From Streptomyces roseochromogenus subsp. oscitans DS 12.976 (lineage in GTDB: Bacteria; Actinomycetota; Actinomycetes; Streptomycetales; Streptomycetaceae), in the NCBI RefSeq assembly GCF_000497445.1, contig NZ_CM002285.1, forward strand, positions 648,619 through 712,618: a DNA stretch of 64,000 nucleotides, read 5' to 3'. Positions 1-64,000 of the stretch are shown one piece after another. Positions within the stretch are counted from its first letter, which is position 1. Each line of letters starts with the position of its first letter. The notes under the pieces were generated by a model. The model saw only the letters and a program-made list of their open reading frames with translations, ran no database searches and was not told the origin of the DNA. A program made the translations under genes and the position numbers.

Positions 1-377
1 ACGCGCTGACCGCCGCCCTGCTGAAGTCGGCCAGCGGCACGTTCGCCGACCACGGCTTCACCGCGTTCCTCCGGTCCTGGCAGACGTACGGCTTCGCGCT
101 GACCGGCATCGCCGCGGTGGTGCTGCTGGAGAACGCGCTCCAGGCCGGTCCACTGGCCGCGGCCCAGCCGGCGCTGACCATCGGCGACGCGGTGGTGAGT
201 CTGACGCTCGGGATGACGCTGTTCGAGGAGCGGATCCGCACCGGCTGGTGGCTCGTACCGGAGGCCTGCAGTGCGCTGCTGATCGTCGTGGGTGTGGTGG
301 TGCTCAGCCGGGCCGTCCAGCACATCACCGTGGCATCGGCCCGGGCTGCCAGGGCGACAGAGGGTTCTTCCGGGTGA
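1..377 (+). CDS. DMT-family (EamA-like) transporter, C-terminal part
   Basis: The reading frame is open from the first bases of the window (codons begin at base 3) and ends at TGA 375-377, so only about 124 C-terminal residues are visible. Three hydrophobic helices can be seen: one around FALTGIAAVVLLENAL, one around ALTIGDAVVSLTLGMTLF, and a last one around SALLIVVGVVVLSRAV. The charged loop EERIRTGWW between the last two is typical of the tenth-helix region of drug/metabolite transporters. The family exports small metabolites across the cytoplasmic membrane; the substrate cannot be read from this fragment. The gene is 5'-truncated only by the window edge. The next gene is a broken regulator on the same strand. 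Confidence 0.75.
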   Translation, partial: ALTAALLKSASGTFADHGFTAFLRSWQTYGFALTGIAAVVLLENALQAGPLAAAQPALTIGDAVVSLTLGMTLFEERIRTGWWLVPEACSALLIVVGVVVLSRAVQHITVASARAARATEGSSG

Positions 378-378
378 T

Positions 379-1249
379 CGGCAGTGTGCCGGTCGGGTCC
401 GGCCGCGGGTGGCGGCCGCCGGACTGGAGAGGGGCTGGCTTGCGGAGCTGATCCCGCCGACGGGCTTCTTTCCGTACTTTCTCAACCCCGCCCCTGCCGG
501 GGCCGGCCCCGGCGCTCGACACGGAGCTGGCCGCCATCCAGGACACCCCCGTCGACCGGATCGGCCGCGACGTCGATCATCTGGAATACCACCAGGGACA
601 CCTCGGCCCCCGGCTGCGGTCGCTGCTCCACGACCCGGACACCCGTCTGGCCCGCGCCACCCAGGAGATCCACACCTACTGGGAGCCGGCGCTCGCCCCC
701 TACTGGGCACGCATCCCCGCGGTACTGGACACGGACGTCTTCCACCGGGCCCGCCAGGTCGCCGAGCACGGTGCGGGCCACGTTCTCAACGACCTGCACA
801 CCGCGGTGAGATGGGACGGCAGCACGCTGCACCTGACCCGCCGGAGTCGGCCCCTGTCCCGCACCACAGCGGGCCCGGGGCTCCTGCTGGTCCCCTCGGC
901 CTTCACCGGGCCGCGGCTGCCCACCCGAGTCGCACCACCCGAACCACCACAACTCGTCTGTCCAGCGCGCGGTACGGGCTCGCTCTGGACTCCCGAGCCC
1001 CCTGCCGACGCCGACGCCTTGGCCGCGGTACTCGGCCGCTCACGGACCCGCCTGCTGATCGAACTGGACACCCCGGCCTCCACCACCCAGCTGGCACACC
1101 GCACCGGACTGTCCCCGGCCGGGGTATCCCAGTACCTGACCACACTACGTGGCGCGGGCCTGGTCGGCGCCCACCGGGCCTGCCGCTCCGTCCTCTACGC
1201 CCGTACCGCCGCCGCTGAAACCCTCCTCGAAGCCGCCTTCACCACCTGA
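379..1249 (+). pseudogene. Decayed ArsR-like (DUF5937-type) winged-helix regulator
   Basis: An ArsR-type winged helix sits at the C-terminus (about 960-1240: LGRSRTRLLIELDTPASTT, then TGLSPAGVSQYLTTLRGAG and LVGAHRACRSVLYAR), preceded by the helical N-terminal region usual for Streptomyces regulators of this type. The coding signal changes frame. Residues LAELIPPTGFFPYFLNPAPAG are in frame 1 (about 440-500), while the continuation ALDTELAAIQDTPVDRIG and all the rest is in frame 2. No frame joins the two, and frame 2 has a TGA at 449-451. The usual N-terminal 40-60 residues (normally a start followed by a DLARV-like helix) are also absent, because the recognisable part begins directly after the transporter stop. 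I call it an N-truncated, frameshifted remnant. It may once have controlled the transporter or the peptide/P450 locus; that is inference. Confidence 0.65.
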
Positions 1250-1255
1250 GGCCCG

Positions 1256-1293
1256 GTCAACCCCCGAAGGACTTCCGGAGCCGACCGGTTGAC
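1256..1293. terminator. Possible bidirectional hairpin between convergent genes
   Basis: GTCAACC at 1256-1262 pairs with GGTTGAC at 1287-1293. The loop contains a second partly complementary pair (CCGAAGG/CTTCCGG). It lies between the ends of the regulator remnant and the P450 gene. The stem is only 7 bp, so confidence is low. Confidence 0.35.
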
Positions 1294-1315
1294 ATCCCCC
1301 GAGAGGGCCCTGCCG

Positions 1316-2362
1316 TCAGCGCGGGTGCGTCAGCCGTACGTCCGCCACGCCGAGCAGGCCGAGGAGCGGGACCTTGCCGGTCCTCTGACGGGGATCGACC
1401 ACGAGTCCGGAGCCGCGGACCAGGTCCAGCAGCAGTTCGGCAAGCGGCATCACCATGTGTCTGCCCCAGCAGCGTTCGGAGGAGTGGCCGAAGGGGAGGT
1501 AGCCCGGAGTCGTCTCGGGGTCGAGGTCGTCCCAGCGCTCGGGGCGGAAGGTGTCCGGGTCGTCCCACAGGGCAGGGTCGCGGTGGGACAGCAGTGGCAG
1601 CACCAGGACGTCGTCCCGCTCGCCGATCCGGTCGTCGACGGCCGGGTACTCGGGCGAGGCGTTGCGCAGGATGTTCCACGAGGGCGGCAGCAGCCGCAGG
1701 GACTCGAGGATGATGCCGCGGTTGGGTGTGGCGTCGTCGAAGGGCGCACCGAGCCAGAGCGCGTTGGCCACCAGGGTCGAGACGGTGAAGCACACGGGGG
1801 CGGCGGCCCTGCGGTACATGCCCATGGCGTACCGGCGCTCCTGGTAGCCGGTGGCCCGCGCGGCACGGCCCGCGAGACCGGTGAGCCGGCTGCTCGGCCG
1901 CGGCCAGCCGGGCAGCGCGGCGCCGATCGCGATCACCGACCAGGTGAGCTTCGGGGTGAGTTCGAGATTACGGCTCATCAGCATGCGCAGCCGGTAGGGG
2001 TCCTGGCCGAGGATGAGGTCACGCAGGAAGAGGTGCCCGGTCAGCGGCCAGGAGCCGGCGAGGTCCGCGTCCTCGGGCAGCGGTCCGGACAGTGCCTCGC
2101 GCACGTCGTTGCCCAGGGTGCGGGTGACGGTGGATGCCTCGGTGCGTGTGATGGAACGCCCGTGCAGTGGCTTGAAGGTGGGGCGCTCGGTCTCCGTCGC
2201 CCGGCGTGCGGCGAGGATGCGATCGGCGACCTCGTGTCCCGCGACACCGACCGTGTCAGGTTCCAGCCGGAAGACGTCCTGTCCTGTGTGGGCGCCGATG
2301 AGCGCGGCGAGCCGCGGGGCGAACACGGTGGTGCGCGCACGCGTGGCGGAAGACGGCGGCAT
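1316..2362 (-). CDS. Cytochrome P450, probable atropopeptide-type maturase
   Basis: A haem-thiolate monooxygenase of 348 residues, compact for a bacterial P450 (usually about 400). Landmarks: K-helix ExxR as ESLR (residues 220-223), the PERW meander (FRPERWDD), and a haem loop FGHSSERCWG with the presumed proximal ligand Cys298. The loop departs from the FxxGxxxCxG consensus: the usual fourth-position Gly is Ser and the usual His/Arg is Glu. The I-helix region (around VCFTVSTLVANALW) also lacks the usual AGxxT signature. The start at 2362 is chosen because GGGAG lies 7-8 bases upstream; the frame is open further upstream but encodes only Pro/Arg-rich sequence. It lies 146 bp downstream of a same-strand 26-residue peptide gene ending AWYLWY. 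In the tryptorubin pathway a single P450 installs the aryl crosslinks on such a peptide, so I infer the same role here. The P450 family call is firm; the substrate is inferred. Confidence 0.88.
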   Translation of the reverse strand: MPPSSATRARTTVFAPRLAALIGAHTGQDVFRLEPDTVGVAGHEVADRILAARRATETERPTFKPLHGRSITRTEASTVTRTLGNDVREALSGPLPEDADLAGSWPLTGHLFLRDLILGQDPYRLRMLMSRNLELTPKLTWSVIAIGAALPGWPRPSSRLTGLAGRAARATGYQERRYAMGMYRRAAAPVCFTVSTLVANALWLGAPFDDATPNRGIILESLRLLPPSWNILRNASPEYPAVDDRIGERDDVLVLPLLSHRDPALWDDPDTFRPERWDDLDPETTPGYLPFGHSSERCWGRHMVMPLAELLLDLVRGSGLVVDPRQRTGKVPLLGLLGVADVRLTHPR

Positions 2363-2508
2363 GGATGCTCCCGGTGGTGAACGGGCGGCCGGGGAAGGGC
2401 GCGAGAGGACCGGAGGCCGCGGAACGGCGTACCACCGCTGTCCGGCCGGGCCGTGACCACGCACGGCCGGACAACGATGTCACCTCACCTGCGCGGCGAG
2501 GCGTGGGA

Positions 2509-2589
2509 TCAGTACCAGAGGTACCAGGCGTTCGCCTTGAGGCTCTTGGCGGCCGCGACCTTGTTGCGGATGGCGAAGAGAAGCTTCAT
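2509..2589 (-). CDS. Atropopeptide (tryptorubin-like) RiPP precursor, 26 aa
   Basis: A 26-codon gene with ATG at 2589 and a strong ribosome site AGGAGGTG (complement of 2595-2602), 5 bases upstream. The product begins MKLLFAIRNKVAAAK and ends SLKAN then AWYLWY, with the stop directly after the last Tyr. Positions 1-20 form a basic, helix-prone leader; 21-26 are the presumed core. Tryptorubin A, founder of the atropopeptides, is a ribosomal hexapeptide Ala-Trp-Tyr-Ile-Trp-Tyr crosslinked by one P450. The core here differs at one position (Leu for Ile), and a P450 follows on the same strand. A longer in-frame extension up to 2691 exists, but it has no comparable ribosome site and would put the SD inside the gene. 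No peptidase or transporter is adjacent, as in other minimal atropopeptide loci. That the gene is translated and modified is inference. Confidence 0.87.
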   Translation of the reverse strand: MKLLFAIRNKVAAAKSLKANAWYLWY

Positions 2590-2594
2590 CAGTG

Positions 2595-2602
2595 CACCTC
2601 CT
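2595..2602 (-). promoter_or_regulatory. Strong ribosome binding site of the peptide gene
   Basis: On the minus strand this reads AGGAGGTG, near-perfectly complementary to the 16S 3' end and 5 bases before the ATG at 2589. It fixes the start of the 26-residue peptide and is the main evidence that so short a gene is real. Confidence 0.8.
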
Positions 2603-2889
2603 GGAGAGGGTGAACGGGCGACACACGACGACACCGGAGCCACTAGTGAAGATCGTGTGTCGATGACTCCGGGAAACTTCCCTCGCCCCACCGACGAATA
2701 ATCGCCAGAGGGATCAAAACCGTTCCGGCATAGTCACTTTCAGACTTTCTCCGCTCACCGGTGCTCCGCTTTGACCACACATCCCGCCGAGCATGCCGTG
2801 ATGCACCGCCCGGAGATTGGCCGGATAGGCATGCCGCCGAGCAAGGAACGACGCAACGCCCCCGGTAACCTCCGCTTCCTACCGTCTTC
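2603..2889. other. Intergenic region upstream of the peptide gene
   Basis: About 290 bases between the TetR gene end and the peptide gene. It must hold the peptide/P450 promoter. It is less GC-rich than its surroundings around 2690-2750, and GGGAA-ac-TTCCC at 2671-2682 is a short palindrome. No convincing -35/-10 pair could be fixed by eye. Confidence 0.4.
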
Positions 2890-3525
2890 CTACCGTCCCG
2901 CGATCCCGTCGATCCAGGACTGGAGGCGTTCGCCCTGGACGGCCATCAGGCCGGGGTCACGCAAGGTGTTGGTGAGGACGGACATGCCCTGGTAGGCGGC
3001 GACGAGCTCGACGGCGAGGGCGGCGGCGTCGGCGCGGCCCAGCTGGGTGAACTGGGCCTCCACCCAGGCGAGCAGGGCCCGCATGACCTGCGCGGCGGCC
3101 TGGTCCAGGCCGTCGTCCCTCTTGTCCAGCTCGGTGGCGAGGGTACCGAAGGGACAGCCGTAGCGGGCCGCGGTCTCGCGCTGGTCGACCCAGCCGGCGA
3201 CGAGTGCCTTCAGCCGGGCCGCCGGATCCGGGAGTGCGTCCAACTGAGCAGTCAGCGCTTCGAGTTGCTCGCGGTGGGCGTCCACCGTGGCGTCGACGAG
3301 CTGGTCCTTGGTCTTGAAGTAGTAGTAGACGTTGCCGAGCGGCACCTCTGCCGCGCGGGCGATGTCGCCGAGGGTGGTCTTCTCCACGCCCTGCTCATGG
3401 AAGACCCGTACGGCCGCCTTCACCAGGCGCTCGCGCTTGCCGCCCCGGCTGCCACCCTGGCCGGATCGACCGGATCGGCTCGGCCGCGCGACCTCGGCCG
3501 TCGGCGCGGAATTTGAGTCAGTCAC
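2890..3525 (-). CDS. TetR/AcrR-family transcriptional repressor
   Basis: A 211-residue regulator. The N-terminal HTH runs from about residue 30 (KRERLVKAAVRVFHEQG) through TTLGDIARAAEVPLGNVYYYF, the TetR signature. The C-terminal ligand domain carries CPFGTLATEL, typical of the LmrA/YxaF-like branch. The GTG at 3525 is preferred because the protein then begins VTDSNSAP; a TTG at 3543 in the same frame is an alternative, and neither has a clear ribosome site. It is divergent from the NmrA-family oxidoreductase at 3612, with two palindromes between them or over the start, which suggests it represses itself and that gene. The ligand is unknown. Confidence 0.85.
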   Translation of the reverse strand: MTDSNSAPTAEVARPSRSGRSGQGGSRGGKRERLVKAAVRVFHEQGVEKTTLGDIARAAEVPLGNVYYYFKTKDQLVDATVDAHREQLEALTAQLDALPDPAARLKALVAGWVDQRETAARYGCPFGTLATELDKRDDGLDQAAAQVMRALLAWVEAQFTQLGRADAAALAVELVAAYQGMSVLTNTLRDPGLMAVQGERLQSWIDGIAGR

Positions 3526-3533
3526 CTGACTGA
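3518..3533. promoter_or_regulatory. Palindrome over the TetR start (candidate operator)
   Basis: TCAGTC-accT-GACTGA type inverted repeat, with perfect 6-bp arms and a 4-bp centre, overlapping the first codons or leader of the tetR gene. Probably an autoregulatory site; inferred from position and symmetry. Confidence 0.5.
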
Positions 3534-3574
3534 GGATAGACAACGGTCGCCATCACGGACTAGCGTCTCGACTT

Positions 3575-3590
3575 AGTTAGTCAACTAACT
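3575..3590. promoter_or_regulatory. Palindromic TetR operator before the NmrA gene
   Basis: AGTTAGT-ca-ACTAACT is a 7-bp perfect inverted repeat 21 bases before the oxidoreductase ATG, in an AT-rich patch of otherwise GC-rich DNA. Size and symmetry suit a TetR dimer site controlling the divergent pair. Confidence 0.65.
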
Positions 3591-3611
3591 CAGATAGCCA
3601 GGAGAGTTGCC

Positions 3612-4433
3612 ATGATCGTTGTCACGGGTGCCACAGGGAACGTCGGACGGGCTCTGGTCGCCGAGTTGAGCGAGGGTGGGGATACGGTGACGGCCCTCGC
3701 CCGGCACATCGGGACGGAGGACGTTCCGCCTGGTGTGCGCGCCGTTGCGGCCGATCTCGGGCAGCCGCAGAGCCTCGCTCCCGCACTGTCGGGCGCCAAG
3801 GCGCTGTTTCTGCTGGTGGCCGGCGAGGATCCGGCCGGCATTCTGCGCCAGGCCGCCGCGGCCGGGGTCGCCAAGGTGGTGTTGCTGTCCTCGCTGGGGG
3901 CGGGCACCCGGCCTGAGACGTACACGCACGCGACGCGCTTCGAGGCGGCCATGGCCCCATCGGGGCTGCCCTTCACCGTCCTGCGCTCGGGCGGGCTGGC
4001 CTCCAACGCGCTGGCCTGGGCGGAGCCGATCCGCCGGTACCGCACCGCGGCGGCACCCTTCGCCGATGTGGCACTGCCGTTTGTCGATCCGGACGATGTC
4101 GCCGCGGTGGCGGCGGCCGTGCTGCGCGGAGACGGACACGACGGCGCCCTCTACACACTGACCGGCCCGGAGCCCACCACCCCCCGGCAGCGGGCCGCCG
4201 CCATCGCGGCCGTGCTCGGCGAGCCGGTGACATTCGTCGAGCAGAGCCGCGAGGAGGCCCACGCCCAGATGATCCGGTTCATGCCGGCCGCCGTCGCCGA
4301 AGGCACGCTCGCCGTCCTCGGCGCACCCACACCGGAGGAGCAAGCGGTCGGCACGGACGTGGAGCGTCTGCTCGGCCGCCCCGCGGCCCCCTTCTCCGCG
4401 TGGGCGGCACGGCACGTGGCGGCGTTCCGCTGA
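3612..4433 (+). CDS. NmrA-like NAD(P)-binding oxidoreductase
   Basis: A 273-residue atypical short-chain dehydrogenase-like protein. The N-terminus MIVVTGATGNVGRALVAEL is the GxxGxxG Rossmann motif. A second strand-turn is at KVVLLSSLGAG, and there is no YxxxK pair, as expected for the NmrA/HSCARG-like class. The C-terminal part (DPDDVAAVAAAVLRGDG, then YTLTGPEP) matches NAD(P)H-binding proteins of this type. The ribosome site AGGAGAG precedes the ATG by 6 bases. It is transcribed divergently from the TetR gene, with a palindrome between them, so it is probably induced by that repressor's ligand. Likely a redox sensor or quinone/aldehyde reductase; the substrate is not readable. Confidence 0.85.
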   Translation: MIVVTGATGNVGRALVAELSEGGDTVTALARHIGTEDVPPGVRAVAADLGQPQSLAPALSGAKALFLLVAGEDPAGILRQAAAAGVAKVVLLSSLGAGTRPETYTHATRFEAAMAPSGLPFTVLRSGGLASNALAWAEPIRRYRTAAAPFADVALPFVDPDDVAAVAAAVLRGDGHDGALYTLTGPEPTTPRQRAAAIAAVLGEPVTFVEQSREEAHAQMIRFMPAAVAEGTLAVLGAPTPEEQAVGTDVERLLGRPAAPFSAWAARHVAAFR

Positions 4434-4480
4434 TCCTCCGCATGACCCCTTGGGGCCGACCGGGTGACACGAGTGACGCC

Positions 4481-4504
4481 TGACAACACCTTTGACAACA
4501 CCTT
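4481..4504. repeat. Perfect 12-bp tandem duplication
   Basis: TGACAACACCTT occurs twice back to back in the space before the deacetylase gene; the second copy creates a TTGACA box at 4492-4497. It could be a duplicated regulator half-site or a slippage event. Confidence 0.6.
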
Positions 4505-4515
4505 TGCACGCCACA

Positions 4516-4562
4516 CCGCACCAGATCGGCCCTTTTATATGTTTATCGCACTTATGGTGCGG
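4516..4562. promoter_or_regulatory. Inverted repeat spanning an AT-rich core
   Basis: CCGCACCA (4516-4523) and TGGTGCGG (4555-4562) are perfect inverted copies flanking an unusually AT-rich stretch (CTTTTATATGTTTATC). This looks like a regulated promoter for the gene starting near 4627. Confidence 0.4.
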
Positions 4563-4626
4563 GTGTTGGAAGCTCGACCGAGGGGGGTGCACAACGCGTC
4601 GCGGCAGGGCGCGGATGGGGATGGCG

Positions 4627-5868
4627 ATGGGTGGAATCAGCCGACGGAATGTGGCACGCCTGGGGCTCGGCGCCGGCATCGGTGCGGCCGCCGCCCTGGC
4701 GGCGTTCGGAGGACAGGACGGACCGAGCGGCTCGCCAGGGGGCCCGAAAGGACAGGGCGCGGCGCCCCGGCAAGGGGCACTGCGGCTGATCGGGGACGGC
4801 TCGACGGCGTACACCGGACGGCAGCCGCACCAGCCGGAGCCGCCCGCGCCCCTCGAACCCGGCGAGACTCCCCCGCAGTTCGTGGTGTTCTCCTGGGACG
4901 GGGCGGGCGAGTTGGGCACCGGACTGTTCCCGCGATTCCTGGAGCTCGGCCGCACCCACGGCGCGCACATGACGTTCTTCCTGTCCGGGCTCTACCTCCT
5001 CCCGGAGGGGAAGAAGCGGCTCTACGATCCGCCGAACAACCCGGTCGGGGCCTCGGACATCGGCTACCTCACCGACGCCCACCTGAAGGAGACACTGAAG
5101 TACGTGCGTCAGGCCTGGCTGGACGGCCACGAGATCGGCACGCACTTCAACGGGCACTTCTGCGAGGGGCCCGGATCGGTGGCCAACTGGACTCCGGAGC
5201 AGTGGCGTTCGGAGATCGAGCAGGCGCGGGCATTCGTCACGTCATGGCGCACGCACACCGGCTGGCACGACCATCCGCCCCTCCCCTTCGACTACGACAA
5301 GGAACTCGTAGGCGGCCGCACCCCGTGCCTCCTCGGGCAGGCGAACCTGCTGCCGGTCGCGCGTGAACTGGGCTGGCGCTACGACGCCTCCTCGCCGGGC
5401 GGGCTGCAACGCTGGCCCAGGAAGCGGCACGGTGTCTGGGACCTGCCGCTGCAGAGCATCCCGTTTCCCGGGCACTCGTTCGAAGTGCTGTCCATGGACT
5501 ACAACATGCTGGCGAACCAGTCCAAGAACTCGACGCGGGCACCTTCCTACAACTACCCGTACTGGCGCGCCCAGGCGACACAGGCCTACGTGGCAGGGTT
5601 CCAACGAGCATACGAGACCAACCGGGCGCCGCTGTTCATCGGCAACCACTTCGAGCAGTGGAACGGCGGCATCTACATGGACGCGGCGGAGGAGGCGCTC
5701 GGACAGATCGCCGGCCGGGAGGATGTACGTCTGGTCTCCTTCCGCCAGTTCGTCGACTGGCTCGACACCCAGGACCCCGCAATCCTCCGGCAACTCCGCA
5801 CCCTCCAGGTCGGCGAGAAGCCGAGCGCCGGCTGGGCCGCTTTCCTGCACCCCGCCCAGAGGACCTGA
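4627..5868 (+). CDS. Tat-exported polysaccharide deacetylase-like protein
   Basis: About 413 residues. The N-terminus carries a twin-arginine signal (ISRRNVARLGLGAGI), so it is probably exported folded. The NodB-like fold is suggested by FSWDGAGELGTG in the position of the TFDDG motif, and by HEIGTHFNGHF, which supplies the HxxxH metal pair. Late motifs include PLFIGNHFEQWNGG. The second Asp of the classical DD is Gly or Ala here, as in divergent members, so catalysis may differ. ATGs at 4615, 4621 and 4627 are all possible; 4627 has GGGGA at a good distance. The likely substrate is an acetylated cell-wall or environmental polysaccharide. Confidence 0.7.
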   Translation: MGGISRRNVARLGLGAGIGAAAALAAFGGQDGPSGSPGGPKGQGAAPRQGALRLIGDGSTAYTGRQPHQPEPPAPLEPGETPPQFVVFSWDGAGELGTGLFPRFLELGRTHGAHMTFFLSGLYLLPEGKKRLYDPPNNPVGASDIGYLTDAHLKETLKYVRQAWLDGHEIGTHFNGHFCEGPGSVANWTPEQWRSEIEQARAFVTSWRTHTGWHDHPPLPFDYDKELVGGRTPCLLGQANLLPVARELGWRYDASSPGGLQRWPRKRHGVWDLPLQSIPFPGHSFEVLSMDYNMLANQSKNSTRAPSYNYPYWRAQATQAYVAGFQRAYETNRAPLFIGNHFEQWNGGIYMDAAEEALGQIAGREDVRLVSFRQFVDWLDTQDPAILRQLRTLQVGEKPSAGWAAFLHPAQRT

Positions 5869-6179
5869 CAAGCCGGTCCTCCGGGCCGACGCCCGACCTG
5901 CCGGAAGTACGCGAGGCGCGTGGACAGGCCCGACAGGCCCTGTTGCCATGCCCGTTTCCCCTCTCGATTTCCTTGACCGTCCATCCGGTGAGAGCTGTTT
6001 CACGATCCCTTGGTTGCTTCGTGGAATAGTTTTTACATTCGAGCGTGGATGAGGATAGGGTTCAAGATCGCGACAGACCGGGCCACTGACCACGGATGGG
6101 GCGCGCGCTCCCGGAGTTGCTGTTTACGCAAGCCACTTTGGCGTTGTCGTCGTTGTCGTCCCTTGCACCAGGAGGTGTC
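5869..6179. other. Intergenic region before the M1 peptidase
   Basis: About 310 bases with no convincing gene. It holds an AT-rich patch (GGAATAGTTTTTACATT, about 6022-6038) that may belong to the promoter of the peptidase lipoprotein. Confidence 0.4.
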
Positions 6180-7589
6180 ATGCATTCTGCTCGGTTGTCT
6201 CGGGCCGCTCTGTTCACCGTGCTGCTCCTCACCGTCGAGACCGCCTGCACGAGTTCCGGCGGTCGCCCCGACGAAGCCCCCAGGCCTGGTGCGGTTTCGG
6301 CAGGAGACGCCTTGTTTCCCGCGTTGGGCAACAGCGGCTACGACGTCGCGCATTACGCGTTGACACTCGACTACGTCCCGGAGACCAACGAGCTGGCCGG
6401 CACCGCGGTGATCACAGCCCGGGCCGAACAGCCCCTGAGCCGCTTCTCCCTCGACCTCGCGGGCCTGAGCGTGCGCGACGCGAGCATCGACGGAGCCGAC
6501 GCCGGGGTAAGCAGCAAGAAGAACAAACTCATCCTCACGCCCGCTCATCCGCTCAAGACCGGCGCGACCTTCACGACCACCATCCACTACTCCGGCACCC
6601 CGAAGATGTTCACCGCTGCGGACGCAAGCGTGGAGGGGTGGATCGAAACCGACGACGGCGCGGCAGCGCTCGGAGAACCGACAGGCTCGATGGCCTGGTT
6701 CCCGGGCAACCATCATCCGTCCGACAAAGCTCTGTACGACATCACCATCACCGTCCCCAAGGGCTACACAGCAGTCAGCAACGGCGAACTGACCGGGATA
6801 CGGGACAAGGGGCGGCGTACGACGTCACGTTGGCATATGGGTGAGCCGATGGCCAGCTACGTCGCAACCGTCGTAGTGGGCAGCTTCGACATATCCACCA
6901 CGACCACCGCGCAGGGGCTGCCGGTATACATCGCCATCGACCCCGACGAGGTCGAGGACTCCCCCGACATGGCCGAGCTGATCCCCCAGATCATCGACTG
7001 GGCAGGCAGCCGGTTCGGCCGCTACCCCTTTGCCAGCACCGGGGCGATCGTCGATCATCTCCCCGATCTCGAGTACGCGCTGGAGACCCAGACCAAGCCG
7101 TACTTCGAGAAGGCCCCCGACGAAACGCTGGTCGTGCACGAACTTGCCCATCAATGGTTCGGGAACTCCGTCACCCCTCGCTCCTGGCAGGACATGTGGC
7201 TGAGTGAAGGGTTCGCCACCTACGCCGAATGGATCTGGCAGGAAGACCAAGGCGACACGACCGCCGATGAGATCTTCAACGCCTTCTATGACGGCACCCA
7301 CCCCGAAAGCGAGGGGATCTGGGACTTCCCTCCAGCGCAACCCCCAAGCGCCAAGCAGGTGTCCGACTCTCCCGTCTACGGACGCGGGGCCATGACCCTC
7401 CATCGTCTCCGCGAAACCGTCGGCGACAACAGCTTCTTCACCATCTTGAAGACGTGGACCGAACAACACCGGTACGGCAACGCCCACACCACCCAGTTCA
7501 TCAAGCTGTGCGAGAAAGAGTCCGGCATGGATCTGACTGAACTCTTCGACACCTGGCTCTACGGCGAGGAAAAGCCGACTCTCGCGTAG
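6180..7589 (+). CDS. M1-family zinc metallopeptidase, secreted or lipoprotein
   Basis: 469 residues. The start at 6180 follows AGGAGGTGTC. The signal peptide LFTVLLLTVETAC ends in a Cys resembling a lipobox, although the -3 residue is Glu. The zinc site is HELAHQWFGN (His320, Glu321, His324) with the third ligand Glu343 in WLSEGFATYAEW, giving exact HExxH-x18-E spacing. The GAMEN exopeptidase loop is replaced by LEYALETQT, as in other short actinobacterial M1 proteins that lack the C-terminal helical domain. Upstream beta-domain sequence (YDVAHYALTLDYVPETNEL) matches the M1 N-terminal fold. Expected to trim amino-terminal residues from peptides outside the membrane. Confidence 0.9.
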   Translation: MHSARLSRAALFTVLLLTVETACTSSGGRPDEAPRPGAVSAGDALFPALGNSGYDVAHYALTLDYVPETNELAGTAVITARAEQPLSRFSLDLAGLSVRDASIDGADAGVSSKKNKLILTPAHPLKTGATFTTTIHYSGTPKMFTAADASVEGWIETDDGAAALGEPTGSMAWFPGNHHPSDKALYDITITVPKGYTAVSNGELTGIRDKGRRTTSRWHMGEPMASYVATVVVGSFDISTTTTAQGLPVYIAIDPDEVEDSPDMAELIPQIIDWAGSRFGRYPFASTGAIVDHLPDLEYALETQTKPYFEKAPDETLVVHELAHQWFGNSVTPRSWQDMWLSEGFATYAEWIWQEDQGDTTADEIFNAFYDGTHPESEGIWDFPPAQPPSAKQVSDSPVYGRGAMTLHRLRETVGDNSFFTILKTWTEQHRYGNAHTTQFIKLCEKESGMDLTELFDTWLYGEEKPTLA

Positions 7590-7877
7590 CCGTTTCATCG
7601 AGTAGAGGACGGAAAAGGGCACAAGTGCACGGCCTACGGTAAATGGGGCGGGTACCGCCAGCCCGTCTCCTTCCACCCGTACCGGGGGAGAGAGCGTGGC
7701 CGGCGCGCTGGAGACGCGGACGCGCAAGTCTGCGGGCACCTGACACGCGGCTTTGCGTGTCCACGTGCGTTTCTTGGTCAGGACACGGCACGGACGTCCG
7801 CTCCTGTACACGTTCTGCCCTTCGGATGTCCCCGCACGGACCATGCCACCCCCTCCCGCACTGCCTGAGGAGAACCC
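7590..7877. other. Intergenic region
   Basis: 288 bases between the peptidase and phosphodiesterase genes. No coding sequence or obvious structure was seen beyond GAGGAGA directly before the TTG start at 7878. Confidence 0.4.
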
Positions 7878-9551
7878 TTGATCCGACGTTCGGCCCGTCC
7901 GGCCCGTCCGGCCCGTACGGTCGTCGCGGCAGCCGCCGCGCTCGCCGCCACCAGCGCGCTCACCGCCACGGCCATCGAGCCCGCCTCGGCGCACACGCCC
8001 GGACACCCGGCCGCCCGGCACGTCCTGCTGCTGTCGGTCGACGGCCTGCACCAGTCCGACTTGGCCTGGTACATCGCCCGCCACCCGCACTCGGCACTCG
8101 CCCGGCTCGCGGGAGGCGGCGTGGAGTACACACACGCGAGAAGCACCATCCCCTCCGACTCGTTCCCCGGCATGGTCGGCCAGCTCACCGGCGGCAACCC
8201 GGGCACCACGGGCGTCTACTACGACGACGGCTACGACGCCGCCCTGCTCCCGGCCGGCACCACCAAGTGCGCGGGCGCCGAGCGCGGCGCCGAGGTCGAC
8301 CTCACCGAGGACCTCGACAAGAACAAGGACTCCATCGACGCGGGCCAGGGCCTGACCGGACTGCCCGGCAGCATCCTGAAGATGACCGGTCACGCCGCGA
8401 GCCTCATCGACCCGACGAAGCTGCCGGTCGACCCGAAGTCCTGCGCGCCCGTCTCCCCGCACGCGTACCTGCGGGTGAACACGGTCTTCGACGTGGCCCG
8501 CAAGGCTGGACTGCGGACCGCGTGGTCCGACAAGCACGTGGCGTACGACATCCTCAACGGCCCCTCGGGCAACGGCATCCAGGACCTGTTCGCGCCCGAG
8601 ATCAACAGCACCGCCATCGGCTACCCCGCGGGCGACGACTGGACCAAGGACAACGCGGCGACCGAGCAGTACGACGGCTACAAGGTGCAGGCCGTGCTCA
8701 ACGAGATCGACGGCTATGACCACAGCGGCACCCACAAGGTCGGCACCCCGGCGGTATTCGGCATGAACTTCCAGTCCGTGTCGACCGCCCAGAAGCTGCC
8801 AGCCTCCGACGGACTGGCCGGCGGCTACAAGGCCAAGGGGGTGCCCGGACCGCTGCTGGAGAAGAACCTCGCCTTCGTCGACAGGGAGGTCGGCGCGTTC
8901 GTCGCCGAGCTCGGCAAGCGGCACCTGGACGGCAGCACCACGGTCGTCCTGTCCGCCAAGCACGGCCAGTCGCCGACCGACCCGAAGGCGCTCACCCGCA
9001 TCGACGACGGCCCCCTCCTGGACGGCCTCAACGCCGCCTGGAAGAAGGCTCACCCGGGCTCCGGCGACCTGGTCGCGCACGCCGTGGACGACGACGCCAT
9101 GCTGATCTGGCTCACCGACCGCTCGCAGGCCGCCACCGACTTCGCCAAGGCGTACCTGCTCGCCCAGTCCGGCACCGGCAACGGCATCGACGGCAACGCC
9201 AAGCTCTTCACGGCGAGCGGCCTGAACGCCCTGTACGCGGGCGCGGACGCCGCCCGGTACTTCCATGTGAAGCCGGGTGACTCCCGCGTGCCCGACCTGT
9301 TCGGCATCACCCAGTACGGCGTCGTCTACACGGGCGGCAAGAAGAAGATCGCCGAGCACGGCGGCGCCCACGCCGACGACCTCGACGTCCCCCTCGTCGT
9401 CTCCGGCGCCGTCATCCCGCACGACGTCCGGGTCGCCGCACCGGTCGAGACCACCCAGATCGCCCCGACCATCCTGCGGCTCCTCGGCCTCGACCCGCGA
9501 GCCCTGGACGCCGTACGCGCCGAGCACACCCCCGCACTGCCCGTGCGCTGA
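7878..9551 (+). CDS. Exported alkaline phosphatase-fold phosphodiesterase (NPP-like)
   Basis: 557 residues starting at TTG 7878 behind GAGGAGA. The N-terminus is a long Arg/Ala signal peptide (cleavage near EPASAHT). Metal-site elements of the alkaline-phosphatase superfamily can be followed: LLSVDGLHQSD (Asp ligand), STIPSDSFPG (nucleophile turn, Ser/Thr), AKHGQSP (in place of DHG), and EHGGAHADDLDVPL (His ligand). The last segment APVETTQIAPTILRLLGLDP is the usual terminal helix. The group hydrolyses nucleotide pyrophosphates or phosphodiesters outside the cell. It is monocistronic, with a strong terminator directly downstream. Confidence 0.85.
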   Translation: MIRRSARPARPARTVVAAAAALAATSALTATAIEPASAHTPGHPAARHVLLLSVDGLHQSDLAWYIARHPHSALARLAGGGVEYTHARSTIPSDSFPGMVGQLTGGNPGTTGVYYDDGYDAALLPAGTTKCAGAERGAEVDLTEDLDKNKDSIDAGQGLTGLPGSILKMTGHAASLIDPTKLPVDPKSCAPVSPHAYLRVNTVFDVARKAGLRTAWSDKHVAYDILNGPSGNGIQDLFAPEINSTAIGYPAGDDWTKDNAATEQYDGYKVQAVLNEIDGYDHSGTHKVGTPAVFGMNFQSVSTAQKLPASDGLAGGYKAKGVPGPLLEKNLAFVDREVGAFVAELGKRHLDGSTTVVLSAKHGQSPTDPKALTRIDDGPLLDGLNAAWKKAHPGSGDLVAHAVDDDAMLIWLTDRSQAATDFAKAYLLAQSGTGNGIDGNAKLFTASGLNALYAGADAARYFHVKPGDSRVPDLFGITQYGVVYTGGKKKIAEHGGAHADDLDVPLVVSGAVIPHDVRVAAPVETTQIAPTILRLLGLDPRALDAVRAEHTPALPVR

Positions 9552-9564
9552 TCTCTCGGGCTGC

Positions 9565-9598
9565 GGGCTGGGGAGCCGCTCGCTGGGCTCCCCAGCCC
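9565..9598. terminator. Strong bidirectional hairpin terminator
   Basis: GGGCTGGGGAGCC (9565-9577) pairs perfectly over 13 bp with 9586-9598 across an 8-base loop. It lies between the converging phosphodiesterase and LysE genes. No U-tract is needed for actinobacterial terminators of this kind. Confidence 0.8.
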
Positions 9599-9633
9599 CT
9601 GGCCGGTCCACAACACCACCGAGAGCGGCCGGC

Positions 9634-10266
9634 TCATAGCGCTGTGATCAGCAGGTGCGCCGCCAGTGCGGTGATCAGTGTGCTGGAGACAAGTGCGGTC
9701 AGGAGCCGCCCCCGGGTGCCGGTCACTGTTCGGCCGAGCAGTGCTCCACCGCTTGCCAGAAGCAGCTGCCAGCTTGCCGATGCGACGAAGGCCGCGAGAA
9801 CGAACGCGGCTTGCTGGAAGTGGTCCTGAACGGCTGTGCCGCGACTGCCCAGCACGAGTGCCGCGAAGTAGATCACGGTCATGGGGTTCGTCATCGTGAT
9901 CCCCAAGAGTCCCGCATACGCCCGGGCTGGGCTGAGGGGGATCTCATCGGTCCGGGTCGTCGGCTTGTGCTCGCGATAGTGGCGGATCGCCGTGGCGGCA
10001 CTGCGGACAGCCAGCACGAGCAGTACACAGGCCGAGGCATACCGCAGGGGAAGCATGATCGGTTTGATCGTCGGGACGAGGGCGGCGCCGCCGAACGCGG
10101 CGATCAGGGCATACAGGCCGTCTGCGGTCGCGACGCCCAGCGCGGCACAGGCGCCGACTTTCCAGGACGTCCGAGCGGTCAGAGCCACGAGATAGGTCGC
10201 GACCGCTCCCACCGGGACGGCGATGCCGTAGCCGGCAAGGAGTCCCGCGGCCAAGGCGCCGGTCAT
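9634..10266 (-). CDS. LysE/RhtB-family exporter
   Basis: 210 residues with about six hydrophobic helices, starting GLLAGYGIAVPVGAVATYLV, the position of the family's GxxxGPN-like first helix. A later GITMTNPMTVIYFAALV matches the conserved NP(M/K) motif of the LysE translocators. The family exports amino acids or related small molecules by proton exchange; the substrate is undetermined. The ATG at 10266 overlaps a weak upstream reading frame I do not consider a gene. Confidence 0.85.
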   Translation of the reverse strand: MTGALAAGLLAGYGIAVPVGAVATYLVALTARTSWKVGACAALGVATADGLYALIAAFGGAALVPTIKPIMLPLRYASACVLLVLAVRSAATAIRHYREHKPTTRTDEIPLSPARAYAGLLGITMTNPMTVIYFAALVLGSRGTAVQDHFQQAAFVLAAFVASASWQLLLASGGALLGRTVTGTRGRLLTALVSSTLITALAAHLLITAL

Positions 10267-10491
10267 GCCGGCAGGAGCGTCGGCCTTCGCGGTCGGCCCG
10301 GCTGCTGCTGGACTCGCACCGGCCGATCGGCGGAGGGCAACGGCAGCGGGGCGGTGGTCGTGATCATAGGCAGATCTTGTGGGTCATGCGGTTCCCGGGC
10401 AACCCGATTTTCCGGGAGCACATCAGTGGACAAAGCTGGCGAACATTGCGAGCAGCCGCTGTTCGGCACCGACGTGGCCTAGAGTCGCCGC

Positions 10492-11094
10492 ATGCGACGA
10501 GGGACGGCACTGGCGGTCGCCGGGGCAGCGGCCCTGGCCTGGGGCGAGTGGTTGAACTGGCGCTGGTCTCGCGCACTCCTGGGGAGCGGTGGGGGCGCTT
10601 CCGAAGCCGTGGTGGTGCTGGGTTACCGAAACCCCCAGGCGACGGCGAACTTGATCAACCGCTGGCGAGTCCGTGCTGGAATTCGCTCGATCACCGGCGA
10701 CAGTGCGCGTGACACTCGCGTGATCTTCAGCGGCGGCGCGACGACCAGCGGAGGCGCTGCGGAGGCGCGGTTGATGGCTGACTACGCGAAGTCGGTGCTC
10801 GAGTTCGACGGCACAGTGGTCCTCGAAGACCAAAGCAGGACGACATGGGAGAACGTCATGAAAGTGACCCCACTGCTCGAGGACGCCGACCGCATCAAAA
10901 TCGTCTCCCAACCGGCTCATGCGCTCAAGGCCCGCGCGTACTTGCGGCGACAGCGCCCTGATCTTGCCGTGAAGCTCGTACGCGCGGATGACTACCGCCC
11001 CGGCGAGTGGATGATCGTCAAACCGCTGCTGGCTCTGTACGGACTCTGGACACTCCGCGGTCTCAAAGCCGGCGAGCGGAAGATCTCGCTCTAG
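10492..11094 (+). CDS. YdcF-family (DUF218) membrane-associated protein
   Basis: 200 residues with an N-terminal hydrophobic helix (LAVAGAAALAWGEWLNW). The DUF218 core follows: EAVVVLGYRN, VIFSGGATTSGG, EARLMADYAKS, VVLEDQSRTTWENV and IKIVSQPAHALKARAYLRR. These are the conserved strand-turn and acidic/SxxT motifs of YdcF/SanA proteins, which are linked to envelope barrier functions and have no settled reaction. The gene ends at TAG 11092-11094, overlapping the edge of an IS5 relic on the other strand. Confidence 0.85.
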   Translation: MRRGTALAVAGAAALAWGEWLNWRWSRALLGSGGGASEAVVVLGYRNPQATANLINRWRVRAGIRSITGDSARDTRVIFSGGATTSGGAAEARLMADYAKSVLEFDGTVVLEDQSRTTWENVMKVTPLLEDADRIKIVSQPAHALKARAYLRRQRPDLAVKLVRADDYRPGEWMIVKPLLALYGLWTLRGLKAGERKISL

Positions 11095-11232
11095 CCGGCC
11101 GCTGGCGCGTGGTCGTAGCCGCGATCGGCCAACACGGCGTCCAGGCGGTGCCGGGGTCGGCCGCGCTTGCCTCTCACGGGCGCACGGCTTGAAGCAGCGG
11201 GATCAGCCCGGGCGACGTCGTTGCGATTGCCG
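11091..11232 (-). pseudogene. IS5-family transposase fragment
   Basis: Read on the minus strand, one frame gives GNRNDVARADPAA, then RAPVRGKRGRPRHR and LDAVLADRGYDHAPAAG followed by a stop. GNRND, GRPR and ADRGYD are the hallmark DDE-domain motifs of Streptomyces IS5 transposases. Only about 45 residues remain, with no start and no terminal repeats visible, so this is a relic left beside the ydcF-like gene. Confidence 0.75.
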
Positions 11233-11285
11233 CAGGCACGCGGGGGGGGAGCCGCCCGCGACGGGGAACGCGGGCGGTGCTCGGG

Positions 11286-12179
11286 TCAGTGACGGCCGGA
11301 GAAGAGGGTTACGGCCGTCTCGGCCACCAGGCCGGGGCGTTCCTCGTGGAGGTAGTGGCCGCAGCCGGGGACCACTTGGACGCGGAGGTCGTCGGCGTGG
11401 CGCCCGGCGTCAGTGATGACGCTCGGCGGCAGCATGAAGTCCCGCTCGCCGGCGAGGATCACGGTCGGCGTGGTCAGCCGGAGCCTCTTGTACCGGCCGA
11501 GGACCAGCTTGGCGATGTCCCGCAGGGCGAACGCGCGGTGCAGCGCCTCCCCGGCCCGCGCCCGGCCGGGCTCCTGGCTGGAGCGCACGAACTCCCCCAT
11601 GGCACCCGGTGTCCATACGGCCTGCTCCACCACTCCCTTGCGCATCAGGTAGCGCGTGAAACCGGGCCGGTTGCGCAGCATCCAGCGGCCCAGCAGCGGC
11701 TGTTCCAGCACCGCCGTGTACCAGAACCGCCAGGACTCCGGCATCAGCCGCCGGTGCAGCGGCCAGGGGTGCATCATGTTCAGCGCCAGGTGGTGCCGGA
11801 TCCGCTCCGGGGCCGTGAGACACACGTGGAACCCGGTCCACGCGCCCCAGTCGTGCCCGATGAGATGGACCCGGTCCAGGCCCAGTTCGTCCAGAAGGCC
11901 GAGCACGTCGGCGACCCGGCTGTCGGTGTCGTAGCCCTGGTGCGGGGCATCGGACCAGCCGAAACCGCGCTGGTCCACGCAGAGCAGCCGGTACCGGCCG
12001 GACAGCAGCGGGATCAGCTGCCGCCAGCCGTACCAGTGCTGGGGGAATCCGTGCAGCAGGACAACGGGTTCTCCTTGGCCGGCCTCCGCGATGTGCAGGC
12101 GCAGACCGCGCACGCTGACATAACGGTGGCGGACTCCGTCCAGTTCGGGCAACGGCGGGATGTGGTCCACGGTCTCCAC
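11286..12179 (-). CDS. Alpha/beta-hydrolase (epoxide hydrolase / haloalkane dehalogenase type)
   Basis: 297 residues from GTG 12179, preceded by GGAG. Oxyanion-hole motif LLHGFPQHWYGW; nucleophile elbow GHDWGAW (Asp nucleophile), which marks the epoxide-hydrolase/dehalogenase branch; acid region AGERDFMLP; catalytic His in GCGHYLHEE. A mostly helical cap (HPWPLHRRLMPESWRFWYT) lies between. It should open epoxides or dehalogenate small hydrophobic molecules by an ester intermediate; the substrate is unknown. An upstream in-frame extension to 12272 lacks a ribosome site and has non-conserved sequence. Confidence 0.88.
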   Translation of the reverse strand: METVDHIPPLPELDGVRHRYVSVRGLRLHIAEAGQGEPVVLLHGFPQHWYGWRQLIPLLSGRYRLLCVDQRGFGWSDAPHQGYDTDSRVADVLGLLDELGLDRVHLIGHDWGAWTGFHVCLTAPERIRHHLALNMMHPWPLHRRLMPESWRFWYTAVLEQPLLGRWMLRNRPGFTRYLMRKGVVEQAVWTPGAMGEFVRSSQEPGRARAGEALHRAFALRDIAKLVLGRYKRLRLTTPTVILAGERDFMLPPSVITDAGRHADDLRVQVVPGCGHYLHEERPGLVAETAVTLFSGRH

Positions 12180-12451
12180 GAGTGCTCCAGTCAGGTGTTG
12201 GAGGGAGCTGGTCGGCCTGTCAGGAGTCGCCAGGCGCGCGAAAGGTTCCGTCCGTCCCCCGATCGATGCCACCGGCGGGCTGCACGAGGTGTTCTTCCTG
12301 CGCCTGGCCCGCTCATGGCAGTCGGTATCCTGGGTTTTCCGGACTCGAACGAGGCAGCGTGGTGCCGATGCGCTCCCTGCTTCACCGGCTTTGAACGCCT
12401 GCGGGGCCAGGTGCGGCTCTCCCGCCGTACGACACAGAGGGGGCTACGGGG

Positions 12452-12955
12452 ATGACCAGTTCGGGGAGCAGGGGCTGGCCGGCAGCCGAACTGGACACGG
12501 TGCGCCGCCTGAAGGTCATCGCGTCGGCCACCGGGCATCCGTCGTTCGCCGAGCGCCATTACGCCGTGCCGCTGGAGCGGCTGTGGTCCGTCGCCTCGGA
12601 CCTGGAGCACGAACTCCCGCTCATCGTCACGGGATTGCGCTCCTTCTCCGTCACCGAGGCCGACGGTGAGCGGCTGTCGGGCGAGGCGGTCAGCGTCCTC
12701 GGGGTCCGGGAGCGGTTCGACGTCGTGCTGCGCCCCGGCTGGTGCCTGATGCAGGGCAAGGTGCTGACCAGCGGCATGGCCGCCACCGCGGACGGCGACG
12801 GCTGCCGGTTCGCCTTCTTCACCAGCCTGCGGCTTCCCGGCGGCGGTGTGCTCGACCGGCTGCGCGGACCGTGGTCCGCGCGGCGGGCCGAGGACCTGCT
12901 CGACCGGCTCGGGGTCCGGGTGGCAGCCCGGTCAGCCCCAGGCCGAGCGGAATGA
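12452..12955 (+). CDS. SRPBCC-like small protein, module copy 1
   Basis: 167 residues, family not certain. The sequence runs HYAVPLERLWSVASDLEHEL, RFDVVLRPGWCLMQGKVL and SGMAATADGDGCRFAFF, an alternation of strands with an early helix that resembles the START/SRPBCC (polyketide cyclase-like) fold. It is clearly paralogous to the protein at 14509-14997 (shared VASDLE.EL, RFDV.L..GWCLMQ and GMAA). Its last 24 bases overlap the end of a convergent ECF sigma factor gene. The neighbouring paralogue is translationally coupled to another ECF sigma gene, so the pair probably acts with these sigma factors, perhaps as a ligand-sensing partner. Confidence 0.7.
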   Translation: MTSSGSRGWPAAELDTVRRLKVIASATGHPSFAERHYAVPLERLWSVASDLEHELPLIVTGLRSFSVTEADGERLSGEAVSVLGVRERFDVVLRPGWCLMQGKVLTSGMAATADGDGCRFAFFTSLRLPGGGVLDRLRGPWSARRAEDLLDRLGVRVAARSAPGRAE

Positions 12956-13465
12956 CCGCCGGGCCCGGAACAGCCGGGAGCGGACCGTCCCCACTGGTAT
13001 CTCCAGCAGCTCGGACACCTCCTGCTCGCTGAGTCCCTCCGCATGACGGAGCATCAGCACCGCCCGGTGCTCGGGTGTCAGCCGGTGCAGGGCGTCGGCG
13101 ATGTCGGACGCCAGGTGGATTTCTCCGGAGGCGGGCACCTCCTCTCCTTCCATGGACACCGTCGGCTGCCGGCGACGCCGCCTCGCGAACTTCAGTGCCT
13201 CACGCACGGCGATCGCCCGGACCCAGCCGAACAGGGCTGCGGGTTCCTTGAGTTGGCGAATGCTGCGGAAGACCGCGATGAGGGTCTCCTGTGCCGCGTC
13301 CGCACCGTCCTGCAGGGCTACGGGCCCGCAGATCCGTCCGACGTAGGGGGCGAGAACGCCGAGCAGTTCGTCCATCGCCAGCGCGTCGCCGCACTGCGCC
13401 CCCTCGACCAGGCGGGCGAGTAGTTGCGGATCGTGGAACGTACTCGTGTTGCCGTCCCCCGTCAC
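12932..13465 (-). CDS. ECF-type RNA polymerase sigma factor, module copy 1
   Basis: About 177 residues from GTG 13465 (GGAGG 9 bases upstream; a GTG at 13561 is an alternative). Region 2 is seen in DAADAAQETLIAVFRSIRQL-type sequence with FGWVRAIAVREALKFARRR. Region 4 is LHRLTPEHRAVLMLRHAEG followed by the HTH SEQEVSELLEIPVGTVRSRL. No anti-sigma gene is adjacent; instead the SRPBCC-like gene converges and overlaps it by 24 bp. About half of the positions match the second sigma factor at 13946, pointing to a duplicated module. The target promoters are unknown. Confidence 0.88.
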   Translation of the reverse strand: MTGDGNTSTFHDPQLLARLVEGAQCGDALAMDELLGVLAPYVGRICGPVALQDGADAAQETLIAVFRSIRQLKEPAALFGWVRAIAVREALKFARRRRRQPTVSMEGEEVPASGEIHLASDIADALHRLTPEHRAVLMLRHAEGLSEQEVSELLEIPVGTVRSRLFRARRSFRSAWG

Positions 13466-13945
13466 CGCGTCCCTGCCTCCGGCCCCGCCACACCCCTGAG
13501 GGCACAGAAGGGGAATGCCCGCGGCAATGCACTCACCGGGTTTCTCGCGCACAGGAAGCACAGAACCATGAATTCATAACCCCGTTGATGGCGAATTGGA
13601 CAGCACGCACACCGCCCGCAACCCTAGCACCGGGCTCAGAGGCCCCGGGAGGCCGAAAACCCCGGAACGGCAGCCGCCCGGCGGGGAACGAAATCTGCAG
13701 CACGGAACGCGGCAGCGCGGGCACCCGCCGAAAAAGGCCACGGAATCCTACGCAGCTGCGAAGTTGAGCTCCAGGCAGAGGCGGCCGCCGGCACATGCCC
13801 CCCCCGATCCCGGCATGAGTTCCGGCCAGAGCGCAAAAAGCCGGGAGTACCAGGGCTCTCCCGCACCTCCTTCCCACCGTAGCTCCCGAACCGACACCGC
13901 CCTGGTGCCGCTGGAGCATCGACGACCAGGAGAGGAGAACGACAG
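13466..13945. other. Intergenic region between divergent sigma genes
   Basis: 480 bases separating the two outward-facing ECF sigma genes. No gene is convincing. The GGAGAGGAG-like ribosome site of the second sigma gene ends it. An ECF-type autoregulated promoter is expected here, but I cannot assign boxes with confidence. Confidence 0.4.
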
Positions 13946-14512
13946 ATGACAACCGCGCGAGCGGGCACCCACGAACAGGGCCCGCCGTCCCCGCAGAGCG
14001 CACCGGAGGATCCGTGGGCCACAGCGGCCCCGCTCGTCCTGGCCGCGCAGTCCGGTGACGTCATGGCGCTCAACGACCTCCTGAGCCTGCTCACCCCGTA
14101 TGTGAGCAGGCTGTGCCGACCGATCGCCCTGGGCCACAACGCCGACGCCGTCCAGGAAGCGCTGATCGCCGTCTTCCAGGGCCTGCCCCGGCTCAAGGAT
14201 CCGCGCGCCCTGTACGCGTGGGTGCGCACCATCACGGTGCGCGAGGCGGTGCGGGTGGCCCGCCGGACGGAGCGGGAGACCCCGGTGAGCGAGTTCGACG
14301 ACATCGCCTGGCCGGACAGTCCAGAACTGGCCGTGGACATACGGGACGTCCTGCGGCGCATGTCCACCGAGCACCGAGCGGTCCTGGTCCTGCGCGAGCT
14401 GGAGGGCATGGACGAGCGGACGGCGAGCGACATACTCGACATCTCCCGCGGCACGCTGAAGTCCCGGCTGCACCGTGCCCGTCACAGTTTCCGAAAGGCG
14501 TGGGCGCGATGA
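13946..14512 (+). CDS. ECF-type RNA polymerase sigma factor, module copy 2
   Basis: 188 residues, start ATG 13946 behind GGAGAGGAGAACGAC. Region 2: NADAVQEALIAVFQGLPRL and LYAWVRTITVREAVRVARR. Region 4: LRRMSTEHRAVLVLRELEG followed by ERTASDILDISRGTLKSRL. The N-terminal 30 residues are a Pro/Gly-rich tail. Its TGA overlaps the ATG of the SRPBCC-like gene by 4 bases (ATGA), so the two are translationally coupled. No anti-sigma factor is present, which makes the SRPBCC-like partner the best candidate for control. Confidence 0.9.
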   Translation: MTTARAGTHEQGPPSPQSAPEDPWATAAPLVLAAQSGDVMALNDLLSLLTPYVSRLCRPIALGHNADAVQEALIAVFQGLPRLKDPRALYAWVRTITVREAVRVARRTERETPVSEFDDIAWPDSPELAVDIRDVLRRMSTEHRAVLVLRELEGMDERTASDILDISRGTLKSRLHRARHSFRKAWAR

Positions 14513-14997
14513 ACCTGAACGGGACTGTGGCCGAGCTCGACCCGGTGCGCCGGCTGCGTGTCATGGCTGCGGGGCTGAACGCGGTCATGTATGCGGAAGC
14601 GCATGTGGACCTGCCGATGCGGGACATCTGGGCCGTGGCGAGCGACCTGGAGGGCGAACTGCCCCACCTGGTACCGACCCTGCGTGCCTTCCGCTGCCGT
14701 CCGGCCTCGGGTGACCGCCGGCTGGCCTGGGCGTACGGTCCGCTCGGCCACACCGCCCGGTTCGACGTGCTGCTGCAGACGGGATGGTGTCTGATGCAGA
14801 GCCGCTATGTGGTCGGTGGCATGGCAGCCGTACCCGAGGGGCGTGGAACCCGGTTCGCGGTGCTCGGTGGGATGCGCCAGCCCTGGTCCGCACCCGTCCA
14901 GCGGGCGCTGCGCCCTGTCGGGCGCTCCCGGGGCCTGCTGATGGTGGAGCGCGCCGTCCGGCGTGCCGAGCTCCGCCGCGGCCGGAAGCCGGCCTGA
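14509..14997 (+). CDS. SRPBCC-like small protein, module copy 2
   Basis: 162 residues, starting in the ATGA overlap with the ECF sigma gene. Motifs shared with copy 1 at 12452: IWAVASDLEGELPHLVPTLR, RFDVLLQTGWCLMQ and GGMAAVPEGRGTRFAVL. The C-terminal tail is basic (RAVRRAELRRGRK). There is no transmembrane helix and no CxxC/HxxxC, so it is not a classical zinc anti-sigma factor. The fold assignment is inference from secondary-structure pattern; the coupling to the sigma gene is seen directly. Confidence 0.75.
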   Translation: MNLNGTVAELDPVRRLRVMAAGLNAVMYAEAHVDLPMRDIWAVASDLEGELPHLVPTLRAFRCRPASGDRRLAWAYGPLGHTARFDVLLQTGWCLMQSRYVVGGMAAVPEGRGTRFAVLGGMRQPWSAPVQRALRPVGRSRGLLMVERAVRRAELRRGRKPA

Positions 14998-15184
14998 GCC
15001 GGCGCCGGGCAGCAACGCCCGGATCACGGACCTCTGCTCAGATCGCGGGACCGTACCCGCATGGCCCTGTGCCGACGCGACACCCCAACCACCAAGCGGC
15101 TGACGGCACTCTGGTACCACTCTTCGTCAAGGTCGTTTCGACACGGCTTCGGGAGTCACCCTCGGCACTTCGCCTCCGGCGATC

Positions 15185-15211
15185 GTGGCGGGCGCGTTTC
15201 ACGCCCGCCAC
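15185..15211. terminator. Hairpin terminator between converging genes
   Basis: GTGGCGGGCG (15185-15194) pairs perfectly with CGCCCGCCAC (15202-15211) across a 7-base loop. It lies between the end of the sigma/SRPBCC operon and the end of the oxidase gene. Confidence 0.7.
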
Positions 15212-15241
15212 GTGTGGATTCACGTGTGGTTTCACGTGTGA
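15209..15241. repeat. Three 12-bp-phased CACGTGTGG repeats
   Basis: CACGTGTGG, CACGTGTGG and CACGTGTGA lie at 15209, 15221 and 15233, each separated by three bases (ATT, TTT), and the first overlaps the terminator arm. The phasing resembles an iteron or a multimer binding site, although it lies at the 3' ends of genes. Confidence 0.6.
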
Positions 15242-15281
15242 ATCGGTGCCGGGCGGCGGCGGTCGCCGCCGGGAGCAGTGG

Positions 15282-17315
15282 TCAACCCGTGTGGACCTTC
15301 AGTGCCGTCCGGACGGCGGATTCGAGGGCGCCTTCGATCCAGGCGGGCTTGATGGATGTGTGGTCTCCCGCGAAATGCAGCGACCCTTCGGAGGCGGGGA
15401 TGTCGGGGAACAGTTCTGTGTGCTGGCCGGGGAACAGCACGGATGCCTCCCCGTAGGCGTAGTGGTCGCGCATCCACGACTGGGTCTTGCACTTGGTGGT
15501 GAAGAAGACCTCGCAGCGGCGGCCGTAGATGGCCTGTACTCCGGCGAGCGCGCGCAGATATCGCTCGTCGTCGGTGTAGGCGTCCCACTTGAGAGCGTCG
15601 TCGGACCAGCTGTAGGAGGCGAGCGTGATGCCTCCGTCGCCGATTTCCGTACCTCCTGAGTGCTCGAAGTAGACGAAGCGGTTGGCGTTGTCGCTCACGG
15701 AGCCGCCGCCGCGGGTATGAGCGGCTTCGGGCTCACCGCTCATGACGGGGCGGAAGGCGGTGAAGCACTTCTTGAGTTTGTCGGGGATCGTCACCCCGAG
15801 GTCCTTCACGGACTTGTGAGCACCGAGGTACGTGCCATCCTCGACCCGGCCCGCCTTGTACTTGTCGTAGAGCTTGTGCTCGATGGAGTTCAGCGCCTCC
15901 TTCCACTGCTCCTCGGTGAACTCCCACCAGCGGCGGGAGAATTCCAGCAGCACCTTGGTCGCGGCGTCGTAGTGCAGTTCCGTGATGGCCCGGCGCTTGC
16001 CGTAGGTGAGCGGCGGGTCGAAGGCCACGTGGCGCAGTCCGGAGAAGGGCACGGTGATGATCGCCTCGTCGCCCTCGAAGACCTCTGTGACACCCCCGTT
16101 GCCGGTCTGGCAGTCCTCGGAAACGGTGTGCACCTTCACTTTGCCATCGTGGTGTTCGATGCGTACGGCACGCCTGTCGAGCCTCACCTTGCCCTTCACG
16201 GGCGCGTACAGCGCGTCGGCGAGCAGTGCGGTCCCGCCCTTGATCTCCCAGAACTTGGTCTTGGGGTCGATCAGGGCGCTGGACAGGAAGCTGTGCAGGA
16301 AGGAGAGATGCAGCCGAGAGGTCAGGTTCTGGACGGTACCGATGAGGTCGATGGTCCTGATGTCGAGCTTGGCGACTTCGGTGAGGTACCGGTACATGGA
16401 CCAGTGGCCGTACCTCTTGAGGACCTCGACCCAGCCGTTGACGAGGGCTGTGCCTTCCTTGCCCCGGATGAGCTGGTGTGCGGGTTCGAGGGCGTCTGCG
16501 AGGATTGCGGAGGCGGTCTTGGTGCGGTTGGGGCCCGTGACACCGAAGGTGTCGTTGATCTTTGCGGGGTTCTTCTCGTAGTCGGCCCGGCGCATATGGA
16601 CGCCATTGACGTGGATCCAGGTGCGGTTGGCCTTCTTCGTCGGGTTCTTGACCTCCACGTCCACGAGGTAGAACTCCTGGAGCGGGAGGCCGTGCTTCTT
16701 CAGCAGTGCCATGAGGAGGGGGTGGCTGTCGGGCAGCCGCATGGCCCCGGCTTCCGCGTACTGCTTGGGGTCGGCGAAGGGCTGCTCCCCGTTCTCGTGG
16801 CCGCCCTTGCGGAACGTCTTGATACGGCCCCCGACCCGATTGCCGTTGGCTTCGATCACGGTGACATCGTGGCCCGCCCGGTTGAGCAGGTCGGCGGCGA
16901 GCAGCCCGGCCGGCCCGGCCCCGACGATCAGGACCCGCTTCGTCGCCTTCGCCCGGCTGGCGGGCAGGCCGTTCTCGATGGCCTTCAGGTAGGCCGGGAC
17001 GAGGGGTTGGTCGTGCTCGTCGTAGACGGTGATGGCGCGCGCGACCGTGGTGTACGCCCGGGGATCGGTGCCGGGCGGCGCCTCTGCCGGCACCGTCGAG
17101 GGCGCGGTGGCGGGGCTCAGCGCGGTCGCGGGCGCGACGGAGGCGGCGGTGAGTCCGGCAGCGAGCGCCGAGGCACCTGTCGCCGTGACCACAGCGCGCC
17201 GCGAGGGCTGTGAGGCCGGCGAAGCACTCGACGCAGGCTGCTCCTCGCCTGACACGTCTGTGTTCCGCGTGGTCGCCGGAGTCATGTCGGGATTGCTCAT
17301 GTTGTGTGAACGCAT
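15282..17315 (-). CDS. Exported flavin L-amino-acid oxidase, L-glutamate-oxidase-like
   Basis: 677 residues. N-terminal Tat-like signal ([18 protein letters not shown]) then the FAD Rossmann motif ([18 protein letters not shown], about residues 128-145) and [13 protein letters not shown]. Stretches such as [48 protein letters not shown] and [20 protein letters not shown] match, in order, those I know from Streptomyces L-glutamate oxidase. The family oxidatively deaminates an L-amino acid to the keto acid with release of ammonia and hydrogen peroxide. An LGOX-type reaction is likely, but specificity for glutamate is not proven. ATGs at 17300 and 17285 are possible alternative starts; no clear ribosome site decides. 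Confidence 0.85.
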
Positions 17316-17498
17316 GGCTCATCACACTTGGCATACGAGCGACACCAAGCCAGCGCCTTCACACGGACGGGGACGGTAAACCACTCCCACGGCTACAAGA
17401 AGCGCCAGCCGGTCAACGGGCCTACGGGAGGCGGGTGTTGACTCTCACGGCTCTCAGCTCAGCACCCTGAACCTCAACATCACCACTGCGTGCAGACC

Positions 17499-18077
17499 TT
17501 ACGACCGTGCGGGTTGGTTGACGATCAGAAGGGTGATGTTCGCGGGCCGGAAGCCCAGAAGGGCATAGATGCGGGCGACTGTGTCCTCGGCATAGGCGAG
17601 GAAGACGGTCCTCACCCCGTGGTTGCGGGCATGGACGGTCAGGGCCGCGGTGACGGCCGCGGCCAGGCCCTGGCGGCGAGCGGTGGGGAGGGTGGCGACG
17701 CCGCCGATCTCGGTGGTGCCGTCCGGGGCAAGGGCAGCGATGAGTGTTTTGTGCCTGGCGCGGATGGTGTGCCGGATCGCCTCGACCGTGCCGTCCGCGG
17801 CCAGTTCCTCAGCCGCCGCCGACAGTTCCGCGAGGCCCGCGAGGCCCACAGCGGTGCCCGGCTCGGCGAAGGCCAGGCGAGGGAGAGTGAGTACTTTGGG
17901 CAGAGCCGGGTCGTCGGCCGTCAGCACGCGGAGCGTGACGCCGTCCGGCAGGAGCTGCGGAGGCACTTGATGGTGCGGGTCGAGGGCCATCAGCGGGCGT
18001 TCTTCCACCGGCAGGCCGACGGCCTCGATACGGGCACGTAGCGTCGGGGCTGCCCCGGCGAGCGGCTCGGACCGCCG
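17499..18077 (-). pseudogene. N-terminally truncated GNAT acetyltransferase
   Basis: The C-terminal half of a GNAT fold is clear: EIGGVATLPTARRQGLAAAV (acetyl-CoA loop), VFLAYAEDTVARIYALLGFRP. Homologous-looking sequence continues upstream of any good start (EPLAGAAPTLRARIEAVG) until a stop at 18078-18080. The usual 50-60 N-terminal residues are therefore missing and there is no ribosome site. A GTG at 18008 could still start a 169-residue product, so a shortened active protein is possible but unlikely. Confidence 0.6.
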
Positions 18078-18130
18078 TTAGTAAGGGGTTCCTGGTTGCT
18101 TGCGCACGAACAGCCGTAACGAGCGGCACT

Positions 18131-18667
18131 TCAGTCCTCTTCTGCGCTCGACAGAGCGTCGGTGATCATGCGGGTGGCGAAGTCGGGGTCGTCGGTGAGG
18201 CGGTTGATGTGCTCCGCGAGCAGGAAGGCGGTGACTTCCAGGGGAGTCATCTCGCTCTGAGTCCAGTATCCGTACTGTTTACGCCATAGGCTGGGGCTCA
18301 GGCCGGTGCCCGCGGCGACGACCAGGCCGGCCATGGTGGGAATGGCCTCGGGGCGGACACTCTTGGGCATCATGCGCATCGTGGCCACGAGGTTGGGCAC
18401 CACGTACTCGATGACGTCCTTGTCGTGGTCCTCGTAGGCCATCCGCAGCCACTTCATGAACATGAAGATGAGCGTGCACGCGCCGTCCAGCACGTCATTG
18501 GCTCCCTTGGGGCCCAGTGACGCGGCGAACTGGTCGATCAGCGCCCGTTGTTCGGGGTCGGCCTCCGTCTTGCCGTCGTAGATGCCTCGGAGCCGGGAGT
18601 CGATCATCATGAGCGCCGCGCTTACATCGCCGGCGGGAGCGTGCTGGGGGTCGCAGGGCGATGACAC
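18131..18667 (-). CDS. Hypothetical protein, 178 aa
   Basis: Family not recognised. Start GTG 18667 is set by GAGGAGG six bases upstream; the frame is open beyond but unconvincing. The protein is soluble and mainly helical, with DSRLRGIYDGKTEADPEQRA, a hydrophobic centre (TLIFMFMKWLRMAYED) and RLTDDPDFATRMITDAL near the end. It stands alone between the truncated GNAT and the PstS gene. The balanced composition and good codon bias support a real gene. Confidence 0.7.
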   Translation of the reverse strand: MSSPCDPQHAPAGDVSAALMMIDSRLRGIYDGKTEADPEQRALIDQFAASLGPKGANDVLDGACTLIFMFMKWLRMAYEDHDKDVIEYVVPNLVATMRMMPKSVRPEAIPTMAGLVVAAGTGLSPSLWRKQYGYWTQSEMTPLEVTAFLLAEHINRLTDDPDFATRMITDALSSAEED

Positions 18668-18992
18668 AGGGTTCCTCCTCGGGTGACCACGGTGCGCAGC
18701 GCGGTGTATCCGTACAGTAGACGGTCGATGAGACAGGAATCTGCCGAATCCCGGCGAAGGGGCCTCCTGTTGGGAATGGGCGAGCCGGCTGCGCCGGCCG
18801 GCAGAGACGAAGCGGATCGGGAGGCCGATCTGGTCGACGGTCATTTGCGCTCATCGTGGTTCGACCGGAGTGATGGGAGGCCCGCGTGCAATAGGGCGCG
18901 GCTGACAGCGCGGGGCAGCCGGGGAGTTCCTTGGGAGGCCGTAATGGTCGATCTTGGTGAGTTTGTCCGAATGTGACCTTGCGCAACGCTCT
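18668..18992. other. Intergenic region
   Basis: 325 bases between the hypothetical gene and pstS end. No gene is seen. GTATCCGTACAGTAGAC (about 18705-18721) is a locally AT-richer element that may hold the promoter of the 178-residue protein. Confidence 0.4.
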
Positions 18993-20138
18993 TCAGGACA
19001 AGGTGTCAATCCTGCTGCGAACCTTGTTCACGATCGTCGCCGGGAGCGTCGCGTATCCCTCGAAACTCAAGTCCTGCTGGCCTCCCGTGCCGGCGATGTA
19101 CGTCAGGAACGCCTTGGTGGCGGACCACGTCGCCGGCTTGTTGCCCTTGTCGCAGACGATCTCGTAGGTGACCATGTCGATCGGGTAGGCGCCCGGGGCC
19201 TTGGTCGCGTAGTCGAGCTTCAGCACGAGGTCGCCACCGGAACCCGCAGCCGTGGATGCGGCGATCGCCTTGGAGGCCGTGAGGACACTGGCGTCGACCG
19301 GAGAGGAGGCTCCGGTGGCGATCGAAGCCGTGGACACGTTGCGAGCGAGTGCGTACGTCAGCTCGACGTAGCCGATCGCGCCCACGGTCCCTTTCACCTG
19401 TTCGACGACGCCCGAGGAGCCCTTGGCGGACTGGCCGCCCTTGGCCGTCCACTGCTTGCTGTGCCCGTACGGCCAGGCGCTTGGTGCGGCGGCGCTCAGG
19501 TAGGAAGTGAAGTTGTCCGTCGTACCTGAGGAATCGGAACGGTGTGATGCCCGAATCTGTGTCGACGGCAGCTTGGTGCCGGGGTTGAGCTTCGTGATCG
19601 CTGGGTCGTTCCATTTCGTGATCTGCGAATCGAAGACCTTGGCCAGGGTGGGAGCGTCCAGGACCAGTTTGCTGACTCCTGGCAGATTGAAGCCGATGGC
19701 GATCGGGCCGCCGACCATCGGCAGGTGGACAGCTCGGCCGCCGTGGGAGCAGACGGCCTTGGACTGGCTGATCTGGGCAGCGCTCAGTGCGGAGTCGGAA
19801 CCCGCGAAGGAGGTTCTGCCCTTGAGGAAATCGGTCTGGCCGGCGCCGGATCCATTGCCTTCGTAGCTGATCCGGGTACCGGGACATGCCCGCGTGTAGC
19901 TCTTGATCCAGACCTTCATCGCGAACTCCTGCGCGGTCGATCCGGAAGCCGATAGCGTGGCTGGCTTGCCGCATTTGACACCACTCGCACCGGAGGTGGC
20001 GGACGAGGCAGTCATGGACGACGTGTTGGCGGGCCGGGAGTTACCGCTCGAGCCACAAGCCGTCAGAAGCAGGGCACTGGAGACGACTGCCGCACCGACC
20101 GACAGGCCACGCGTCCCACCCTTTGGCTGAAGCATCAC
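18993..20138 (-). CDS. pstS: Phosphate ABC transporter substrate-binding lipoprotein PstS
   Basis: 381 residues. Lipoprotein signal ending ALLLTACGSS (lipobox LTAC). The phosphate-binding signature appears in LSASGSTAQEFAMK, GNGSGAGQTDFLKG, FAGSDSALS and RSDSSGTTDNFTSYL, the Ser/Thr/Asp-rich phosphate cage. Start at ATG 20138 or the next ATG, behind AGGAGAG. The protein captures phosphate outside the membrane. No pstC, pstA or pstB lies nearby, so it is an orphan copy that would need a transporter encoded elsewhere. Upstream DNA has single TTCAC boxes but no clear tandem PHO repeats. Confidence 0.9.
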   Translation of the reverse strand: MMLQPKGGTRGLSVGAAVVSSALLLTACGSSGNSRPANTSSMTASSATSGASGVKCGKPATLSASGSTAQEFAMKVWIKSYTRACPGTRISYEGNGSGAGQTDFLKGRTSFAGSDSALSAAQISQSKAVCSHGGRAVHLPMVGGPIAIGFNLPGVSKLVLDAPTLAKVFDSQITKWNDPAITKLNPGTKLPSTQIRASHRSDSSGTTDNFTSYLSAAAPSAWPYGHSKQWTAKGGQSAKGSSGVVEQVKGTVGAIGYVELTYALARNVSTASIATGASSPVDASVLTASKAIAASTAAGSGGDLVLKLDYATKAPGAYPIDMVTYEIVCDKGNKPATWSATKAFLTYIAGTGGQQDLSFEGYATLPATIVNKVRSRIDTLS

Positions 20139-20393
20139 TCTTCGGCTCTCCTTATCTATGGACCTGCAGTCCGGCCCAGTACGTGGATGTGGTGCCGCAT
20201 GATCTCTGTGGTTCGGATGAGCTTCGATGCCTGCGGGCTAAGCCACAGGACCGTGAATCGGGCAGCGACCACAACACACGCCCTCGATCACTATAAGCAA
20301 TAATGTGAATGCTCTGAGTAATGCCAGGGCGGATGTCCCGCGGCATCGCGTGCCCCATGGGGATCAGGCAGCGTGCATGAAGCTGATTGCCAG

Positions 20394-21191
20394 TCAGGTG
20401 GTGACGATCTCGACGGGGACGCCGAGTGCCTCGATCGCCTGGATTTCGTCCTCGGGAGTGGCGTCGTCGGTGAGGACCAGGTCGTAGCCGGTGGCGTCGC
20501 CGTAGCAGTGGGTGGCCGTGCGGCCGAACTTGCTGTGGTCGACGGGGAGGACGCGACGCTCGGCCGCGCTCTGCAGGGCTTCCTTGAGGTCCGCCCACGC
20601 CTGGTCCGGGTGGGACAGTCGGCCGCCCTGGATGGCGGTGGCCGAGGAGAACATCACGTCGGCCCGGATCCGGGACAGGTGGCGCAGCGTGTCCGTGCCG
20701 GCGCACGCCTCGAAGTCGGCACGGAAGGCGCCGCCCAGCAGGATCACCCGCGTGCCGGGCGCGGCGTCGGCGCCGCCGACGAGACCCGCGATGCGGAGCG
20801 AGTTGGTGACCACGGTCAGGCCCTCGATCCGGGTCAGCCTGCGGGCGAGCGGGAAGAGCGTGCTGCCGCAGTCCATGAGGACCGTCTGCCCTGGCTTGAC
20901 CTCTCGGATGAGGCGTTCGGCGAACGCTTCCTTCGTCTCGATGTCGAGGTACTCGCGGAACCGCGTGGCGGTCTCGAGCGTGACGTTCGGCAGGGCGACG
21001 GCCATGCCGCGGCGCTTGTGCAGCAGCTGCCGGGATTCCAGGTTGGCCAGGTCTCGATGCACCGTCATGGTGCTGACCTGCAGGTTCTCGGCCAGAGTGT
21101 CGATCCGTACGGCGCCTTGGGCGATGACCTGCTGCAGCAGCCTATGCCGGCGCTGCTCGACGTCGGCCTCGGTCCCCCGGCTCGGCCTCAT
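20394..21191 (-). CDS. DeoR/GlpR-family sugar-metabolism repressor
   Basis: 265 residues from ATG 21191 (GAGGGGG upstream). The N-terminal DeoR HTH: RRHRLLQQVIAQGAVRIDTL and LQVSTMTVHRDLANLE. The C-terminal sugar-phosphate isomerase-like domain: TVLMDCGSTLFPLARRL, LTVVTNSLRIAGLV and VILLGGAFRADFEACAG. These regulators sense phosphorylated sugars or polyols. The gene is divergent from a wrecked MFS transporter of polyol type, with a TCACA-N7-TGTGA site between, so the original regulon target is now broken. Confidence 0.9.
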   Translation of the reverse strand: MRPSRGTEADVEQRRHRLLQQVIAQGAVRIDTLAENLQVSTMTVHRDLANLESRQLLHKRRGMAVALPNVTLETATRFREYLDIETKEAFAERLIREVKPGQTVLMDCGSTLFPLARRLTRIEGLTVVTNSLRIAGLVGGADAAPGTRVILLGGAFRADFEACAGTDTLRHLSRIRADVMFSSATAIQGGRLSHPDQAWADLKEALQSAAERRVLPVDHSKFGRTATHCYGDATGYDLVLTDDATPEDEIQAIEALGVPVEIVTT

Positions 21192-21255
21192 CTTCTGATC
21201 CCCCTCGACTCGACGGTGGTGCGCTCGACTCGGTACGTTATAAGGCCTCCAAACA

Positions 21256-21272
21256 TCACACACTTTCTGTGA
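21256..21272. promoter_or_regulatory. Candidate DeoR operator
   Basis: TCACA-cactttc-TGTGA, a perfect 5-bp inverted repeat with a 7-base centre, in an AT-rich stretch between the divergent DeoR gene and the MFS remnant. A TTGACA box follows at about 21288-21293. Confidence 0.45.
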
Positions 21273-21374
21273 GATTTTGGCAATCCGTTGACAGGAATCG
21301 CTCCGGGTGGCTTTCATCGAGGGCACGTCGCCGCGGCATGAACCCAGGTGCCGCACCTGCACGGAGGTATCCCC

Positions 21375-22400
21375 GTGGCCCAGAACCTCGCTCCGACCCG
21401 GCCCCCGCGCACGGAGTACGGCTCGCTGCCCTCGCCACGGCGCTCGCTGTCCGACCGGACGGGCCTTCCCCGCGCCTTGGTATGGGGGTACCTCGGGTTG
21501 GTGTGGGGGCACCTCGGGCTGATCATGTTCCTGATCGGAGACTTGGTGGAGGCTGGGTATCCCCCGCCGCCGTACCTCGTCGGCCCGGGGTTCTCCGAGA
21601 GCGGCGTCGGCCTCGTCTTCACCGTCTACGGCATCGCCGCTGCGGTCGGCGCCTTCCTCGCGGGTGCTCTCCCGGACGGCTGGAAGCCGCGCCGGGAGAG
21701 GGCTGGCCGGCGCCGCCTTCTGGGGGCTGTTGCCGCCCGGACGGCGTGCTGTGAAGAGGACGCTCCCCGGCAGGTTCGCGATCCTCGCCGAGAAGCCCAA
21801 CGTCACCATGGGCGCGCGCGTCCCGCTCGTCACCACCCCGTCGCAGTTCGGCATCTGGGTCTCTGTGCCGGTGTTCTTCACTCACCGGCTCGGGTCAGCG
21901 CTGGAGGAGTGGCCGCGTCTGCTGACGGTGATGATGGGCATGAATCCGGCGTTCGTCGTGTTCTTCAGTGCCCTCGGCGACCGGTGGAGCCAGCGCGGGA
22001 CGGCTGGCTGGCTCGGCGGTGTGCTCTCCGCCGCCGAGTACTGCCTGGACCTGTACTGCCTGGACGTGTACTGCCTGCCGGTGGCGGTCGGCCACAACTT
22101 CCTCGTGGCCGCCGTCGCGGCCGGGGCCTTCGGCGCGGGCATGGCGAAGTACGTACCGTTGCCTCCGCTCCTGACGGCCCCGACCCCTGAGCACAAGGGC
22201 CAGGTCATGTCCGTCTGCAGCCTGGGGCCGGGCGAGCGTGGCACTGGGGCCGTTGACCGGCACACCGTTCATCGAACCGCTCGGCGTCCAGGGTGTGCTG
22301 AGGATCTACGCCGGACTGCACTTGAGCAGAAGGGTCCTGGCGCTACTGCGCCCCGAACCGTACCGGCAGCACCCAGCACCCAGCTCCCAGCTCCCGCGAC
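21375..22400 (+). pseudogene. Broken MFS sugar/polyol transporter
   Basis: Three pieces of one major-facilitator protein lie in three frames. Piece 1 (from GTG 21375): LGLIMFLIGDLVEAG, PYLVGPGFSESGVGLVFTVYG and AAVGAFLAGALPDGW. Piece 2 (about 21700-22240): LPGRFAILAEKPNVTMGARV, SQFGIWVSVPVFFTH, EEWPRLLTVMMGMNPAFVVFF and GHNFLVAAVAAGAFGAGMAKYV. Piece 3 (about 22240-22370): TPFIEPLGVQGVLRIYAGL, LALLRPEPYRQ. Several helices between pieces 1 and 2 are missing, so there is an internal deletion as well as frameshifts. A duplicated TACTGCCTGGAC-type stretch near 22040-22075 is further damage. It probably carried a polyol or sugar under the divergent DeoR regulator. Confidence 0.75.
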
Positions 22401-22432
22401 AGGCTCCGCCTTCTGGGACACCGCCGGCTGAC

Positions 22433-22718
22433 GGGAAGCGCGGAATTCACAGCCACCGCGGCCGCGTCCCGGGTCGCGCCGGAGGCAGAAGCCGTGGGCA
22501 CCGGAGCGGCTCACCGCCAGTTGACCGACGTACGGCTTCCAACCAGCACCCGCGACAGATCTGCGCAGCGCTCCCCACGGCCGCGGTGGTACCGGCGTCT
22601 CCCTGGGCGGCCTGCCCCGGCCCGAAACGTCCACGCGTGGACGTCGTGCGAACCACGGACGGCCGAGCAGCCGGTGACTTCCGTGACAGGACAGGACAGG
22701 TGACGGTGCGAGGAGTTC
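22433..22718. other. Intergenic region before the LAL regulator
   Basis: 286 bases without a convincing gene. It ends in GGACAGGACAGGTGACGG and the ribosome site GAGGAG of the LAL gene. The short direct repeat ACAGG-ACAGG at about 22686-22700 is the only structure seen. Confidence 0.35.
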
Positions 22719-25529
22719 ATGGTGACCCTGCTGGAACGCTCCGCGGAGCTGGGCGCATTGGGCTCGCTGATCGAGCAGGCATGCGACGGCGAGTGTGCGG
22801 TGGCATTGATCGAGGGCCCGGCCGGGGTCGGCAAGAGCGCCCTTCTGGCGGCGGCAGCGCGCGATGGGCACGATCGAGGGCTCATGGTCCTCCAGGCCCA
22901 CGGCTGCGACCTGGAGCGGTGCATAGCATTCGGTGTCGTACGCCAGCTCCTTGAACCGGCCATGGTTGCGTCCGGCTCCCTAGGACTTCCCGCTCTGCCG
23001 ACCGGTGCCGCCGAAGCCGCCCGGGCGGTCTTCGAGCAGGCGGCCGGTCAGGGCTGGCCCTGTGCCGACTCAACGGACGTCCCCTTCGCGCAGTTGCACG
23101 GGCTCTACCTGCTGGCGTTGCGGTTGGCGGAGCGCCACCCATTGCTGGTGCTGGTCGATGACGCCCACCAGACCGACCCGTGCTCGCTCCACTGGCTGAC
23201 CTACCTGGCCCGCCGGTTGAGGGGCAGCCGGATATCGCTCGCCATCGCGGTGCGCACCGACCGGAGCGACATCGAGGACAGCGTGGTGGCCGAGCTGTCC
23301 GCTCACCCGGCCTGCCGGCGTCTGCGGCCCGCGCCGCTGTCACCGGCCGCCGTCACGCAGTACCTCACCGACGGGTTGGGGGCTGACCTCGACACAGAGG
23401 TGGTGACCCTGTGCAGCCTGATCACGGGCGGCAATCCGTACCTCGTGCGGGTACTCGCCGAGAACGTCGCCCGCAGTGGGATCTCCCCGGTGCGCTCCGA
23501 GTTGCCGCGGCTGACCGCGCTGGCACAGCGGCTGCTCGCTCACCACCTGCCGGTCCTGCTGCGCCGGCACTCGTCATCGGTCGCGCCCGTGGCCACCGCG
23601 GTGGCCACTCTCGAACGCATCACCAGCCTGCCGCTGCTGTGCGAGGTCACCGGGCTCGACGCCCTCGCCGTGTCCGGTGCACTCACCGTGCTCGAGCAGG
23701 CCGGCCTCGCGGAGCCGGGTCCGCCGTGGCAGCTTCGGCACCCTCTGATGCGGGAAGCGTTTCAGCTCCGGACCAGTACGACAGCGCGCAACGAACTGCG
23801 GGCCCGAGCGGCCGATGCCCTGCTGGCTCTCGGAGGCGACGAGAGGGAGGTGGCGGAACTCCTGCTCGCCACCGAGCCGGAGGGGCACGCGTGGCGCGTA
23901 CGGGTGCTGCGCGCGGCGGCCCAACACGCACTGGACCGGCACGAGTTGGGCGACTGCCGCGCGTACCTTTGCAGGGCGCTGAGTGAACCGCCCGGCCAGG
24001 CCGACCGGCTGGAGATCCTGGCTCAGTTGGGCATCGCGGAAGTGCAGACGAACCCGGCCGCGGCCGTCGAGCATCTGCGCGCGGCCGTGGAGCATCTGGA
24101 ACCCGTGGACAGAGTGCGTCTGGTCCCGCACCTGGCCGAGGCGCTGACCCGAACGGGCCGCAGTGAGGAGGCGGTCGCTCTGCTGGACACGCTGGCGGCC
24201 GAGATTCCCGACGCGGACCGTGAGTCACTGTACCGGCTGTGGGCGCAGGGCATCCTTCTCCTGCTGGAGGACACCCCGCGGCTCGCGGACGACTGGATCG
24301 GCCGGGGCGGTATCGGCGACGACCTGCCCGGTGACACCCCCGGTCAGCGCCTCCTGCTCGCGGCGCTCGCGGTGAAGACCTTCCTCACCGGCCAGTGCTC
24401 CGAGACCGCCGCCAAACTCGCCGAGCGTGCCCTGGCCCAGTTCGGCCCGCCCGCGGACCCCGTGCTCACGGGCACCTTCGCGGTCAGCGCACTGCTGAAC
24501 GCCGACCGGCTGACCGAGGCCGAACACTGGTACCAGCACGTGGCCGTTGCCGGACCGAACGAGCAATCGCCGTCGCTGCTGGTGTCCGTGCGCGCGAAGC
24601 TGGCCCACCGGCTGGGAGACCCCGAAGGGGCCCTGGCCCACATCGGACAAGTTCTCGATCCGGCATCCGCCGACCAACGCTACTGGCCGTACGCGACGGC
24701 CTTGGCCGTCCACGCCTTGCTGGACCTCGGCGACGTCCGGGAAGCCGCCCGCGTGTGCCGGGCACCGTTCGAAGGTCCGGTCGGCAAGCACTGGAGCTGG
24801 ACGGCGCTGCTGGCCGCTCGGGCCCGGCTGAGGCTCGAACAGGGGCAGCCCGAGGCCGCTCTGGCCGACCTGGAGGAGTGCGGCCACCGCCAGACCGAAG
24901 GCGGTTACGACAATCCCGCGCTCGTCCCCTGGCGCTCCGAAGCCGCCTTGATCCACCAGCGCCTCGGTCATCGGGCCACCGCGGCCCACCTGGCCCGGCA
25001 GGAGCTGCAGCTGGCCCGCGCCTGGGGCAGCCCCCGGACCGTCGCCACGAGCCTGCGCGCCCTCGGGCTGCTCAGTACGGGCCCGGCCGCCATCGCCGCA
25101 CTGACCGAGGCGGTCACCCTTCTGGAATCGACACCGGCTCGCATCGACCTGGCCCGCGCTCTCACCGACCTGGGTGAACTCCTCTCCGCACACGGGGACA
25201 TCGACGCATCCCGCACCCGGCTCCGACAGGCTCTGGACCTGGCCGAAACCACACATGCCCGGCCCCTGTCCGAACGCGCGCACCGCGCCCTGCTCGCGAC
25301 CGGCGCCCGCCCACGCCGCAAACGGCAGTCAGGCGTGTCTGCCCTCACCGGCAGAGAATGCCGTATCGCCACCCTGGCCGCCGAGGGAATGACCAACCAG
25401 CAGATCGCCACAGAGCTGTTCGTCACCCGCCGCACCGTGGAATTCCACCTCACCCGGGCCTTCCGCAAACTCGGCATCACCACGCGAAAAGACCTCCCGC
25501 GAGCACTCGCCGGCATCGATCAGCCCTAA
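22719..25529 (+). CDS. LAL-type (large ATP-binding LuxR) transcriptional regulator
   Basis: 936 residues, start ATG 22719 (or the adjacent GTG 22722) behind GAGGAG. The N-terminal AAA-like STAND domain has Walker A GPAGVGKSALL and Walker B LLVLVDDAHQTDP. A long TPR-like helical middle follows (repeated ALADLEECGH, ALDLAETTHARPLSERA-like helices). The C-terminal LuxR HTH is SALTGRECRIATLAAEGMTN, QQIATELFVTRRTVEFHLTR, AFRKLGITTRKDL. LAL proteins are ATP- and ligand-responsive activators, often of antibiotic or sugar pathways. No target operon is adjacent. The stop codon TAA (25527-25529) is part of the target duplication of an IS1182 element that begins immediately after it. Confidence 0.93.
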   Translation: MVTLLERSAELGALGSLIEQACDGECAVALIEGPAGVGKSALLAAAARDGHDRGLMVLQAHGCDLERCIAFGVVRQLLEPAMVASGSLGLPALPTGAAEAARAVFEQAAGQGWPCADSTDVPFAQLHGLYLLALRLAERHPLLVLVDDAHQTDPCSLHWLTYLARRLRGSRISLAIAVRTDRSDIEDSVVAELSAHPACRRLRPAPLSPAAVTQYLTDGLGADLDTEVVTLCSLITGGNPYLVRVLAENVARSGISPVRSELPRLTALAQRLLAHHLPVLLRRHSSSVAPVATAVATLERITSLPLLCEVTGLDALAVSGALTVLEQAGLAEPGPPWQLRHPLMREAFQLRTSTTARNELRARAADALLALGGDEREVAELLLATEPEGHAWRVRVLRAAAQHALDRHELGDCRAYLCRALSEPPGQADRLEILAQLGIAEVQTNPAAAVEHLRAAVEHLEPVDRVRLVPHLAEALTRTGRSEEAVALLDTLAAEIPDADRESLYRLWAQGILLLLEDTPRLADDWIGRGGIGDDLPGDTPGQRLLLAALAVKTFLTGQCSETAAKLAERALAQFGPPADPVLTGTFAVSALLNADRLTEAEHWYQHVAVAGPNEQSPSLLVSVRAKLAHRLGDPEGALAHIGQVLDPASADQRYWPYATALAVHALLDLGDVREAARVCRAPFEGPVGKHWSWTALLAARARLRLEQGQPEAALADLEECGHRQTEGGYDNPALVPWRSEAALIHQRLGHRATAAHLARQELQLARAWGSPRTVATSLRALGLLSTGPAAIAALTEAVTLLESTPARIDLARALTDLGELLSAHGDIDASRTRLRQALDLAETTHARPLSERAHRALLATGARPRRKRQSGVSALTGRECRIATLAAEGMTNQQIATELFVTRRTVEFHLTRAFRKLGITTRKDLPRALAGIDQP
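25526..25529. repeat. Target-site duplication, left copy
   Basis: CTAA; bases 25527-25529 are also the TAA stop codon of the LAL gene. The right copy is at 27227-27230. Confidence 0.8.
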
Positions 25530-27226
25530 CTTGACTCTGTCGGGGATCTTGGTGTCGTCGGAGTCAACTACCCAGGGTTCGCCAGGACTTCGGGCGAGGG
25601 ATCTCGCGCTGGTCGAGGTAGTTCTGGAAGGCAGTCGGCCGACGGGGTGTGGGGGCTTCCTCAGCCGGTGACAGTCCGCCGAGGCGCTCGATGTTGACGG
25701 CGATGGCCGTCAACACGTGCTGGACGTGGACCTTTCCCTGTCCTCGGTAGCGGCAGCGCCGCATGCCGTGTCCGCGGGCGAACTCGTTGACCGTGCCTGC
25801 CACTCCGGAGCGAACCGCGTATCGGGCCTTCCACTCGGGCGTCTGCTGTTCGGCGCGGACGCGGAGTTGCAGGTCACGGAGCTCGCGCGGGGGAAAGCCC
25901 ACGGTGCGGGCGCTGTCGGCGGTGCTGGTGCACTGCGTGCGTGCCGGGCAGGGACGGCACTGGCTCTTGGTGAACCGTGCCACGATCAGCGGGGTCGCGG
26001 TGGGCGAGGAGGTCGGGTAGGGGCCGTGCCAGCCCACTCTGACCTGCCCCTGGGGACAGGTGACCTGCTGACGATCGAAGTCGATATGGAAGTCGTCCCG
26101 GGCGAAGCCCTCGTTGCGGCGATGCTGGTGCGTGGGGTTGCTCTTCAGCGGTCCGGAGACGGTGACCTGGTGTTCACGGGCAGCTTGTTCCAGGTGGGGC
26201 AGGGAGGTGTAGCCGGCGTCGACCAGGTGCTCGGCGGGCAGCAGCCCGCGACGAGCCAGGCGGGTGTGGATGCCGGGCAGGATCTTGCTGTCGTGGGTGG
26301 TGGCCGCGGTGGTGGCGACATCCGTGATCACGTTGGGGCCGTCGGGAGCACAGGTCTCGGTCAGGTGGGCGGTGAACCCCTTCCAGCTGATGAGGTGTCC
26401 GTGCCGTGCGTAGCGGGCCGAGGTGTCGTAGGGCGAGACGATCGCCCTCGACGACGGCGGCAGACCCGCCCCGCCTTCCTTCTCGGCGGTGCGCCAGCGC
26501 AGGTGCCCAGCAGCATCACGGTGATAGTTCTGCATCATGATCTGCCGCAGAGCCTGAACACGAGGACCGGACATGCGGTCCGCTCCGTACCGGTAGAGGT
26601 GTTCCAGGAGCCGGACGGTGCGGCGCGAACCGCCTCGGTGATCAGCTCCAGGCGGGTCAGGTCACGCACCGCGGCCAGAACGTGGGTGGAGTCGGTCCGC
26701 TGAGTGGTGCGCTCGCGCACCAGTCCGGCCTCCTTGAGGCGGGCCAGCGCGAGATCGAGGAGCCGGTCAGCACGGCCGTCTTCAGCGAGACGATCACGGA
26801 AGTCGGCCAGCACACTGTGATGGAAACCGGGGTCGTCCAGCTCCATGGCCATCGCATATTTGAAGTCGATGCGGCAGCGGACCGCCTCGGCGGCCTGCCG
26901 GTCGGACAGACCGAGCAGGAACTGCAACACAGACGGTGGCCAGTTGAGCGGGCGAGAGACCCGGACGCCCGTCCCGCGGGTACCAGTCGGCGAAGTCCTC
27001 GTCGCACCACAGCCCATCGAGGCGGTCACGCACCCATATCGCCGTCGTGCCGCCCGGGTTACTCGCCCACGCAACCTGCGCAGTCAGAGACGGGACCTGC
27101 TCACCGGAACGGGGACGAAGGGACAACGAGCACCTCGACAGATGTATCGGTCGGCGGAACTACACGAGCATGCCCGTCGATCTTGCTGCCGCACCGGGAA
27201 ACTCCAAGATCCCCGACAGAGTCAGG
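25530..27226. mobile_element. IS1182-family insertion element with intact ends
   Basis: About 1697 bp. The left end (25530-25552) reads CT-TGACTCTGTCGGGGATC onward, and the right end (27204-27226) is its inverted copy with 22 of 23 positions identical. A 4-bp direct repeat CTAA flanks it (25526-25529 and 27227-27230), as expected for a target-site duplication. Both ends and the duplication survive although the transposase inside is broken, so the insertion is fairly recent but the element is probably immobile on its own. Confidence 0.88.
25564..27126 (-). pseudogene. IS1182-family transposase, frameshifted and deleted
   Basis: Reading the minus strand, the N-terminus SLRPRSGEQVPSLTAQVAWA and FADWYPRDGRPGLSPAQLATV lies in one frame (27126 to about 26930). 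It is continued by LQFLLGLSDRQAAEAV and [20 protein letters not shown] in a second frame. [12 protein letters not shown], then [20 protein letters not shown] and the rest to 25564 lie in a third. The sequence expected between TEAVR and LLEHLYR (several dozen residues in this family) is missing, so there is an internal deletion. The C-terminal piece keeps [12 protein letters not shown] and the CxxC...C zinc-like motif [10 protein letters not shown]. It is inactive unless frames are bypassed. Confidence 0.85.
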
Positions 27227-27400
27227 CTAAGGGCTGTCCCGTAAACGATCTCTCACTTGTATTCGAGACTGCTCGCTGTCTGGTCGCCCCGTGAGAGTGA
27301 GACTGTGCGCGATGCCAAGCGTGGGATGGAGGACTCCGTCGCCTTTCAGGCAGGAGCTGCGGAGGATCTTCATCGTGTGGCTGGTACGGCCGGTGCCATC
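27227..27400 (-). pseudogene. C-terminal relic of an IS5-like (DDE_Tnp_4) transposase
   Basis: The minus strand reads MKILRSSCLKGDGVLHPTLG-type sequence, closely resembling the end of the intact transposase at 32702 (SWKILRDCRLKGDGVHHAMC). Next to it at 27231 is GGGCTGTCCCGTAAACG, which looks like the tip of an IS. Only about 30 residues are recognisable. The IS1182 element inserted at the edge of this older relic. Confidence 0.6.
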
Positions 27401-27692
27401 TTCGGTGATGACGAGGTCATCCTGGGTGGCGCGGTAGAAGTCCCTCTGTCCGGACACGTCATGCCCTGCTGCGCACGCTGGCGCGCACCGGCCTGCGGGG
27501 CTCGCTCAGCGAGGGCAAACTGGCTGTTCGGCTGTCCGAGCTCCCCCGAAGGCCACGCTCGTCGTCAATACACTGCTGACCCAGGCTGGGAGGCCGGTGC
27601 AGAACAGTCCCAGGATGCGAAGTCCTGACGAACCGCATCAGTGTATCGGGGGCAGGCCTGTGTCGCTGGAAGGGAAGTTGTACAGGCGTGCT
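27401..27692. other. Intergenic region with decayed sequence
   Basis: About 290 bases. A plus-strand frame around 27460-27600 has moderate codon bias but no start, ribosome site or family signal, so it is left unassigned; it is probably IS-associated debris. Confidence 0.35.
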
Positions 27693-27848
27693 CTACCAGT
27701 AGTGGCGTCGGCCGCCGACCGCGTGGCCGAAGGAACCGAGGAGGAACAGGACGACTCCGATGAGGAGCAGGATGATCCCGATCGTCCACAGGATGCCGAT
27801 GTTCAGGACGAATCCGACGACGAGCAGGATGATGCCAAGTGCGATCAC
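27693..27848 (-). CDS. Small membrane protein, DUF6131-like
   Basis: 51 residues from GTG 27848. Two hydrophobic helices (VIALGIILLVVGFVLNIGIL and WTIGIILLLIGVVLFLLG) are followed by a basic tail FGHAVGGRRHYW. This two-helix plus GRRH(W/Y)W tail is the layout of the actinobacterial DUF6131 proteins, whose function is unknown. Purines (GGAGAGAAAG) precede the start. It heads a same-strand series of stress-type genes. Confidence 0.75.
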   Translation of the reverse strand: MIALGIILLVVGFVLNIGILWTIGIILLLIGVVLFLLGSFGHAVGGRRHYW

Positions 27849-27946
27849 GGCGTTCTTCTTTCTCTCCGGCCGGTGTGCCGGCCGCTGTGAGGCGGGATGC
27901 CGTTCACTTCCTGGACCCGTTGCGCCTCGCCTCACGGGTGTGTTTG

Positions 27947-28441
27947 TCAGGTGGTGAGCAGGCGGTTGAAGAACGAGCGATAGTGGCGCAGGGCCCTGCG
28001 CAGAGCTTCGGTGTCGACCTGCTCGCCTCGGCGCCACTGCTCTTCGAGGTTCTTCTTGTGCTCGTCGAACATCGTGGCGAGCGTCTGCATGACCTTGGCG
28101 ACCAGGTTGTCCGCGGCCTGTACCGCCTGGCGAGGATCGTCAACGAAGGCACCCTGGATGTTCTCCCACTCCTTACGGAAGCCTTCCTCGTCCTGCGATG
28201 TCAGCAGTTGCGGCATCTCGTCGGCGTCTGTGGTCCGTGCGCCCGCCGCCTCGTCCGCCGCGGGGGTGGCCCCGTCGCGGGACGCGAGGTCGTGGGCCGC
28301 ATCCGTTCTGTCGTCGCCCTCGCTCGGGTAGACCGGGGGCGGTGGAGTGGTGTTCGACGCTGCGTCGGCCTTGCGGGGCTGGGCGAGGTCCTCCGTGGAC
28401 AGCCCGCTGTCACGAGTGTGCGGTGTGTCGTCGCGTTGCAT
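27947..28441 (-). CDS. Hypothetical helical protein, paralogue of the next gene
   Basis: 164 residues, start ATG 28441 with GGAGGAG upstream. The N-terminal 85 residues are polar and low complexity (TPPPPVYPSEGDD, AADEAAGARTTDADE). The C-terminal half is helical and charged: FRKEWENIQGAFVDDPRQAV, QAADNLVAKVMQTLATMF, RRALRHYRSFFNRLL. This half matches the cytoplasmic domain of the protein at 28480 (DWDHVQHEFVDRPEDAVHDA, DHLVTSLMQ, YRALFDELL). Unlike that protein it has no membrane anchor. Function unknown. Confidence 0.75.
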   Translation of the reverse strand: MQRDDTPHTRDSGLSTEDLAQPRKADAASNTTPPPPVYPSEGDDRTDAAHDLASRDGATPAADEAAGARTTDADEMPQLLTSQDEEGFRKEWENIQGAFVDDPRQAVQAADNLVAKVMQTLATMFDEHKKNLEEQWRRGEQVDTEALRRALRHYRSFFNRLLTT

Positions 28442-28479
28442 GTCTCCTCCGTGTCCGTTCGGTCCCGGCTGCCCGAAGG

Positions 28480-29037
28480 TCAGGCCGGAGCGTGGCGGGT
28501 CTGGCCGCCGTCGGAGAGAAGTTCGTCGAACAGCGCCCGGTAGTGCACCATGGCGCCGCGCAGTTGCTCGGTGGTGGCCTTGTGACTCGCACTGAGTTTG
28601 TCGATCTCGTGAGCGGCTCGGTAGTGCTCGAGGGTGCGGCCGTGCTCGACGGAGAGATCCTTGAGCTGCTGGCCGTAGCTTTCGGTGGGGTAGCCGCGGT
28701 CCTGCATCAGGGAGGTCACCAGATGGTCCGCGTCGTGTACGGCGTCCTCGGGCCGGTCCACGAACTCGTGCTGCACGTGGTCCCAGTCCCGTGAGTAGCG
28801 CTCGCGGAGACGATCGGGCAGAGGCTTGATGTCGAGTTTGTCGTGCCGTTTCTCGCGTGCGCTGAGCTCCCGCTCGGCGGCGAGCCTGCTGTCGGCGCCG
28901 TCGACGGTCCGTTCGTACTCGGGGCCGAAGCGCTGACGCAGAGCCCGGTGCCGCAGGAAAAGAGCCAGGGCCGCAGCAATCAGCACGACGGCCACTGCGA
29001 CGGGAATGACGATCGCCAAAAGCATGCCGGTAGACAT
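28480..29037 (-). CDS. Membrane-anchored helical protein of unknown function
   Basis: 185 residues, start ATG 29037 behind GAGGAGG. One N-terminal transmembrane helix (MLLAIVIPVAVAVVLIAAAL) is followed by a charged, helix-rich cytoplasmic domain with RERYSRDWDHVQHEFVDRPE, DAVHDADHLVTSLMQDRGYP and a terminal YRALFDELLSDGG. The domain is shared with the soluble neighbour at 27947. The architecture and the STAS-ANTAR neighbour suggest an envelope-stress role; this is inference only. Confidence 0.78.
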   Translation of the reverse strand: MSTGMLLAIVIPVAVAVVLIAAALALFLRHRALRQRFGPEYERTVDGADSRLAAERELSAREKRHDKLDIKPLPDRLRERYSRDWDHVQHEFVDRPEDAVHDADHLVTSLMQDRGYPTESYGQQLKDLSVEHGRTLEHYRAAHEIDKLSASHKATTEQLRGAMVHYRALFDELLSDGGQTRHAPA

Positions 29038-29171
29038 CTGACCGACCTCCTCATGGATGGGCGATATCCGCCGTGTTCCCAATTTGTGTTAATTGGTGCT
29101 CCACAGTCGGGCTTTGGGCCTCCTCCCTGCGGCAGGCGCCGGCGCATGAGATCCGGAACGCAAGCCCGGCT

Positions 29172-29945
29172 TCAGCATCGGACTCTCAAGACCGACCCCA
29201 GCAGCTCAGATCCCGCCGGCTCCCTGACAGCGAATGCCGGTCCGCCGCCGGTGTTGCGTGTTCTGGCGACGGCTGCAGTGAGTTGCTGCCGGACCGGGCC
29301 GGGCAGGGGCGCGCCTTGGACGGTGGTGACGACGTCCTCGGCGAGGCGGTGCAGTTTCGTGTTGGTGTTCTGGGACGCTGTGACCAGTACCTGCCACGCC
29401 TCGTCGGGGTTCAGACCGAAAGAGGCCATGAGGATGCCGCGTGCCAGGTCGATGTCCGGGTGGGTGCGCAGCGCGCGCCTCAGCTGGACGACTTCGGTCC
29501 GCAGGAGGTCGTCGTCGGTTTCTTCGCGCGGCGGCCCGGGCTTTCGGTCGGGCGGGTCAGCATGCTCGTGGGCGGGGGAGAAGAGGCTGTGGGTGTCGGT
29601 ATAGGTCAGCAGTCGTTCGACGGCGGGGCTGGCCGTGGTGACGGTGACCGTCTTCCCCGCCGCGACTGCGTCGCGGCGGGCGGCCAGCAGCACGTTGAGT
29701 GCAGAGCAGTCCGCGAAGTGAAGTTCGCTGAGGTCCAGGTCCACACCCTCTGCCGACCGCATGATTGCATCGCGCAGGGCGTGCCGGAGGCTCTGGCAGT
29801 TGTCGAGGCAGAACTCTCCGCTCACGGTGACGGTCACGCGGATCCCGGCCGGCCCTGCCTGCACCGGCAGCGCGCCGGTGGACGGTGGTGTGCGGTCGGC
29901 TTCGTCGCTGGCGAGCGGTGTGTCCGGGGACGGTAGCGTCGTCAT
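29172..29945 (-). CDS. STAS-ANTAR two-domain protein
   Basis: 257 residues from ATG 29945 (GGAGGAGG upstream). The N-terminal half (about 35-125) is a STAS domain: VTVTVSGEFCLDNCQSLRHA, GVDLDLSELHFADCSALNVL, with the conserved phospho-Ser position in the DCSAL loop. The C-terminal part (about 155-215) is an ANTAR RNA-binding domain: EVVQLRRALRTHPDIDLARG, ILMASFGLNPDEAWQVLVTA. STAS proteins switch partners with anti-sigma kinases and are reset by SpoIIE phosphatases, several of which are in this window; ANTAR domains act on nascent RNA. The combination suggests phosphorylation-controlled antitermination. Confidence 0.85.
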   Translation of the reverse strand: MTTLPSPDTPLASDEADRTPPSTGALPVQAGPAGIRVTVTVSGEFCLDNCQSLRHALRDAIMRSAEGVDLDLSELHFADCSALNVLLAARRDAVAAGKTVTVTTASPAVERLLTYTDTHSLFSPAHEHADPPDRKPGPPREETDDDLLRTEVVQLRRALRTHPDIDLARGILMASFGLNPDEAWQVLVTASQNTNTKLHRLAEDVVTTVQGAPLPGPVRQQLTAAVARTRNTGGGPAFAVREPAGSELLGSVLRVRC

Positions 29946-30016
29946 GCTCGCCTCCTCCGGTCCTCCGGGTTTTTCTTCTCCAGGCTCAGCCGCCTCTACG
30001 TGACACGTCAACCCCT

Positions 30017-30036
30017 ACACGAATTTATCTTCGTGT
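30017..30036. promoter_or_regulatory. Inverted repeat between divergent genes (candidate operator)
   Basis: ACACGAA-tttatc-TTCGTGT, perfect 7-bp arms, midway between the STAS-ANTAR start and the wHTH regulator start. A T-run follows on the plus strand, but its position upstream of both genes favours an operator over a terminator. Confidence 0.5.
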
Positions 30037-30073
30037 TTTTGGGTGCGTGAACGTGTGGTCGTAACATGGAGTC

Positions 30074-30424
30074 GTGACAGAAGTCCATGGAGTGCCCGAG
30101 CCGCACACGGGGTGGACGTTTCTGACCAATCACGCGCGCGTGCTGGCCAGCATCGCCGACAACCACCACGCGCGGGTCCGTGACATCGCGGCGCGATGCC
30201 GGCTCACGGAACGGGCCGTCCAGAAGATCATCGCGGACCTGGAGCAGGACGGATACCTCTCCCACACCCGCCACGGCCGCGCCAATCAGTACAGCATCGA
30301 CCCGGACAAGGTGCTGCGCCACCCGGCCGAGGAGGGCGTGACCGTAGCCTGCCTGCTGTCGATGCTGGCCAGGGACGAGGACGAACGCCGCGGCGCCAGC
30401 GACCATGCCCGGCCCGGTTCGTGA
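30074..30424 (+). CDS. Winged-helix (MarR-like) transcriptional regulator
   Basis: 116 residues, start GTG 30074. A clear wHTH: TGWTFLTNHARVLASIADNH, DIAARCRLTERAVQKIIADL (recognition helix), EQDGYLSHTRHGRANQYSI (wing). The C-terminal part is short, so there is no room for a large ligand domain. It is divergent from the STAS-ANTAR gene with a palindrome between, and so a plausible local regulator. Confidence 0.82.
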   Translation: MTEVHGVPEPHTGWTFLTNHARVLASIADNHHARVRDIAARCRLTERAVQKIIADLEQDGYLSHTRHGRANQYSIDPDKVLRHPAEEGVTVACLLSMLARDEDERRGASDHARPGS

Positions 30425-30695
30425 GGGGATGCGGTCTGCCGCGACCTACAAGTTCCGCCCGCCGGTCAGGGAATGAGCCGCCGGTTGGTTGTCCGACGAC
30501 GAGGAGACCGTGATGGAACCTGTAGGCGACGGCACGAGGGCCCACCCATCGGACACCCCCCTAGGCCGTGACCACGCAGCCGCTGCCAGCTCCCTGGCCC
30601 GCTGGCCTCATCCCCGACGCGACGGGCATGGAGGCATTCACAGCCCTGTGTTGGCAGGCCGCGCGACGGCTGGTGCCTGCTCATAGGCTGCGGAC
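30425..30695. other. Intergenic region before the carbonic anhydrase
   Basis: 270 bases. A 57-codon frame from ATG 30513 sits behind GAGGAGACC but encodes composition-biased sequence with no family signal; it is not called as a gene. Confidence 0.35.
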
Positions 30696-31337
30696 ATGAC
30701 CGAGATCCACACACCGACGCCCCGCGACGCCTTCGAGCTGCTGCTGGCCGGTAACCAGCGCTTCGTCGCCGGCGCCCCCGAGCACCCCAACCAGGACGCG
30801 GCCCGCCGTGCCGAGATCGCACCATCCCAGCAGCCCTTCGCGGTGTTGTTCGGGTGCTCTGACTCCCGACTGGCCGCCGAGATCATCTTCGACCGCGGCC
30901 TGGGCGACCTGTTCGTGGTGCGCACCGCAGGCCACGTCACAGGCCCGGAGGTGCTGGGCAGTATCGAGTACGGCGTGGACGTGCTGGGCTGCCCGCTGGT
31001 CGTGGTTCTCGGCCACGACTCGTGCGGCGCGGTAGGCGCAGCGTGCGCCGCCCTGGAGAACGGCATGACACCGGGCGGATACATCCGGGACGTCGTCGAG
31101 CGCGTGACCCCCAGCGTGCTGGCAGCGAGGGCCGCCGGACAGGTTGAGCCCGAGGAGATCCTCGCCGAGCACATACGGCACACCGTCGACCTGCTGCTGG
31201 ACCGATCCCGGGTACTCGCCGAGAAGGTCGCCGCCGGCCAGGCCGCCGTGGTGGGCCTGTGCTACCGCCTGGCCGACGGCAGCGCACAGCTCGTCGCCTC
31301 TCGCGGCCTCGATGCGGCGGTCCCCGCCGCGTCCTGA
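30696..31337 (+). CDS. Beta-class carbonic anhydrase
   Basis: 213 residues. The zinc ligands are visible in order: Cys in LFGCSDSRLAAE (with the catalytic Asp-Arg pair of the CSDSR motif), then His and Cys in VVLGHDSCGAVGAA. The leading helices AFELLLAGNQRFVAG and the sequence VVRTAGHVTGPEVLGSIEYG are standard for the family. It interconverts CO2 and bicarbonate in the cytoplasm. The start at ATG 30696 lacks a strong ribosome site. Monocistronic as far as can be seen. Confidence 0.93.
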   Translation: MTEIHTPTPRDAFELLLAGNQRFVAGAPEHPNQDAARRAEIAPSQQPFAVLFGCSDSRLAAEIIFDRGLGDLFVVRTAGHVTGPEVLGSIEYGVDVLGCPLVVVLGHDSCGAVGAACAALENGMTPGGYIRDVVERVTPSVLAARAAGQVEPEEILAEHIRHTVDLLLDRSRVLAEKVAAGQAAVVGLCYRLADGSAQLVASRGLDAAVPAAS

Positions 31338-31448
31338 CCGCCGCGCCCGTGGCTGCTCAGTGTGATGTGCCGCAGTCGGACGACACCCGCATACGGGGAT
31401 GAGGAACCCATTGGGTTCACCGCGTGAACATCCATGGAAGGGCCTCCG

Positions 31449-31742
31449 ATGGCTCACGGAGCCGACCGCGCGCCCAGCACCGTCCCCCGCGCCGACCCGG
31501 GCTGCGAGGTGTGCCGGGGATGGGGAACGGTCGTCGCCGACGACTGGCGGCACGAGCTGTGCCCGGCCTGCCAGACCGGTGGGCGCTCAGCCGAATCCGT
31601 CACGAATGCGCCCGGCCCCACGTCCGGGAGCAGTAAGGCCACGGCGTCGGCTACACGGTGGGCCGGGGCCCTGCGGCGCGGCGGAGCCGGTTGGCGATCG
31701 CCAGTCCCAGCCCCTCCTCCACCGGCAAGGACACGACGATGA
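31449..31742 (+). CDS. Small zinc-ribbon-like protein
   Basis: 97 residues from ATG 31449 with a GGAAGGG-like site. The central CEVCRGWGTVVADD and ELCPACQTGG give a CxxC...CxxC pair with a GWG turn, like a single rubredoxin- or DnaJ-type zinc knuckle. The last 30 codons run antisense over the 3' end of the threonylcarbamoyl-AMP synthase gene and are Pro/Arg-rich, so the true gene may be shorter or its end may have been altered. Function unknown. Confidence 0.5.
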   Translation: MAHGADRAPSTVPRADPGCEVCRGWGTVVADDWRHELCPACQTGGRSAESVTNAPGPTSGSSKATASATRWAGALRRGGAGWRSPVPAPPPPARTRR

Positions 31743-32634
31743 GGTCGCATCCCCGCAGGTCGAGCTCGCGCAGGAACCCGTACAGCCCGCGCGCATAGGC
31801 GGCCACCGAATCGGGAACCGCCACCACGGCATGCGCCTTCACCGCAGCGTCGGCGAAGGCGGCAGGCAGAAGGACGCCCACCTGGTGCCCCAGCTCCTGC
31901 GCGAGCTCTGCTTCGGCGACGACCTTCTCCGGCTCGACGAGGACCACCCGCGCACGCGGCGCGTAGTGCGACGGATGCTGGCCCGGCACCCGGACACGGC
32001 TCGTCGAGGGAACCGCGAGCGGGCACCCCAGCACCGCTTCGAGGTCCTCGCGCGTCACCCCGCCTGGCCGAAGGATGCTCGGGGTATCGCCGGTGGCGTC
32101 GACGATGGTCGACTCGACGCCGACCTCGCAGGGGCCGCCGTCCAGCACGAAGTCGACGGCATCGCCGAGCTCCGCACGGACATGGTGCGCCGTCGTGGGG
32201 CTGACCATGCCGAAGCGGTTGGCGGACGGGGCCGTGACACCGCCGCCGAAAGCCGACAGCAGCGCGAGTGCGACGGGGTGGTCGGGCACGCGCACGGCCA
32301 CCGTCTCCAGACCACCGGTCGCCTCGAGAGGCACCCGGGGGCCGCGCCGCAGAACCAGCGTGAGTGGCCCCGGCCAGAAATGCTCGGCCAGCAGGCGCGC
32401 CGTCGCGGGCACGTCCCGGACCCAGTCGTCCAGATGCTCCGCGCCGCCGATGTGGACGATCAGCGGGTGGGAGGGCGGACGTCCCTTGACCTGGAAGATG
32501 CGCGCGACGGCGGTGGGGTCCTCGGCGTTGGCGCCCAGACCGTAGACGGTCTCGGTCGGGAGGGCCACCAGACCGCCGGCGCGCAGCGCACCGGCCGCCT
32601 TCTCGATGTCACTGGTACTTGCCGTCACCCTCAC
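31651..32634 (-). CDS. L-threonylcarbamoyladenylate synthase (Sua5-type)
   Basis: 327 residues. The YrdC/TsaC domain covers about 1-200: ALPTETVYGLGANAEDP, KGRPPSHPLIVHI (nucleotide-binding KxRxxxxPL), FWPGPLTLVLRRGP, VAVRVPDHPVA, TAPSANRFGMVSPTTAHHV, and STIVDATGDTPSILRPG. The C-terminal Sua5 domain follows an HPSHYAPRARVVLVE linker. It makes threonylcarbamoyl-AMP from threonine, bicarbonate and ATP for tRNA t6A37. A carbonic anhydrase gene lies next to it, which may be coincidence. It is usually an essential housekeeping activity, though many Streptomyces have a second copy at another locus, so this may be an accessory paralogue. Confidence 0.92.
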   Translation of the reverse strand: MRVTASTSDIEKAAGALRAGGLVALPTETVYGLGANAEDPTAVARIFQVKGRPPSHPLIVHIGGAEHLDDWVRDVPATARLLAEHFWPGPLTLVLRRGPRVPLEATGGLETVAVRVPDHPVALALLSAFGGGVTAPSANRFGMVSPTTAHHVRAELGDAVDFVLDGGPCEVGVESTIVDATGDTPSILRPGGVTREDLEAVLGCPLAVPSTSRVRVPGQHPSHYAPRARVVLVEPEKVVAEAELAQELGHQVGVLLPAAFADAAVKAHAVVAVPDSVAAYARGLYGFLRELDLRGCDLIVVSLPVEEGLGLAIANRLRRAAGPRPTV

Positions 32635-32661
32635 AATCCTAAGCTTGTCCCGGATCTTCGG

Positions 32662-33496
32662 TCAGGCGAAGTGGTGGGCGTCCGCCGCAACGGCGAGCTG
32701 CTCAGCCTGTGATCGCGAGGTTGTGCAGACGGGCGATGCCGCACATGGCGTGGTGGACGCCGTCGCCTTTGAGGCGGCAGTCCCGCAGGATCTTCCAGCT
32801 CTTCATTCGTGCGAAGGTGTGCTCGACACGAGCTCGTACGTGCTTGTGGGAGCGGTTGTGTTCCTGCTTCCAGGCCGGAAGTTCGGCCTGGCCCCTCGCT
32901 CGGCGGTGCGGAATGACCAATCCGGTGCCCGGATAGCCGCCGTCGGCGATCGTCATCGTGTTGCCGACGGCGTCCTTGGCACCGGATTCCGCCCACGCCT
33001 TGCAGTCGTTGCGGTTGCCCGGCAGGGGCCGGCCGACCACCACGACCAGGCGAGTGTCGGCGTCGATGACCACCTGGTGGTTGGTCGAGTACCGGTAGTT
33101 CTTCGACTGCTCGGCCACCAGGTGGTCGCGGGTGGGTACCAAAGTGCCGTCCACAATGAGTACGGCGTCTCTCGCGAAGCGGCGCCGGGGCTGCAGCGCC
33201 AGGAGCGGGCCGAGGTGGTCGATGATGCGGGCCGCGGCGGACTTGGAGACGCCGAACAGCGGGGCGAGCTGGCGCATCGTCAAGTTCGTGCGCCAGTAAG
33301 TCGTGACCAGCAGTGTCCTGTCTGCCAGCGGCAGGCTCCACGGCCTGCACCGGCGGGTGGCATCAACCCCCGCGCGACGCAGCGCCGTCACCAGTTTCGT
33401 GAACTGGTGTGGGCTCAACCCGGTGAACGGGGCTATCCAGGACGGCTCAGACGCCGAGATCACACTAGCCACAACAAGATCATTCCACTGTGGCTG
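32662..33496. mobile_element. Small IS5-like insertion sequence (ends approximate)
   Basis: About 0.83 kb enclosing one intact transposase. The imperfect terminal inverted repeats are TCAGGCGAAGTGG at 32662 and the inverse of CCACTGTGGCTGA at 33484-33496 (10 of 13 matches). No target duplication could be confirmed, so the borders are estimates. Confidence 0.6.
32702..33472 (-). CDS. Transposase, IS5-like (DDE_Tnp_4 domain), intact
   Basis: 256 residues. An N-terminal HTH (LTMRQLAPLFGVSKSAAARI) is followed by the DDE domain: LIVDGTLVPTRDH (first Asp), GNRNDCKAWAESGAKDA (second Asp region), ADGGYPGTGLVIPHRR, and ARVEHTFARMKSWKILRDC (Glu). All catalytic regions are in one open frame, so the element may be active. 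Start GTG 33472. A decayed copy of the same type lies at 27227-27400. Confidence 0.88.
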   Translation of the reverse strand: MASVISASEPSWIAPFTGLSPHQFTKLVTALRRAGVDATRRCRPWSLPLADRTLLVTTYWRTNLTMRQLAPLFGVSKSAAARIIDHLGPLLALQPRRRFARDAVLIVDGTLVPTRDHLVAEQSKNYRYSTNHQVVIDADTRLVVVVGRPLPGNRNDCKAWAESGAKDAVGNTMTIADGGYPGTGLVIPHRRARGQAELPAWKQEHNRSHKHVRARVEHTFARMKSWKILRDCRLKGDGVHHAMCGIARLHNLAITG

Positions 33497-34138
33497 ATCC
33501 CTCCAGTCGGTGAGGGTGGAGGCCGGACACGAAGGCGAGGATGTCGCGGGCCGCTTCGCGCAGGCTGCCGAAGTGTTGGTGAACCCCCTTCACAGCCGCA
33601 GGGGTGTTGACGCCCCACACAGTCATCCCGGCGTATAGGCCGGACTGCACCCCAGAGGGGGCGTCCTCGATGACCAGGCACTGCTCGGGTTTGGCACCAA
33701 GTCGCGCGGCGGCCTGCAGATACGGCACCGGCGACGGCTTGCCCTCCTCCACGGCAGCCGCATCCACGAGGACCTCCGGCACCGGCAAACCCGTCCGCGC
33801 GAAGCGTCCACGTACCCGGTGCTCGTAGTTCGAGGTCACCACTGCCCAGGTCCCGGGCCGCAGAGCGTTCAGCAACTCCGCGGCTCCGTCGAAGGCCGCA
33901 TAGGTGCCGGAGCGAACGTCCTCGTCCTCAAGCTCGTGCAGCGCGGCCAGGCACTCTCGGGGATCCTGGTCCGGAGCGACCTGCGCGAAGGTCTCCAACG
34001 GCCTCGTCCGGAGCGCCACCCGGTGGACTTCGTCGGGGTCCAGTCCGTATCACTCTGCCCACGTTCGCCAGACCAGGCGCTGATTATCCAAGGCATCGAT
34101 CAACGTGTGCCATCGACGTCGAACAGGACATACCTCAT
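33480..34138 (-). pseudogene. HAD-family phosphatase, disabled
   Basis: The minus strand begins well with ATG 34138 and RYVLFDVDGT, the HAD motif I Dxx(D)GT. The frame then shifts near 34101-34111, continues LIDALDNQRLVWRTWAE, meets an in-frame TGA (34050-34052), and goes on YGLDPDEVHRVALRTRPLET to the end. Motif II (VVTSNYEHRVRGRF), motif III Lys (VEEGKPSPVPYLQAA) and motif IV (CLVIEDAPSGVQSGLYAG) are intact downstream. Its 3' end runs into the terminal repeat of the neighbouring IS. An internal restart at 34019 would lack motif I, so no active product is expected. Confidence 0.78.
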
Positions 34139-34511
34139 CGCGGCAGGGCGGCCGGGTTCACTGATCACGCCTCGATCATGCCATCAAGCCCTGAGCAGGC
34201 AGTTTGCGGGACAAGTCTTAGGGTTTGTCGGCGGATCCTGTCGCGGACGCGAGGGTCGGCACGCCCATCTGCGGCGTTGTCGTCGGTCGCCGCGCTCGTC
34301 GGCATTGGAGGAGAATTGGTGCGCCACGGTCGCCCCAGACGGCTGGGGATCCTGCCCCGGCCCCCCACCGACCCAGGACGCAATTGCCCCCAATAGCAGG
34401 ACCTGACCTGCCAGTAGAGAAGCAGATCTGCCGTACTGCCGGGACGCAGACGGGTGGCGTTGGTCCTGTTCAGAAGGGTGGCCCGCCACGCACGCGGCGG
34501 TCACGCTGCTG
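34139..34511. other. Intergenic region
   Basis: About 370 bases between the HAD pseudogene and the kinase end. Several overlapping frames are open, but none has a family signal or ribosome site. It may be decayed sequence. Confidence 0.35.
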
Positions 34512-36026
34512 TCAGGCGCTGTTGCTCAGGTGGACTCCGTTGACAGCGGTGTCGAAAGCCGGCCGGTACTTGTGCCATTGCGCGTCCGGCGCGGAGAGGT
34601 AGACCACGTACTGGGTGCCGTCGGCGCTGGCGAAGGCCAGCTCCGCCGCCCGGTACTTCCGTGCCCTGCCGGCGAAGGTGAACTCCCAGTATCCGGCGGG
34701 TCGTCCGCGGAAGGTTGTCGCGGACATCCTCACTCGTTCATAGCCGGGATTGTCGCGGCGGGTCTGGTCTTCTTCCGTCTCACGCCAGTGCTGCAGAGGG
34801 TCGGTACCCGCGAAATGGACGACATTGACCCTCAGACCCACCAAGCCGGACGGGTCTATGTAGGCGACTTCACCACCGGGCAGCGTCTTGCTGGTCCAGC
34901 CGTCCTGTACGGGTACGGAGAAGCCGCTGTCCGTTGCGAGGTGGTATCCGGTGGGAAGCGGCGGGAGGGAAGCGCCGCCACTCGGGGAGGGGGCGGAGGA
35001 ATCGGCCCTGGCCGCGTGCGAACTCGGCCCATCGGCACCGGCCTTGACCCACCACAGCGCGCCGCCCGCCACACAGGCGGCGACTGTCACCGCCACGATC
35101 GCTCCCACCACCGTACGGCGGCGCTTTCCGCGGCCCTTGCGTCCGGGAGGCACGAGGTCGCCGGCACCTTCCGGCCGTGTGGGGGCATCGACGGGAGCAG
35201 TTCGTGTCCCGGTCACATCGCCCAGGCGGCGCTCGACCTCGTGTACGTCCATGCGCCGTTCCGGTTCTTTGACGAGCAGGCCCTCGATCACCGGGGCCAG
35301 CTCCCCGGCGCTGCGCAGTGGCTCGTACGAGTCGGTGGCGATGGCGTACGCGATCTCGATGGGGGTGTCACGGTGGAACGGGTGCCGCCCCTCGACCGCC
35401 TGGTACAGCGTTGCGCCCAGGGCCCACAGGTCGCTGGCGGGACCGGGTCCGGTGCTCGCACTCCTGAGGCGTTCGGGTGCCAGGTAGCGGATGGAGCCGA
35501 TCAGTTCGCCGGACTTGGTCAGTGAGGACGTTCCCGACTCCATGGCGATCCCGAAGTCGGTGAGGACGATCCGCCCGTCGTCGCCCAGCAGAACGTTGGC
35601 GGGTTTGACATCCCGGTGCAGGACCCCGGCATCGTGGGCGGCGCGCAGTGCGGCGGCCATGGCACGGCCTATCCGGGCGGCTTCTCCGGGTGGCAACGAA
35701 CCCCGCTGCTTCAGTACGTCACTCAATGTGACCGAGGGTATGTACTCCATGACGATGCACGGCAGGCCCTCGTCATCGACGACGTCGTGCACCACGATCA
35801 CGTTGGGGTGCGCGATCCGGGCGGCGCTGCGGGCCTCACGCCGAGTGCGCTCGTGCAGGGTCTGGGCCTCGTCGTCGTGCAGGTGGGGCGGGATGCGCAG
35901 CTTCTTCACGGCCACGTGGCGGCCGAGCAGCTTGTCCTCGGCACGCCACACGGTGCCCATGCCGCCGCTACCCACCCGCTCGACCAGCAGGTACCGGCCG
36001 GCGACGAGCCGCCCAAGATCGGACAC
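34512..36026 (-). CDS. Transmembrane Ser/Thr protein kinase (PknB-like)
   Basis: 504 residues. The kinase domain spans about 10-270: glycine loop VGSGGMGTVWRAED, VAIK-type Lys in HVAVKKLRI, HRD loop VLHRDVKPANVLLGDD, DFG in LTDFGIAME, APE in YLAPERL. A single membrane helix (TVVGAIVAVTVAACVAGGAL) follows near residues 305-325. The outer domain of about 175 residues has no PASTA repeats; it contains GFSVPVQDGWTSKTLPGGEV and GYWEFTFAGRARKYRAAELA, a lipoprotein-like sensor fold seen in other Streptomyces kinases. It phosphorylates proteins in response to an extracytoplasmic cue. Standalone gene. Confidence 0.93.
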   Translation of the reverse strand: MSDLGRLVAGRYLLVERVGSGGMGTVWRAEDKLLGRHVAVKKLRIPPHLHDDEAQTLHERTRREARSAARIAHPNVIVVHDVVDDEGLPCIVMEYIPSVTLSDVLKQRGSLPPGEAARIGRAMAAALRAAHDAGVLHRDVKPANVLLGDDGRIVLTDFGIAMESGTSSLTKSGELIGSIRYLAPERLRSASTGPGPASDLWALGATLYQAVEGRHPFHRDTPIEIAYAIATDSYEPLRSAGELAPVIEGLLVKEPERRMDVHEVERRLGDVTGTRTAPVDAPTRPEGAGDLVPPGRKGRGKRRRTVVGAIVAVTVAACVAGGALWWVKAGADGPSSHAARADSSAPSPSGGASLPPLPTGYHLATDSGFSVPVQDGWTSKTLPGGEVAYIDPSGLVGLRVNVVHFAGTDPLQHWRETEEDQTRRDNPGYERVRMSATTFRGRPAGYWEFTFAGRARKYRAAELAFASADGTQYVVYLSAPDAQWHKYRPAFDTAVNGVHLSNSA

Positions 36027-36202
36027 CGTGTCTCCTTGCTAGCTGTCCTTCCCATTCGCACATGGGGAGAGTCCGACGAGGCACGATAACCCATTCGGCC
36101 GAATGACCAGGACCGCTGCTTCCCTCGTGGGCTGCGCGTCTGCGACGGATCTGGCTGTCGGGCTCCGCCGGAGACGGCGAGTGCCGTAGCCGTTTCGGAG
36201 CC

Positions 36203-36484
36203 TCATGAGAACGCCCGCGACAGTCTGTCGGGGCAGTGCGCCTCTTCCAGGACGAGCGCCCCTCCGATGAAGGTGTCAGGGTTCGCCATGGCGTTGTCCG
36301 CCATGGCGAAGGTTGTGGATGGCTTCGGGCTGCATCCCTCGAAGACGCCGCAGTCGCCGTCGGCATGGGCAACCGTCGGCACGGTCGCGGCGAGGCCCGC
36401 CCTGGCTATGACCGAAAGGATCTTGGCCGGCCGACGGCACGGCGGATCGGCGTGTTCGCGGCGCCGGCGCATGGTGAGCCGCAT
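36203..36484 (-). CDS. Small secreted protein of unknown function
   Basis: 93 residues, start ATG 36484 behind AAGGAGTG. A basic N-terminus (MRLTMRRRREHADPPCRR) and hydrophobic stretch ILSVIARAGLAATVPTVAHA form a signal peptide with a likely AHA cleavage. The mature part of about 50 residues starts DGDCGVFEGCSPKPSTTFAM and has three cysteines. Not recognised as a family. Confidence 0.6.
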   Translation of the reverse strand: MRLTMRRRREHADPPCRRPAKILSVIARAGLAATVPTVAHADGDCGVFEGCSPKPSTTFAMADNAMANPDTFIGGALVLEEAHCPDRLSRAFS

Positions 36485-36835
36485 GAGGCACTCCTTGGTA
36501 GGGGGAGAGGCCCGCAGGCGACTTCCCTCGGGGATCGCCGACTCGTCCTTGGCTGGAATCGGCGTCGCCCAGATTCGAACCCGCAGGTCATCCCGCGACA
36601 AGGACTCTCACGCGATGCTGCGGTGTCTCCGGTGTACGAGGATGGTCGTGCTGCGGAGGGCGACTGAAATACCTGCGGAGCCGCCCCGGTCCCGAAGGCC
36701 TCGCGTCTCCCCCCGTCACCCGAACAGAGGCCGCCCGTGGCCGACCGAGGGGCTTCACGCAATGCGACAGGTCATGTTCTCGCTGCAATGATGAGATGTC
36801 GGACTGATCCATGTCCTCCGAACCAAGGGGGAACC
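36485..36835. other. Intergenic region
   Basis: 350 bases between the small secreted protein and the HAD-GAF-SpoIIE gene. It holds a tRNA-like T-loop (CAGATTCGAACCCGC, 36568-36582) without a pairing stem, and presumably the promoters of the divergent genes. No gene is called. Confidence 0.4.
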
Positions 36836-39322
36836 GTGACCGAGGCCAGGCACACAGGTCGTTCCCTGTCCAGGCAGGAGCGGCCGGCCGAGCGCATCGA
36901 CGCGGTTCTGTTCGACATCGGTGGGACGATCTACGACGACGCCCGCTACGTCCAGGCACTGCACCAGGCGGTCGTAGAACTGGCCGGAGGCGTCGAGGAA
37001 TCCGAATTCTGGGGGCTGTACGAGGCCGAACGCGAAGGCGGCAGCCGATTGCTGCACACCGCGTTCGCCCGACGATTCGTCCCCGGCGGAGACACGGCGC
37101 TGCTGCACCGGCACATCGTTCAGCACTGGGAGTACCCGGTCGAGGCCCTCTACACGGACGTCAGGCCCACCCTGCACGCGCTGGTGCACCAGTACCGGCT
37201 CGGCATCGTCTCCCTGTCCCCGCCACGGGTGCGGGAAGCACTGCGCCGTGACGGCCTGGAGGAGCTCTTCGACGCGATTGTGCTCGGGGGCGAGCCCTTC
37301 GAGAAGCCGGATCCCCGCTCTTTCCTTGCCGCACTGAAGCAGATGGGAGTGCCCCCCGCCTGCGCCGCCTATGTCGGCAACTGGCTGGACACCGACATCC
37401 GGCCCACAGCGCGGCTCGGCATGCGCACCGTGTGGATGCTGCGCGGCGAGGCCCCGCCGGCGCCGACGCGTAGCCAGCTCGCGGAACCCGACGCGGTGAT
37501 CACCTCACTGACCGGACTGCCGACGGCTCTGTCCCGGCTCACGAACAGTCCTGCCCCGGCGGTGACACGCGTGCGGGGCATGTCGACGGCCGCCGTCGAC
37601 ATCACGGGGCAGTACCGGAGCAGACAACGGCTGTCCATCGTGAACGCGGCCAGCGTCCGCATCGGCAGCACGCTCGACGTGACACGGACTGCTCAGGAAC
37701 TTGCAGACCTGGCCACCGAACACTTCGCGGACTTCGTCAGCGTCGACCTGTTCGAGTCCGTCTTCCACGGCATGGAGCCGGAGTTCGATCCGGCCACCCG
37801 ACCTGTCGTCCTCCGCCGTGCGGCACAGCAGTCCGTCCTGGACGGCTGCCCGGAATCCGTGGTCACCCCCGGCAATACGGACCGCTACCCCGACGACTCC
37901 CCCATGGGCCGTGCCCTGGCCACGGGAGAGCCGGCATGGCACTGGGTCGAGGAACCGGACATCCAGCGGTGGCTGGCGCACGATGCGTCGCGCTCCCATA
38001 CCGTCCGCGCATACGGGATCCACTCCCTCATCGTGGTGCCGCTACGCGCCCGCGGCACCCCCCTGGGACTCGCCGTGTTCCTCCGGCACCGTATGCCGGA
38101 AGCATTTGACGTGAACGATCTTCTCCTCGCCGAGGAGATCACCACCAGAGCCTCCCTCGCCATCGACAACGCCCGCCGCTACACCCATGAGCGAAACACC
38201 GCTGTTGCGCTGCAGCGCAGCATGCTCCCCCGGCAGCCTCCCCGGCAGAGTGCTGTGCAGGTGGCCTCCCGCTACGTACCGGCCGACTCCAAGGCAGGCA
38301 TCGGCGGCGACTGGTTCGACGTCATCCCCCTGTCCGGTGCCAGGGTCGCTCTCGTCGTGGGCGACGTCGTCGGCCACGGCATCCAGGCCTCGGCCACCAT
38401 GGGACGCCTCCGCACAGCCGTCCTCACACTCGCCGAGATCGACATCCCACCCGACGAACTGCTCACGCAGCTCGACGACCTCGTCCTGCGTCTCGATCGC
38501 GAGGCGGGAGCGTCCTCCCGGGAGGTCACGGAGCCCGAGGACGAGGTCGCCGGCGCCACGTGCCTGTACGCCGTCTACGACCCGATCTCCCGCCTCTGCA
38601 CCCTTGCCCGTGCCGGGCACCCGGCCCCCGCCATCGTGTACCCGGACGGCACGGTCGACTTCCCCGACCTGCCCATCGGCCCGCCGCTGGGCCTGGGCGG
38701 CCTGCCCTTCGAGTCGGCCGAACTCGTACTGCCCGAAGGCAGCCTGATCGCTCTGTTCACCAACGGCCTCATCGAGACCGCCGACCGGGACGTGGACATC
38801 GGGCTGATGCGGCTGCGTGACGCTCTGGCAAACGCGCCATCATCCCTGAAAGCCACCTGCGACAAGGTGTTGCAGGCACTGCTCTCCGGCAACCCCTCCG
38901 ATGACGCGGCCCTGCTCCTCGCCCGCCCTCAGACCCTCGACGCCTCTCATGTCGCCACCTGGGACCTGCCTTCGGACCCCGCCGTCGTAGCCCGTGCACG
39001 TCAACTGGCGGCAGGCCAACTCGCCTCCTGGGGGCTGGACGAGACGGCCTTCATCACCGAACTCGTGGTGAGCGAACTCGTCACCAACGCCATCCGCTAC
39101 GGCCAACCGCCCGTTCAGCTACGTCTGATCAAGGACATCAGTCTCATCTGCGAGGTGTCCGACGCCAGCAGCACCTCACCCCATATGCGGCGGGCTCGCG
39201 CCGACGACGAGGGCGGACGTGGTCTGCTCCTGATCGCCCAGCTGACGCAACGCTGGGGCACCCGTCACACCACGTCCGGCAAGACGATCTGGACCGAACA
39301 GTCCCTTCCCGCAGGCCATTGA
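36836..39322 (+). CDS. HAD-GAF-SpoIIE phosphatase-HATPase fusion protein
   Basis: 828 residues from GTG 36836 (GGGGGAACC upstream). Four parts in order: a HAD hydrolase-like domain (about 20-230: AVLFDIGGTIYDDARY, GIVSLSPPRV, KPDPRSFLAALKQMGVPPAC, AYVGNWLDTDI); a GAF domain (about 265-440: ELADLATEHFADFVSVDLFE to ASLAIDNARRYTHERN); a PP2C/SpoIIE domain (about 450-690: GGDWFDVIPLSGARVALVVG, DVVGHGIQASATMGRLRTAV, FTNGLIETADRD); and a GHKL ATPase of anti-sigma type (about 705-820: TELVVSELVTNAIRYGQPP, DEGGRGLLLIAQL). GAF-SpoIIE-HATPase is common in Streptomyces; the HAD front is unusual. Its HAD motif I has GG where a second acid is usual (DIGGT), so it may bind without normal phosphatase chemistry. 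Expected to dephosphorylate a STAS protein and act as a kinase in partner switching. Confidence 0.9.
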   Translation: MTEARHTGRSLSRQERPAERIDAVLFDIGGTIYDDARYVQALHQAVVELAGGVEESEFWGLYEAEREGGSRLLHTAFARRFVPGGDTALLHRHIVQHWEYPVEALYTDVRPTLHALVHQYRLGIVSLSPPRVREALRRDGLEELFDAIVLGGEPFEKPDPRSFLAALKQMGVPPACAAYVGNWLDTDIRPTARLGMRTVWMLRGEAPPAPTRSQLAEPDAVITSLTGLPTALSRLTNSPAPAVTRVRGMSTAAVDITGQYRSRQRLSIVNAASVRIGSTLDVTRTAQELADLATEHFADFVSVDLFESVFHGMEPEFDPATRPVVLRRAAQQSVLDGCPESVVTPGNTDRYPDDSPMGRALATGEPAWHWVEEPDIQRWLAHDASRSHTVRAYGIHSLIVVPLRARGTPLGLAVFLRHRMPEAFDVNDLLLAEEITTRASLAIDNARRYTHERNTAVALQRSMLPRQPPRQSAVQVASRYVPADSKAGIGGDWFDVIPLSGARVALVVGDVVGHGIQASATMGRLRTAVLTLAEIDIPPDELLTQLDDLVLRLDREAGASSREVTEPEDEVAGATCLYAVYDPISRLCTLARAGHPAPAIVYPDGTVDFPDLPIGPPLGLGGLPFESAELVLPEGSLIALFTNGLIETADRDVDIGLMRLRDALANAPSSLKATCDKVLQALLSGNPSDDAALLLARPQTLDASHVATWDLPSDPAVVARARQLAAGQLASWGLDETAFITELVVSELVTNAIRYGQPPVQLRLIKDISLICEVSDASSTSPHMRRARADDEGGRGLLLIAQLTQRWGTRHTTSGKTIWTEQSLPAGH

Positions 39323-39635
39323 GCCCACTTTCCGCCTGACGTCGCCTGCCGCATTCGGCCGCGTTGACCAGCCCCGGAGCCCCACGCCGACGCAACACCC
39401 GACGACAGCCCTGGACTGCATCCGATGGTCGCCGCCACGCCGGACTTCCGCAGGCCGATCCGTAGTCGTCCGGACGAGAGTCCGCAGGTCTGGGACAGCG
39501 ACCGCACAGGATCGACCACAGGACCGGACGACATCCCTTGTCCCGGCGCTGACCTGCGATCTCTCATGCTTCTACGCCACTTCGGCGAGTCGGCCGGCAA
39601 GTGTGCCGACCGGCGGTCCACCAAGGAGACACATC
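39323..39635. other. Intergenic region
   Basis: 313 bases; no gene seen. It ends in AAGGAGACACATC, the ribosome site of the phospholipase gene. Confidence 0.35.
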
Positions 39636-40280
39636 ATGCGAAAGCATCGTGCGCCCGCCGCACGGGCAACTCGGCGGGTTTCGGCCAGTGCCACCGTCGC
39701 CGTTCTCGGCATCACCGCCCTGCTCGGGCTCGCGTCCACCGCCCACGCGGACGACGGTTCTTCTTCCGGCAGCGTCAGCTTCCCCGCCGATTCCCTCAAC
39801 ACCGAGGCCTTCAACCGCATCATCCACGAACCCCTGGACGACTTCGCCAAGGAGGAGCGGGCGAACAACCCCACCGGGTCGAACGATCCCATCGTCGACA
39901 ACAACGGCATCCGCTGGGACACTGACGGCTGCTCCGACCCCACCGGCCTGTTCGGGGGCGGTGACGCGCGTATCGCCTGCGAGCGGCACGACGTCGCCTT
40001 CCGCACCCTCCAGCAGAACGGCCTGTGGAACGCGGACAGCATGAACGATGCGAACAGGAATTTCACCAATGACCTGAGCACACTCCAGCAGCAAGGGAGA
40101 ATAACGGAACGCCAGGAAGTCGGGCTCGGTGTAGGGGCCGGGGTCGGCTCCAACCTCCCAAGCTCCATACTCGGATCCGAAATCAACGGCCTCCCCCAGT
40201 ACGACGGCAGCACAGGCAGCCCGTTCGACACCCAAGCCGGCACCGACGGGGTGTTCCAGCCCTCGGAAGGCGCACGTTAA
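39636..40280 (+). CDS. Secreted phospholipase A2 (prokaryotic type)
   Basis: 214 residues, start ATG 39636 behind AAGGAGACAC. Signal peptide ending TALLGLASTAHA-DDG. The mature enzyme shows the bacterial PLA2 core: the calcium-loop region DTDGCSDPTGLFGGGDARIA followed by the catalytic CERHDVAFRTLQQNG (His-Asp pair), then NRNFTNDL. Streptomyces violaceoruber PLA2 has the same CxxHD helix. It would release the sn-2 fatty acid from phospholipids outside the cell. The C-terminal tail of about 60 residues is longer than the minimal enzyme and glycine/serine-rich. A strong terminator follows. Confidence 0.82.
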   Translation: MRKHRAPAARATRRVSASATVAVLGITALLGLASTAHADDGSSSGSVSFPADSLNTEAFNRIIHEPLDDFAKEERANNPTGSNDPIVDNNGIRWDTDGCSDPTGLFGGGDARIACERHDVAFRTLQQNGLWNADSMNDANRNFTNDLSTLQQQGRITERQEVGLGVGAGVGSNLPSSILGSEINGLPQYDGSTGSPFDTQAGTDGVFQPSEGAR

Positions 40281-40308
40281 GCAGGCTCCGGCATAACGCC
40301 GACATCCT

Positions 40309-40348
40309 GGCCGGGTGCAGCCACCGTCACAACCCGCTGCACCCGGCC
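40309..40348 (+). terminator. Hairpin terminator after the phospholipase gene
   Basis: GGCCGGGTGCAG (40309-40320) pairs perfectly over 12 bp with CTGCACCCGGCC (40337-40348) across a 16-base loop, 28 bases after the stop codon. Confidence 0.75.
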
Positions 40349-40421
40349 CCTGCCAAATCAAGGCCACTTTCCTTCGGTTGGACTTTGTCCGGGTGGGATT
40401 GGCCTTTCTAGCGTGGGTGGC

Positions 40422-40973
40422 ATGGCATCGCATGGAACGACAGGTGACGCGCCGGTCGGGGATGTGGTCGTGGGAGTGAGTGACTCGCTCGCCGGGTTGG
40501 CCGCATTGCGCCGAGGCATCCTCGAGGCCCGCAGGGCCGGCCGCACTCTGGTGGCCGTCCGGGCCTGGGAGCCGCCGGAGGGCGACGCGCTCTACCGGCG
40601 CTGGCCCGAGCCTTCGTGGGCCCGGCTATGGGCGGGCGAGGCGCAGCGGCGGCTGGACCGGGCCTTCGAGCTGGCGGCCGGCGGGCCTCCGGCCGACCTG
40701 CGGATCGTACGACGGGTCGTCCGAGGTCCCGCTGGGCCGGTCCTGTGCGCGATCGCGTCCTCCCCGGACGACCTGCTGGTCATCGGCATGGCCAGACCCC
40801 GCGGCCTGGCGGCCCGGCTGCACCGCAGGCCGGTGCACCGGCACATCCCGGCCCGGGCCGCATGCGGGGTCCTGGTCGTGGCGGGCCCTCGGCTGCTACC
40901 ACGGGAGGCACGGATCCTGCGACGCGGCGGCCTCGTGGAACGGCAGGCCCGGGCGTCGGGCTTGATGCCGTGA
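40422..40973 (+). CDS. Universal stress protein (UspA-like)
   Basis: 183 residues from ATG 40422 (a GTG at 40413 is the alternative). The Usp fold is seen in VVVGVSDSLAGLAALRRGIL, TLVAVRAWEPPEGD, DLLVIGMARPRG and CGVLVVAGPRLL. The ATP-binding GxxGxx(9)G(S/T) motif is degraded (GMARPRGLAARLHRRPVHRH), so nucleotide binding is doubtful. No clear ribosome site. Confidence 0.75.
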   Translation: MASHGTTGDAPVGDVVVGVSDSLAGLAALRRGILEARRAGRTLVAVRAWEPPEGDALYRRWPEPSWARLWAGEAQRRLDRAFELAAGGPPADLRIVRRVVRGPAGPVLCAIASSPDDLLVIGMARPRGLAARLHRRPVHRHIPARAACGVLVVAGPRLLPREARILRRGGLVERQARASGLMP

Positions 40974-40996
40974 GCCGGGCTGTGGGCAGGATCGGC

Positions 40997-41170
40997 CTAC
41001 GTCGAGGCGGGTCCCGCGCCGCGGCGGGCGTACACCTCGATCTCGATCTTCATGCGAGGGTCGGCCAGGCCGCACCCCACCATGGTCGCGGCCGGCCGGA
41101 TCTCGCCGAAACAGCGGCGCAGCACCGGCCGGCAGGGCTCGAAGTCCGCGCGGTCCGGGAGCAGAGAGCG
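40997..41170 (-). pseudogene. RidA/YjgF-family C-terminal fragment
   Basis: The minus strand reads DRADFEPCRPVLRRCFGEIR, then PAATMVGCGLADPRMKIEIE, VYARRGAG and a stop: the C-terminal third of a RidA-type imine deaminase, including the conserved R-P-A-(A/S)-T segment and the final I-E-x-E strand. The N-terminal two thirds are not found upstream in any frame. A decayed remnant. Confidence 0.65.
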
Positions 41171-41287
41171 ATCCCCGCTACGACGCACGTCGACTGGTCC
41201 AGCTCCTGATCAGGAGACTGCGCGCCGACCACACCGACCATCGGGCCGGCAGCCGGAACTGAGCGAAGGACCGGCGGGAAGCCGGAG

Positions 41288-41767
41288 TCAGAACCAGATC
41301 CGGCACGACAGCAGTCCCAGGCCCGCTGCCGCGGTCTGTCTCCATACCCGCAGCGGTTGGTCGAGGATGTCGGCGGCCTCCTCGTCCCCGGGCCAGTCGT
41401 CGATACGGCCGAGCACCTGCTCCCGCTCGGCCCCGACAGTGCGAGCACGGACTCGACGGCTTCCAGGCGGCCGCGCACCTCTGCAGCGGTCAGTACCGTG
41501 TCGCCCGCCCAGCCCGGCAGCACCCGGGCGCGCTGCGGACCCAGGCCGTGGAACAGGGCCGCCACCGGATTGTCCTTGCGTACAGAGGCGATGAACGGCT
41601 CGACATCCTCGTCGAATCGCTCCCACCACTCCATTGACATGCAGCTCACACGCATCGTCCAGAGCGTCGAAGGCCGATGCGTTGACCATGTCGTACAGAC
41701 ACAGTGCCTCGTCGGTGTTGTAGCCGTCGGGCCGCCAGACCGGCACCGCTCCGCCACCACGGGCCAC
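41288..41767 (-). pseudogene. Frameshifted hypothetical gene
   Basis: One protein appears split over two frames of the minus strand. GYNTDEALCLYDMVNASAFD (from 41767) gives way to EWWERFDEDVEPFIASVRKD, NPVAALFHGLGPQRARVLPG and TAAEVRGRLEAVESVLAL in another frame, then to VGAEREQVLGRIDDWPGDEE and AGLGLLSCRIWF in the first again. At least two frameshifts. The family is not recognised. It stands in a decayed block with the RidA fragment. Confidence 0.5.
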
Positions 41768-41876
41768 GTCCTGGCAACCGCCACTGACAACGCCCGGTCT
41801 GATCGGCTCTCATCTCTCGCCTGACACACCTGGGCTCTCACATCTTTCTTAGATTCGCTCGTCAGAGTCCACGCCC

Positions 41877-43871
41877 GTGAAGGCGAGGAAGCTCAAGAAG
41901 ACGAAGACACAGACGAAGGTCATCGCAGTGAGCGGTGCGCTCCTGATGATCGGCGTGGTCGGTACGGCCACCGCGTTCGGTACCGGCACGGGGGAGCCCC
42001 GGCGCATCGAAGCGCACGGAACGCAGCTCTCGGTACCGGTCGACGGGGGCCGCGCCATGGTGGACCTCACCTCCCTGGTGGTGCGGGCCCGAGCGGACGA
42101 CGGCCGTACATGGCAGCTCTCGGCGCCGGCCGCCGGTGATCTGGGCGCGCCGGGGAAGGTCACCATCCGTGATGGGAAGGCCAGTTGGGCGTACGGCGAC
42201 GGGGGGCTGAACGTCACCGCGTCCGCGCAGGAAGGGCGCCTGGCCGTCACCGTGCGCTCGGCCCGGCAGTCCAGCCTGACCTGGCCGGTCTCCGGCACGG
42301 ACGGAACGACCGAGGAGCTGCAAGTCCCGCGCGGTGAAGGCTTGTCCATTCCGGTCGCCGACCGGTGGTGGAACTCCGCTTCGGCGGGCCTGGCGGGCAC
42401 CGGGTCCGATATGGCCGAGGGCCTGACCATGCCGTTCTGGGGCACCAGTCAGTCCGGACGGCACGGGGCGAGCTACATCGTCGAGTCCGACATCGGCACG
42501 ACCCTCAAGTTCGTCTCCGCCGACGGGCGCCTGCACACGGAGGCCGAGCACGAGTTCGCGCCGCAGCAGGCCACGGGGAACTACACCGTGACGTTCGCGC
42601 TCACGGACGGATCGCCCGTCGCCGCGGCACGCGACTACCGCGCTTGGCTGCAGGGTCACGGTGGCATCACCACGCTGCGGCAGAAGATCGCCCGCAATCC
42701 CGAAGTCGCCAAACTGGTGGGCGCCTTCCACGCCTACACATGGGGCCAGGCTCGTAGCGCCGAGGGCGTCCGCCGCCTGCGGGGGCTGGGGATCGACCGG
42801 ATGTGGCTGGGATACGACGCCGACGGCAACCCCATGGACGGTAAGACGACCCGCCTCGCCCGGCAGGCCGGTTATCTCATCGGGCCCTACGACTCCTGGG
42901 CCAACGCGCAGGATCCGGCGTCGGCCGACACTCCTGTCTCCGCCTGGCCCGCCCCGGTGTGGCAGGACGCCTGTGTGCGCCGGGCGGACGGCACGATCGT
43001 CACCGGTTTCCGCGGCCGCGGCTGTTACGTGAGCTCCGAGGCGCTCCGGCGCGCCGAGCCGTCCCGGCACTATCTGGCCGACCGCACCAGGCAGATGACC
43101 GCCAACGGCGCCACGAGCTACTTCCTGGACGTCGACGCCGCCGGTGAACTGTTCACCGATCACTCTCCGGCGCATCCGATGACCAAGGCTCAGGACCGGC
43201 GCAACCGGCTCGCGCGGATGGCCTGGCTGTCCGGCGACCGTCACCTGGTGCTCGGTTCGGAGAGCGCGGGCTCGTGGGCGAACGGCGTTCTGTCCTTCAG
43301 CCATGGCTCGGGCACACCGGTCGACGACCGGCTGTGGAAGCTGGAGAAGGACCGCCGGACATGGGGCGGTTACCAGCCCGCCAACGCACCGGCGGTCTAC
43401 TTCAAGCCCGTCCGTCTCCCGGCCGACCTCGCCAAGACGATGTACGACCCGCGATACCGGGTGCCGCTCTATCAGACGGTCCTGCACGACTCGGTGATCA
43501 GCACCGAACGCTGGGAGCTGCCCTGGTCGAAGCTGCCGGACCAGAGCCGCACCCGCGCCCTTCTCGCGATGCTGTACAACGTGCCCCTCAACCTGGTCCT
43601 CGACCAGGACGAACTGGACCGGCACGGCAAGCAGCTCGCCCAGGTGCAGCGATACTTCGAGCCACTGCACAAGGTGGCGGCCACGCAGCCGATGACCGAC
43701 TTCCACTGGTTGACGGACGACCATCTCGTGCAGCGGACCACGTTCGGCCGGGGTGTGCTGACCGTGACGGCCAACTTCTCCGCCACCTCCCACGACGGAC
43801 TGCCCGCCGGGTGTGTCGACGCGGTGATCAAGGGCGGTGCCAGGCACCGGCTGTGCCCCACCGGGCTGTGA
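41877..43871 (+). CDS. Secreted glycoside-hydrolase-like protein (GH101/DUF5696-related)
   Basis: 664 residues from GTG 41877. A basic N-terminus and one hydrophobic helix (VIAVSGALLMIGVVGTATAF) indicate export or an anchor. The N-terminal half is beta-rich (TWQLSAPAAGDLGAPGKVTI, MPFWGTSQSGRHGASYIVES), like the leading sandwich of large glycosidases. A barrel-like part follows: GIDRMWLGYDADGNPMDGKT, AGYLIGPYDSWAN, ATSYFLDVDAAGELF (candidate catalytic Asp) and HLVLGSESAGSWANGVLSF. This layout resembles GH101/GH129 and DUF5696 proteins; the exact family and substrate are uncertain. No carbohydrate-binding module is visible. Confidence 0.65.
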   Translation: MKARKLKKTKTQTKVIAVSGALLMIGVVGTATAFGTGTGEPRRIEAHGTQLSVPVDGGRAMVDLTSLVVRARADDGRTWQLSAPAAGDLGAPGKVTIRDGKASWAYGDGGLNVTASAQEGRLAVTVRSARQSSLTWPVSGTDGTTEELQVPRGEGLSIPVADRWWNSASAGLAGTGSDMAEGLTMPFWGTSQSGRHGASYIVESDIGTTLKFVSADGRLHTEAEHEFAPQQATGNYTVTFALTDGSPVAAARDYRAWLQGHGGITTLRQKIARNPEVAKLVGAFHAYTWGQARSAEGVRRLRGLGIDRMWLGYDADGNPMDGKTTRLARQAGYLIGPYDSWANAQDPASADTPVSAWPAPVWQDACVRRADGTIVTGFRGRGCYVSSEALRRAEPSRHYLADRTRQMTANGATSYFLDVDAAGELFTDHSPAHPMTKAQDRRNRLARMAWLSGDRHLVLGSESAGSWANGVLSFSHGSGTPVDDRLWKLEKDRRTWGGYQPANAPAVYFKPVRLPADLAKTMYDPRYRVPLYQTVLHDSVISTERWELPWSKLPDQSRTRALLAMLYNVPLNLVLDQDELDRHGKQLAQVQRYFEPLHKVAATQPMTDFHWLTDDHLVQRTTFGRGVLTVTANFSATSHDGLPAGCVDAVIKGGARHRLCPTGL

Positions 43872-44138
43872 TGTACGGCCGGCTCCCGGCGCCGCCACCG
43901 GTCAGCCGGGGCTGCTTCCGGCCGGCCGAGGCCGACCTCGTCACCGCAGGCAAAGTGCCGGCCGTAGCCCCGCTGCGTTCACTGCGTCCCTCCCGACGGC
44001 CTGACGGGACATCATGCCACCAAATGTCGGCGGGAGTTTGCCGGTCGGTCGTAGACCCGCTACGGCCGCGTGCGCTGTGCTGGTCGCGGTCGTCGGCTTA
44101 TGGTGGGCCGTCACTTGCGTCCGTTCTGAGGGGAACCG
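43872..44138. other. Intergenic region
   Basis: 267 bases before the protease gene. No gene seen; GAGGGGAACC before ATG 44139 is its ribosome site. Confidence 0.35.
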
Positions 44139-45131
44139 ATGGAGCCCAGGACCAGGATCGTGAGATACGCCGCTGTCTGCGCGGCAGCCCTTTTGCTCTG
44201 TGCCGGCCTGACCACCGCGGCATCCGCCGACAGCGGCAAGGCCAACCCGAACCCGCTCGCCGGCCGGCTCAACGCCTACTGGACCCCGGCCCGTATGGCG
44301 GCCGCGCTGCCCGGCGACCCCCGCAAAGGCACCGAGACCGGCACGCCTGCGCCCACCGCGTCCCCTGAGGTGGACGGACCGCAGCCGGGCGAATACATCC
44401 CGCCCAGCCGGAGCTTCGACGGCATCCCCCAGGCCGGGACCTTCTTCTGGACGGACGCCACGGGCACCGGCCGCACCTGCAGCGGCTCCGTCGTGCACAG
44501 CCCGGGCCGCGACCTGGTGCTGAGCGCCGGACATTGCCTGAAGGGCTACGCGGGCACCTCGCCCAAGCGCCATCTGGCCTTCGTCCCGCAGTACCACGAC
44601 ACCCTCAAACCGTTCGGCATCTTTCCAGTGGCGACCGACGGCGTCTATGTCTCGCAGCAGTACTACGACCTGGGTGAGCACGCGGGCGCCGCGTACGACT
44701 TCGCGTTCGCGGTCACCGAGCCCAATGAGGACGGAACGCTCCTGGAAGACGCGGTCGGTGGGGTGCGGCTGCTCACCGGGACGGGTTACTACCACATCCC
44801 GGTGCGGATGATCGGCTATCCGGCGGGGGCGGAGAAGCCCCTGGAGTGCTGGAGCTGGACCACCCGGTGGGACAGTGACGACCCGGCCGACCCGGGTACG
44901 TTCCCGCGCATCGCCTGCGACGCCTTCGTGGGCGGAACCAGTGGCGGCCCCATGCTCGTACCCTGGCCGGGCGGATGGGCGGTCGTCGGAGTCATCGGCG
45001 GCTACCACACCGGCGGCAACACCCCGCAGATCTCCTACAGCGCCTACTTCGGCAGCGCCACCCAGGCCCTGTATCGCGCCGCGGTCGCGGGAGACCCACC
45101 GGCCGGACCGCGTGTCGCCGCCGGCTCGTAG
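44139..45131 (+). CDS. Secreted trypsin-like (chymotrypsin-fold) serine protease
   Basis: 330 residues, start ATG 44139. Signal peptide AALLLCAGLTTAASADS. A pro-region of about 70 residues (ANPNPLAGRLNAYWTPARM) precedes the catalytic domain. The triad is readable: His in LVLSAGHCLKGY, Asp in AAYDFAFAVTEPN, Ser in FVGGTSGGPMLVPW. The order and spacing match the V8/glutamyl-endopeptidase-like S1 proteases of actinomycetes. Expected to be matured by cleavage after the pro-region; specificity is not readable. Confidence 0.88.
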   Translation: MEPRTRIVRYAAVCAAALLLCAGLTTAASADSGKANPNPLAGRLNAYWTPARMAAALPGDPRKGTETGTPAPTASPEVDGPQPGEYIPPSRSFDGIPQAGTFFWTDATGTGRTCSGSVVHSPGRDLVLSAGHCLKGYAGTSPKRHLAFVPQYHDTLKPFGIFPVATDGVYVSQQYYDLGEHAGAAYDFAFAVTEPNEDGTLLEDAVGGVRLLTGTGYYHIPVRMIGYPAGAEKPLECWSWTTRWDSDDPADPGTFPRIACDAFVGGTSGGPMLVPWPGGWAVVGVIGGYHTGGNTPQISYSAYFGSATQALYRAAVAGDPPAGPRVAAGS

Positions 45132-45235
45132 GCGAGCACAGCCGCCCCGGAACCGGTGCCTGCACGTCCGGTGCCATGACCGCGTCACCGTGGCACGATA
45201 GTGATGCACATCACCCTACTGAAGGGGTGTCGGCT

Positions 45236-46882
45236 ATGGCCGTGTCAGAGGCTGCGCCCGGTCCGAAGACCCAGAAACCCGGGCTTCGCCGTGAGATCGG
45301 ATTCATCGGGCTCATCTGGGCCTCGGAAGGGTCGATCATCGGATCCGGCTGGCTCTTCGGCGCACAGGGCGCCCTGGCCGCCGCGGGGCCGGCGGCGATC
45401 ATCTCCTGGGCCGTCGGCGGCATCGCCATCCTCATCCTGGCGCTGGTGCACGCCGAACTCGGTGGCATGTATCCGGTCTCGGGCGGCACCGCGCGCTTCC
45501 CGCACTATGCCTTCGGCGGCGCCGCCGGGGCGTCGTTCGGCTGGTTCTCCTGGCTGCAGGCGGCCACGGTGGCGCCGATCGAGGTGCTGGCGATGATCAC
45601 GTACGGCCAGCACTACTCCTGGGCGAGCGGCTGGGAGAAGGTCAAGGGCGGCGAGCACGTCCTGACCCCGCCCGGTATCGCCGTCGCCGTAGGGCTGATG
45701 GCCGTCATCACGGCCATCAACTTCCTCAGCATCCGGCTGCTGGCCCGCACCAACAGCGCCGCGACCTGGTGGAAGGTCGGCATCCCGCTGCTGACGATCT
45801 TCGTGTTCGCCATCGCCCAGTTCCACGGCAGCAACTTCACAGCGGCCGACGGATTCGACCCGTACGGGGCCAAGGGCATTCTGTCCGCCGTCTCCACCAG
45901 CGGCATCATCTTCGCGCTGCTGGGTTTCGAGCAGGCGGACCAGCTCGCCGGCGAGAGCGCCAACCCCAGGCGGGACATCCCGCGCGCGGTCATCGGCTCG
46001 ATCATCCTCGGCATCCTGATCTACATCCTGCTGCAGGTCGCCTTCCTCGCCGCGCTGCCCGCCTCCCAGATCGGCAGCCACTGGGCGAACTCGGCGTTCA
46101 CCGCGCTGAGCGGGCCCTTCGCCCAGGTCGCCACGCTCATCAGCCTGGGCTGGCTGGCAACGGTCCTCTATCTCGACGCCGTGATCTCCCCCGCCGGCAC
46201 CGGACTGATCTACATCACCGGCTCCTCCCGGGTCTCCTACGGCCTGAGCCGCAACGGCTATGTGCCGTCCGCGTTCGAGTCCACCAACCGGCGCGGGGTG
46301 CCCTGGGTCGGTCTGATCACCGCCTTCGTCATCGGCTGCGTCTGCTTCCTGCCGTTCCCCAGCTGGCGTTCCCTCGTCGGTCTGATCACCAGTGCCAGCG
46401 TGCTGATGTACGCGGGCGCGCCGCTGTCCTTCGGAGTGTTCCGCAACCGGCTGCCCGACGCCCACCGCCCCTACCGGCTGCCCGGTGGCGGCTGGCTGTC
46501 GCCGCTCGCCTTCATCGTCGCCAACCTGCTGATCCTGTGGTCGGGTTGGACCACCGACTGGAAGCTGGGCGTCGCGATCCTGATCGGCTACGTCATCCTG
46601 GTCGCCAACCGGTTGTTCAAGATGAACCCCATCACCCCCCAGCTCGACCTGCGCGCCGCCCAGTGGCTGCCGGTCTACCTGGTGGGCATGGGACTCATCG
46701 TCTACCTCAGCGACTTCGGGCCGCTCAAGCACCCCTGGTTCCCGCTGTGGTGGGACATCGGGGTCGTGGCCGCCTTCAGCCTCGTCGTCTACTACTGGGC
46801 CATGGCGGTCGCCCTGCCCACCGAACGGATCCAGCATCTGATCGACCAGGTCGTCGTTCCGGAGGAGGGGGACATCCTCTGA
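45236..46882 (+). CDS. APC-family amino acid permease
   Basis: 548 residues with about 12-14 membrane helices. ATG 45236 follows GAAGGGGTG. Family signatures: FIGLIWASEGSIIGSGWLFG (unwound TM1 substrate site), HAELGGMYPVSGGTARFPHY, FALLGFEQADQLAGESANPR (TM6 and loop), DIPRAVIGSIILGILIYILL. A proton-coupled importer of amino acids or related amines. The C-terminus is cytoplasmic and acidic (IDQVVVPEEGDIL). Its end faces the epimerase gene. Confidence 0.9.
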   Translation: MAVSEAAPGPKTQKPGLRREIGFIGLIWASEGSIIGSGWLFGAQGALAAAGPAAIISWAVGGIAILILALVHAELGGMYPVSGGTARFPHYAFGGAAGASFGWFSWLQAATVAPIEVLAMITYGQHYSWASGWEKVKGGEHVLTPPGIAVAVGLMAVITAINFLSIRLLARTNSAATWWKVGIPLLTIFVFAIAQFHGSNFTAADGFDPYGAKGILSAVSTSGIIFALLGFEQADQLAGESANPRRDIPRAVIGSIILGILIYILLQVAFLAALPASQIGSHWANSAFTALSGPFAQVATLISLGWLATVLYLDAVISPAGTGLIYITGSSRVSYGLSRNGYVPSAFESTNRRGVPWVGLITAFVIGCVCFLPFPSWRSLVGLITSASVLMYAGAPLSFGVFRNRLPDAHRPYRLPGGGWLSPLAFIVANLLILWSGWTTDWKLGVAILIGYVILVANRLFKMNPITPQLDLRAAQWLPVYLVGMGLIVYLSDFGPLKHPWFPLWWDIGVVAAFSLVVYYWAMAVALPTERIQHLIDQVVVPEEGDIL

Positions 46883-46919
46883 CACCTGGTCAGGCGGTCT
46901 GTCGGTGCGGTGTATCGGC

Positions 46920-47918
46920 TCAGACGGCGTAGCGGCCGGGCGCGAACAGGTGGAGGTTGGCGCGGATCCAGTCCGAGGTGTTGCGCAGACCTTCGTCCAG
47001 GGAGACCTCAGGCTTCCAGGACGCCCAGGTACGGGCGCGGGAGTTGTCCGACAGCAGTCGGTGCACCTCGCTGCCGGCCGGACGCAGCCGCGCCTCGTCG
47101 ACGACGATCTCCGCGTCCCGTCCCGAGACCCCGATCAGCTTGCGGGCCAGGTCGCCGATGGTGATCTCCTCGCCGGTGCCGAGATTGACGACCTCGCCGA
47201 GCGCACGGTCGCACTGGGCCACGGCGAGGAAACCCCGGGCGGTGTCGGTGGCGTAGGTGAAGTCACGGGTCGGGGTCAGCGAGCCGAGGCGTATCTCGCG
47301 GGCGCCGGAGTGCAGTTGGGCGAGGATGGTGGGGATCACAGCGCGGGCGGACTGGCGGGGGCCGTAGGTGTTGAAGGGGCGGACGACCGTCACGGGCAGC
47401 TCGAAGGCGTGATGGTGGGAGAGCACCATCACATCGGCGCCGATCTTCGACGCGGAGTACGGCGACTGCGGCTGGAGCGGATGGTCCTCGGCGATCGGGA
47501 CGGTCAGGGCGGTGCCGTAGACCTCGCTGGTGGAGGTGTGCACGAGGCGGCGGACGTGGTGACGGCGGCAGGCCTCGGCGATGTTCTCGGTGCCGGTGAC
47601 GTTGACGGCGACGTAGGCGCCCGGTGAGTCGTAGCTGTAGGGGATGCCGATGAGGGCGGCGAGATGGAAGACGGTGTCGCAGCCGGCCACCGCGTCCATC
47701 ACCCGGCCCGGATCGCGCACGTCACCCGCGATGACATCCACCCTGGGGTGGTCCTGGAGGTGGGCGAGGTTGCCCTTCTCCGCATAGGGCTTGTAGTGGA
47801 CCAGGGCGCGAACCGTGGCGCCCTGCTGGACGAGGAGGTCCACGAGCGTGGAGCCGATGAACCCCTCGGCTCCGGTGACAAGGACGGTACGGCCGTGGAA
47901 GAAGCCGGATGCCTGCAT
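46920..47918 (-). CDS. NAD-dependent epimerase/dehydratase (extended SDR)
   Basis: 332 residues, start ATG 47918. Rossmann motif LVTGAEGFIGSTLVDLL; HLAALIGIPYSYDSPG; SEVYGTALTVPIAED; catalytic YSASKIGADVM (YxxxK); RPFNTYGPRQSARAVIPTIL; DFTYATDTARGFLAV. These mark the nucleotide-sugar epimerase/dehydratase group (UDP-glucose-4-epimerase or GDP-mannose-dehydratase type). The gene lies 74 bp downstream of the MurG-like glycosyltransferase on the same strand, so it probably prepares the sugar donor for that enzyme. Confidence 0.9.
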   Translation of the reverse strand: MQASGFFHGRTVLVTGAEGFIGSTLVDLLVQQGATVRALVHYKPYAEKGNLAHLQDHPRVDVIAGDVRDPGRVMDAVAGCDTVFHLAALIGIPYSYDSPGAYVAVNVTGTENIAEACRRHHVRRLVHTSTSEVYGTALTVPIAEDHPLQPQSPYSASKIGADVMVLSHHHAFELPVTVVRPFNTYGPRQSARAVIPTILAQLHSGAREIRLGSLTPTRDFTYATDTARGFLAVAQCDRALGEVVNLGTGEEITIGDLARKLIGVSGRDAEIVVDEARLRPAGSEVHRLLSDNSRARTWASWKPEVSLDEGLRNTSDWIRANLHLFAPGRYAV

Positions 47919-47992
47919 GGTGGGGCCTTTCTCGAAGGGGGTGAGCTGTTCTCGGTGTCGGTCAGAGGTGGGTGAGCTGGTTCCGGTGACGG

Positions 47993-49159
47993 TCAGGGCG
48001 CCGCGGACAGGGGCGTGGGCAGGGGGTTTCCGGTCAGGTGGAGCACCTTGGCGGCCAGCCGGTCCGCGGCGGTGCGGTGGTGCGTGCCGGCGCCCGCCGT
48101 CGCGGCGGCCCGGGACATCGTGTGCAGCCGGACCGGGTCGTCGAGCAGGGAGCCGGCCACGGCTTCGAGGGACCCGGCGGTGGTGTCCTCGTCGCGCAGC
48201 AGGACACCCGCCCCGATCCCGGTGAGGGCGCGGGCGTTGTGCGTCTGGTGGTCGCCCGGGGCATGCGGATACGGCACCAGTACGGCGGGCAGCCCGATGG
48301 TGGCCAGCTCGGCGACGGTCGCCGAGCCCGCGCGGCACACCACCAGATCGGCGGCGGCATAGGTGAGGTCGATGCGGTCCAGGTAGGCGACCGCGTCGGC
48401 GACACGGTCGGCGCCGGTGGCGGTGAGCCGGGCGCGGGCCGCGTCCAGACCCGCCGGGCCGGTCTTGATCAGGAGCCGTACGCCGGTGCGGTCCCGCCAG
48501 CGTTCGGCGAGGCCCAAGGCGGCCTCGGTGAGCCGGGCCGCACCCAGGCTGCCGCCGTTGACGAGCAGCAGCCGGGTGTGCGGCGGTACGCCCAGTGCCC
48601 GGCGGGCGTCCGCGCGCTCGGCGTCGCGGTCGAGGGCGGCGAGCGGCCCGGACAGCGGCATGCCGACGAGCTCGGGCCGGCAGGACGCGGGCAGGTGGGT
48701 ACTGCCGGCCTCGAAGGCGAGCGCGACATGCGGGCTGAGCCGGGCCGCGAAGGCGTTCGCCCGGCCGGGCACGGCGTTGGACTCGTGGATGAGACTGGGC
48801 AGCCCGGCGAGGCGGGCGCCGAGGATGACGGGGGCGCTCGGGTAGCCGCCCATGCCGACGGCGATGTGCGCACGCTGGTCGCGCAGGATGGTCCGGCACT
48901 GGCCGGCGGACTTCAGCAGGGCGGCGGGCAGGGTGAAACGCCGGACGCCGAGGGAGCGGTCGTAGGGGATCATGTCGACCGTGTGCAGGCGGTAGCCGGC
49001 GTCGGGGATGAGCCGGGTTTCCAGGCCGCGCTCGGTGCCGACGAACGAGATCACCGCGTCGGGCACCCGGCGGCGCAGCGCGTCGGCGAGCGCCAGCCCG
49101 GGGTAGATATGGCCGCCGGTGCCCCCGGCACCGATCACGACGGAGAGGGAAATGTCCAT
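47993..49159 (-). CDS. MurG-like UDP-GlcNAc glycosyltransferase paralogue
   Basis: 388 residues from ATG 49159. MurG landmarks in order: GAGGTGGHIYPGLALADAL (lipid-side glycine loop), VGMGGYPSAPVILGARL, HESNAVPGRANAFAARLS (HEQN equivalent), LLVNGGSLGAARLTEAALGL, CRAGSATVAELATIGLPAVL and PYPHAPGDHQTHNARAL (donor site). The usual MurG lies in the division/cell-wall cluster, which is absent here, so this is an extra copy. It is paired with an epimerase and divergent from a two-component system, suggesting an alternative lipid II-type or envelope glycan glycosyl transfer under stress. Specificity is inferred. Confidence 0.85.
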   Translation of the reverse strand: MDISLSVVIGAGGTGGHIYPGLALADALRRRVPDAVISFVGTERGLETRLIPDAGYRLHTVDMIPYDRSLGVRRFTLPAALLKSAGQCRTILRDQRAHIAVGMGGYPSAPVILGARLAGLPSLIHESNAVPGRANAFAARLSPHVALAFEAGSTHLPASCRPELVGMPLSGPLAALDRDAERADARRALGVPPHTRLLLVNGGSLGAARLTEAALGLAERWRDRTGVRLLIKTGPAGLDAARARLTATGADRVADAVAYLDRIDLTYAAADLVVCRAGSATVAELATIGLPAVLVPYPHAPGDHQTHNARALTGIGAGVLLRDEDTTAGSLEAVAGSLLDDPVRLHTMSRAAATAGAGTHHRTAADRLAAKVLHLTGNPLPTPLSAAP

Positions 49160-49181
49160 GCCCGGCACGGTCCCGGTCCGT

Positions 49182-49200
49182 TCTAAGAGGTCTTTAAGAG
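49182..49200. promoter_or_regulatory. Direct repeat, candidate OmpR-type response-regulator site
   Basis: TCTAAGAG (49182-49189) and TTTAAGAG (49193-49200) are spaced 11 bp apart on the same strand, in an AT-rich island between the divergent MurG-like and response-regulator genes. One helical-turn spacing of half-sites is typical for OmpR/PhoB-type regulators. Confidence 0.55.
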
Positions 49201-49223
49201 CGTCGTTTGGCAGGCTGGGTCCC

Positions 49224-49943
49224 ATGAACGACGCAGGTCAGGACCTATCCCTCGCCGGTGCCGCACGCGTGCTGGCCGTGGACGACGACCCCGAGGTACG
49301 CGCCGCCCTGGAGGACGGGCTGGCCCTGGAGGGCTTCACCGTCCGGGGCGCGGCGGACGGACTCGCGGCGCTGGCGGCCGTGGCGGACTGGGAGCCGGAC
49401 GCGCTGGTGCTGGACGTGATGATGCCGGTGGTGGACGGGCTCGCGGTGTGCCGGCAGTTGCGTGCCCTGGGCGACCGTACGCCGATCCTGGTGCTGACCG
49501 CGCTCGACGCGGTCAGCGACCGAGTGGACGGACTGGACGCGGGAGCGGACGACTACCTGGTCAAGCCGTTCGCGCTGGACGAGCTGGCGGCCCGGCTGCG
49601 CGCCCTGCTGCGCCGCACCGGCTCCGGCGAACCGGCCCCGTCCGCGCAGCTGCGCTTCGCCGATCTGGTGGTGGATCCGCAGACCCGCACGGCGCGGCGG
49701 GGCGGGCGGCGGCTGGAGTTCACCCGCACCGAGTGGAGCCTGCTGGATCTGCTGCTGCGCCACCCCGGGCAGGTGCTGGAACGGGAGACCATCATGCGCT
49801 GGGTGTGGGGCCGGGACCTCGGCCCTGACTCCAATTCCCTGGCCGTTTACATCGGGTATCTGCGCCGGAAGCTGGAGACCGGCGGAGGCTCGCGGCTCGT
49901 CCACACCGTGCACGGCGTCGGCTACCGGCTGGACGAGCGGTGA
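49224..49943 (+). CDS. OmpR-family response regulator
   Basis: 239 residues from ATG 49224; no strong ribosome site, so a leaderless or near-leaderless start is possible. Receiver domain: VLAVDDDPEVRAALEDGLAL, phosphoacceptor Asp in LVLDVMMPVVDGLAVC, TALDAVSDRVDGLDAGADDY, LVKPFALDELAARL. The C-terminal winged helix: RRLEFTRTEWSLLDLLLRHP, SLAVYIGYLRRKLET and VHTVHGVGYRLDER. Its last codons overlap the histidine kinase GTG. MprA-like. It probably binds the direct repeat just upstream. Confidence 0.94.
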   Translation: MNDAGQDLSLAGAARVLAVDDDPEVRAALEDGLALEGFTVRGAADGLAALAAVADWEPDALVLDVMMPVVDGLAVCRQLRALGDRTPILVLTALDAVSDRVDGLDAGADDYLVKPFALDELAARLRALLRRTGSGEPAPSAQLRFADLVVDPQTRTARRGGRRLEFTRTEWSLLDLLLRHPGQVLERETIMRWVWGRDLGPDSNSLAVYIGYLRRKLETGGGSRLVHTVHGVGYRLDER

Positions 49944-51442
49944 CCCGGCGTCGGTCGTCGACCGGGCGAGCAGCGCCTTGGCATCGGCCAGGGGCTGGGC
50001 GTACGGCGATCCGGCGTCGGCTGTCGGTGGGACGCGCGGTGCCCCGGCCCCGCCGGCACCGGCGTCCTCCGCTGCGCCGTCGGCTCGCGCTGACCGCGTC
50101 GGCCGCGGTGGCGGGCGTGGCGCTGGCGGTGTGCGCGGGCGCGTACGCCGTCACCGTCTACACCCTGCACCGGCAGTTCGACCTGCAGCTGACACAGGCG
50201 GCCACCCTCGCCATCCAGCAGCACCAGCAGAACGGTCCCGGTGTGCAGGCCGGCGAGTGCCGGTACCTGGCCGCACCCGCCTGCGCCCAACTGGTGCCCG
50301 AGTCCGCCGCGGACGACCCGCGCCAGCCCTATCTGCTGCCCGTCACCGACGCGGTCCGCGAGGTCGCCGGCCGCCGGCGGGCGCCGTACTACAGCACGGC
50401 CTCGGTGGACGGCGATCCGGTGCGGGTGCTGACCACTCCGGCCCGTCGAGGGCTGGCCATACAGGTGGCGCTCCGCTCGGACGGGGTACAGCGGGCCGAG
50501 CGGCAGGCGGCCGGGCTGCTGGCCGTGATCGGCGGGGCGGGCGTGCCGGTCGCGGCGCTGCTGGGCTACTGGGTGTCTCGCTCGGGCCTTGCTCCCGTGA
50601 CCCGGCTGACCTCGACCGCGGAACGCATCACCGCGACGCGGGACGCCGGGCTCCGTATCGAGCTGCCCGCGGAGCCCCGGGGCAGCGAGGACGAGATCAC
50701 CCGGCTCGCCGTCACCTTCAACACTATGCTCGACGCCCTGGAGGAGTCGCTCGCCGCGCAACGGCGGCTGGTCGCCGACGCCTCGCACGAGCTGCGCACC
50801 CCGCTGACGGCGTTGCGCGCCAACGCCGAGATCCTGCTGCGCGCGGACCAGCTGACGCCACGCCAGCGGGAGCGGGCGACCGGCGCGCTCGGCCGGCAGC
50901 TGCGGGAAGTGACCACGCTGGTCAACGACCTGATCGACCTGGCCCGCGACGAAGAGCCGCAGCAGGCCCTGGAGTCGGTGCAGCCGGCCGCCCTGCTGGA
51001 GCACGCGGTGGCGGCCGCCCGCGATCACTGGCCGCACGTCCCGTTCGTCCTCGACACCGATCCCGCAGCCGCGACCGCCCTGGCGGCTGCGGTGCCGAGC
51101 CGGCTGACGCGGCTGTTCTCCAACCTGCTGGACAACGCGGCGAAGTTCTCCCCGCCCGGCGGCCGCGTCGAGGTGGCGGCGCACCGGTCACCGGACGGCG
51201 CGCGTGTGGAGATCACCGTCCGCGACCACGGCCCCGGCATCGACGTGGCAGACCTGCCCCATGTCTTCGACCGCTTCTACCGGGCCCGAGCCGCTCGTGC
51301 GCTTCCCGGCTCGGGCCTCGGTCTGGCCATGGCCCGGCAGATCGCCCACACCCACCACGCCGAACTCACCGCCCACCAGGCGCCGGGCGGCGGCGCCCTG
51401 TTCCGGCTGAGCCTGCCCGTGGACACCGGCACGGGTTCCTGA
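49940..51442 (+). CDS. Sensor histidine kinase (MprB-like)
   Basis: 500 residues, GTG 49940 overlapping the response-regulator stop (GTGA). Two membrane helices (about 50-72 and 195-212: LAVIGGAGVPVAALLGYWV) bracket a periplasmic sensor of about 120 residues. HAMP (GLAPVTRLTSTAERI), DHp with phospho-His in DASHELRTPLTALRANAEI, and the ATPase N, G1 and G2 boxes NLLDNAAKFSPPGG, VRDHGPGIDVADLPHVF, LPGSGLGLAMARQIA. The arginine-rich 45-residue N-tail is long for the family. It senses an envelope signal and phosphorylates the coupled regulator. Confidence 0.94.
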   Translation: MTRRRSSTGRAAPWHRPGAGRTAIRRRLSVGRAVPRPRRHRRPPLRRRLALTASAAVAGVALAVCAGAYAVTVYTLHRQFDLQLTQAATLAIQQHQQNGPGVQAGECRYLAAPACAQLVPESAADDPRQPYLLPVTDAVREVAGRRRAPYYSTASVDGDPVRVLTTPARRGLAIQVALRSDGVQRAERQAAGLLAVIGGAGVPVAALLGYWVSRSGLAPVTRLTSTAERITATRDAGLRIELPAEPRGSEDEITRLAVTFNTMLDALEESLAAQRRLVADASHELRTPLTALRANAEILLRADQLTPRQRERATGALGRQLREVTTLVNDLIDLARDEEPQQALESVQPAALLEHAVAAARDHWPHVPFVLDTDPAAATALAAAVPSRLTRLFSNLLDNAAKFSPPGGRVEVAAHRSPDGARVEITVRDHGPGIDVADLPHVFDRFYRARAARALPGSGLGLAMARQIAHTHHAELTAHQAPGGGALFRLSLPVDTGTGS

Positions 51443-51624
51443 GATCTGTCCTTTCACAGCGACACCCTCACCGCGACACCCGAGACGGCTCCGGTGTACC
51501 GGTAGCCGAACCCGGCGAGACCTGCGCCCCGGTCCACCCCGGCTTTGTGTCTGAACCAAGCCCTTGACCGCGTACCGGATATGACGTTTCGTCAGGCGAT
51601 CGGCTGTTTCTGTACCGCGCCTTC

Positions 51625-51669
51625 TTGACAGCAGGGGCCAATGGGTCCAGCTTTCGGGACAACGTTGTC
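51625..51669 (+). promoter_or_regulatory. Promoter with LacI-type palindromic operator
   Basis: TTGACA at 51625-51630 is a consensus -35 box with a weak -10 (CAGCTT, 51648). Just downstream, GACAACGTTGTC at 51658-51669 is a perfect 12-bp palindrome with the central CG of LacI-family operators. Placement over the transcription start suggests repression of the GH92 gene. Confidence 0.65.
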
Positions 51670-51697
51670 TAAAGGACATCGAAGGGACCTGGTCACG

Positions 51698-54601
51698 ATG
51701 GTGCCGTTCCGACTTCTGTCCGTGCTGGCCGCGGGCGCCCTGGCTGTGGGCGCCGCCTCCGTTCCCGTCCACGCCGTTCCCGTCTCACCGGCGCCGGTCT
51801 CCGATCCGGCCTCTCTCGTCGATCCGTTCATCGGGACCTCGAACGCCGCCGACGACTTCCCCGGGGCCGACACCCCGTTCGGGATGGTCCAGTGGAGTCC
51901 CGACACCAGCCCCCACCGGCCGGACGGCGGCGGCTACGAGTACAAGGACTCGGCCCTCACCGGTTTCGGCCTGACGCACATCGCCGGACCGGGCTGCCGG
52001 GCCGCCGGCGACATCCCGGTGCTGCCGACCGTCGGCGCCGTCGACTCGGCCGCGACGGACAGCTTCTCGCACGCCAACGAGTCGGCCACGCCCGGCTCGT
52101 ACACCGTCTCCCTGGACAACGGCGTCAAGACGGAGCTGACCGCCACCACCCGCAGCGGCATGGCGCGCTTCACCTTCCCGTCCACCAGCCGGGCGAACCT
52201 CCTCTTCAAGCTGACGGCCAGCGCGAACGGCGACACGGCCGCCGAGTTCGGCGTGGTGAACGACAGAGAGCTCAGAGGCAAGGTCACCAGCGGCAACTTC
52301 TGTGGCGAGGGCAACTCCTACACCGTCTACTACGACATGGTGTTCGACCAGCCGTTCCGCCACAGCGGTACCGCGGTGGCCGCCGCAACGCCCTCCACGC
52401 CCAGGACCCACGCCTCCCCCAACGCCCCCGAGGCACCGAACAAGCCGGTGCTGCACGGTGACGTGCCCGGTACGCCGAACACCTTCGCTCCCCGGGCGAG
52501 CGGCTCCGACGGCTATGTCACCTTCGACACCACCACCCATCGGGCCGTGCAGGCCAAGGTCGGCATCTCCTATGTCTCGGCCGCCGACGCCGTGGGCAAC
52601 CGGCAGGCGGAGAACCCCGGTTGGAATCTGGCCAAGGTGCGCGGCGCGGCGCACGACGCCTGGAAGTCCCTCCTCGGACGGGTGCGGATCACCGGCGGGA
52701 CGCCCGACCGGCAGACCGTCTTCTACACCGCGCTCTACCACGCGCTGCTGCATCCCAACGTGATCAGTGACACCAACGGCCGCTATCCGGGGTTCGACGG
52801 CAAGACCCACACCGTCGACAAGGGCCATGGCGCCGCCTACGCCAACTACTCGGGCTGGGACGTCTACCGCTCGCAGGCCCAGCTCGAAGGCCTCGTGGCC
52901 CCGAAGATCGCCTCCGACACCGCGCAGTCGATGGTCGACGACTACCGCCAGACCGGACTGTTCCCGAAGTGGTCGGAGAACAACGGCGAGACCTATGTCA
53001 TGGTGGGCGATCCGGCCGACGAGATCATCGCCGACTACCACGCCTTCGGGGCCCGGAACTTCGACACCGCGACCGCCCTCAAGGGCATGATCGCGGAAGC
53101 CACCGTCCCCAACAACAACCGGCCGGGGCTCACCTACCTGGAGCAGCTGGGCTGGCTGCCCAGCAACGGCAAGTACGGCTGCTGCAACTTCTACGGCCCG
53201 GCCTCCACGACGCTCGAGTACAACTCGGCGGACTTCGCGATCTCCGCCTTCGCCGGCGCCCTCGGCCACGCCGCCGATCAGCACCGGTTCGCGGACCGGG
53301 CACAGGACTGGCAGAACCTCTTCCACCACGACAGCGGATTCATCCGGCCGCGCGACACCTCCGGCACGTGGACGGGCGGGTTCTCCCCCACCTCGGGCAA
53401 GAACTTCGTCGAGGGCGACTCCTGGCAGTACACGCCGATGGTGCCGTTCAACCTGCACGGGCTGGCCACCGCCATGGGCGGCGACGCGGCCATGGCCAAG
53501 TACCTGGACACGGACCTGTCCTCGCTGACCGGCGCCGGCGGCTACACCAATCTGGGGAACGAGCCCAGCCTCAACATTCCCTGGGAGTACGACTACATCG
53601 GCCGCCCGTACGAGACGCAGAAGGTCGTCCGGCAGGTCCAGGACCAGATCTGGACCGACAGCCCCTCCGGGCTGGCCGGCAACGACGACCTGGGCGAGAT
53701 GAGCTCGTGGTACGTGTGGTCCGCCCTCGGCATGTATCCCGAGACCCCCGGCACCGCCGATCTGGCGCTGGGCAGCCCGCTCTTCCCCCAGGCGGTGATC
53801 ACGCTGCCGTCCGGCCGCACCCTCACGATCAACGGCACGGGCGCCGCGGACGACGCTCCGTACGTCCAGTCGGCCACCTGGAACGGCGCCGCATGGAACG
53901 CGGCCCGCGCTCCCGGGGGTGCCCTGACCGGCGGTGGCACCCTGACCTACGTCCTCGGCGCCACGCCGAACACGTCCTGGGCGTCGGCACCTTCCGCCGC
54001 CCCGCCCTCCTACCCGGGCGCGCCCGCCTACAGCGACGTCGGCACGTCCGGCGACACCGCCGCGGCCACGGCCGACTTCGACGGCGCCGGCTTCAGTTAC
54101 TCCACGCACGCCCTGGCCACCGCGGGGGTCACTCCTGGCGCCAAGGTCACCGTGGGCGGGGTGACGTTCACCTGGCCGGACGTGGCGCCCGGAGCGCGGG
54201 ACAACTACGAGGCGAACGGGCAGACGGTACCGGCCTCCGGCTCCGGCAGCATCTCCTTCCTGGGTGCCGCCAACAACGGCCCGGTCTCCGGCACCGCCAC
54301 CGTCACCTACACGGACGGCACGACCCAGTCGGTCCCGCTGGGTCTGTCCGACTGGACGCTGAGCGCGGGCGCCGCCTCACCGCGCGCCGACAACACCATC
54401 GCGCTCACCATGCCGTACCGCAATCACGCGGGCACCGCGTCCGACAGCACCACGACATATGTGTTCGCCACGACGCCCGTGGCGCTGAGTCCGGGCAAGA
54501 CGGTCAGCAGCGTGCGTCTGCCGTCCGACGTCGCGTCCGGGGGCCTGCATGTCTTCGCGATCGGCTTCGGCGGCGCGGCCTCGGCGCCGGGGCGCAGCTG
54601 A
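51698..54601 (+). CDS. Secreted GH92 alpha-mannosidase
   Basis: 967 residues from ATG 51698. Signal peptide LLSVLAAGALAVGAASVPVH. The GH92 sandwich and barrel motifs are clear: VDPFIGTSNAADDFPGADTP, FGMVQWSPDTSPHRPDGGGY, GFGLTHIAGPGC, NYSGWDVYRSQAQLEGLVAP, GWLPSNGKYGC, EGDSWQYTPMVPFNLHGLAT, GNEPSLNIPWEYDYIGRPYE, GNDDLGEMSSWYVWSALGMY. The C-terminal 250 residues are beta-rich (TPGAKVTVGGVTFTWPDVAP, YTDGTTQSVPLGLSDW), like an NPCBM-type carbohydrate module. GH92 enzymes are calcium-dependent exo-alpha-mannosidases acting on yeast or glycoprotein mannans. Control is probably by the LacI-type operator upstream; its regulator is not in the window. Confidence 0.93.
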   Translation: MVPFRLLSVLAAGALAVGAASVPVHAVPVSPAPVSDPASLVDPFIGTSNAADDFPGADTPFGMVQWSPDTSPHRPDGGGYEYKDSALTGFGLTHIAGPGCRAAGDIPVLPTVGAVDSAATDSFSHANESATPGSYTVSLDNGVKTELTATTRSGMARFTFPSTSRANLLFKLTASANGDTAAEFGVVNDRELRGKVTSGNFCGEGNSYTVYYDMVFDQPFRHSGTAVAAATPSTPRTHASPNAPEAPNKPVLHGDVPGTPNTFAPRASGSDGYVTFDTTTHRAVQAKVGISYVSAADAVGNRQAENPGWNLAKVRGAAHDAWKSLLGRVRITGGTPDRQTVFYTALYHALLHPNVISDTNGRYPGFDGKTHTVDKGHGAAYANYSGWDVYRSQAQLEGLVAPKIASDTAQSMVDDYRQTGLFPKWSENNGETYVMVGDPADEIIADYHAFGARNFDTATALKGMIAEATVPNNNRPGLTYLEQLGWLPSNGKYGCCNFYGPASTTLEYNSADFAISAFAGALGHAADQHRFADRAQDWQNLFHHDSGFIRPRDTSGTWTGGFSPTSGKNFVEGDSWQYTPMVPFNLHGLATAMGGDAAMAKYLDTDLSSLTGAGGYTNLGNEPSLNIPWEYDYIGRPYETQKVVRQVQDQIWTDSPSGLAGNDDLGEMSSWYVWSALGMYPETPGTADLALGSPLFPQAVITLPSGRTLTINGTGAADDAPYVQSATWNGAAWNAARAPGGALTGGGTLTYVLGATPNTSWASAPSAAPPSYPGAPAYSDVGTSGDTAAATADFDGAGFSYSTHALATAGVTPGAKVTVGGVTFTWPDVAPGARDNYEANGQTVPASGSGSISFLGAANNGPVSGTATVTYTDGTTQSVPLGLSDWTLSAGAASPRADNTIALTMPYRNHAGTASDSTTTYVFATTPVALSPGKTVSSVRLPSDVASGGLHVFAIGFGGAASAPGRS

Positions 54602-54668
54602 CCGGGGAACATGCCGTTGAGTGGAGCAATGACCGGGGTACGGCGGCGCGGCGCACCAGGCTGGTCGG

Positions 54669-55835
54669 GTGAAGGACGAACGGACCGGCCGGGAGCCGGA
54701 GGACGCCGCCGCGCCCCGGCTGCCGGCGCCGCCGCTGTGGCTGCGCTGGCTTCCGGTCCTCTACGTCGCCGCCGTCCTGCTGCTGGAGCCGGCCACGCCC
54801 GTGGACTGGCCGGTGAGCTTCGCGCTGATCTCCGTGCCGGTGCTGGCCGCGTTCGCGCACGGGCCGGTGGGCGTCGCCGCCGCCACGGTGTTCTCCGTCG
54901 TCCTCGAAGGGGTGCTGGCCGGTACGCCGTGCTGTGCGGGCCGCTCCGTCGGCTATCTGTGGGACCGTCACTACGTGGCGTCCTACATCTGTACGGCGCT
55001 GGTGGGCGGCCTCGGCACGATCCTGGCCGCCCACCGGATCCGGCGGGAACGCACGCTCGCCGACGTCCGGTTCGTGGCCGAGACCGCGCAGCGCGTCCTG
55101 CTGCGCCCCGTACCGCACCGCATCGGCAACCTCCGTCTGGAGAGCCTCTATCTGTCCGCGAGCGCGGAGGCACGCATCGGCGGTGATCTCTACGAGGCGG
55201 TCCCCACCCGGTTCGGGGTCCGCCTGCTCATCGGCGACGTCCGCGGCAAGGGACTGCTGGCGGTCGAGACCGCCGCCACGCTGCTCGGTGCGTTCCGCGA
55301 GGCGGCTTACGACGAACCCGATCTGCCCGCGCTGGCCGGCCGGGCGGACACGAGCATGAACCGCAGGGCGACGCAGCTCGGCGGAACCGAGACGGGCGAG
55401 CGGTTCGTCACCGCGGTGTTCGCCGAGATCCCCGCCGACGGCCACATCGTCCGCATCGTCAACTGCGGCCATCCGCCGCCGATCTCCCTGCGGGCCGGCG
55501 AGGTGTGCGAACTGGACAGCGGGCGGCCGGCGCCGCCCCTGACCCTCGGCAAGCTGGTCGCGGACCCGTACCACGTCGACGAGTACCCTTTCCGGCCCGG
55601 CGATCAGCTGCTGCTGTACACGGACGGCGTGACGGAGACGCGGGACGCGACGGGCACCTTCTATCCGCTGTTGCAGCGGCTGCGCGCCTGGGGTCCCCTG
55701 CCGCCGAAGGATCTGCTCGAACGACTCCACGACGATCTGCTGGCGTACAGCCACAACAGAACGCAGGACGACACCGCGGCGCTCGCGGTCTGTCTGGCTC
55801 CCGAGGCGCCGTCGGCGACGTCACCGGCCGAGTGA
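54669..55835 (+). CDS. Membrane SpoIIE/PP2C-type phosphatase
   Basis: 388 residues from GTG 54669. Three or four membrane helices in the first 120 residues (WLRWLPVLYVAAVLLLEPAT, FALISVPVLAAFAHGPVGVA, YICTALVGGLGTILAAHRI). The cytoplasmic PP2C domain follows: ASAEARIGGDLYEAVPTRFG, LLIGDVRGKGLLAVETAATL, VNCGHPPPISLRAG, LLYTDGVTETRDATGTF, TQDDTAALAV. The metal-binding Asp residues (GGD, GDVRG, DGVTE, DDTA) are all present. It should dephosphorylate STAS anti-anti-sigma proteins. The 67-base gap after the GH92 gene is too short to exclude readthrough. Confidence 0.92.
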   Translation: MKDERTGREPEDAAAPRLPAPPLWLRWLPVLYVAAVLLLEPATPVDWPVSFALISVPVLAAFAHGPVGVAAATVFSVVLEGVLAGTPCCAGRSVGYLWDRHYVASYICTALVGGLGTILAAHRIRRERTLADVRFVAETAQRVLLRPVPHRIGNLRLESLYLSASAEARIGGDLYEAVPTRFGVRLLIGDVRGKGLLAVETAATLLGAFREAAYDEPDLPALAGRADTSMNRRATQLGGTETGERFVTAVFAEIPADGHIVRIVNCGHPPPISLRAGEVCELDSGRPAPPLTLGKLVADPYHVDEYPFRPGDQLLLYTDGVTETRDATGTFYPLLQRLRAWGPLPPKDLLERLHDDLLAYSHNRTQDDTAALAVCLAPEAPSATSPAE

Positions 55836-55859
55836 GCCCGGCCCCGTGCCGGAAGCGGG

Positions 55860-56675
55860 TCAGAAGGCCGTGCGGGCGAACCAGTTGTCGAGGACCGCGC
55901 GCTCTCCCGAGATCTCGAAGGCCGGGTCCTCGTACGACCGCCGGCCGTAGAGCAGGAGCAGGAGATCCGCCGCCCGGCCGAGCACCGCCGCCGTGACCGG
56001 CGCGGACGCGTCGGACTCGCGGTCCGGCCCCGCCACCGGGCGGAAGCCGTCCGGGTCCAGCCGCACCCGCCACTCCTCGGCGGATCCGCCGTCGGGGCCC
56101 GCGCACCGGAACGCGAGGGTCTCTCCGTCGCCGCGCAGCTTGGTCACGCCGGGGGCGAAGAGACCCGCGTAGGGCAGGTTGACGAGGAACTCGTCCACGC
56201 CGTCCGCCGCGAGCACGGGGTCGATGTCCGAGGTCAGGCCGACGGCGTGCTCCGCGTCCACCCGGTGCACCAGCGTCTCGAAGAGCATCCGGCGAGCCCA
56301 GAACCGGGCGTGCCGGTCCTCGCCCCAGACCCACATCGGCGCGTCGGGATCGGTGTCCCGCAGGACGGCCGCCACACCGGGCACGCCTGCCGCCACCCAG
56401 TCGGGATAGTCGCGGGCGTTCTCCGGCAGCTCCAGCTCGACGTCACGGCTGCGGGGCGGCTCCTGCACCAGCCCGGTCAGCAGGGTGGAGAACCAGCGCT
56501 GCAGCGCTCCCACGTGCCGGCTGAGGTCAGCCAGGGTCCAGTCGGGGCAGGACGGTACGGCGCTCGCCGGGTCGGCGCCCCGGACCGCCTCGGCGAAGCG
56601 CAGGGTCTCGCGGGCGATGGCCTCGCGGTAGGTGTCGTACGGCAGGGGATGCCCCGCCTCGTGTGTCGCTGCCAT
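55860..56675 (-). CDS. Maleylpyruvate isomerase-like (DinB-fold) protein
   Basis: 271 residues from ATG 56675. The N-terminal DinB/MDMPI four-helix region has the family motif SCPDWTLADLSRHVGALQRW, with the metal His, and RRMLFETLVHRVDAEHAVG, with the second metal His. The C-terminal domain (TAAVLGRAADLLLLLYGRR) is the SCP2-like tail of actinobacterial TIGR03083 proteins. Such proteins probably use mycothiol. The actual substrate is unknown. Confidence 0.88.
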   Translation of the reverse strand: MAATHEAGHPLPYDTYREAIARETLRFAEAVRGADPASAVPSCPDWTLADLSRHVGALQRWFSTLLTGLVQEPPRSRDVELELPENARDYPDWVAAGVPGVAAVLRDTDPDAPMWVWGEDRHARFWARRMLFETLVHRVDAEHAVGLTSDIDPVLAADGVDEFLVNLPYAGLFAPGVTKLRGDGETLAFRCAGPDGGSAEEWRVRLDPDGFRPVAGPDRESDASAPVTAAVLGRAADLLLLLYGRRSYEDPAFEISGERAVLDNWFARTAF

Positions 56676-56763
56676 CGGCCGCCGCCATCCTGTTCTGGTT
56701 CTCGGCACGGATTCCGTCGCCGACAGTCTGGCCGCTGGAGTCCACTCGAAGGCAAATCGCGGC

Positions 56764-59224
56764 TCAGGGGATCTCCTGTTCGGCCCAGATGATCTTCCCT
56801 TCGGCGGTGTACCGGGCGCCCCAGCGCTGGGCCAGCTGGGCGACCAGGAAGAGCCCGCGGCCGCCCTCGTCCGTGCTCCTGGCGTGCCTGAGCCGGGGGG
56901 CCGTACTGCTGGCGTCGGAGACCTCGCAGGTGAGGCGGGTGTCGTGGAGGAGGCGTAGCCGGATGGGCGGGGCCGCGTAGCGGAGGGCGTTGGTGACGAG
57001 TTCGCTCACGATGAGTTCCGTCGTCATGGCTGCCTCCGCACCGAGGCCCCAGTCCTCGACCTGGTGGGTGGCCCGGGCGCGCAGGGTGGCGACGGCGGCC
57101 GGGTCGGGGGGTACGGTCCCAGGAGGCGACCCGGTCGGCGCTGAGCACATGGGTGCGGGTCAGGAGCAGCGCGATGTCGTCGGACTGCGGCACGGGCACG
57201 AGCGTGCGCACGGCGGAGGTGCACAGCGCGTCCAGGGCCTCGTCGGTGTGGGTGAGGGCCTGTGCGAGCAGGGACATGCCGCGCTCCACGTCGTGGTCGC
57301 AGCCCTCGATGAGGCCGTTGGTGTAGAGGCCGAAGAGGCTGTTCTCGGGAAGTGCGATCTCGGTGGCCTCGAAGGCCATTCCGCCGAGCCCGAGCGGGGG
57401 TCCGGCGGGGATCTCCGGGAAGTACGCCGGTCCGTCCGGTGCCACGACGACGGGCGGCGGGTGTCCGGCCCGAGCCATCGCGCACCGCTGGGTGACCGGG
57501 TCGTAGACGGCGTAGAGGCAGGTCGCGCCGATGAAGGTGCTCCGGGCGGCTGTGCCCGCGGCGGCCTCCTCGTCGCTCAGCCGGAACACGAGGTCGTCGA
57601 GGTGGGCGAGCAGGTCGTCGGGGGGCATCTCCATGGCGGCGAGCGTCTGGACGGCCGTGCGCAGCCGGCCCATGCCGGCCGCCGCGGTGATGCCGTGGCC
57701 CACGACGTCACCGACGACGAGGCCCACGCGGGCACCGGACAGCGGGATCACATCGAACCAGTCGCCGCCGACGCCGCCGCAGGGATCCGCCGGCCGGTAG
57801 GAGGAGGCCACCTCCAGCGCGGTGCCGCCGGTCAGGGCGGGTGGCAGCAGGCTGCGCTGGAGGGTGACCGCCGCCGTGTGTTCCCTGGTGTAGCGGCGGG
57901 CGTTGTCCACGCACACCGCCGCGCGTGCCACGAGTTCCCGGGCCAGCATGACGTCGTCGGTCCCGAAGGAGACGGGATTGAGCGACCGGGCGAACATGGT
58001 GAGGCCGAGTACGGTGTTCCGCGCCCGCATCGGCGCGAAGATGACCGAGTGCAGGCCGAACTCGCGGATGCGTGCCACGCGCAGGGGTTCCTTGGCGGTC
58101 CACAGTTCGTCGGCCGGGTCGAGGACCGGGATGAGCAGCGGCTCACCGTCGATGAGCAGGTGGGTGTCGTGGGGCGGCGGGAGGAAGTCGACCCGGTCGC
58201 CGACCTGTGCGACGGCCTCGGGGGTGCCCTCGCGCACCGAGCGCAGTGCGGCACGGCGCATCGCCAGCCCGGCGGGCGCAGGTCCGGCGTCGCTCAGCCA
58301 CGCTCCGTGACCTTCGGTGCTGAGCACGGGTTCCAGCAGATCGACGAAGACGAAGTCCGCGAAGCGGGGGACCGCGAAGTCGGCGAGTTCCTGGGCGGTC
58401 CGCATCACGTCGAGGGTCCGGCCGATGCTGGTGCCGGCTTCGTTGACCATGGTCAGCAGCTGGCGGGCGTTCCAGCGCTCGGTGACGTCCTGGACCATGT
58501 AGCACACGCCGGTGACGGCGTCCTCGGCGTCCACCAGCGGGAAGAACGAGGTCGCGTAGGCGTGCTGGCGGTGCGGGTCGGCCCAGCTCCAGCCCACGTA
58601 CTCGTAGTCGGTCACCGGGACGCCGGTGGCGAGCACCTCGCGCATCAGGCCTTCCAGGCCCGCCGCCTGCAGCCCGGGCAGCAGCTCGCCCAGCCGCTTC
58701 CCGAGCCGCTCGTCACGGGGGACCCCGCTGATGTGTTCCAGGGTGTCGTTCACCCAGACGTACCGCAGCTCGGTGTCCAGGACGGCCAGGCCGACCGGCG
58801 AGCGGGTCAGGAACCCGTCCAGGACCGACTGGCCCATGGTCCACCGCGACAGCTGTGCGCGAGCCGACGCCAGGAAGCACTCGGCGGTGCCCATCCGGAA
58901 CGACGCCGATACCCGTAGCTGGACGTCGAGGCGGCGGCCGTCCCGGTGCCGTAGGGCGATCTGGCCGCTCCAGCCGTTTCCGGCGCGGCACCGCGCCACG
59001 ACACCGGCGAGCCGTGCCGGGTCCTCGGGCATGGCGAGCAGGCGCGCGGCGGAGGCACCGACGACGTCCGGTGCCTCGTAGCCGAGGAGCACTTCGGCGC
59101 TGCGGGTCCAGCCGACCACGACGCCGTGTTCCGATATCACCGCGGCCGCGTCGGTGGACGCGTCGAAGAGATCACCCGGTCCCCCGGGCGGGCCCGCGGC
59201 GAAGCCCTCTCGCGCTGATTCCAT
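56764..59224 (-). pseudogene. PAS-GAF-SpoIIE-HATPase protein with a one-base frameshift
   Basis: The frame runs from ATG 59224 through two PAS domains (VISEHGVVVGWTRSAEVLLG; LDTELRYVWVNDTLEHISGV), a GAF domain (ELADFAVPRFADFVFVDLLE), and a PP2C domain (GGDWFDVIPLSGARVGLVVG, DVVGHGITAAAGMGRLRTAV). At about 57115 one extra base shifts it out of frame. The GHKL ATPase domain continues in the next frame (PPDPAAVATLRARATHQVED, MTTELIVSELVTNALRYAAP, DEGGRGLFLVAQLAQRWGAR) to the stop at 56764. Removing one base at 57115 would restore a protein of about 820 residues. Otherwise the original frame runs on, antisense over the MDMPI gene, to 56477. Phosphatase function may survive; the ATPase domain is lost unless ribosomes slip or this is a sequencing error. 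Confidence 0.8.
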
Positions 59225-59406
59225 GAGTCACACCCATATACCACTATGAGCCTGTTTGTAAGGTGATATGCATAGATACTGCGGAATGTTGACGGGTCTG
59301 CCCGACGCGGCGCCGTGCGGTTGGGCCGGGCCGTGGCCGGAGCGACCATGGAAGGACCGGCCGTCAGCGCCCACGGGCCCGTCCGGCCGGTGGAGGTGAA
59401 CCCGGC
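59225..59406. promoter_or_regulatory. Divergent promoter region of two SpoIIE phosphatase genes
   Basis: 182 bases between divergent starts, with a conspicuous AT-rich island (CATATACCACTATGAGCC, TTTGTAAGGTGATATGCATA) unlike the surrounding DNA. It probably contains both promoters. No box pair is certain. Confidence 0.45.
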
Positions 59407-61473
59407 ATGGCAGTGGACTCCTTCGAAGCCGGCCACAACGAGCAGCACGCCGAGCTGCCCCGGCCGACCGGGCTGCTGGATGTGCTGAGCGTGGCCGCCG
59501 TGGCCCTGGACACCCGTGGCCGCATCGTCTTCTGGACCCCGCAGGCCGAAGAACTCTTCGGATACTCCTCCGAGGAGGCGCTCGGCAAGCACGCGGCGCG
59601 CCTGCTCATCCACCCGGAACATCTCCAGGCCGTGGTGGGTCTGTTCACGGAGGTCCTGGAGACCGGCAGGGGCTGGGCCGGCGCGTTTCCGGTCCGGCAC
59701 AAGGACGGCGGCAGCCGGCTGACCGAGTTCCGGACCATGCGGCTGCTGGACGATCTCGGGGACGTCTATGCCCTGGGTATCGCGGCGGACCACACGCTGC
59801 TCCAGCGCGTCGAGACCGATCTGGCGCTGTGCGAGCAGTTGATCAACCAGTCCCCGATCGGACTGGCCCTCCTCGATCCCGAGCTGCGCTATCTCCTGGT
59901 CAACCCGGCACTGGAGCGGATCGACGGCATTCCCGCCGAGGATCACATCGGCCGCCACCTGCGGGAGACGCTGCCCTTGCCGGAGGTCGACACCGTCGAG
60001 TCGGCCCTGCGTCAGGTGCTCACCACCGGTACGCCGCTGCTGGACCAGTACCACGTCGGCCGTCCCCCCTCCGATCCCGGCCAGGAGCACGCCTGGTCGC
60101 TGTCCTTCTACCGTCTGGAGGATCCCGGAGGGCGGGTCCTGGGCGCGGCCGCCTCGGTCGTCGACGTCACCGAGCGGCACCGCGCGGCGGCCGAGGCCGA
60201 CCGGGCGCGGCGGCGCCTGGCCCTGATCGCGGACGCCTCCGCGCGGGTCGGCACCACGCTGGACGTGGATCAGACCGCCCATGAGCTGGCCGAGATCGCC
60301 GCGCCGGCGCTGGCCGACGTGGTCGCCGTGGACGTCCTCGACTCCGCGCTGTCCTGCCGTCGGATACGCAGACCGGACAACGGCCCGGAGCTGTTCCGGG
60401 CCCTCGCCCTGAAGGCGGCCCATCCCACGGTCGCGCTGCGCGCCGCCGACGCTCCCGGTGACCTAGCCGCCTACGCGGGTGACCGTCTGGTCACCCTGTG
60501 CGTCCACACCGGGCGGCCGGTCCTGGTGCCCCGGGTGGGGCCGCGCGATCTGCCGCGCATCGCCCGGGACGCGACGGCCGGCGCCCTGTTGGCGGAGGCC
60601 GGTGTCCACTCGTATCTCGCGGTGCCGCTGATCGCGCACGGCGAGGTGCTCGGCGCCCTGGACCTCAAGCGAACCCTCAATCCGGCGCCGTTCGACGAGG
60701 ACGACGTCGTACTGGCCGCCGAACTCGCCGGCCGGGCCGCGGTGGCCATCGACAACGCCCGCTGGTTCCAGAGCGTCCGCAACACCGCGCTCACCCTGCA
60801 GCGCAGTCTGCTGCCCGATCACTCGCCGCACCACACGGGCCTGGAACTCGCCTCCCGCTACCAGCCCGCGCAAGCCACCAGCGAGGTCGGCGGCGACTGG
60901 TACGACGTCATCCCGCTGGCCGACGACAAGACCGCCCTGGTGGTCGGCGACGTCATGGGCAACGGCATCGACGCGGCCGCCACCATGGGCCGACTGCGCA
61001 CGGCCACCTGCGCCTACGCCGATGTCGACCTCGCCCCCGGCGCGGTACTCCAGCACCTGGACAAGATCACCTGCGATCTGGAGCACTACATCGTCACCTG
61101 CCTGTACGCGGTGTACGACCCGCGCACCGGGCGGTGCAGCATCGCCAACGCCGGACACATGCCGCCCGCGCTGGCGCGCCCTGGCCGGCCGCCGAGACTC
61201 CTGGAGCTGCCGGCCGGGGCGCCGCTCGGCGTCGGCGGCGTGAGCTTCGAGACCACCACGGTCACGCTGCGCCCCGGTGATCTGCTGGTCCTCTACACCG
61301 ACGGCCTCGTGGAGACCCGTCAGCACGCCATCGACGACCGGCTGAACGCCTTGCTGGACCTCCTCGGCGAAGCGCACCGGCCGCTGGAGGAGACCTGCGA
61401 CGCCCTGCTGTACGGACTGCGCAACCCCGACGACCACGACGACGTGGCCCTGCTCGTCGCCCGCACCCTGTAG
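59407..61473 (+). CDS. PAS-PAS-GAF-SpoIIE/PP2C phosphatase
   Basis: 688 residues, ATG 59407 behind GGAGGTGAACCCGGC. PAS 1 (about 25-135: VAAVALDTRGRIVFWTPQAE ELFGYSSEEALGKHA), PAS 2 (about 145-260: SPIGLALLDPELRYLLVNPA), GAF (about 275-455: ELAEIAAPALADVVAVDVLD to AAVAIDNARWFQ), PP2C (about 465-685: GGDWYDVIPLADDKTALVVG, DVMGNGIDAAATMGRLRTAT, NAGHMPPALARPGRP, VLYTDGLVETRQHAIDDRL, DDHDDVALLVAR). Metal-binding Asps are intact and there is no HATPase domain. A soluble sensor phosphatase for partner switching, divergent from the frameshifted paralogue. Confidence 0.93.
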   Translation: MAVDSFEAGHNEQHAELPRPTGLLDVLSVAAVALDTRGRIVFWTPQAEELFGYSSEEALGKHAARLLIHPEHLQAVVGLFTEVLETGRGWAGAFPVRHKDGGSRLTEFRTMRLLDDLGDVYALGIAADHTLLQRVETDLALCEQLINQSPIGLALLDPELRYLLVNPALERIDGIPAEDHIGRHLRETLPLPEVDTVESALRQVLTTGTPLLDQYHVGRPPSDPGQEHAWSLSFYRLEDPGGRVLGAAASVVDVTERHRAAAEADRARRRLALIADASARVGTTLDVDQTAHELAEIAAPALADVVAVDVLDSALSCRRIRRPDNGPELFRALALKAAHPTVALRAADAPGDLAAYAGDRLVTLCVHTGRPVLVPRVGPRDLPRIARDATAGALLAEAGVHSYLAVPLIAHGEVLGALDLKRTLNPAPFDEDDVVLAAELAGRAAVAIDNARWFQSVRNTALTLQRSLLPDHSPHHTGLELASRYQPAQATSEVGGDWYDVIPLADDKTALVVGDVMGNGIDAAATMGRLRTATCAYADVDLAPGAVLQHLDKITCDLEHYIVTCLYAVYDPRTGRCSIANAGHMPPALARPGRPPRLLELPAGAPLGVGGVSFETTTVTLRPGDLLVLYTDGLVETRQHAIDDRLNALLDLLGEAHRPLEETCDALLYGLRNPDDHDDVALLVARTL

Positions 61474-61598
61474 GCCGCCCGGTAGCACGAGACCCTTCCC
61501 TGAACCGTGTCGCGTGGTGGACACTCCGCGCACCGGGCCGACGTCGTCACCCCGGTCGCCGCCCTCTCCCCCACCCCCTACCGTCAAGGGCTCCCCAG

Positions 61599-63527
61599 AT
61601 GCCGATCGCACCTGCCGCCCTGCGCCTGGCCGTCGCAGTCGCGGGCTTCCTGCTCGTCACCACCACGTCCACCACGTCCTCCGCCGCCCCGAAGGAGCCA
61701 ACACACCGTGTTTCGGGCGCAGTTGAAGCCGCAGCCCCGGCCACCTGGTCCCCGCCGCTGTCCACGCAAGGCCGCTCCATCGTCGACAGCCAGGGCAACC
61801 GTTTCCGCCTGAAGGGCGCCAACTGGGACGGCGCACAAGGCTCGTGGACGGGCAGCGGCAGCGCCGATGATCCCGCCAACCACCACGCCGGCCAGGACTC
61901 CCACGGCATCCCCCTCGGCCTGGACCGCGTACCGCTGGACCAACTCCTCGGCGATTTCCATCAGCTGGGCATCAACACCATCCGGCTGCCGTTCTCGAAC
62001 GCGATGATCCACAGCACGACCCCGGTGCCCGACAGCGCCGTGACCGCCAATCCCCAACTGCGAGGCAGGACACCGCTGGAGATCTACGACGCCGTGGTCG
62101 ACGCGCTCAGCGCCGGCGGGTTCGCCGTGATCCTCAACAACCACACCAACACCTCCCGCTGGTGCTGCGGCATCGACGGCAACGAGCGCTGGAACAGCTC
62201 GCAGTCGACGCGGGCCTGGGCCGACGACTGGGTCTTCATGGCCCGCCGCTACGCCTCCGTCCCCCGGGTGGTCGGCGCGGACCTGTACAACGAGGTGCGG
62301 CGCGACGTCCTGGACGACCCCAACTGGGGCCTGGGCGACGACCACGACTGGTACGCCGCGGCCCGGCTCACCGCCGACCGCATCCTCACGGAGGCCAACC
62401 CACGGCTCCTCATCGTCGTCGAGGGCATCAACTGGACGGGGATACCCGCGGACGGACTCCCCCACGGCCGCCCTGTGCTGACCCCCGCCGGGACCCTGTC
62501 CCACACCCTCGTCGACGCCCACAAGCTGGTCTACTCCGCGCACTTCTACGGCTACACCGGCCCCCACCACAGCGGCGCGACCGGTATCGGCGAGACCCAT
62601 GACCCCCGCTACCAGGACCTGAGCCGCAACGACCTGTACACAGCGCTCCACGACGAGGCGTTCTTCGTGGAGGAGCCGGAGCGGCACTACACCGCACCCG
62701 TCTGGGTCAGCGAGTTCGGCATCGGCGCGGGCGAGACGAGTCCGGCCGCCCGCACCTGGTTCGGCAGCATCACCGACTACTTCGCCGACCACGACACCGA
62801 CTTCGCCTTCTGGCCTCTGGTCGGCTTCACGGGCCACGACGACTGGGCGCTGCTCCAGTACGACGAGAGCGGGCACCGCTCCGGCATCCTCGACGCGGGC
62901 GACTGGCGTGCTGCGGCCTGGCAGCACCTCATGACCGCGCCGAGCGACACCGGTCCGGTGGCGGCGGTTCCGGTCTGGCGGATGCTCTCCATCGACCATG
63001 GCGACGCGGTGGAGTCGGTACGGGTGCGGGCCACCGGGGACTGGGATCCGGGGGCCTACAAGGCCGCCTGCCCCGACGGGCTGCGGCTCATCGGGCTCGG
63101 CCACACCACTGGGCGGGGCCTGTGCACCGACAGCACCGGCGGTGGCCCGGGCGATCTGCGTGCGACGGGCGGCGGCCAGACGGTGGTCACGGACGAGCGC
63201 TATGTCCCGGCCGGCGGCGACTGGGCGTCGGGATACACCAAACTGCAGTGCCCCGAGGGCGGTTTCCTCATCGGATACAGCGCCCGTGGCGAGCGGGTGT
63301 CGGCGGCCCTGTGCGTGCCCGCCCGGAACTCGCTGGCGGGAGCGGGCCGCACGGTGTGGTTCGACCGGTCCGACAACCGTCCCAGCGGCGCCGCCGGCGG
63401 CGACTTCGCGTACGGCGACTACAAGGGCCAGTGCGGCGAGGACGAATACGCCGCCGGAATCGCCTACACCACCCGGGTGGGCAGCCGCCCCGGGCCCGAC
63501 GCCCTACTGTGCCGCCGGCTCCTCTGA
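61599..63527 (+). CDS. Secreted GH5-family glycosidase with three C-terminal Cys repeats
   Basis: 642 residues from ATG 61599. Signal peptide LRLAVAVAGFLLVTTTST. The GH5 barrel (about 55-445): FRLKGANWDGAQG, LGINTIRLPFSNAMI, acid/base Glu in ADLYNEVRRDVLDD, nucleophile Glu in PVWVSEFGIGAG, FAFWPLVGF. The last 190 residues form three related units of about 55-60 residues, each with a GD(W/F) start, Y.K/A..C and a final LC (CPDGLRLIGLGHTTGRGLC; CPEGGFLIGYSARGERVSAA; CGEDEYAAGIAYTTR). These look like a small beta module with one disulfide per unit, perhaps for binding. Endoglucanase-like activity is likely; the substrate is not proven. The end overlaps the convergent TetR gene by 24 bp. Confidence 0.88.
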   Translation: MPIAPAALRLAVAVAGFLLVTTTSTTSSAAPKEPTHRVSGAVEAAAPATWSPPLSTQGRSIVDSQGNRFRLKGANWDGAQGSWTGSGSADDPANHHAGQDSHGIPLGLDRVPLDQLLGDFHQLGINTIRLPFSNAMIHSTTPVPDSAVTANPQLRGRTPLEIYDAVVDALSAGGFAVILNNHTNTSRWCCGIDGNERWNSSQSTRAWADDWVFMARRYASVPRVVGADLYNEVRRDVLDDPNWGLGDDHDWYAAARLTADRILTEANPRLLIVVEGINWTGIPADGLPHGRPVLTPAGTLSHTLVDAHKLVYSAHFYGYTGPHHSGATGIGETHDPRYQDLSRNDLYTALHDEAFFVEEPERHYTAPVWVSEFGIGAGETSPAARTWFGSITDYFADHDTDFAFWPLVGFTGHDDWALLQYDESGHRSGILDAGDWRAAAWQHLMTAPSDTGPVAAVPVWRMLSIDHGDAVESVRVRATGDWDPGAYKAACPDGLRLIGLGHTTGRGLCTDSTGGGPGDLRATGGGQTVVTDERYVPAGGDWASGYTKLQCPEGGFLIGYSARGERVSAALCVPARNSLAGAGRTVWFDRSDNRPSGAAGGDFAYGDYKGQCGEDEYAAGIAYTTRVGSRPGPDALLCRRLL

Positions 63528-64000
63528 AGCGGCCCCGGACGACCGGTCGGCGGCCCCGCGCACCAGCAGCAGGAGGGCGTCGACCAGGTCGTCCGCCAGG
63601 TCGTCCACGGGGCTGCCCGTGGCCAGCCGGCGCAGTTGCAGGCCCATCACGAGGGCGACGGTCGTGGCGGCCAGGCGTTCCGCGTCCGGGACGCCCAACG
63701 CGGTCAGGATCCGGGCGGCGAGCAGGTCGTAGGCGCCGAACGCCTCGGCCGCCGCCTCCCGCAGCCGTGCGTCCCGCCCGGCGTGCAGGTACAGCTCGAA
63801 CGGCGCGAGATGGGCGCTGTCCAGCGCCGTGCCACAGGCGACCTGGCCGGCCAGTGACGCCGCGTCCTCGACGGCGAGGCCTTCCGTCTGGCACTGCTCG
63901 GCCAGTTCGGTGAAGTGCCGCGCCTCCTCGCGCACGAAGTACAGCAGGCTCTCCCGCAGCAGATCGTGCTGGGTCTCGAAGTGGTAGGTGACCGACCCGA
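63504..64000 (-). CDS. TetR-family regulator, 5' end outside the window
   Basis: The frame is open to the window edge; about 165 C-terminal residues are seen. GSVTYHFETQHDLLRESLLY is the end of the TetR HTH signature (equivalent of YYHFxxKxxL). The rest is a helical ligand domain (ALDSAHLAPFELYLHAGRD, TVALVMGLQLRRLATG). It converges on the GH5 gene with a 24-bp overlap of coding ends. The ligand and target are unknown. Confidence 0.8.
   Translation of the reverse strand, partial: GSVTYHFETQHDLLRESLLYFVREEARHFTELAEQCQTEGLAVEDAASLAGQVACGTALDSAHLAPFELYLHAGRDARLREAAAEAFGAYDLLAARILTALGVPDAERLAATTVALVMGLQLRRLATGSPVDDLADDLVDALLLLVRGAADRSSGAASEEPAAQ

Follow-up and report, generated by a model that had tools for sequence, protein, structure and literature searches.

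A two-gene atropopeptide-type operon with an AWYLWY core and an intergenic hairpin in Streptomyces roseochromogenus

Described atropopeptides and the two-gene locus

Atropopeptides have been defined by a KSLK-type leader motif together with a Trp at position 2 of the core, and more than 650 clusters have been predicted for them (PMC11450843). Heterologous expression of the Streptomyces jumonjinensis (jum) cluster led to amyxirubin B, and lauA with lauB1 of Streptomyces laurentii to tryptorubin B/laurentirubin B (PMC11450843). The tryptorubin A/B clusters (trp and lau) combine a KSLK leader, a WYxWY core and one family-defining P450; all three are found in the locus analysed here, except that Leu replaces Ile at core position 4. 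Amyxirubin B comes from the same two-gene layout, and bitryptides (xWxxWx, e.g. cihunamides) have the same core pattern and KSLK leader. Biarylitides are likewise small P450-crosslinked RiPPs (crosslinking being a prediction in our case), but the biarylitide precursor has five residues (PMC13417212), whereas ours has 26 and includes a leader; membership in that class was rejected.

The DNA analysed is a 64-kb stretch of the S. roseochromogenus subsp. oscitans DS 12.976 genome (the window). The features of the locus, in order of transcription, are:

2596..2602, minus strand: ribosome-binding site AGGAGGT of the precursor gene, 6 nt 5' of the ATG (read from the sequence)
2509..2589, minus strand: atropopeptide (tryptorubin-family) precursor gene, 26 aa, MKLLFAIRNKVAAAKSLKANAWYLWY, stop TGA (NF038372 match)
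2536..2547, minus strand: KSLK leader motif, residues 15-18 (read from the sequence; motif of the family definition, PMC11450843)
2512..2529, minus strand: core peptide AWYLWY, xWxxWx pattern, directly 5' of the stop (read from the sequence)
2431..2481, minus strand: hairpin between the precursor and P450 genes (compensatory changes in 13 aligned sequences; enriched relative to controls)
2368..2372, minus strand: GGGAG, likely ribosome site of the P450 gene (read from the sequence)
1316..2362, minus strand: atropopeptide-type cytochrome P450 gene, 348 aa, Cys298 in FGHSSERCWG (Pfam p450, homologues and alignment)

The original prediction had described a 26-codon gene with a near-perfect ribosome site and AWYLWY directly before the stop, followed on the same strand by a single P450 gene, and had assigned the pair to the tryptorubin-like atropopeptides. 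Both genes are present on the minus strand as described, the start of the P450 gene being the one point corrected, and the assignment is borne out by the precursor and by the P450. At 52.1 bits, the precursor (26 codons plus TGA, 2589..2509, from the sequence and the ORF reading) exceeds the curated cut-off of 33 set for NCBIfam NF038372, the model of tryptorubin family RiPP precursors, and is the only match to this model in its own 9.78-Mb genome (E = 8.9e-12); none was found in 14 control genomes. A purine-rich site of similar kind stands 5' of the precursor in 17 aligned relatives. KSLK, which occupies residues 17-20 in the precursor set of PMC11450843, is found here at residues 15-18, and the core has Trp at position 2 (xWxxxx) and again at position 5. 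Further 5', within 2590-2790 of the minus strand, relatives of the window clade (here the window with L025, L028, L029, L031, L045, L056, L057 and L077) have conserved stretches in common, GGGAAG and a GTGATTA-like block among them.

The P450 gene follows after a gap of 146 nt (2508..2363). A start at GTG 2464, as in the mechanical ORF (382 aa), was rejected as lying too far 5': the best homologues, mostly 348-353 aa in length, span 91% of the 382-aa frame; of five that were aligned, four (P0001, P0006, P0057 and P0071) begin at the Met encoded at 2362, and GGGAG stands before this Met. The gene was therefore assigned to 2362..1316. The longer ORF matches Pfam p450 (7.9e-13); the protein contains the heme-ligand motif FGHSSERCWG (Cys298) and ExxR in the form ESLR, and FGx5-6CxG is found in all 59 P450s compared, including that of the window. 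With dN/dS values of 0.15-0.26 against seven relatives, the gene is evidently under purifying selection. The homologues from S. jumonjinensis, S. laurentii and S. clavuligerus are 78, 79 and 78% identical to it, respectively, P0057 and P0080 being linked to published clusters through organism name and identity and not through the locus. The homology to atropopeptide P450s that was to be expected is thus found, at 78-79%, in the two strains (S. jumonjinensis and S. laurentii) whose clusters have reported products (PMC11450843). The lau cluster has a second P450, which is 28% identical to the tryptorubin P450 (PMC11450843); since our match is at 79%, the S. laurentii protein should be the family P450. 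A genome search with the window P450 gave no second match within the 64-kb window.

A search of solved structures returned, among the best 60 of 158 matches, general P450s only, over part of the chain (best 9ulw_A, 2.4e-12). Rfam gave two sub-threshold matches only, both inside the P450 gene and taken as chance. More distant P450s (~40% identity), possibly of another RiPP P450 type, occur in two genomes of the genus sample (G166:C1:1114886-1115893 and G241:C6:598274-599284).

Six neighbouring window proteins were searched in the fetched loci and none is constantly linked to the P450, which supports, without proving, a minimal two-gene type. The TetR and NmrA-like genes upstream (2890-4433) were rejected as cluster members, since only L051/L090 and L078/L092 have them close to the P450. 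A membrane-protein-like gene (partial, window 3-377), convergent with the P450 gene, has matches near the P450 in L055-L057, L077, L078, L086, L091-L093 and L095 and none in the closest relative, L051/L090; no transporter is claimed, since its full homologue in L091 matches no Pfam family. Elsewhere in the window, Pfam identifies glycoside hydrolases GH129, GH92 and GH5 (41877-43871, 51641-54601 and 61599-63527), perhaps genes for glycan use. By its gene content the locus is an ordinary, minimal two-gene atropopeptide operon and a member of a known family.

Distribution of the family and of the AWYLWY core

In a sample of 295 Streptomyces genomes, 29 have a precursor over the cut-off (30 at E ≤ 0.001) and 31 have the P450 at E ≤ 1e-60. 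All 30 precursor-match genomes are among the 31 P450 genomes, so that the precursor homologues beside P450s in related genomes that the original prediction had proposed to look for were found. The precursor is matched in 2 of 396 genomes of a phylum sample, both of the same genus as the window, in 10 of 35 genomes of the genus of Xanthomonas maliensis and in 6 of 249 genomes of the family of a Pseudonocardiaceae bacterium (over the cut-off in the last two, starting genome counted).

The cores of 30 distinct loci from the Streptomyces sample, which was not selected by core and includes the window's locus, are AWYLWY (10), AWYIWY (8), AWYHWY (5), AWYGWI (4), AWYFWY (2) and AWYIWF (1). A genome scan that did select for the core (xWY[L/F]WY after Leu-Lys) found 52 stretches. 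A parsed precursor with a P450 is present in 37 of these (20 AWYLWY, 15 AWYFWY and 2 VWYLWY), a precursor without P450 match in 1, a P450 without parsed precursor in 2 and neither gene in 12, which are probably chance. The two sets overlap; L051 and L090, for example, are one place. The 20 AWYLWY loci are from Streptomyces (14), Streptacidiphilus, Xanthomonas maliensis, Burkholderia multivorans, two Luteibacter and a Pseudonocardiaceae bacterium. The weight that had been put on the Ile-to-Leu change as a possible sign of a new product is therefore not sustained: AWYLWY is a common natural core, and the commonest in the Streptomyces sample.

Four of these operons with an identical AWYLWY lie in Pseudomonadota (L053 of B. 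multivorans, L061 and L070 of Luteibacter and L043 of X. maliensis), and their P450s cluster together on the P450 tree. On an S. clavuligerus plasmid (L089, ~2808-2888) a precursor with the core AWYIWW, which differs from AWYLWY at positions 4 and 6, stands just 5' of the P450; no ATG was parsed at its expected start, and it is missing from the gene table of the plasmid collection, a table known to be incomplete. Amyxirubin B is also named clavorubin. Clavorubin comes from S. clavuligerus.

On the P450 tree (59 rows, partly chosen by the WY[L/F]WY pattern and hence biased) the AWYLWY label, carried by 24 rows, needs 7 changes, at least 5 of which are forced by well-supported branches. The position-4 codons of 63 loci are CTC (26) and CTG (2) for Leu, ATC (10) for Ile, TTC (16) for Phe, CAC (5) for His and GGC (4) for Gly; the Leu codons of the window P450 are CTG (26), CTC (21) and CTT (1). 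Because the position-4 codons are mostly CTC, ATC or TTC, a single change of the first base is in most cases enough to pass between Ile, Leu and Phe. This spacing fits repeated core switching, the loci being related and no statistic therefore given. An origin of the tryptorubin A core on several occasions has been suggested (PMC11450843).

Predicted product

By analogy with characterised relatives, the KSLK leader would dock the precursor on the P450, which would oxidatively crosslink Trp2, Tyr3 and Trp5 of AWYLWY through C-C and C-N bonds with formation of a pyrroloindoline. The hexapeptide would then be freed by a host protease encoded elsewhere, as has been proposed for the family (PMC11450843), and a peptidase may trim Ala1. 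Different bridges have been found on one core (PMC11450843), so the sequence does not reveal which crosslinks are formed. The computed [M+H]+ values are 901.424 for linear AWYLWY, 897.393 for the hexapeptide less 4H and 826.356 for the pentapeptide less 4H; those less 6H (895.3773 and 824.3402) agree with the ions reported for laurentirubin (895.3760 and 824.3401; PMC11450843). The predicted product would be isobaric with tryptorubin A. As Leu and Ile have the same mass, a mass test cannot separate it from tryptorubin A or B, and an AWYLWY strain judged by mass only could pass for a tryptorubin A producer. The string AWYLWY was not found in the papers covered by a text search, which says little, since the tryptorubin A core string AWYIWY was equally absent.

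Could the operon be of the atropopeptide type and its product nevertheless a simpler monocyclic peptide with one Trp-Trp link, like scabrirubin or the cihunamides? Monocyclic products do arise from WxxW cores, namely scabrirubin, varsorubin B2a and the product of ScaB with LauA (PMC11450843, PMC12352619). However, the closest P450s with reported products, those of S. jumonjinensis and S. laurentii (78-79%), belong to the clusters of amyxirubin B, which is named among the products of complex shape, and of tryptorubin B, which carries three modifications (PMC11450843), the LauA core being WYIWY (PMC12352619). We regard a monocyclic product as unlikely and retain the tryptorubin-type polycycle as the predicted one.

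The hairpin between the precursor and P450 genes

The 146-nt intergenic stretch folds better than its shuffles (z = −2.37; 5 of the 200 fold at least equally well), due largely to a long stem at 2481-2431; the best 46-nt hairpin of the window has z = −3.45 or −2.75, depending on the shuffle draw. A best 46-nt hairpin with z ≤ −3 is present in 46 of 60 distinct precursor-P450 intergenic stretches. One S. clavuligerus plasmid supplied a first control, in which 3 of 36 intergenic stretches between same-strand genes, taken from three 50-kb regions, reach this threshold; in a second control, the DNA upstream of the precursors, 5 of 60 do. The 60 precursor-P450 stretches are related, so that p-values overstate their independence. 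Among the Streptomyces loci not chosen by core, 20 of 29 are at z ≤ −3 (upstream control 1/29) and 25 of 29 pass a looser combined z test with two window sizes, the upstream control having been counted for z ≤ −3 only; four (L010, L014, L018 and L026) fail both thresholds. The hairpin passes in all six loci of the Pseudonocardiaceae family (control 0/6). The signal is weak in Xanthomonas, with 3 of 11 at z ≤ −3 (control 1/11) and 4 of 11 by the looser test; here L140 and L141 were parsed to a wrong ORF, which makes their intergenic stretch too long. One duplicate, L019, was dropped from the loci compared. A cruder test of stem length is passed by 38 of the 60 loci, the window not among them.

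A hairpin stands at the corresponding place in most of L007-L036 and in L137 and L148-L152, and it persists while the stem sequences differ between clades. The stem starts at a median of 25 nt after the precursor stop and ends at a median of 30 nt (quartiles 22-43) before the P450 start, and should therefore spare the ribosome site of the P450 gene in most loci. In 13 window-clade sequences the stem is 97.1% paired, whereas slid versions reach at most 59.1%. Changes on both sides affect 4 pairs (8 cells); 8 cells were reached in none of 500 shuffles and 4 pairs in 8 of 500. This alignment comprises 13 of the 17 picked window-clade rows, L014, L026, L035 and L081 having been omitted for unalignable loops or arms. 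The window clade has 26 G-U cells on the sense strand versus 2 A-C, an excess pointing to an RNA element. A word search confined to the main texts of PMC11450843 and PMC12352619 found no mention of such a hairpin or terminator.

The hairpin is the part of the locus that adds something beyond the known family. We infer that it would keep the precursor message more abundant than the P450 message, either by partial termination or by shielding the precursor mRNA at its 3' end. A scan of 1200-3000 revealed no U-tract terminator; Streptomyces is known to have terminators that lack a U trail (PMC8355165). Stem-loops after the first gene of Clostridia operons for ABC importers set transcript ratios (PMC9045158) and, like ours, immediately follow a 5' gene of whose product an excess is required, but they belong to other organisms and other proteins, and the window hairpin has no U-tract. 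The yield of varsorubin rose ~100-fold when a ribosome site was added before the P450 gene (PMC11450843), a gain that fits the proposed precursor excess, though no hairpin was altered in that experiment. Taken together, an xWxxWx (bitryptide) two-gene operon with KSLK docking, P450 crosslinks, an outside protease and a precursor-favouring hairpin is, in our judgement, very probably the correct reading of the locus.

The same bases could instead form a DNA operator, the 5' arm GACATCGTTGTC being an imperfect palindrome. Palindromes of this kind resemble the operators of LacI-type repressors. When up to 2 mismatches are allowed, the two strands of the genome contain 66 matches to GACATCGTTGTCCGG and 22 to a reversed control, and across the family as a whole the sense strand folds only marginally better than the antisense strand (35 versus 23 of 60, P = 0.04). 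An operator is nonetheless improbable in view of arm sequences that change from clade to clade under a hairpin that stays, and of the window-clade excess of G-U over A-C described above; an RNA element is the preferred reading. That precursor and P450 are relics whose expression has been lost, as might be supposed from a scan of 1200-3000 (conserved stretches 5' of the precursor included) that found no sigma-70-type promoter, is hardly credible given the intact frames, the strong ribosome site, the purifying selection on the P450 and the upstream stretches conserved in window-clade relatives.

The locus is thus one more operon for a family with more than 650 predicted clusters, with AWYLWY as a common and repeatedly switched natural core. 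We tentatively propose, with somewhat more doubt than confidence, that atropopeptide operons generally carry, between precursor and P450, a fast-diverging, structure-conserved RNA hairpin that sets how much substrate is made per enzyme and hence the number and kind of crosslinks. The conserved hairpin may also be a reason why native atropopeptide yields can be low. If the general proposal were true, the hairpin would count among the defining parts of the family, as yet undescribed, and could be used to tune both titre and bridging pattern.
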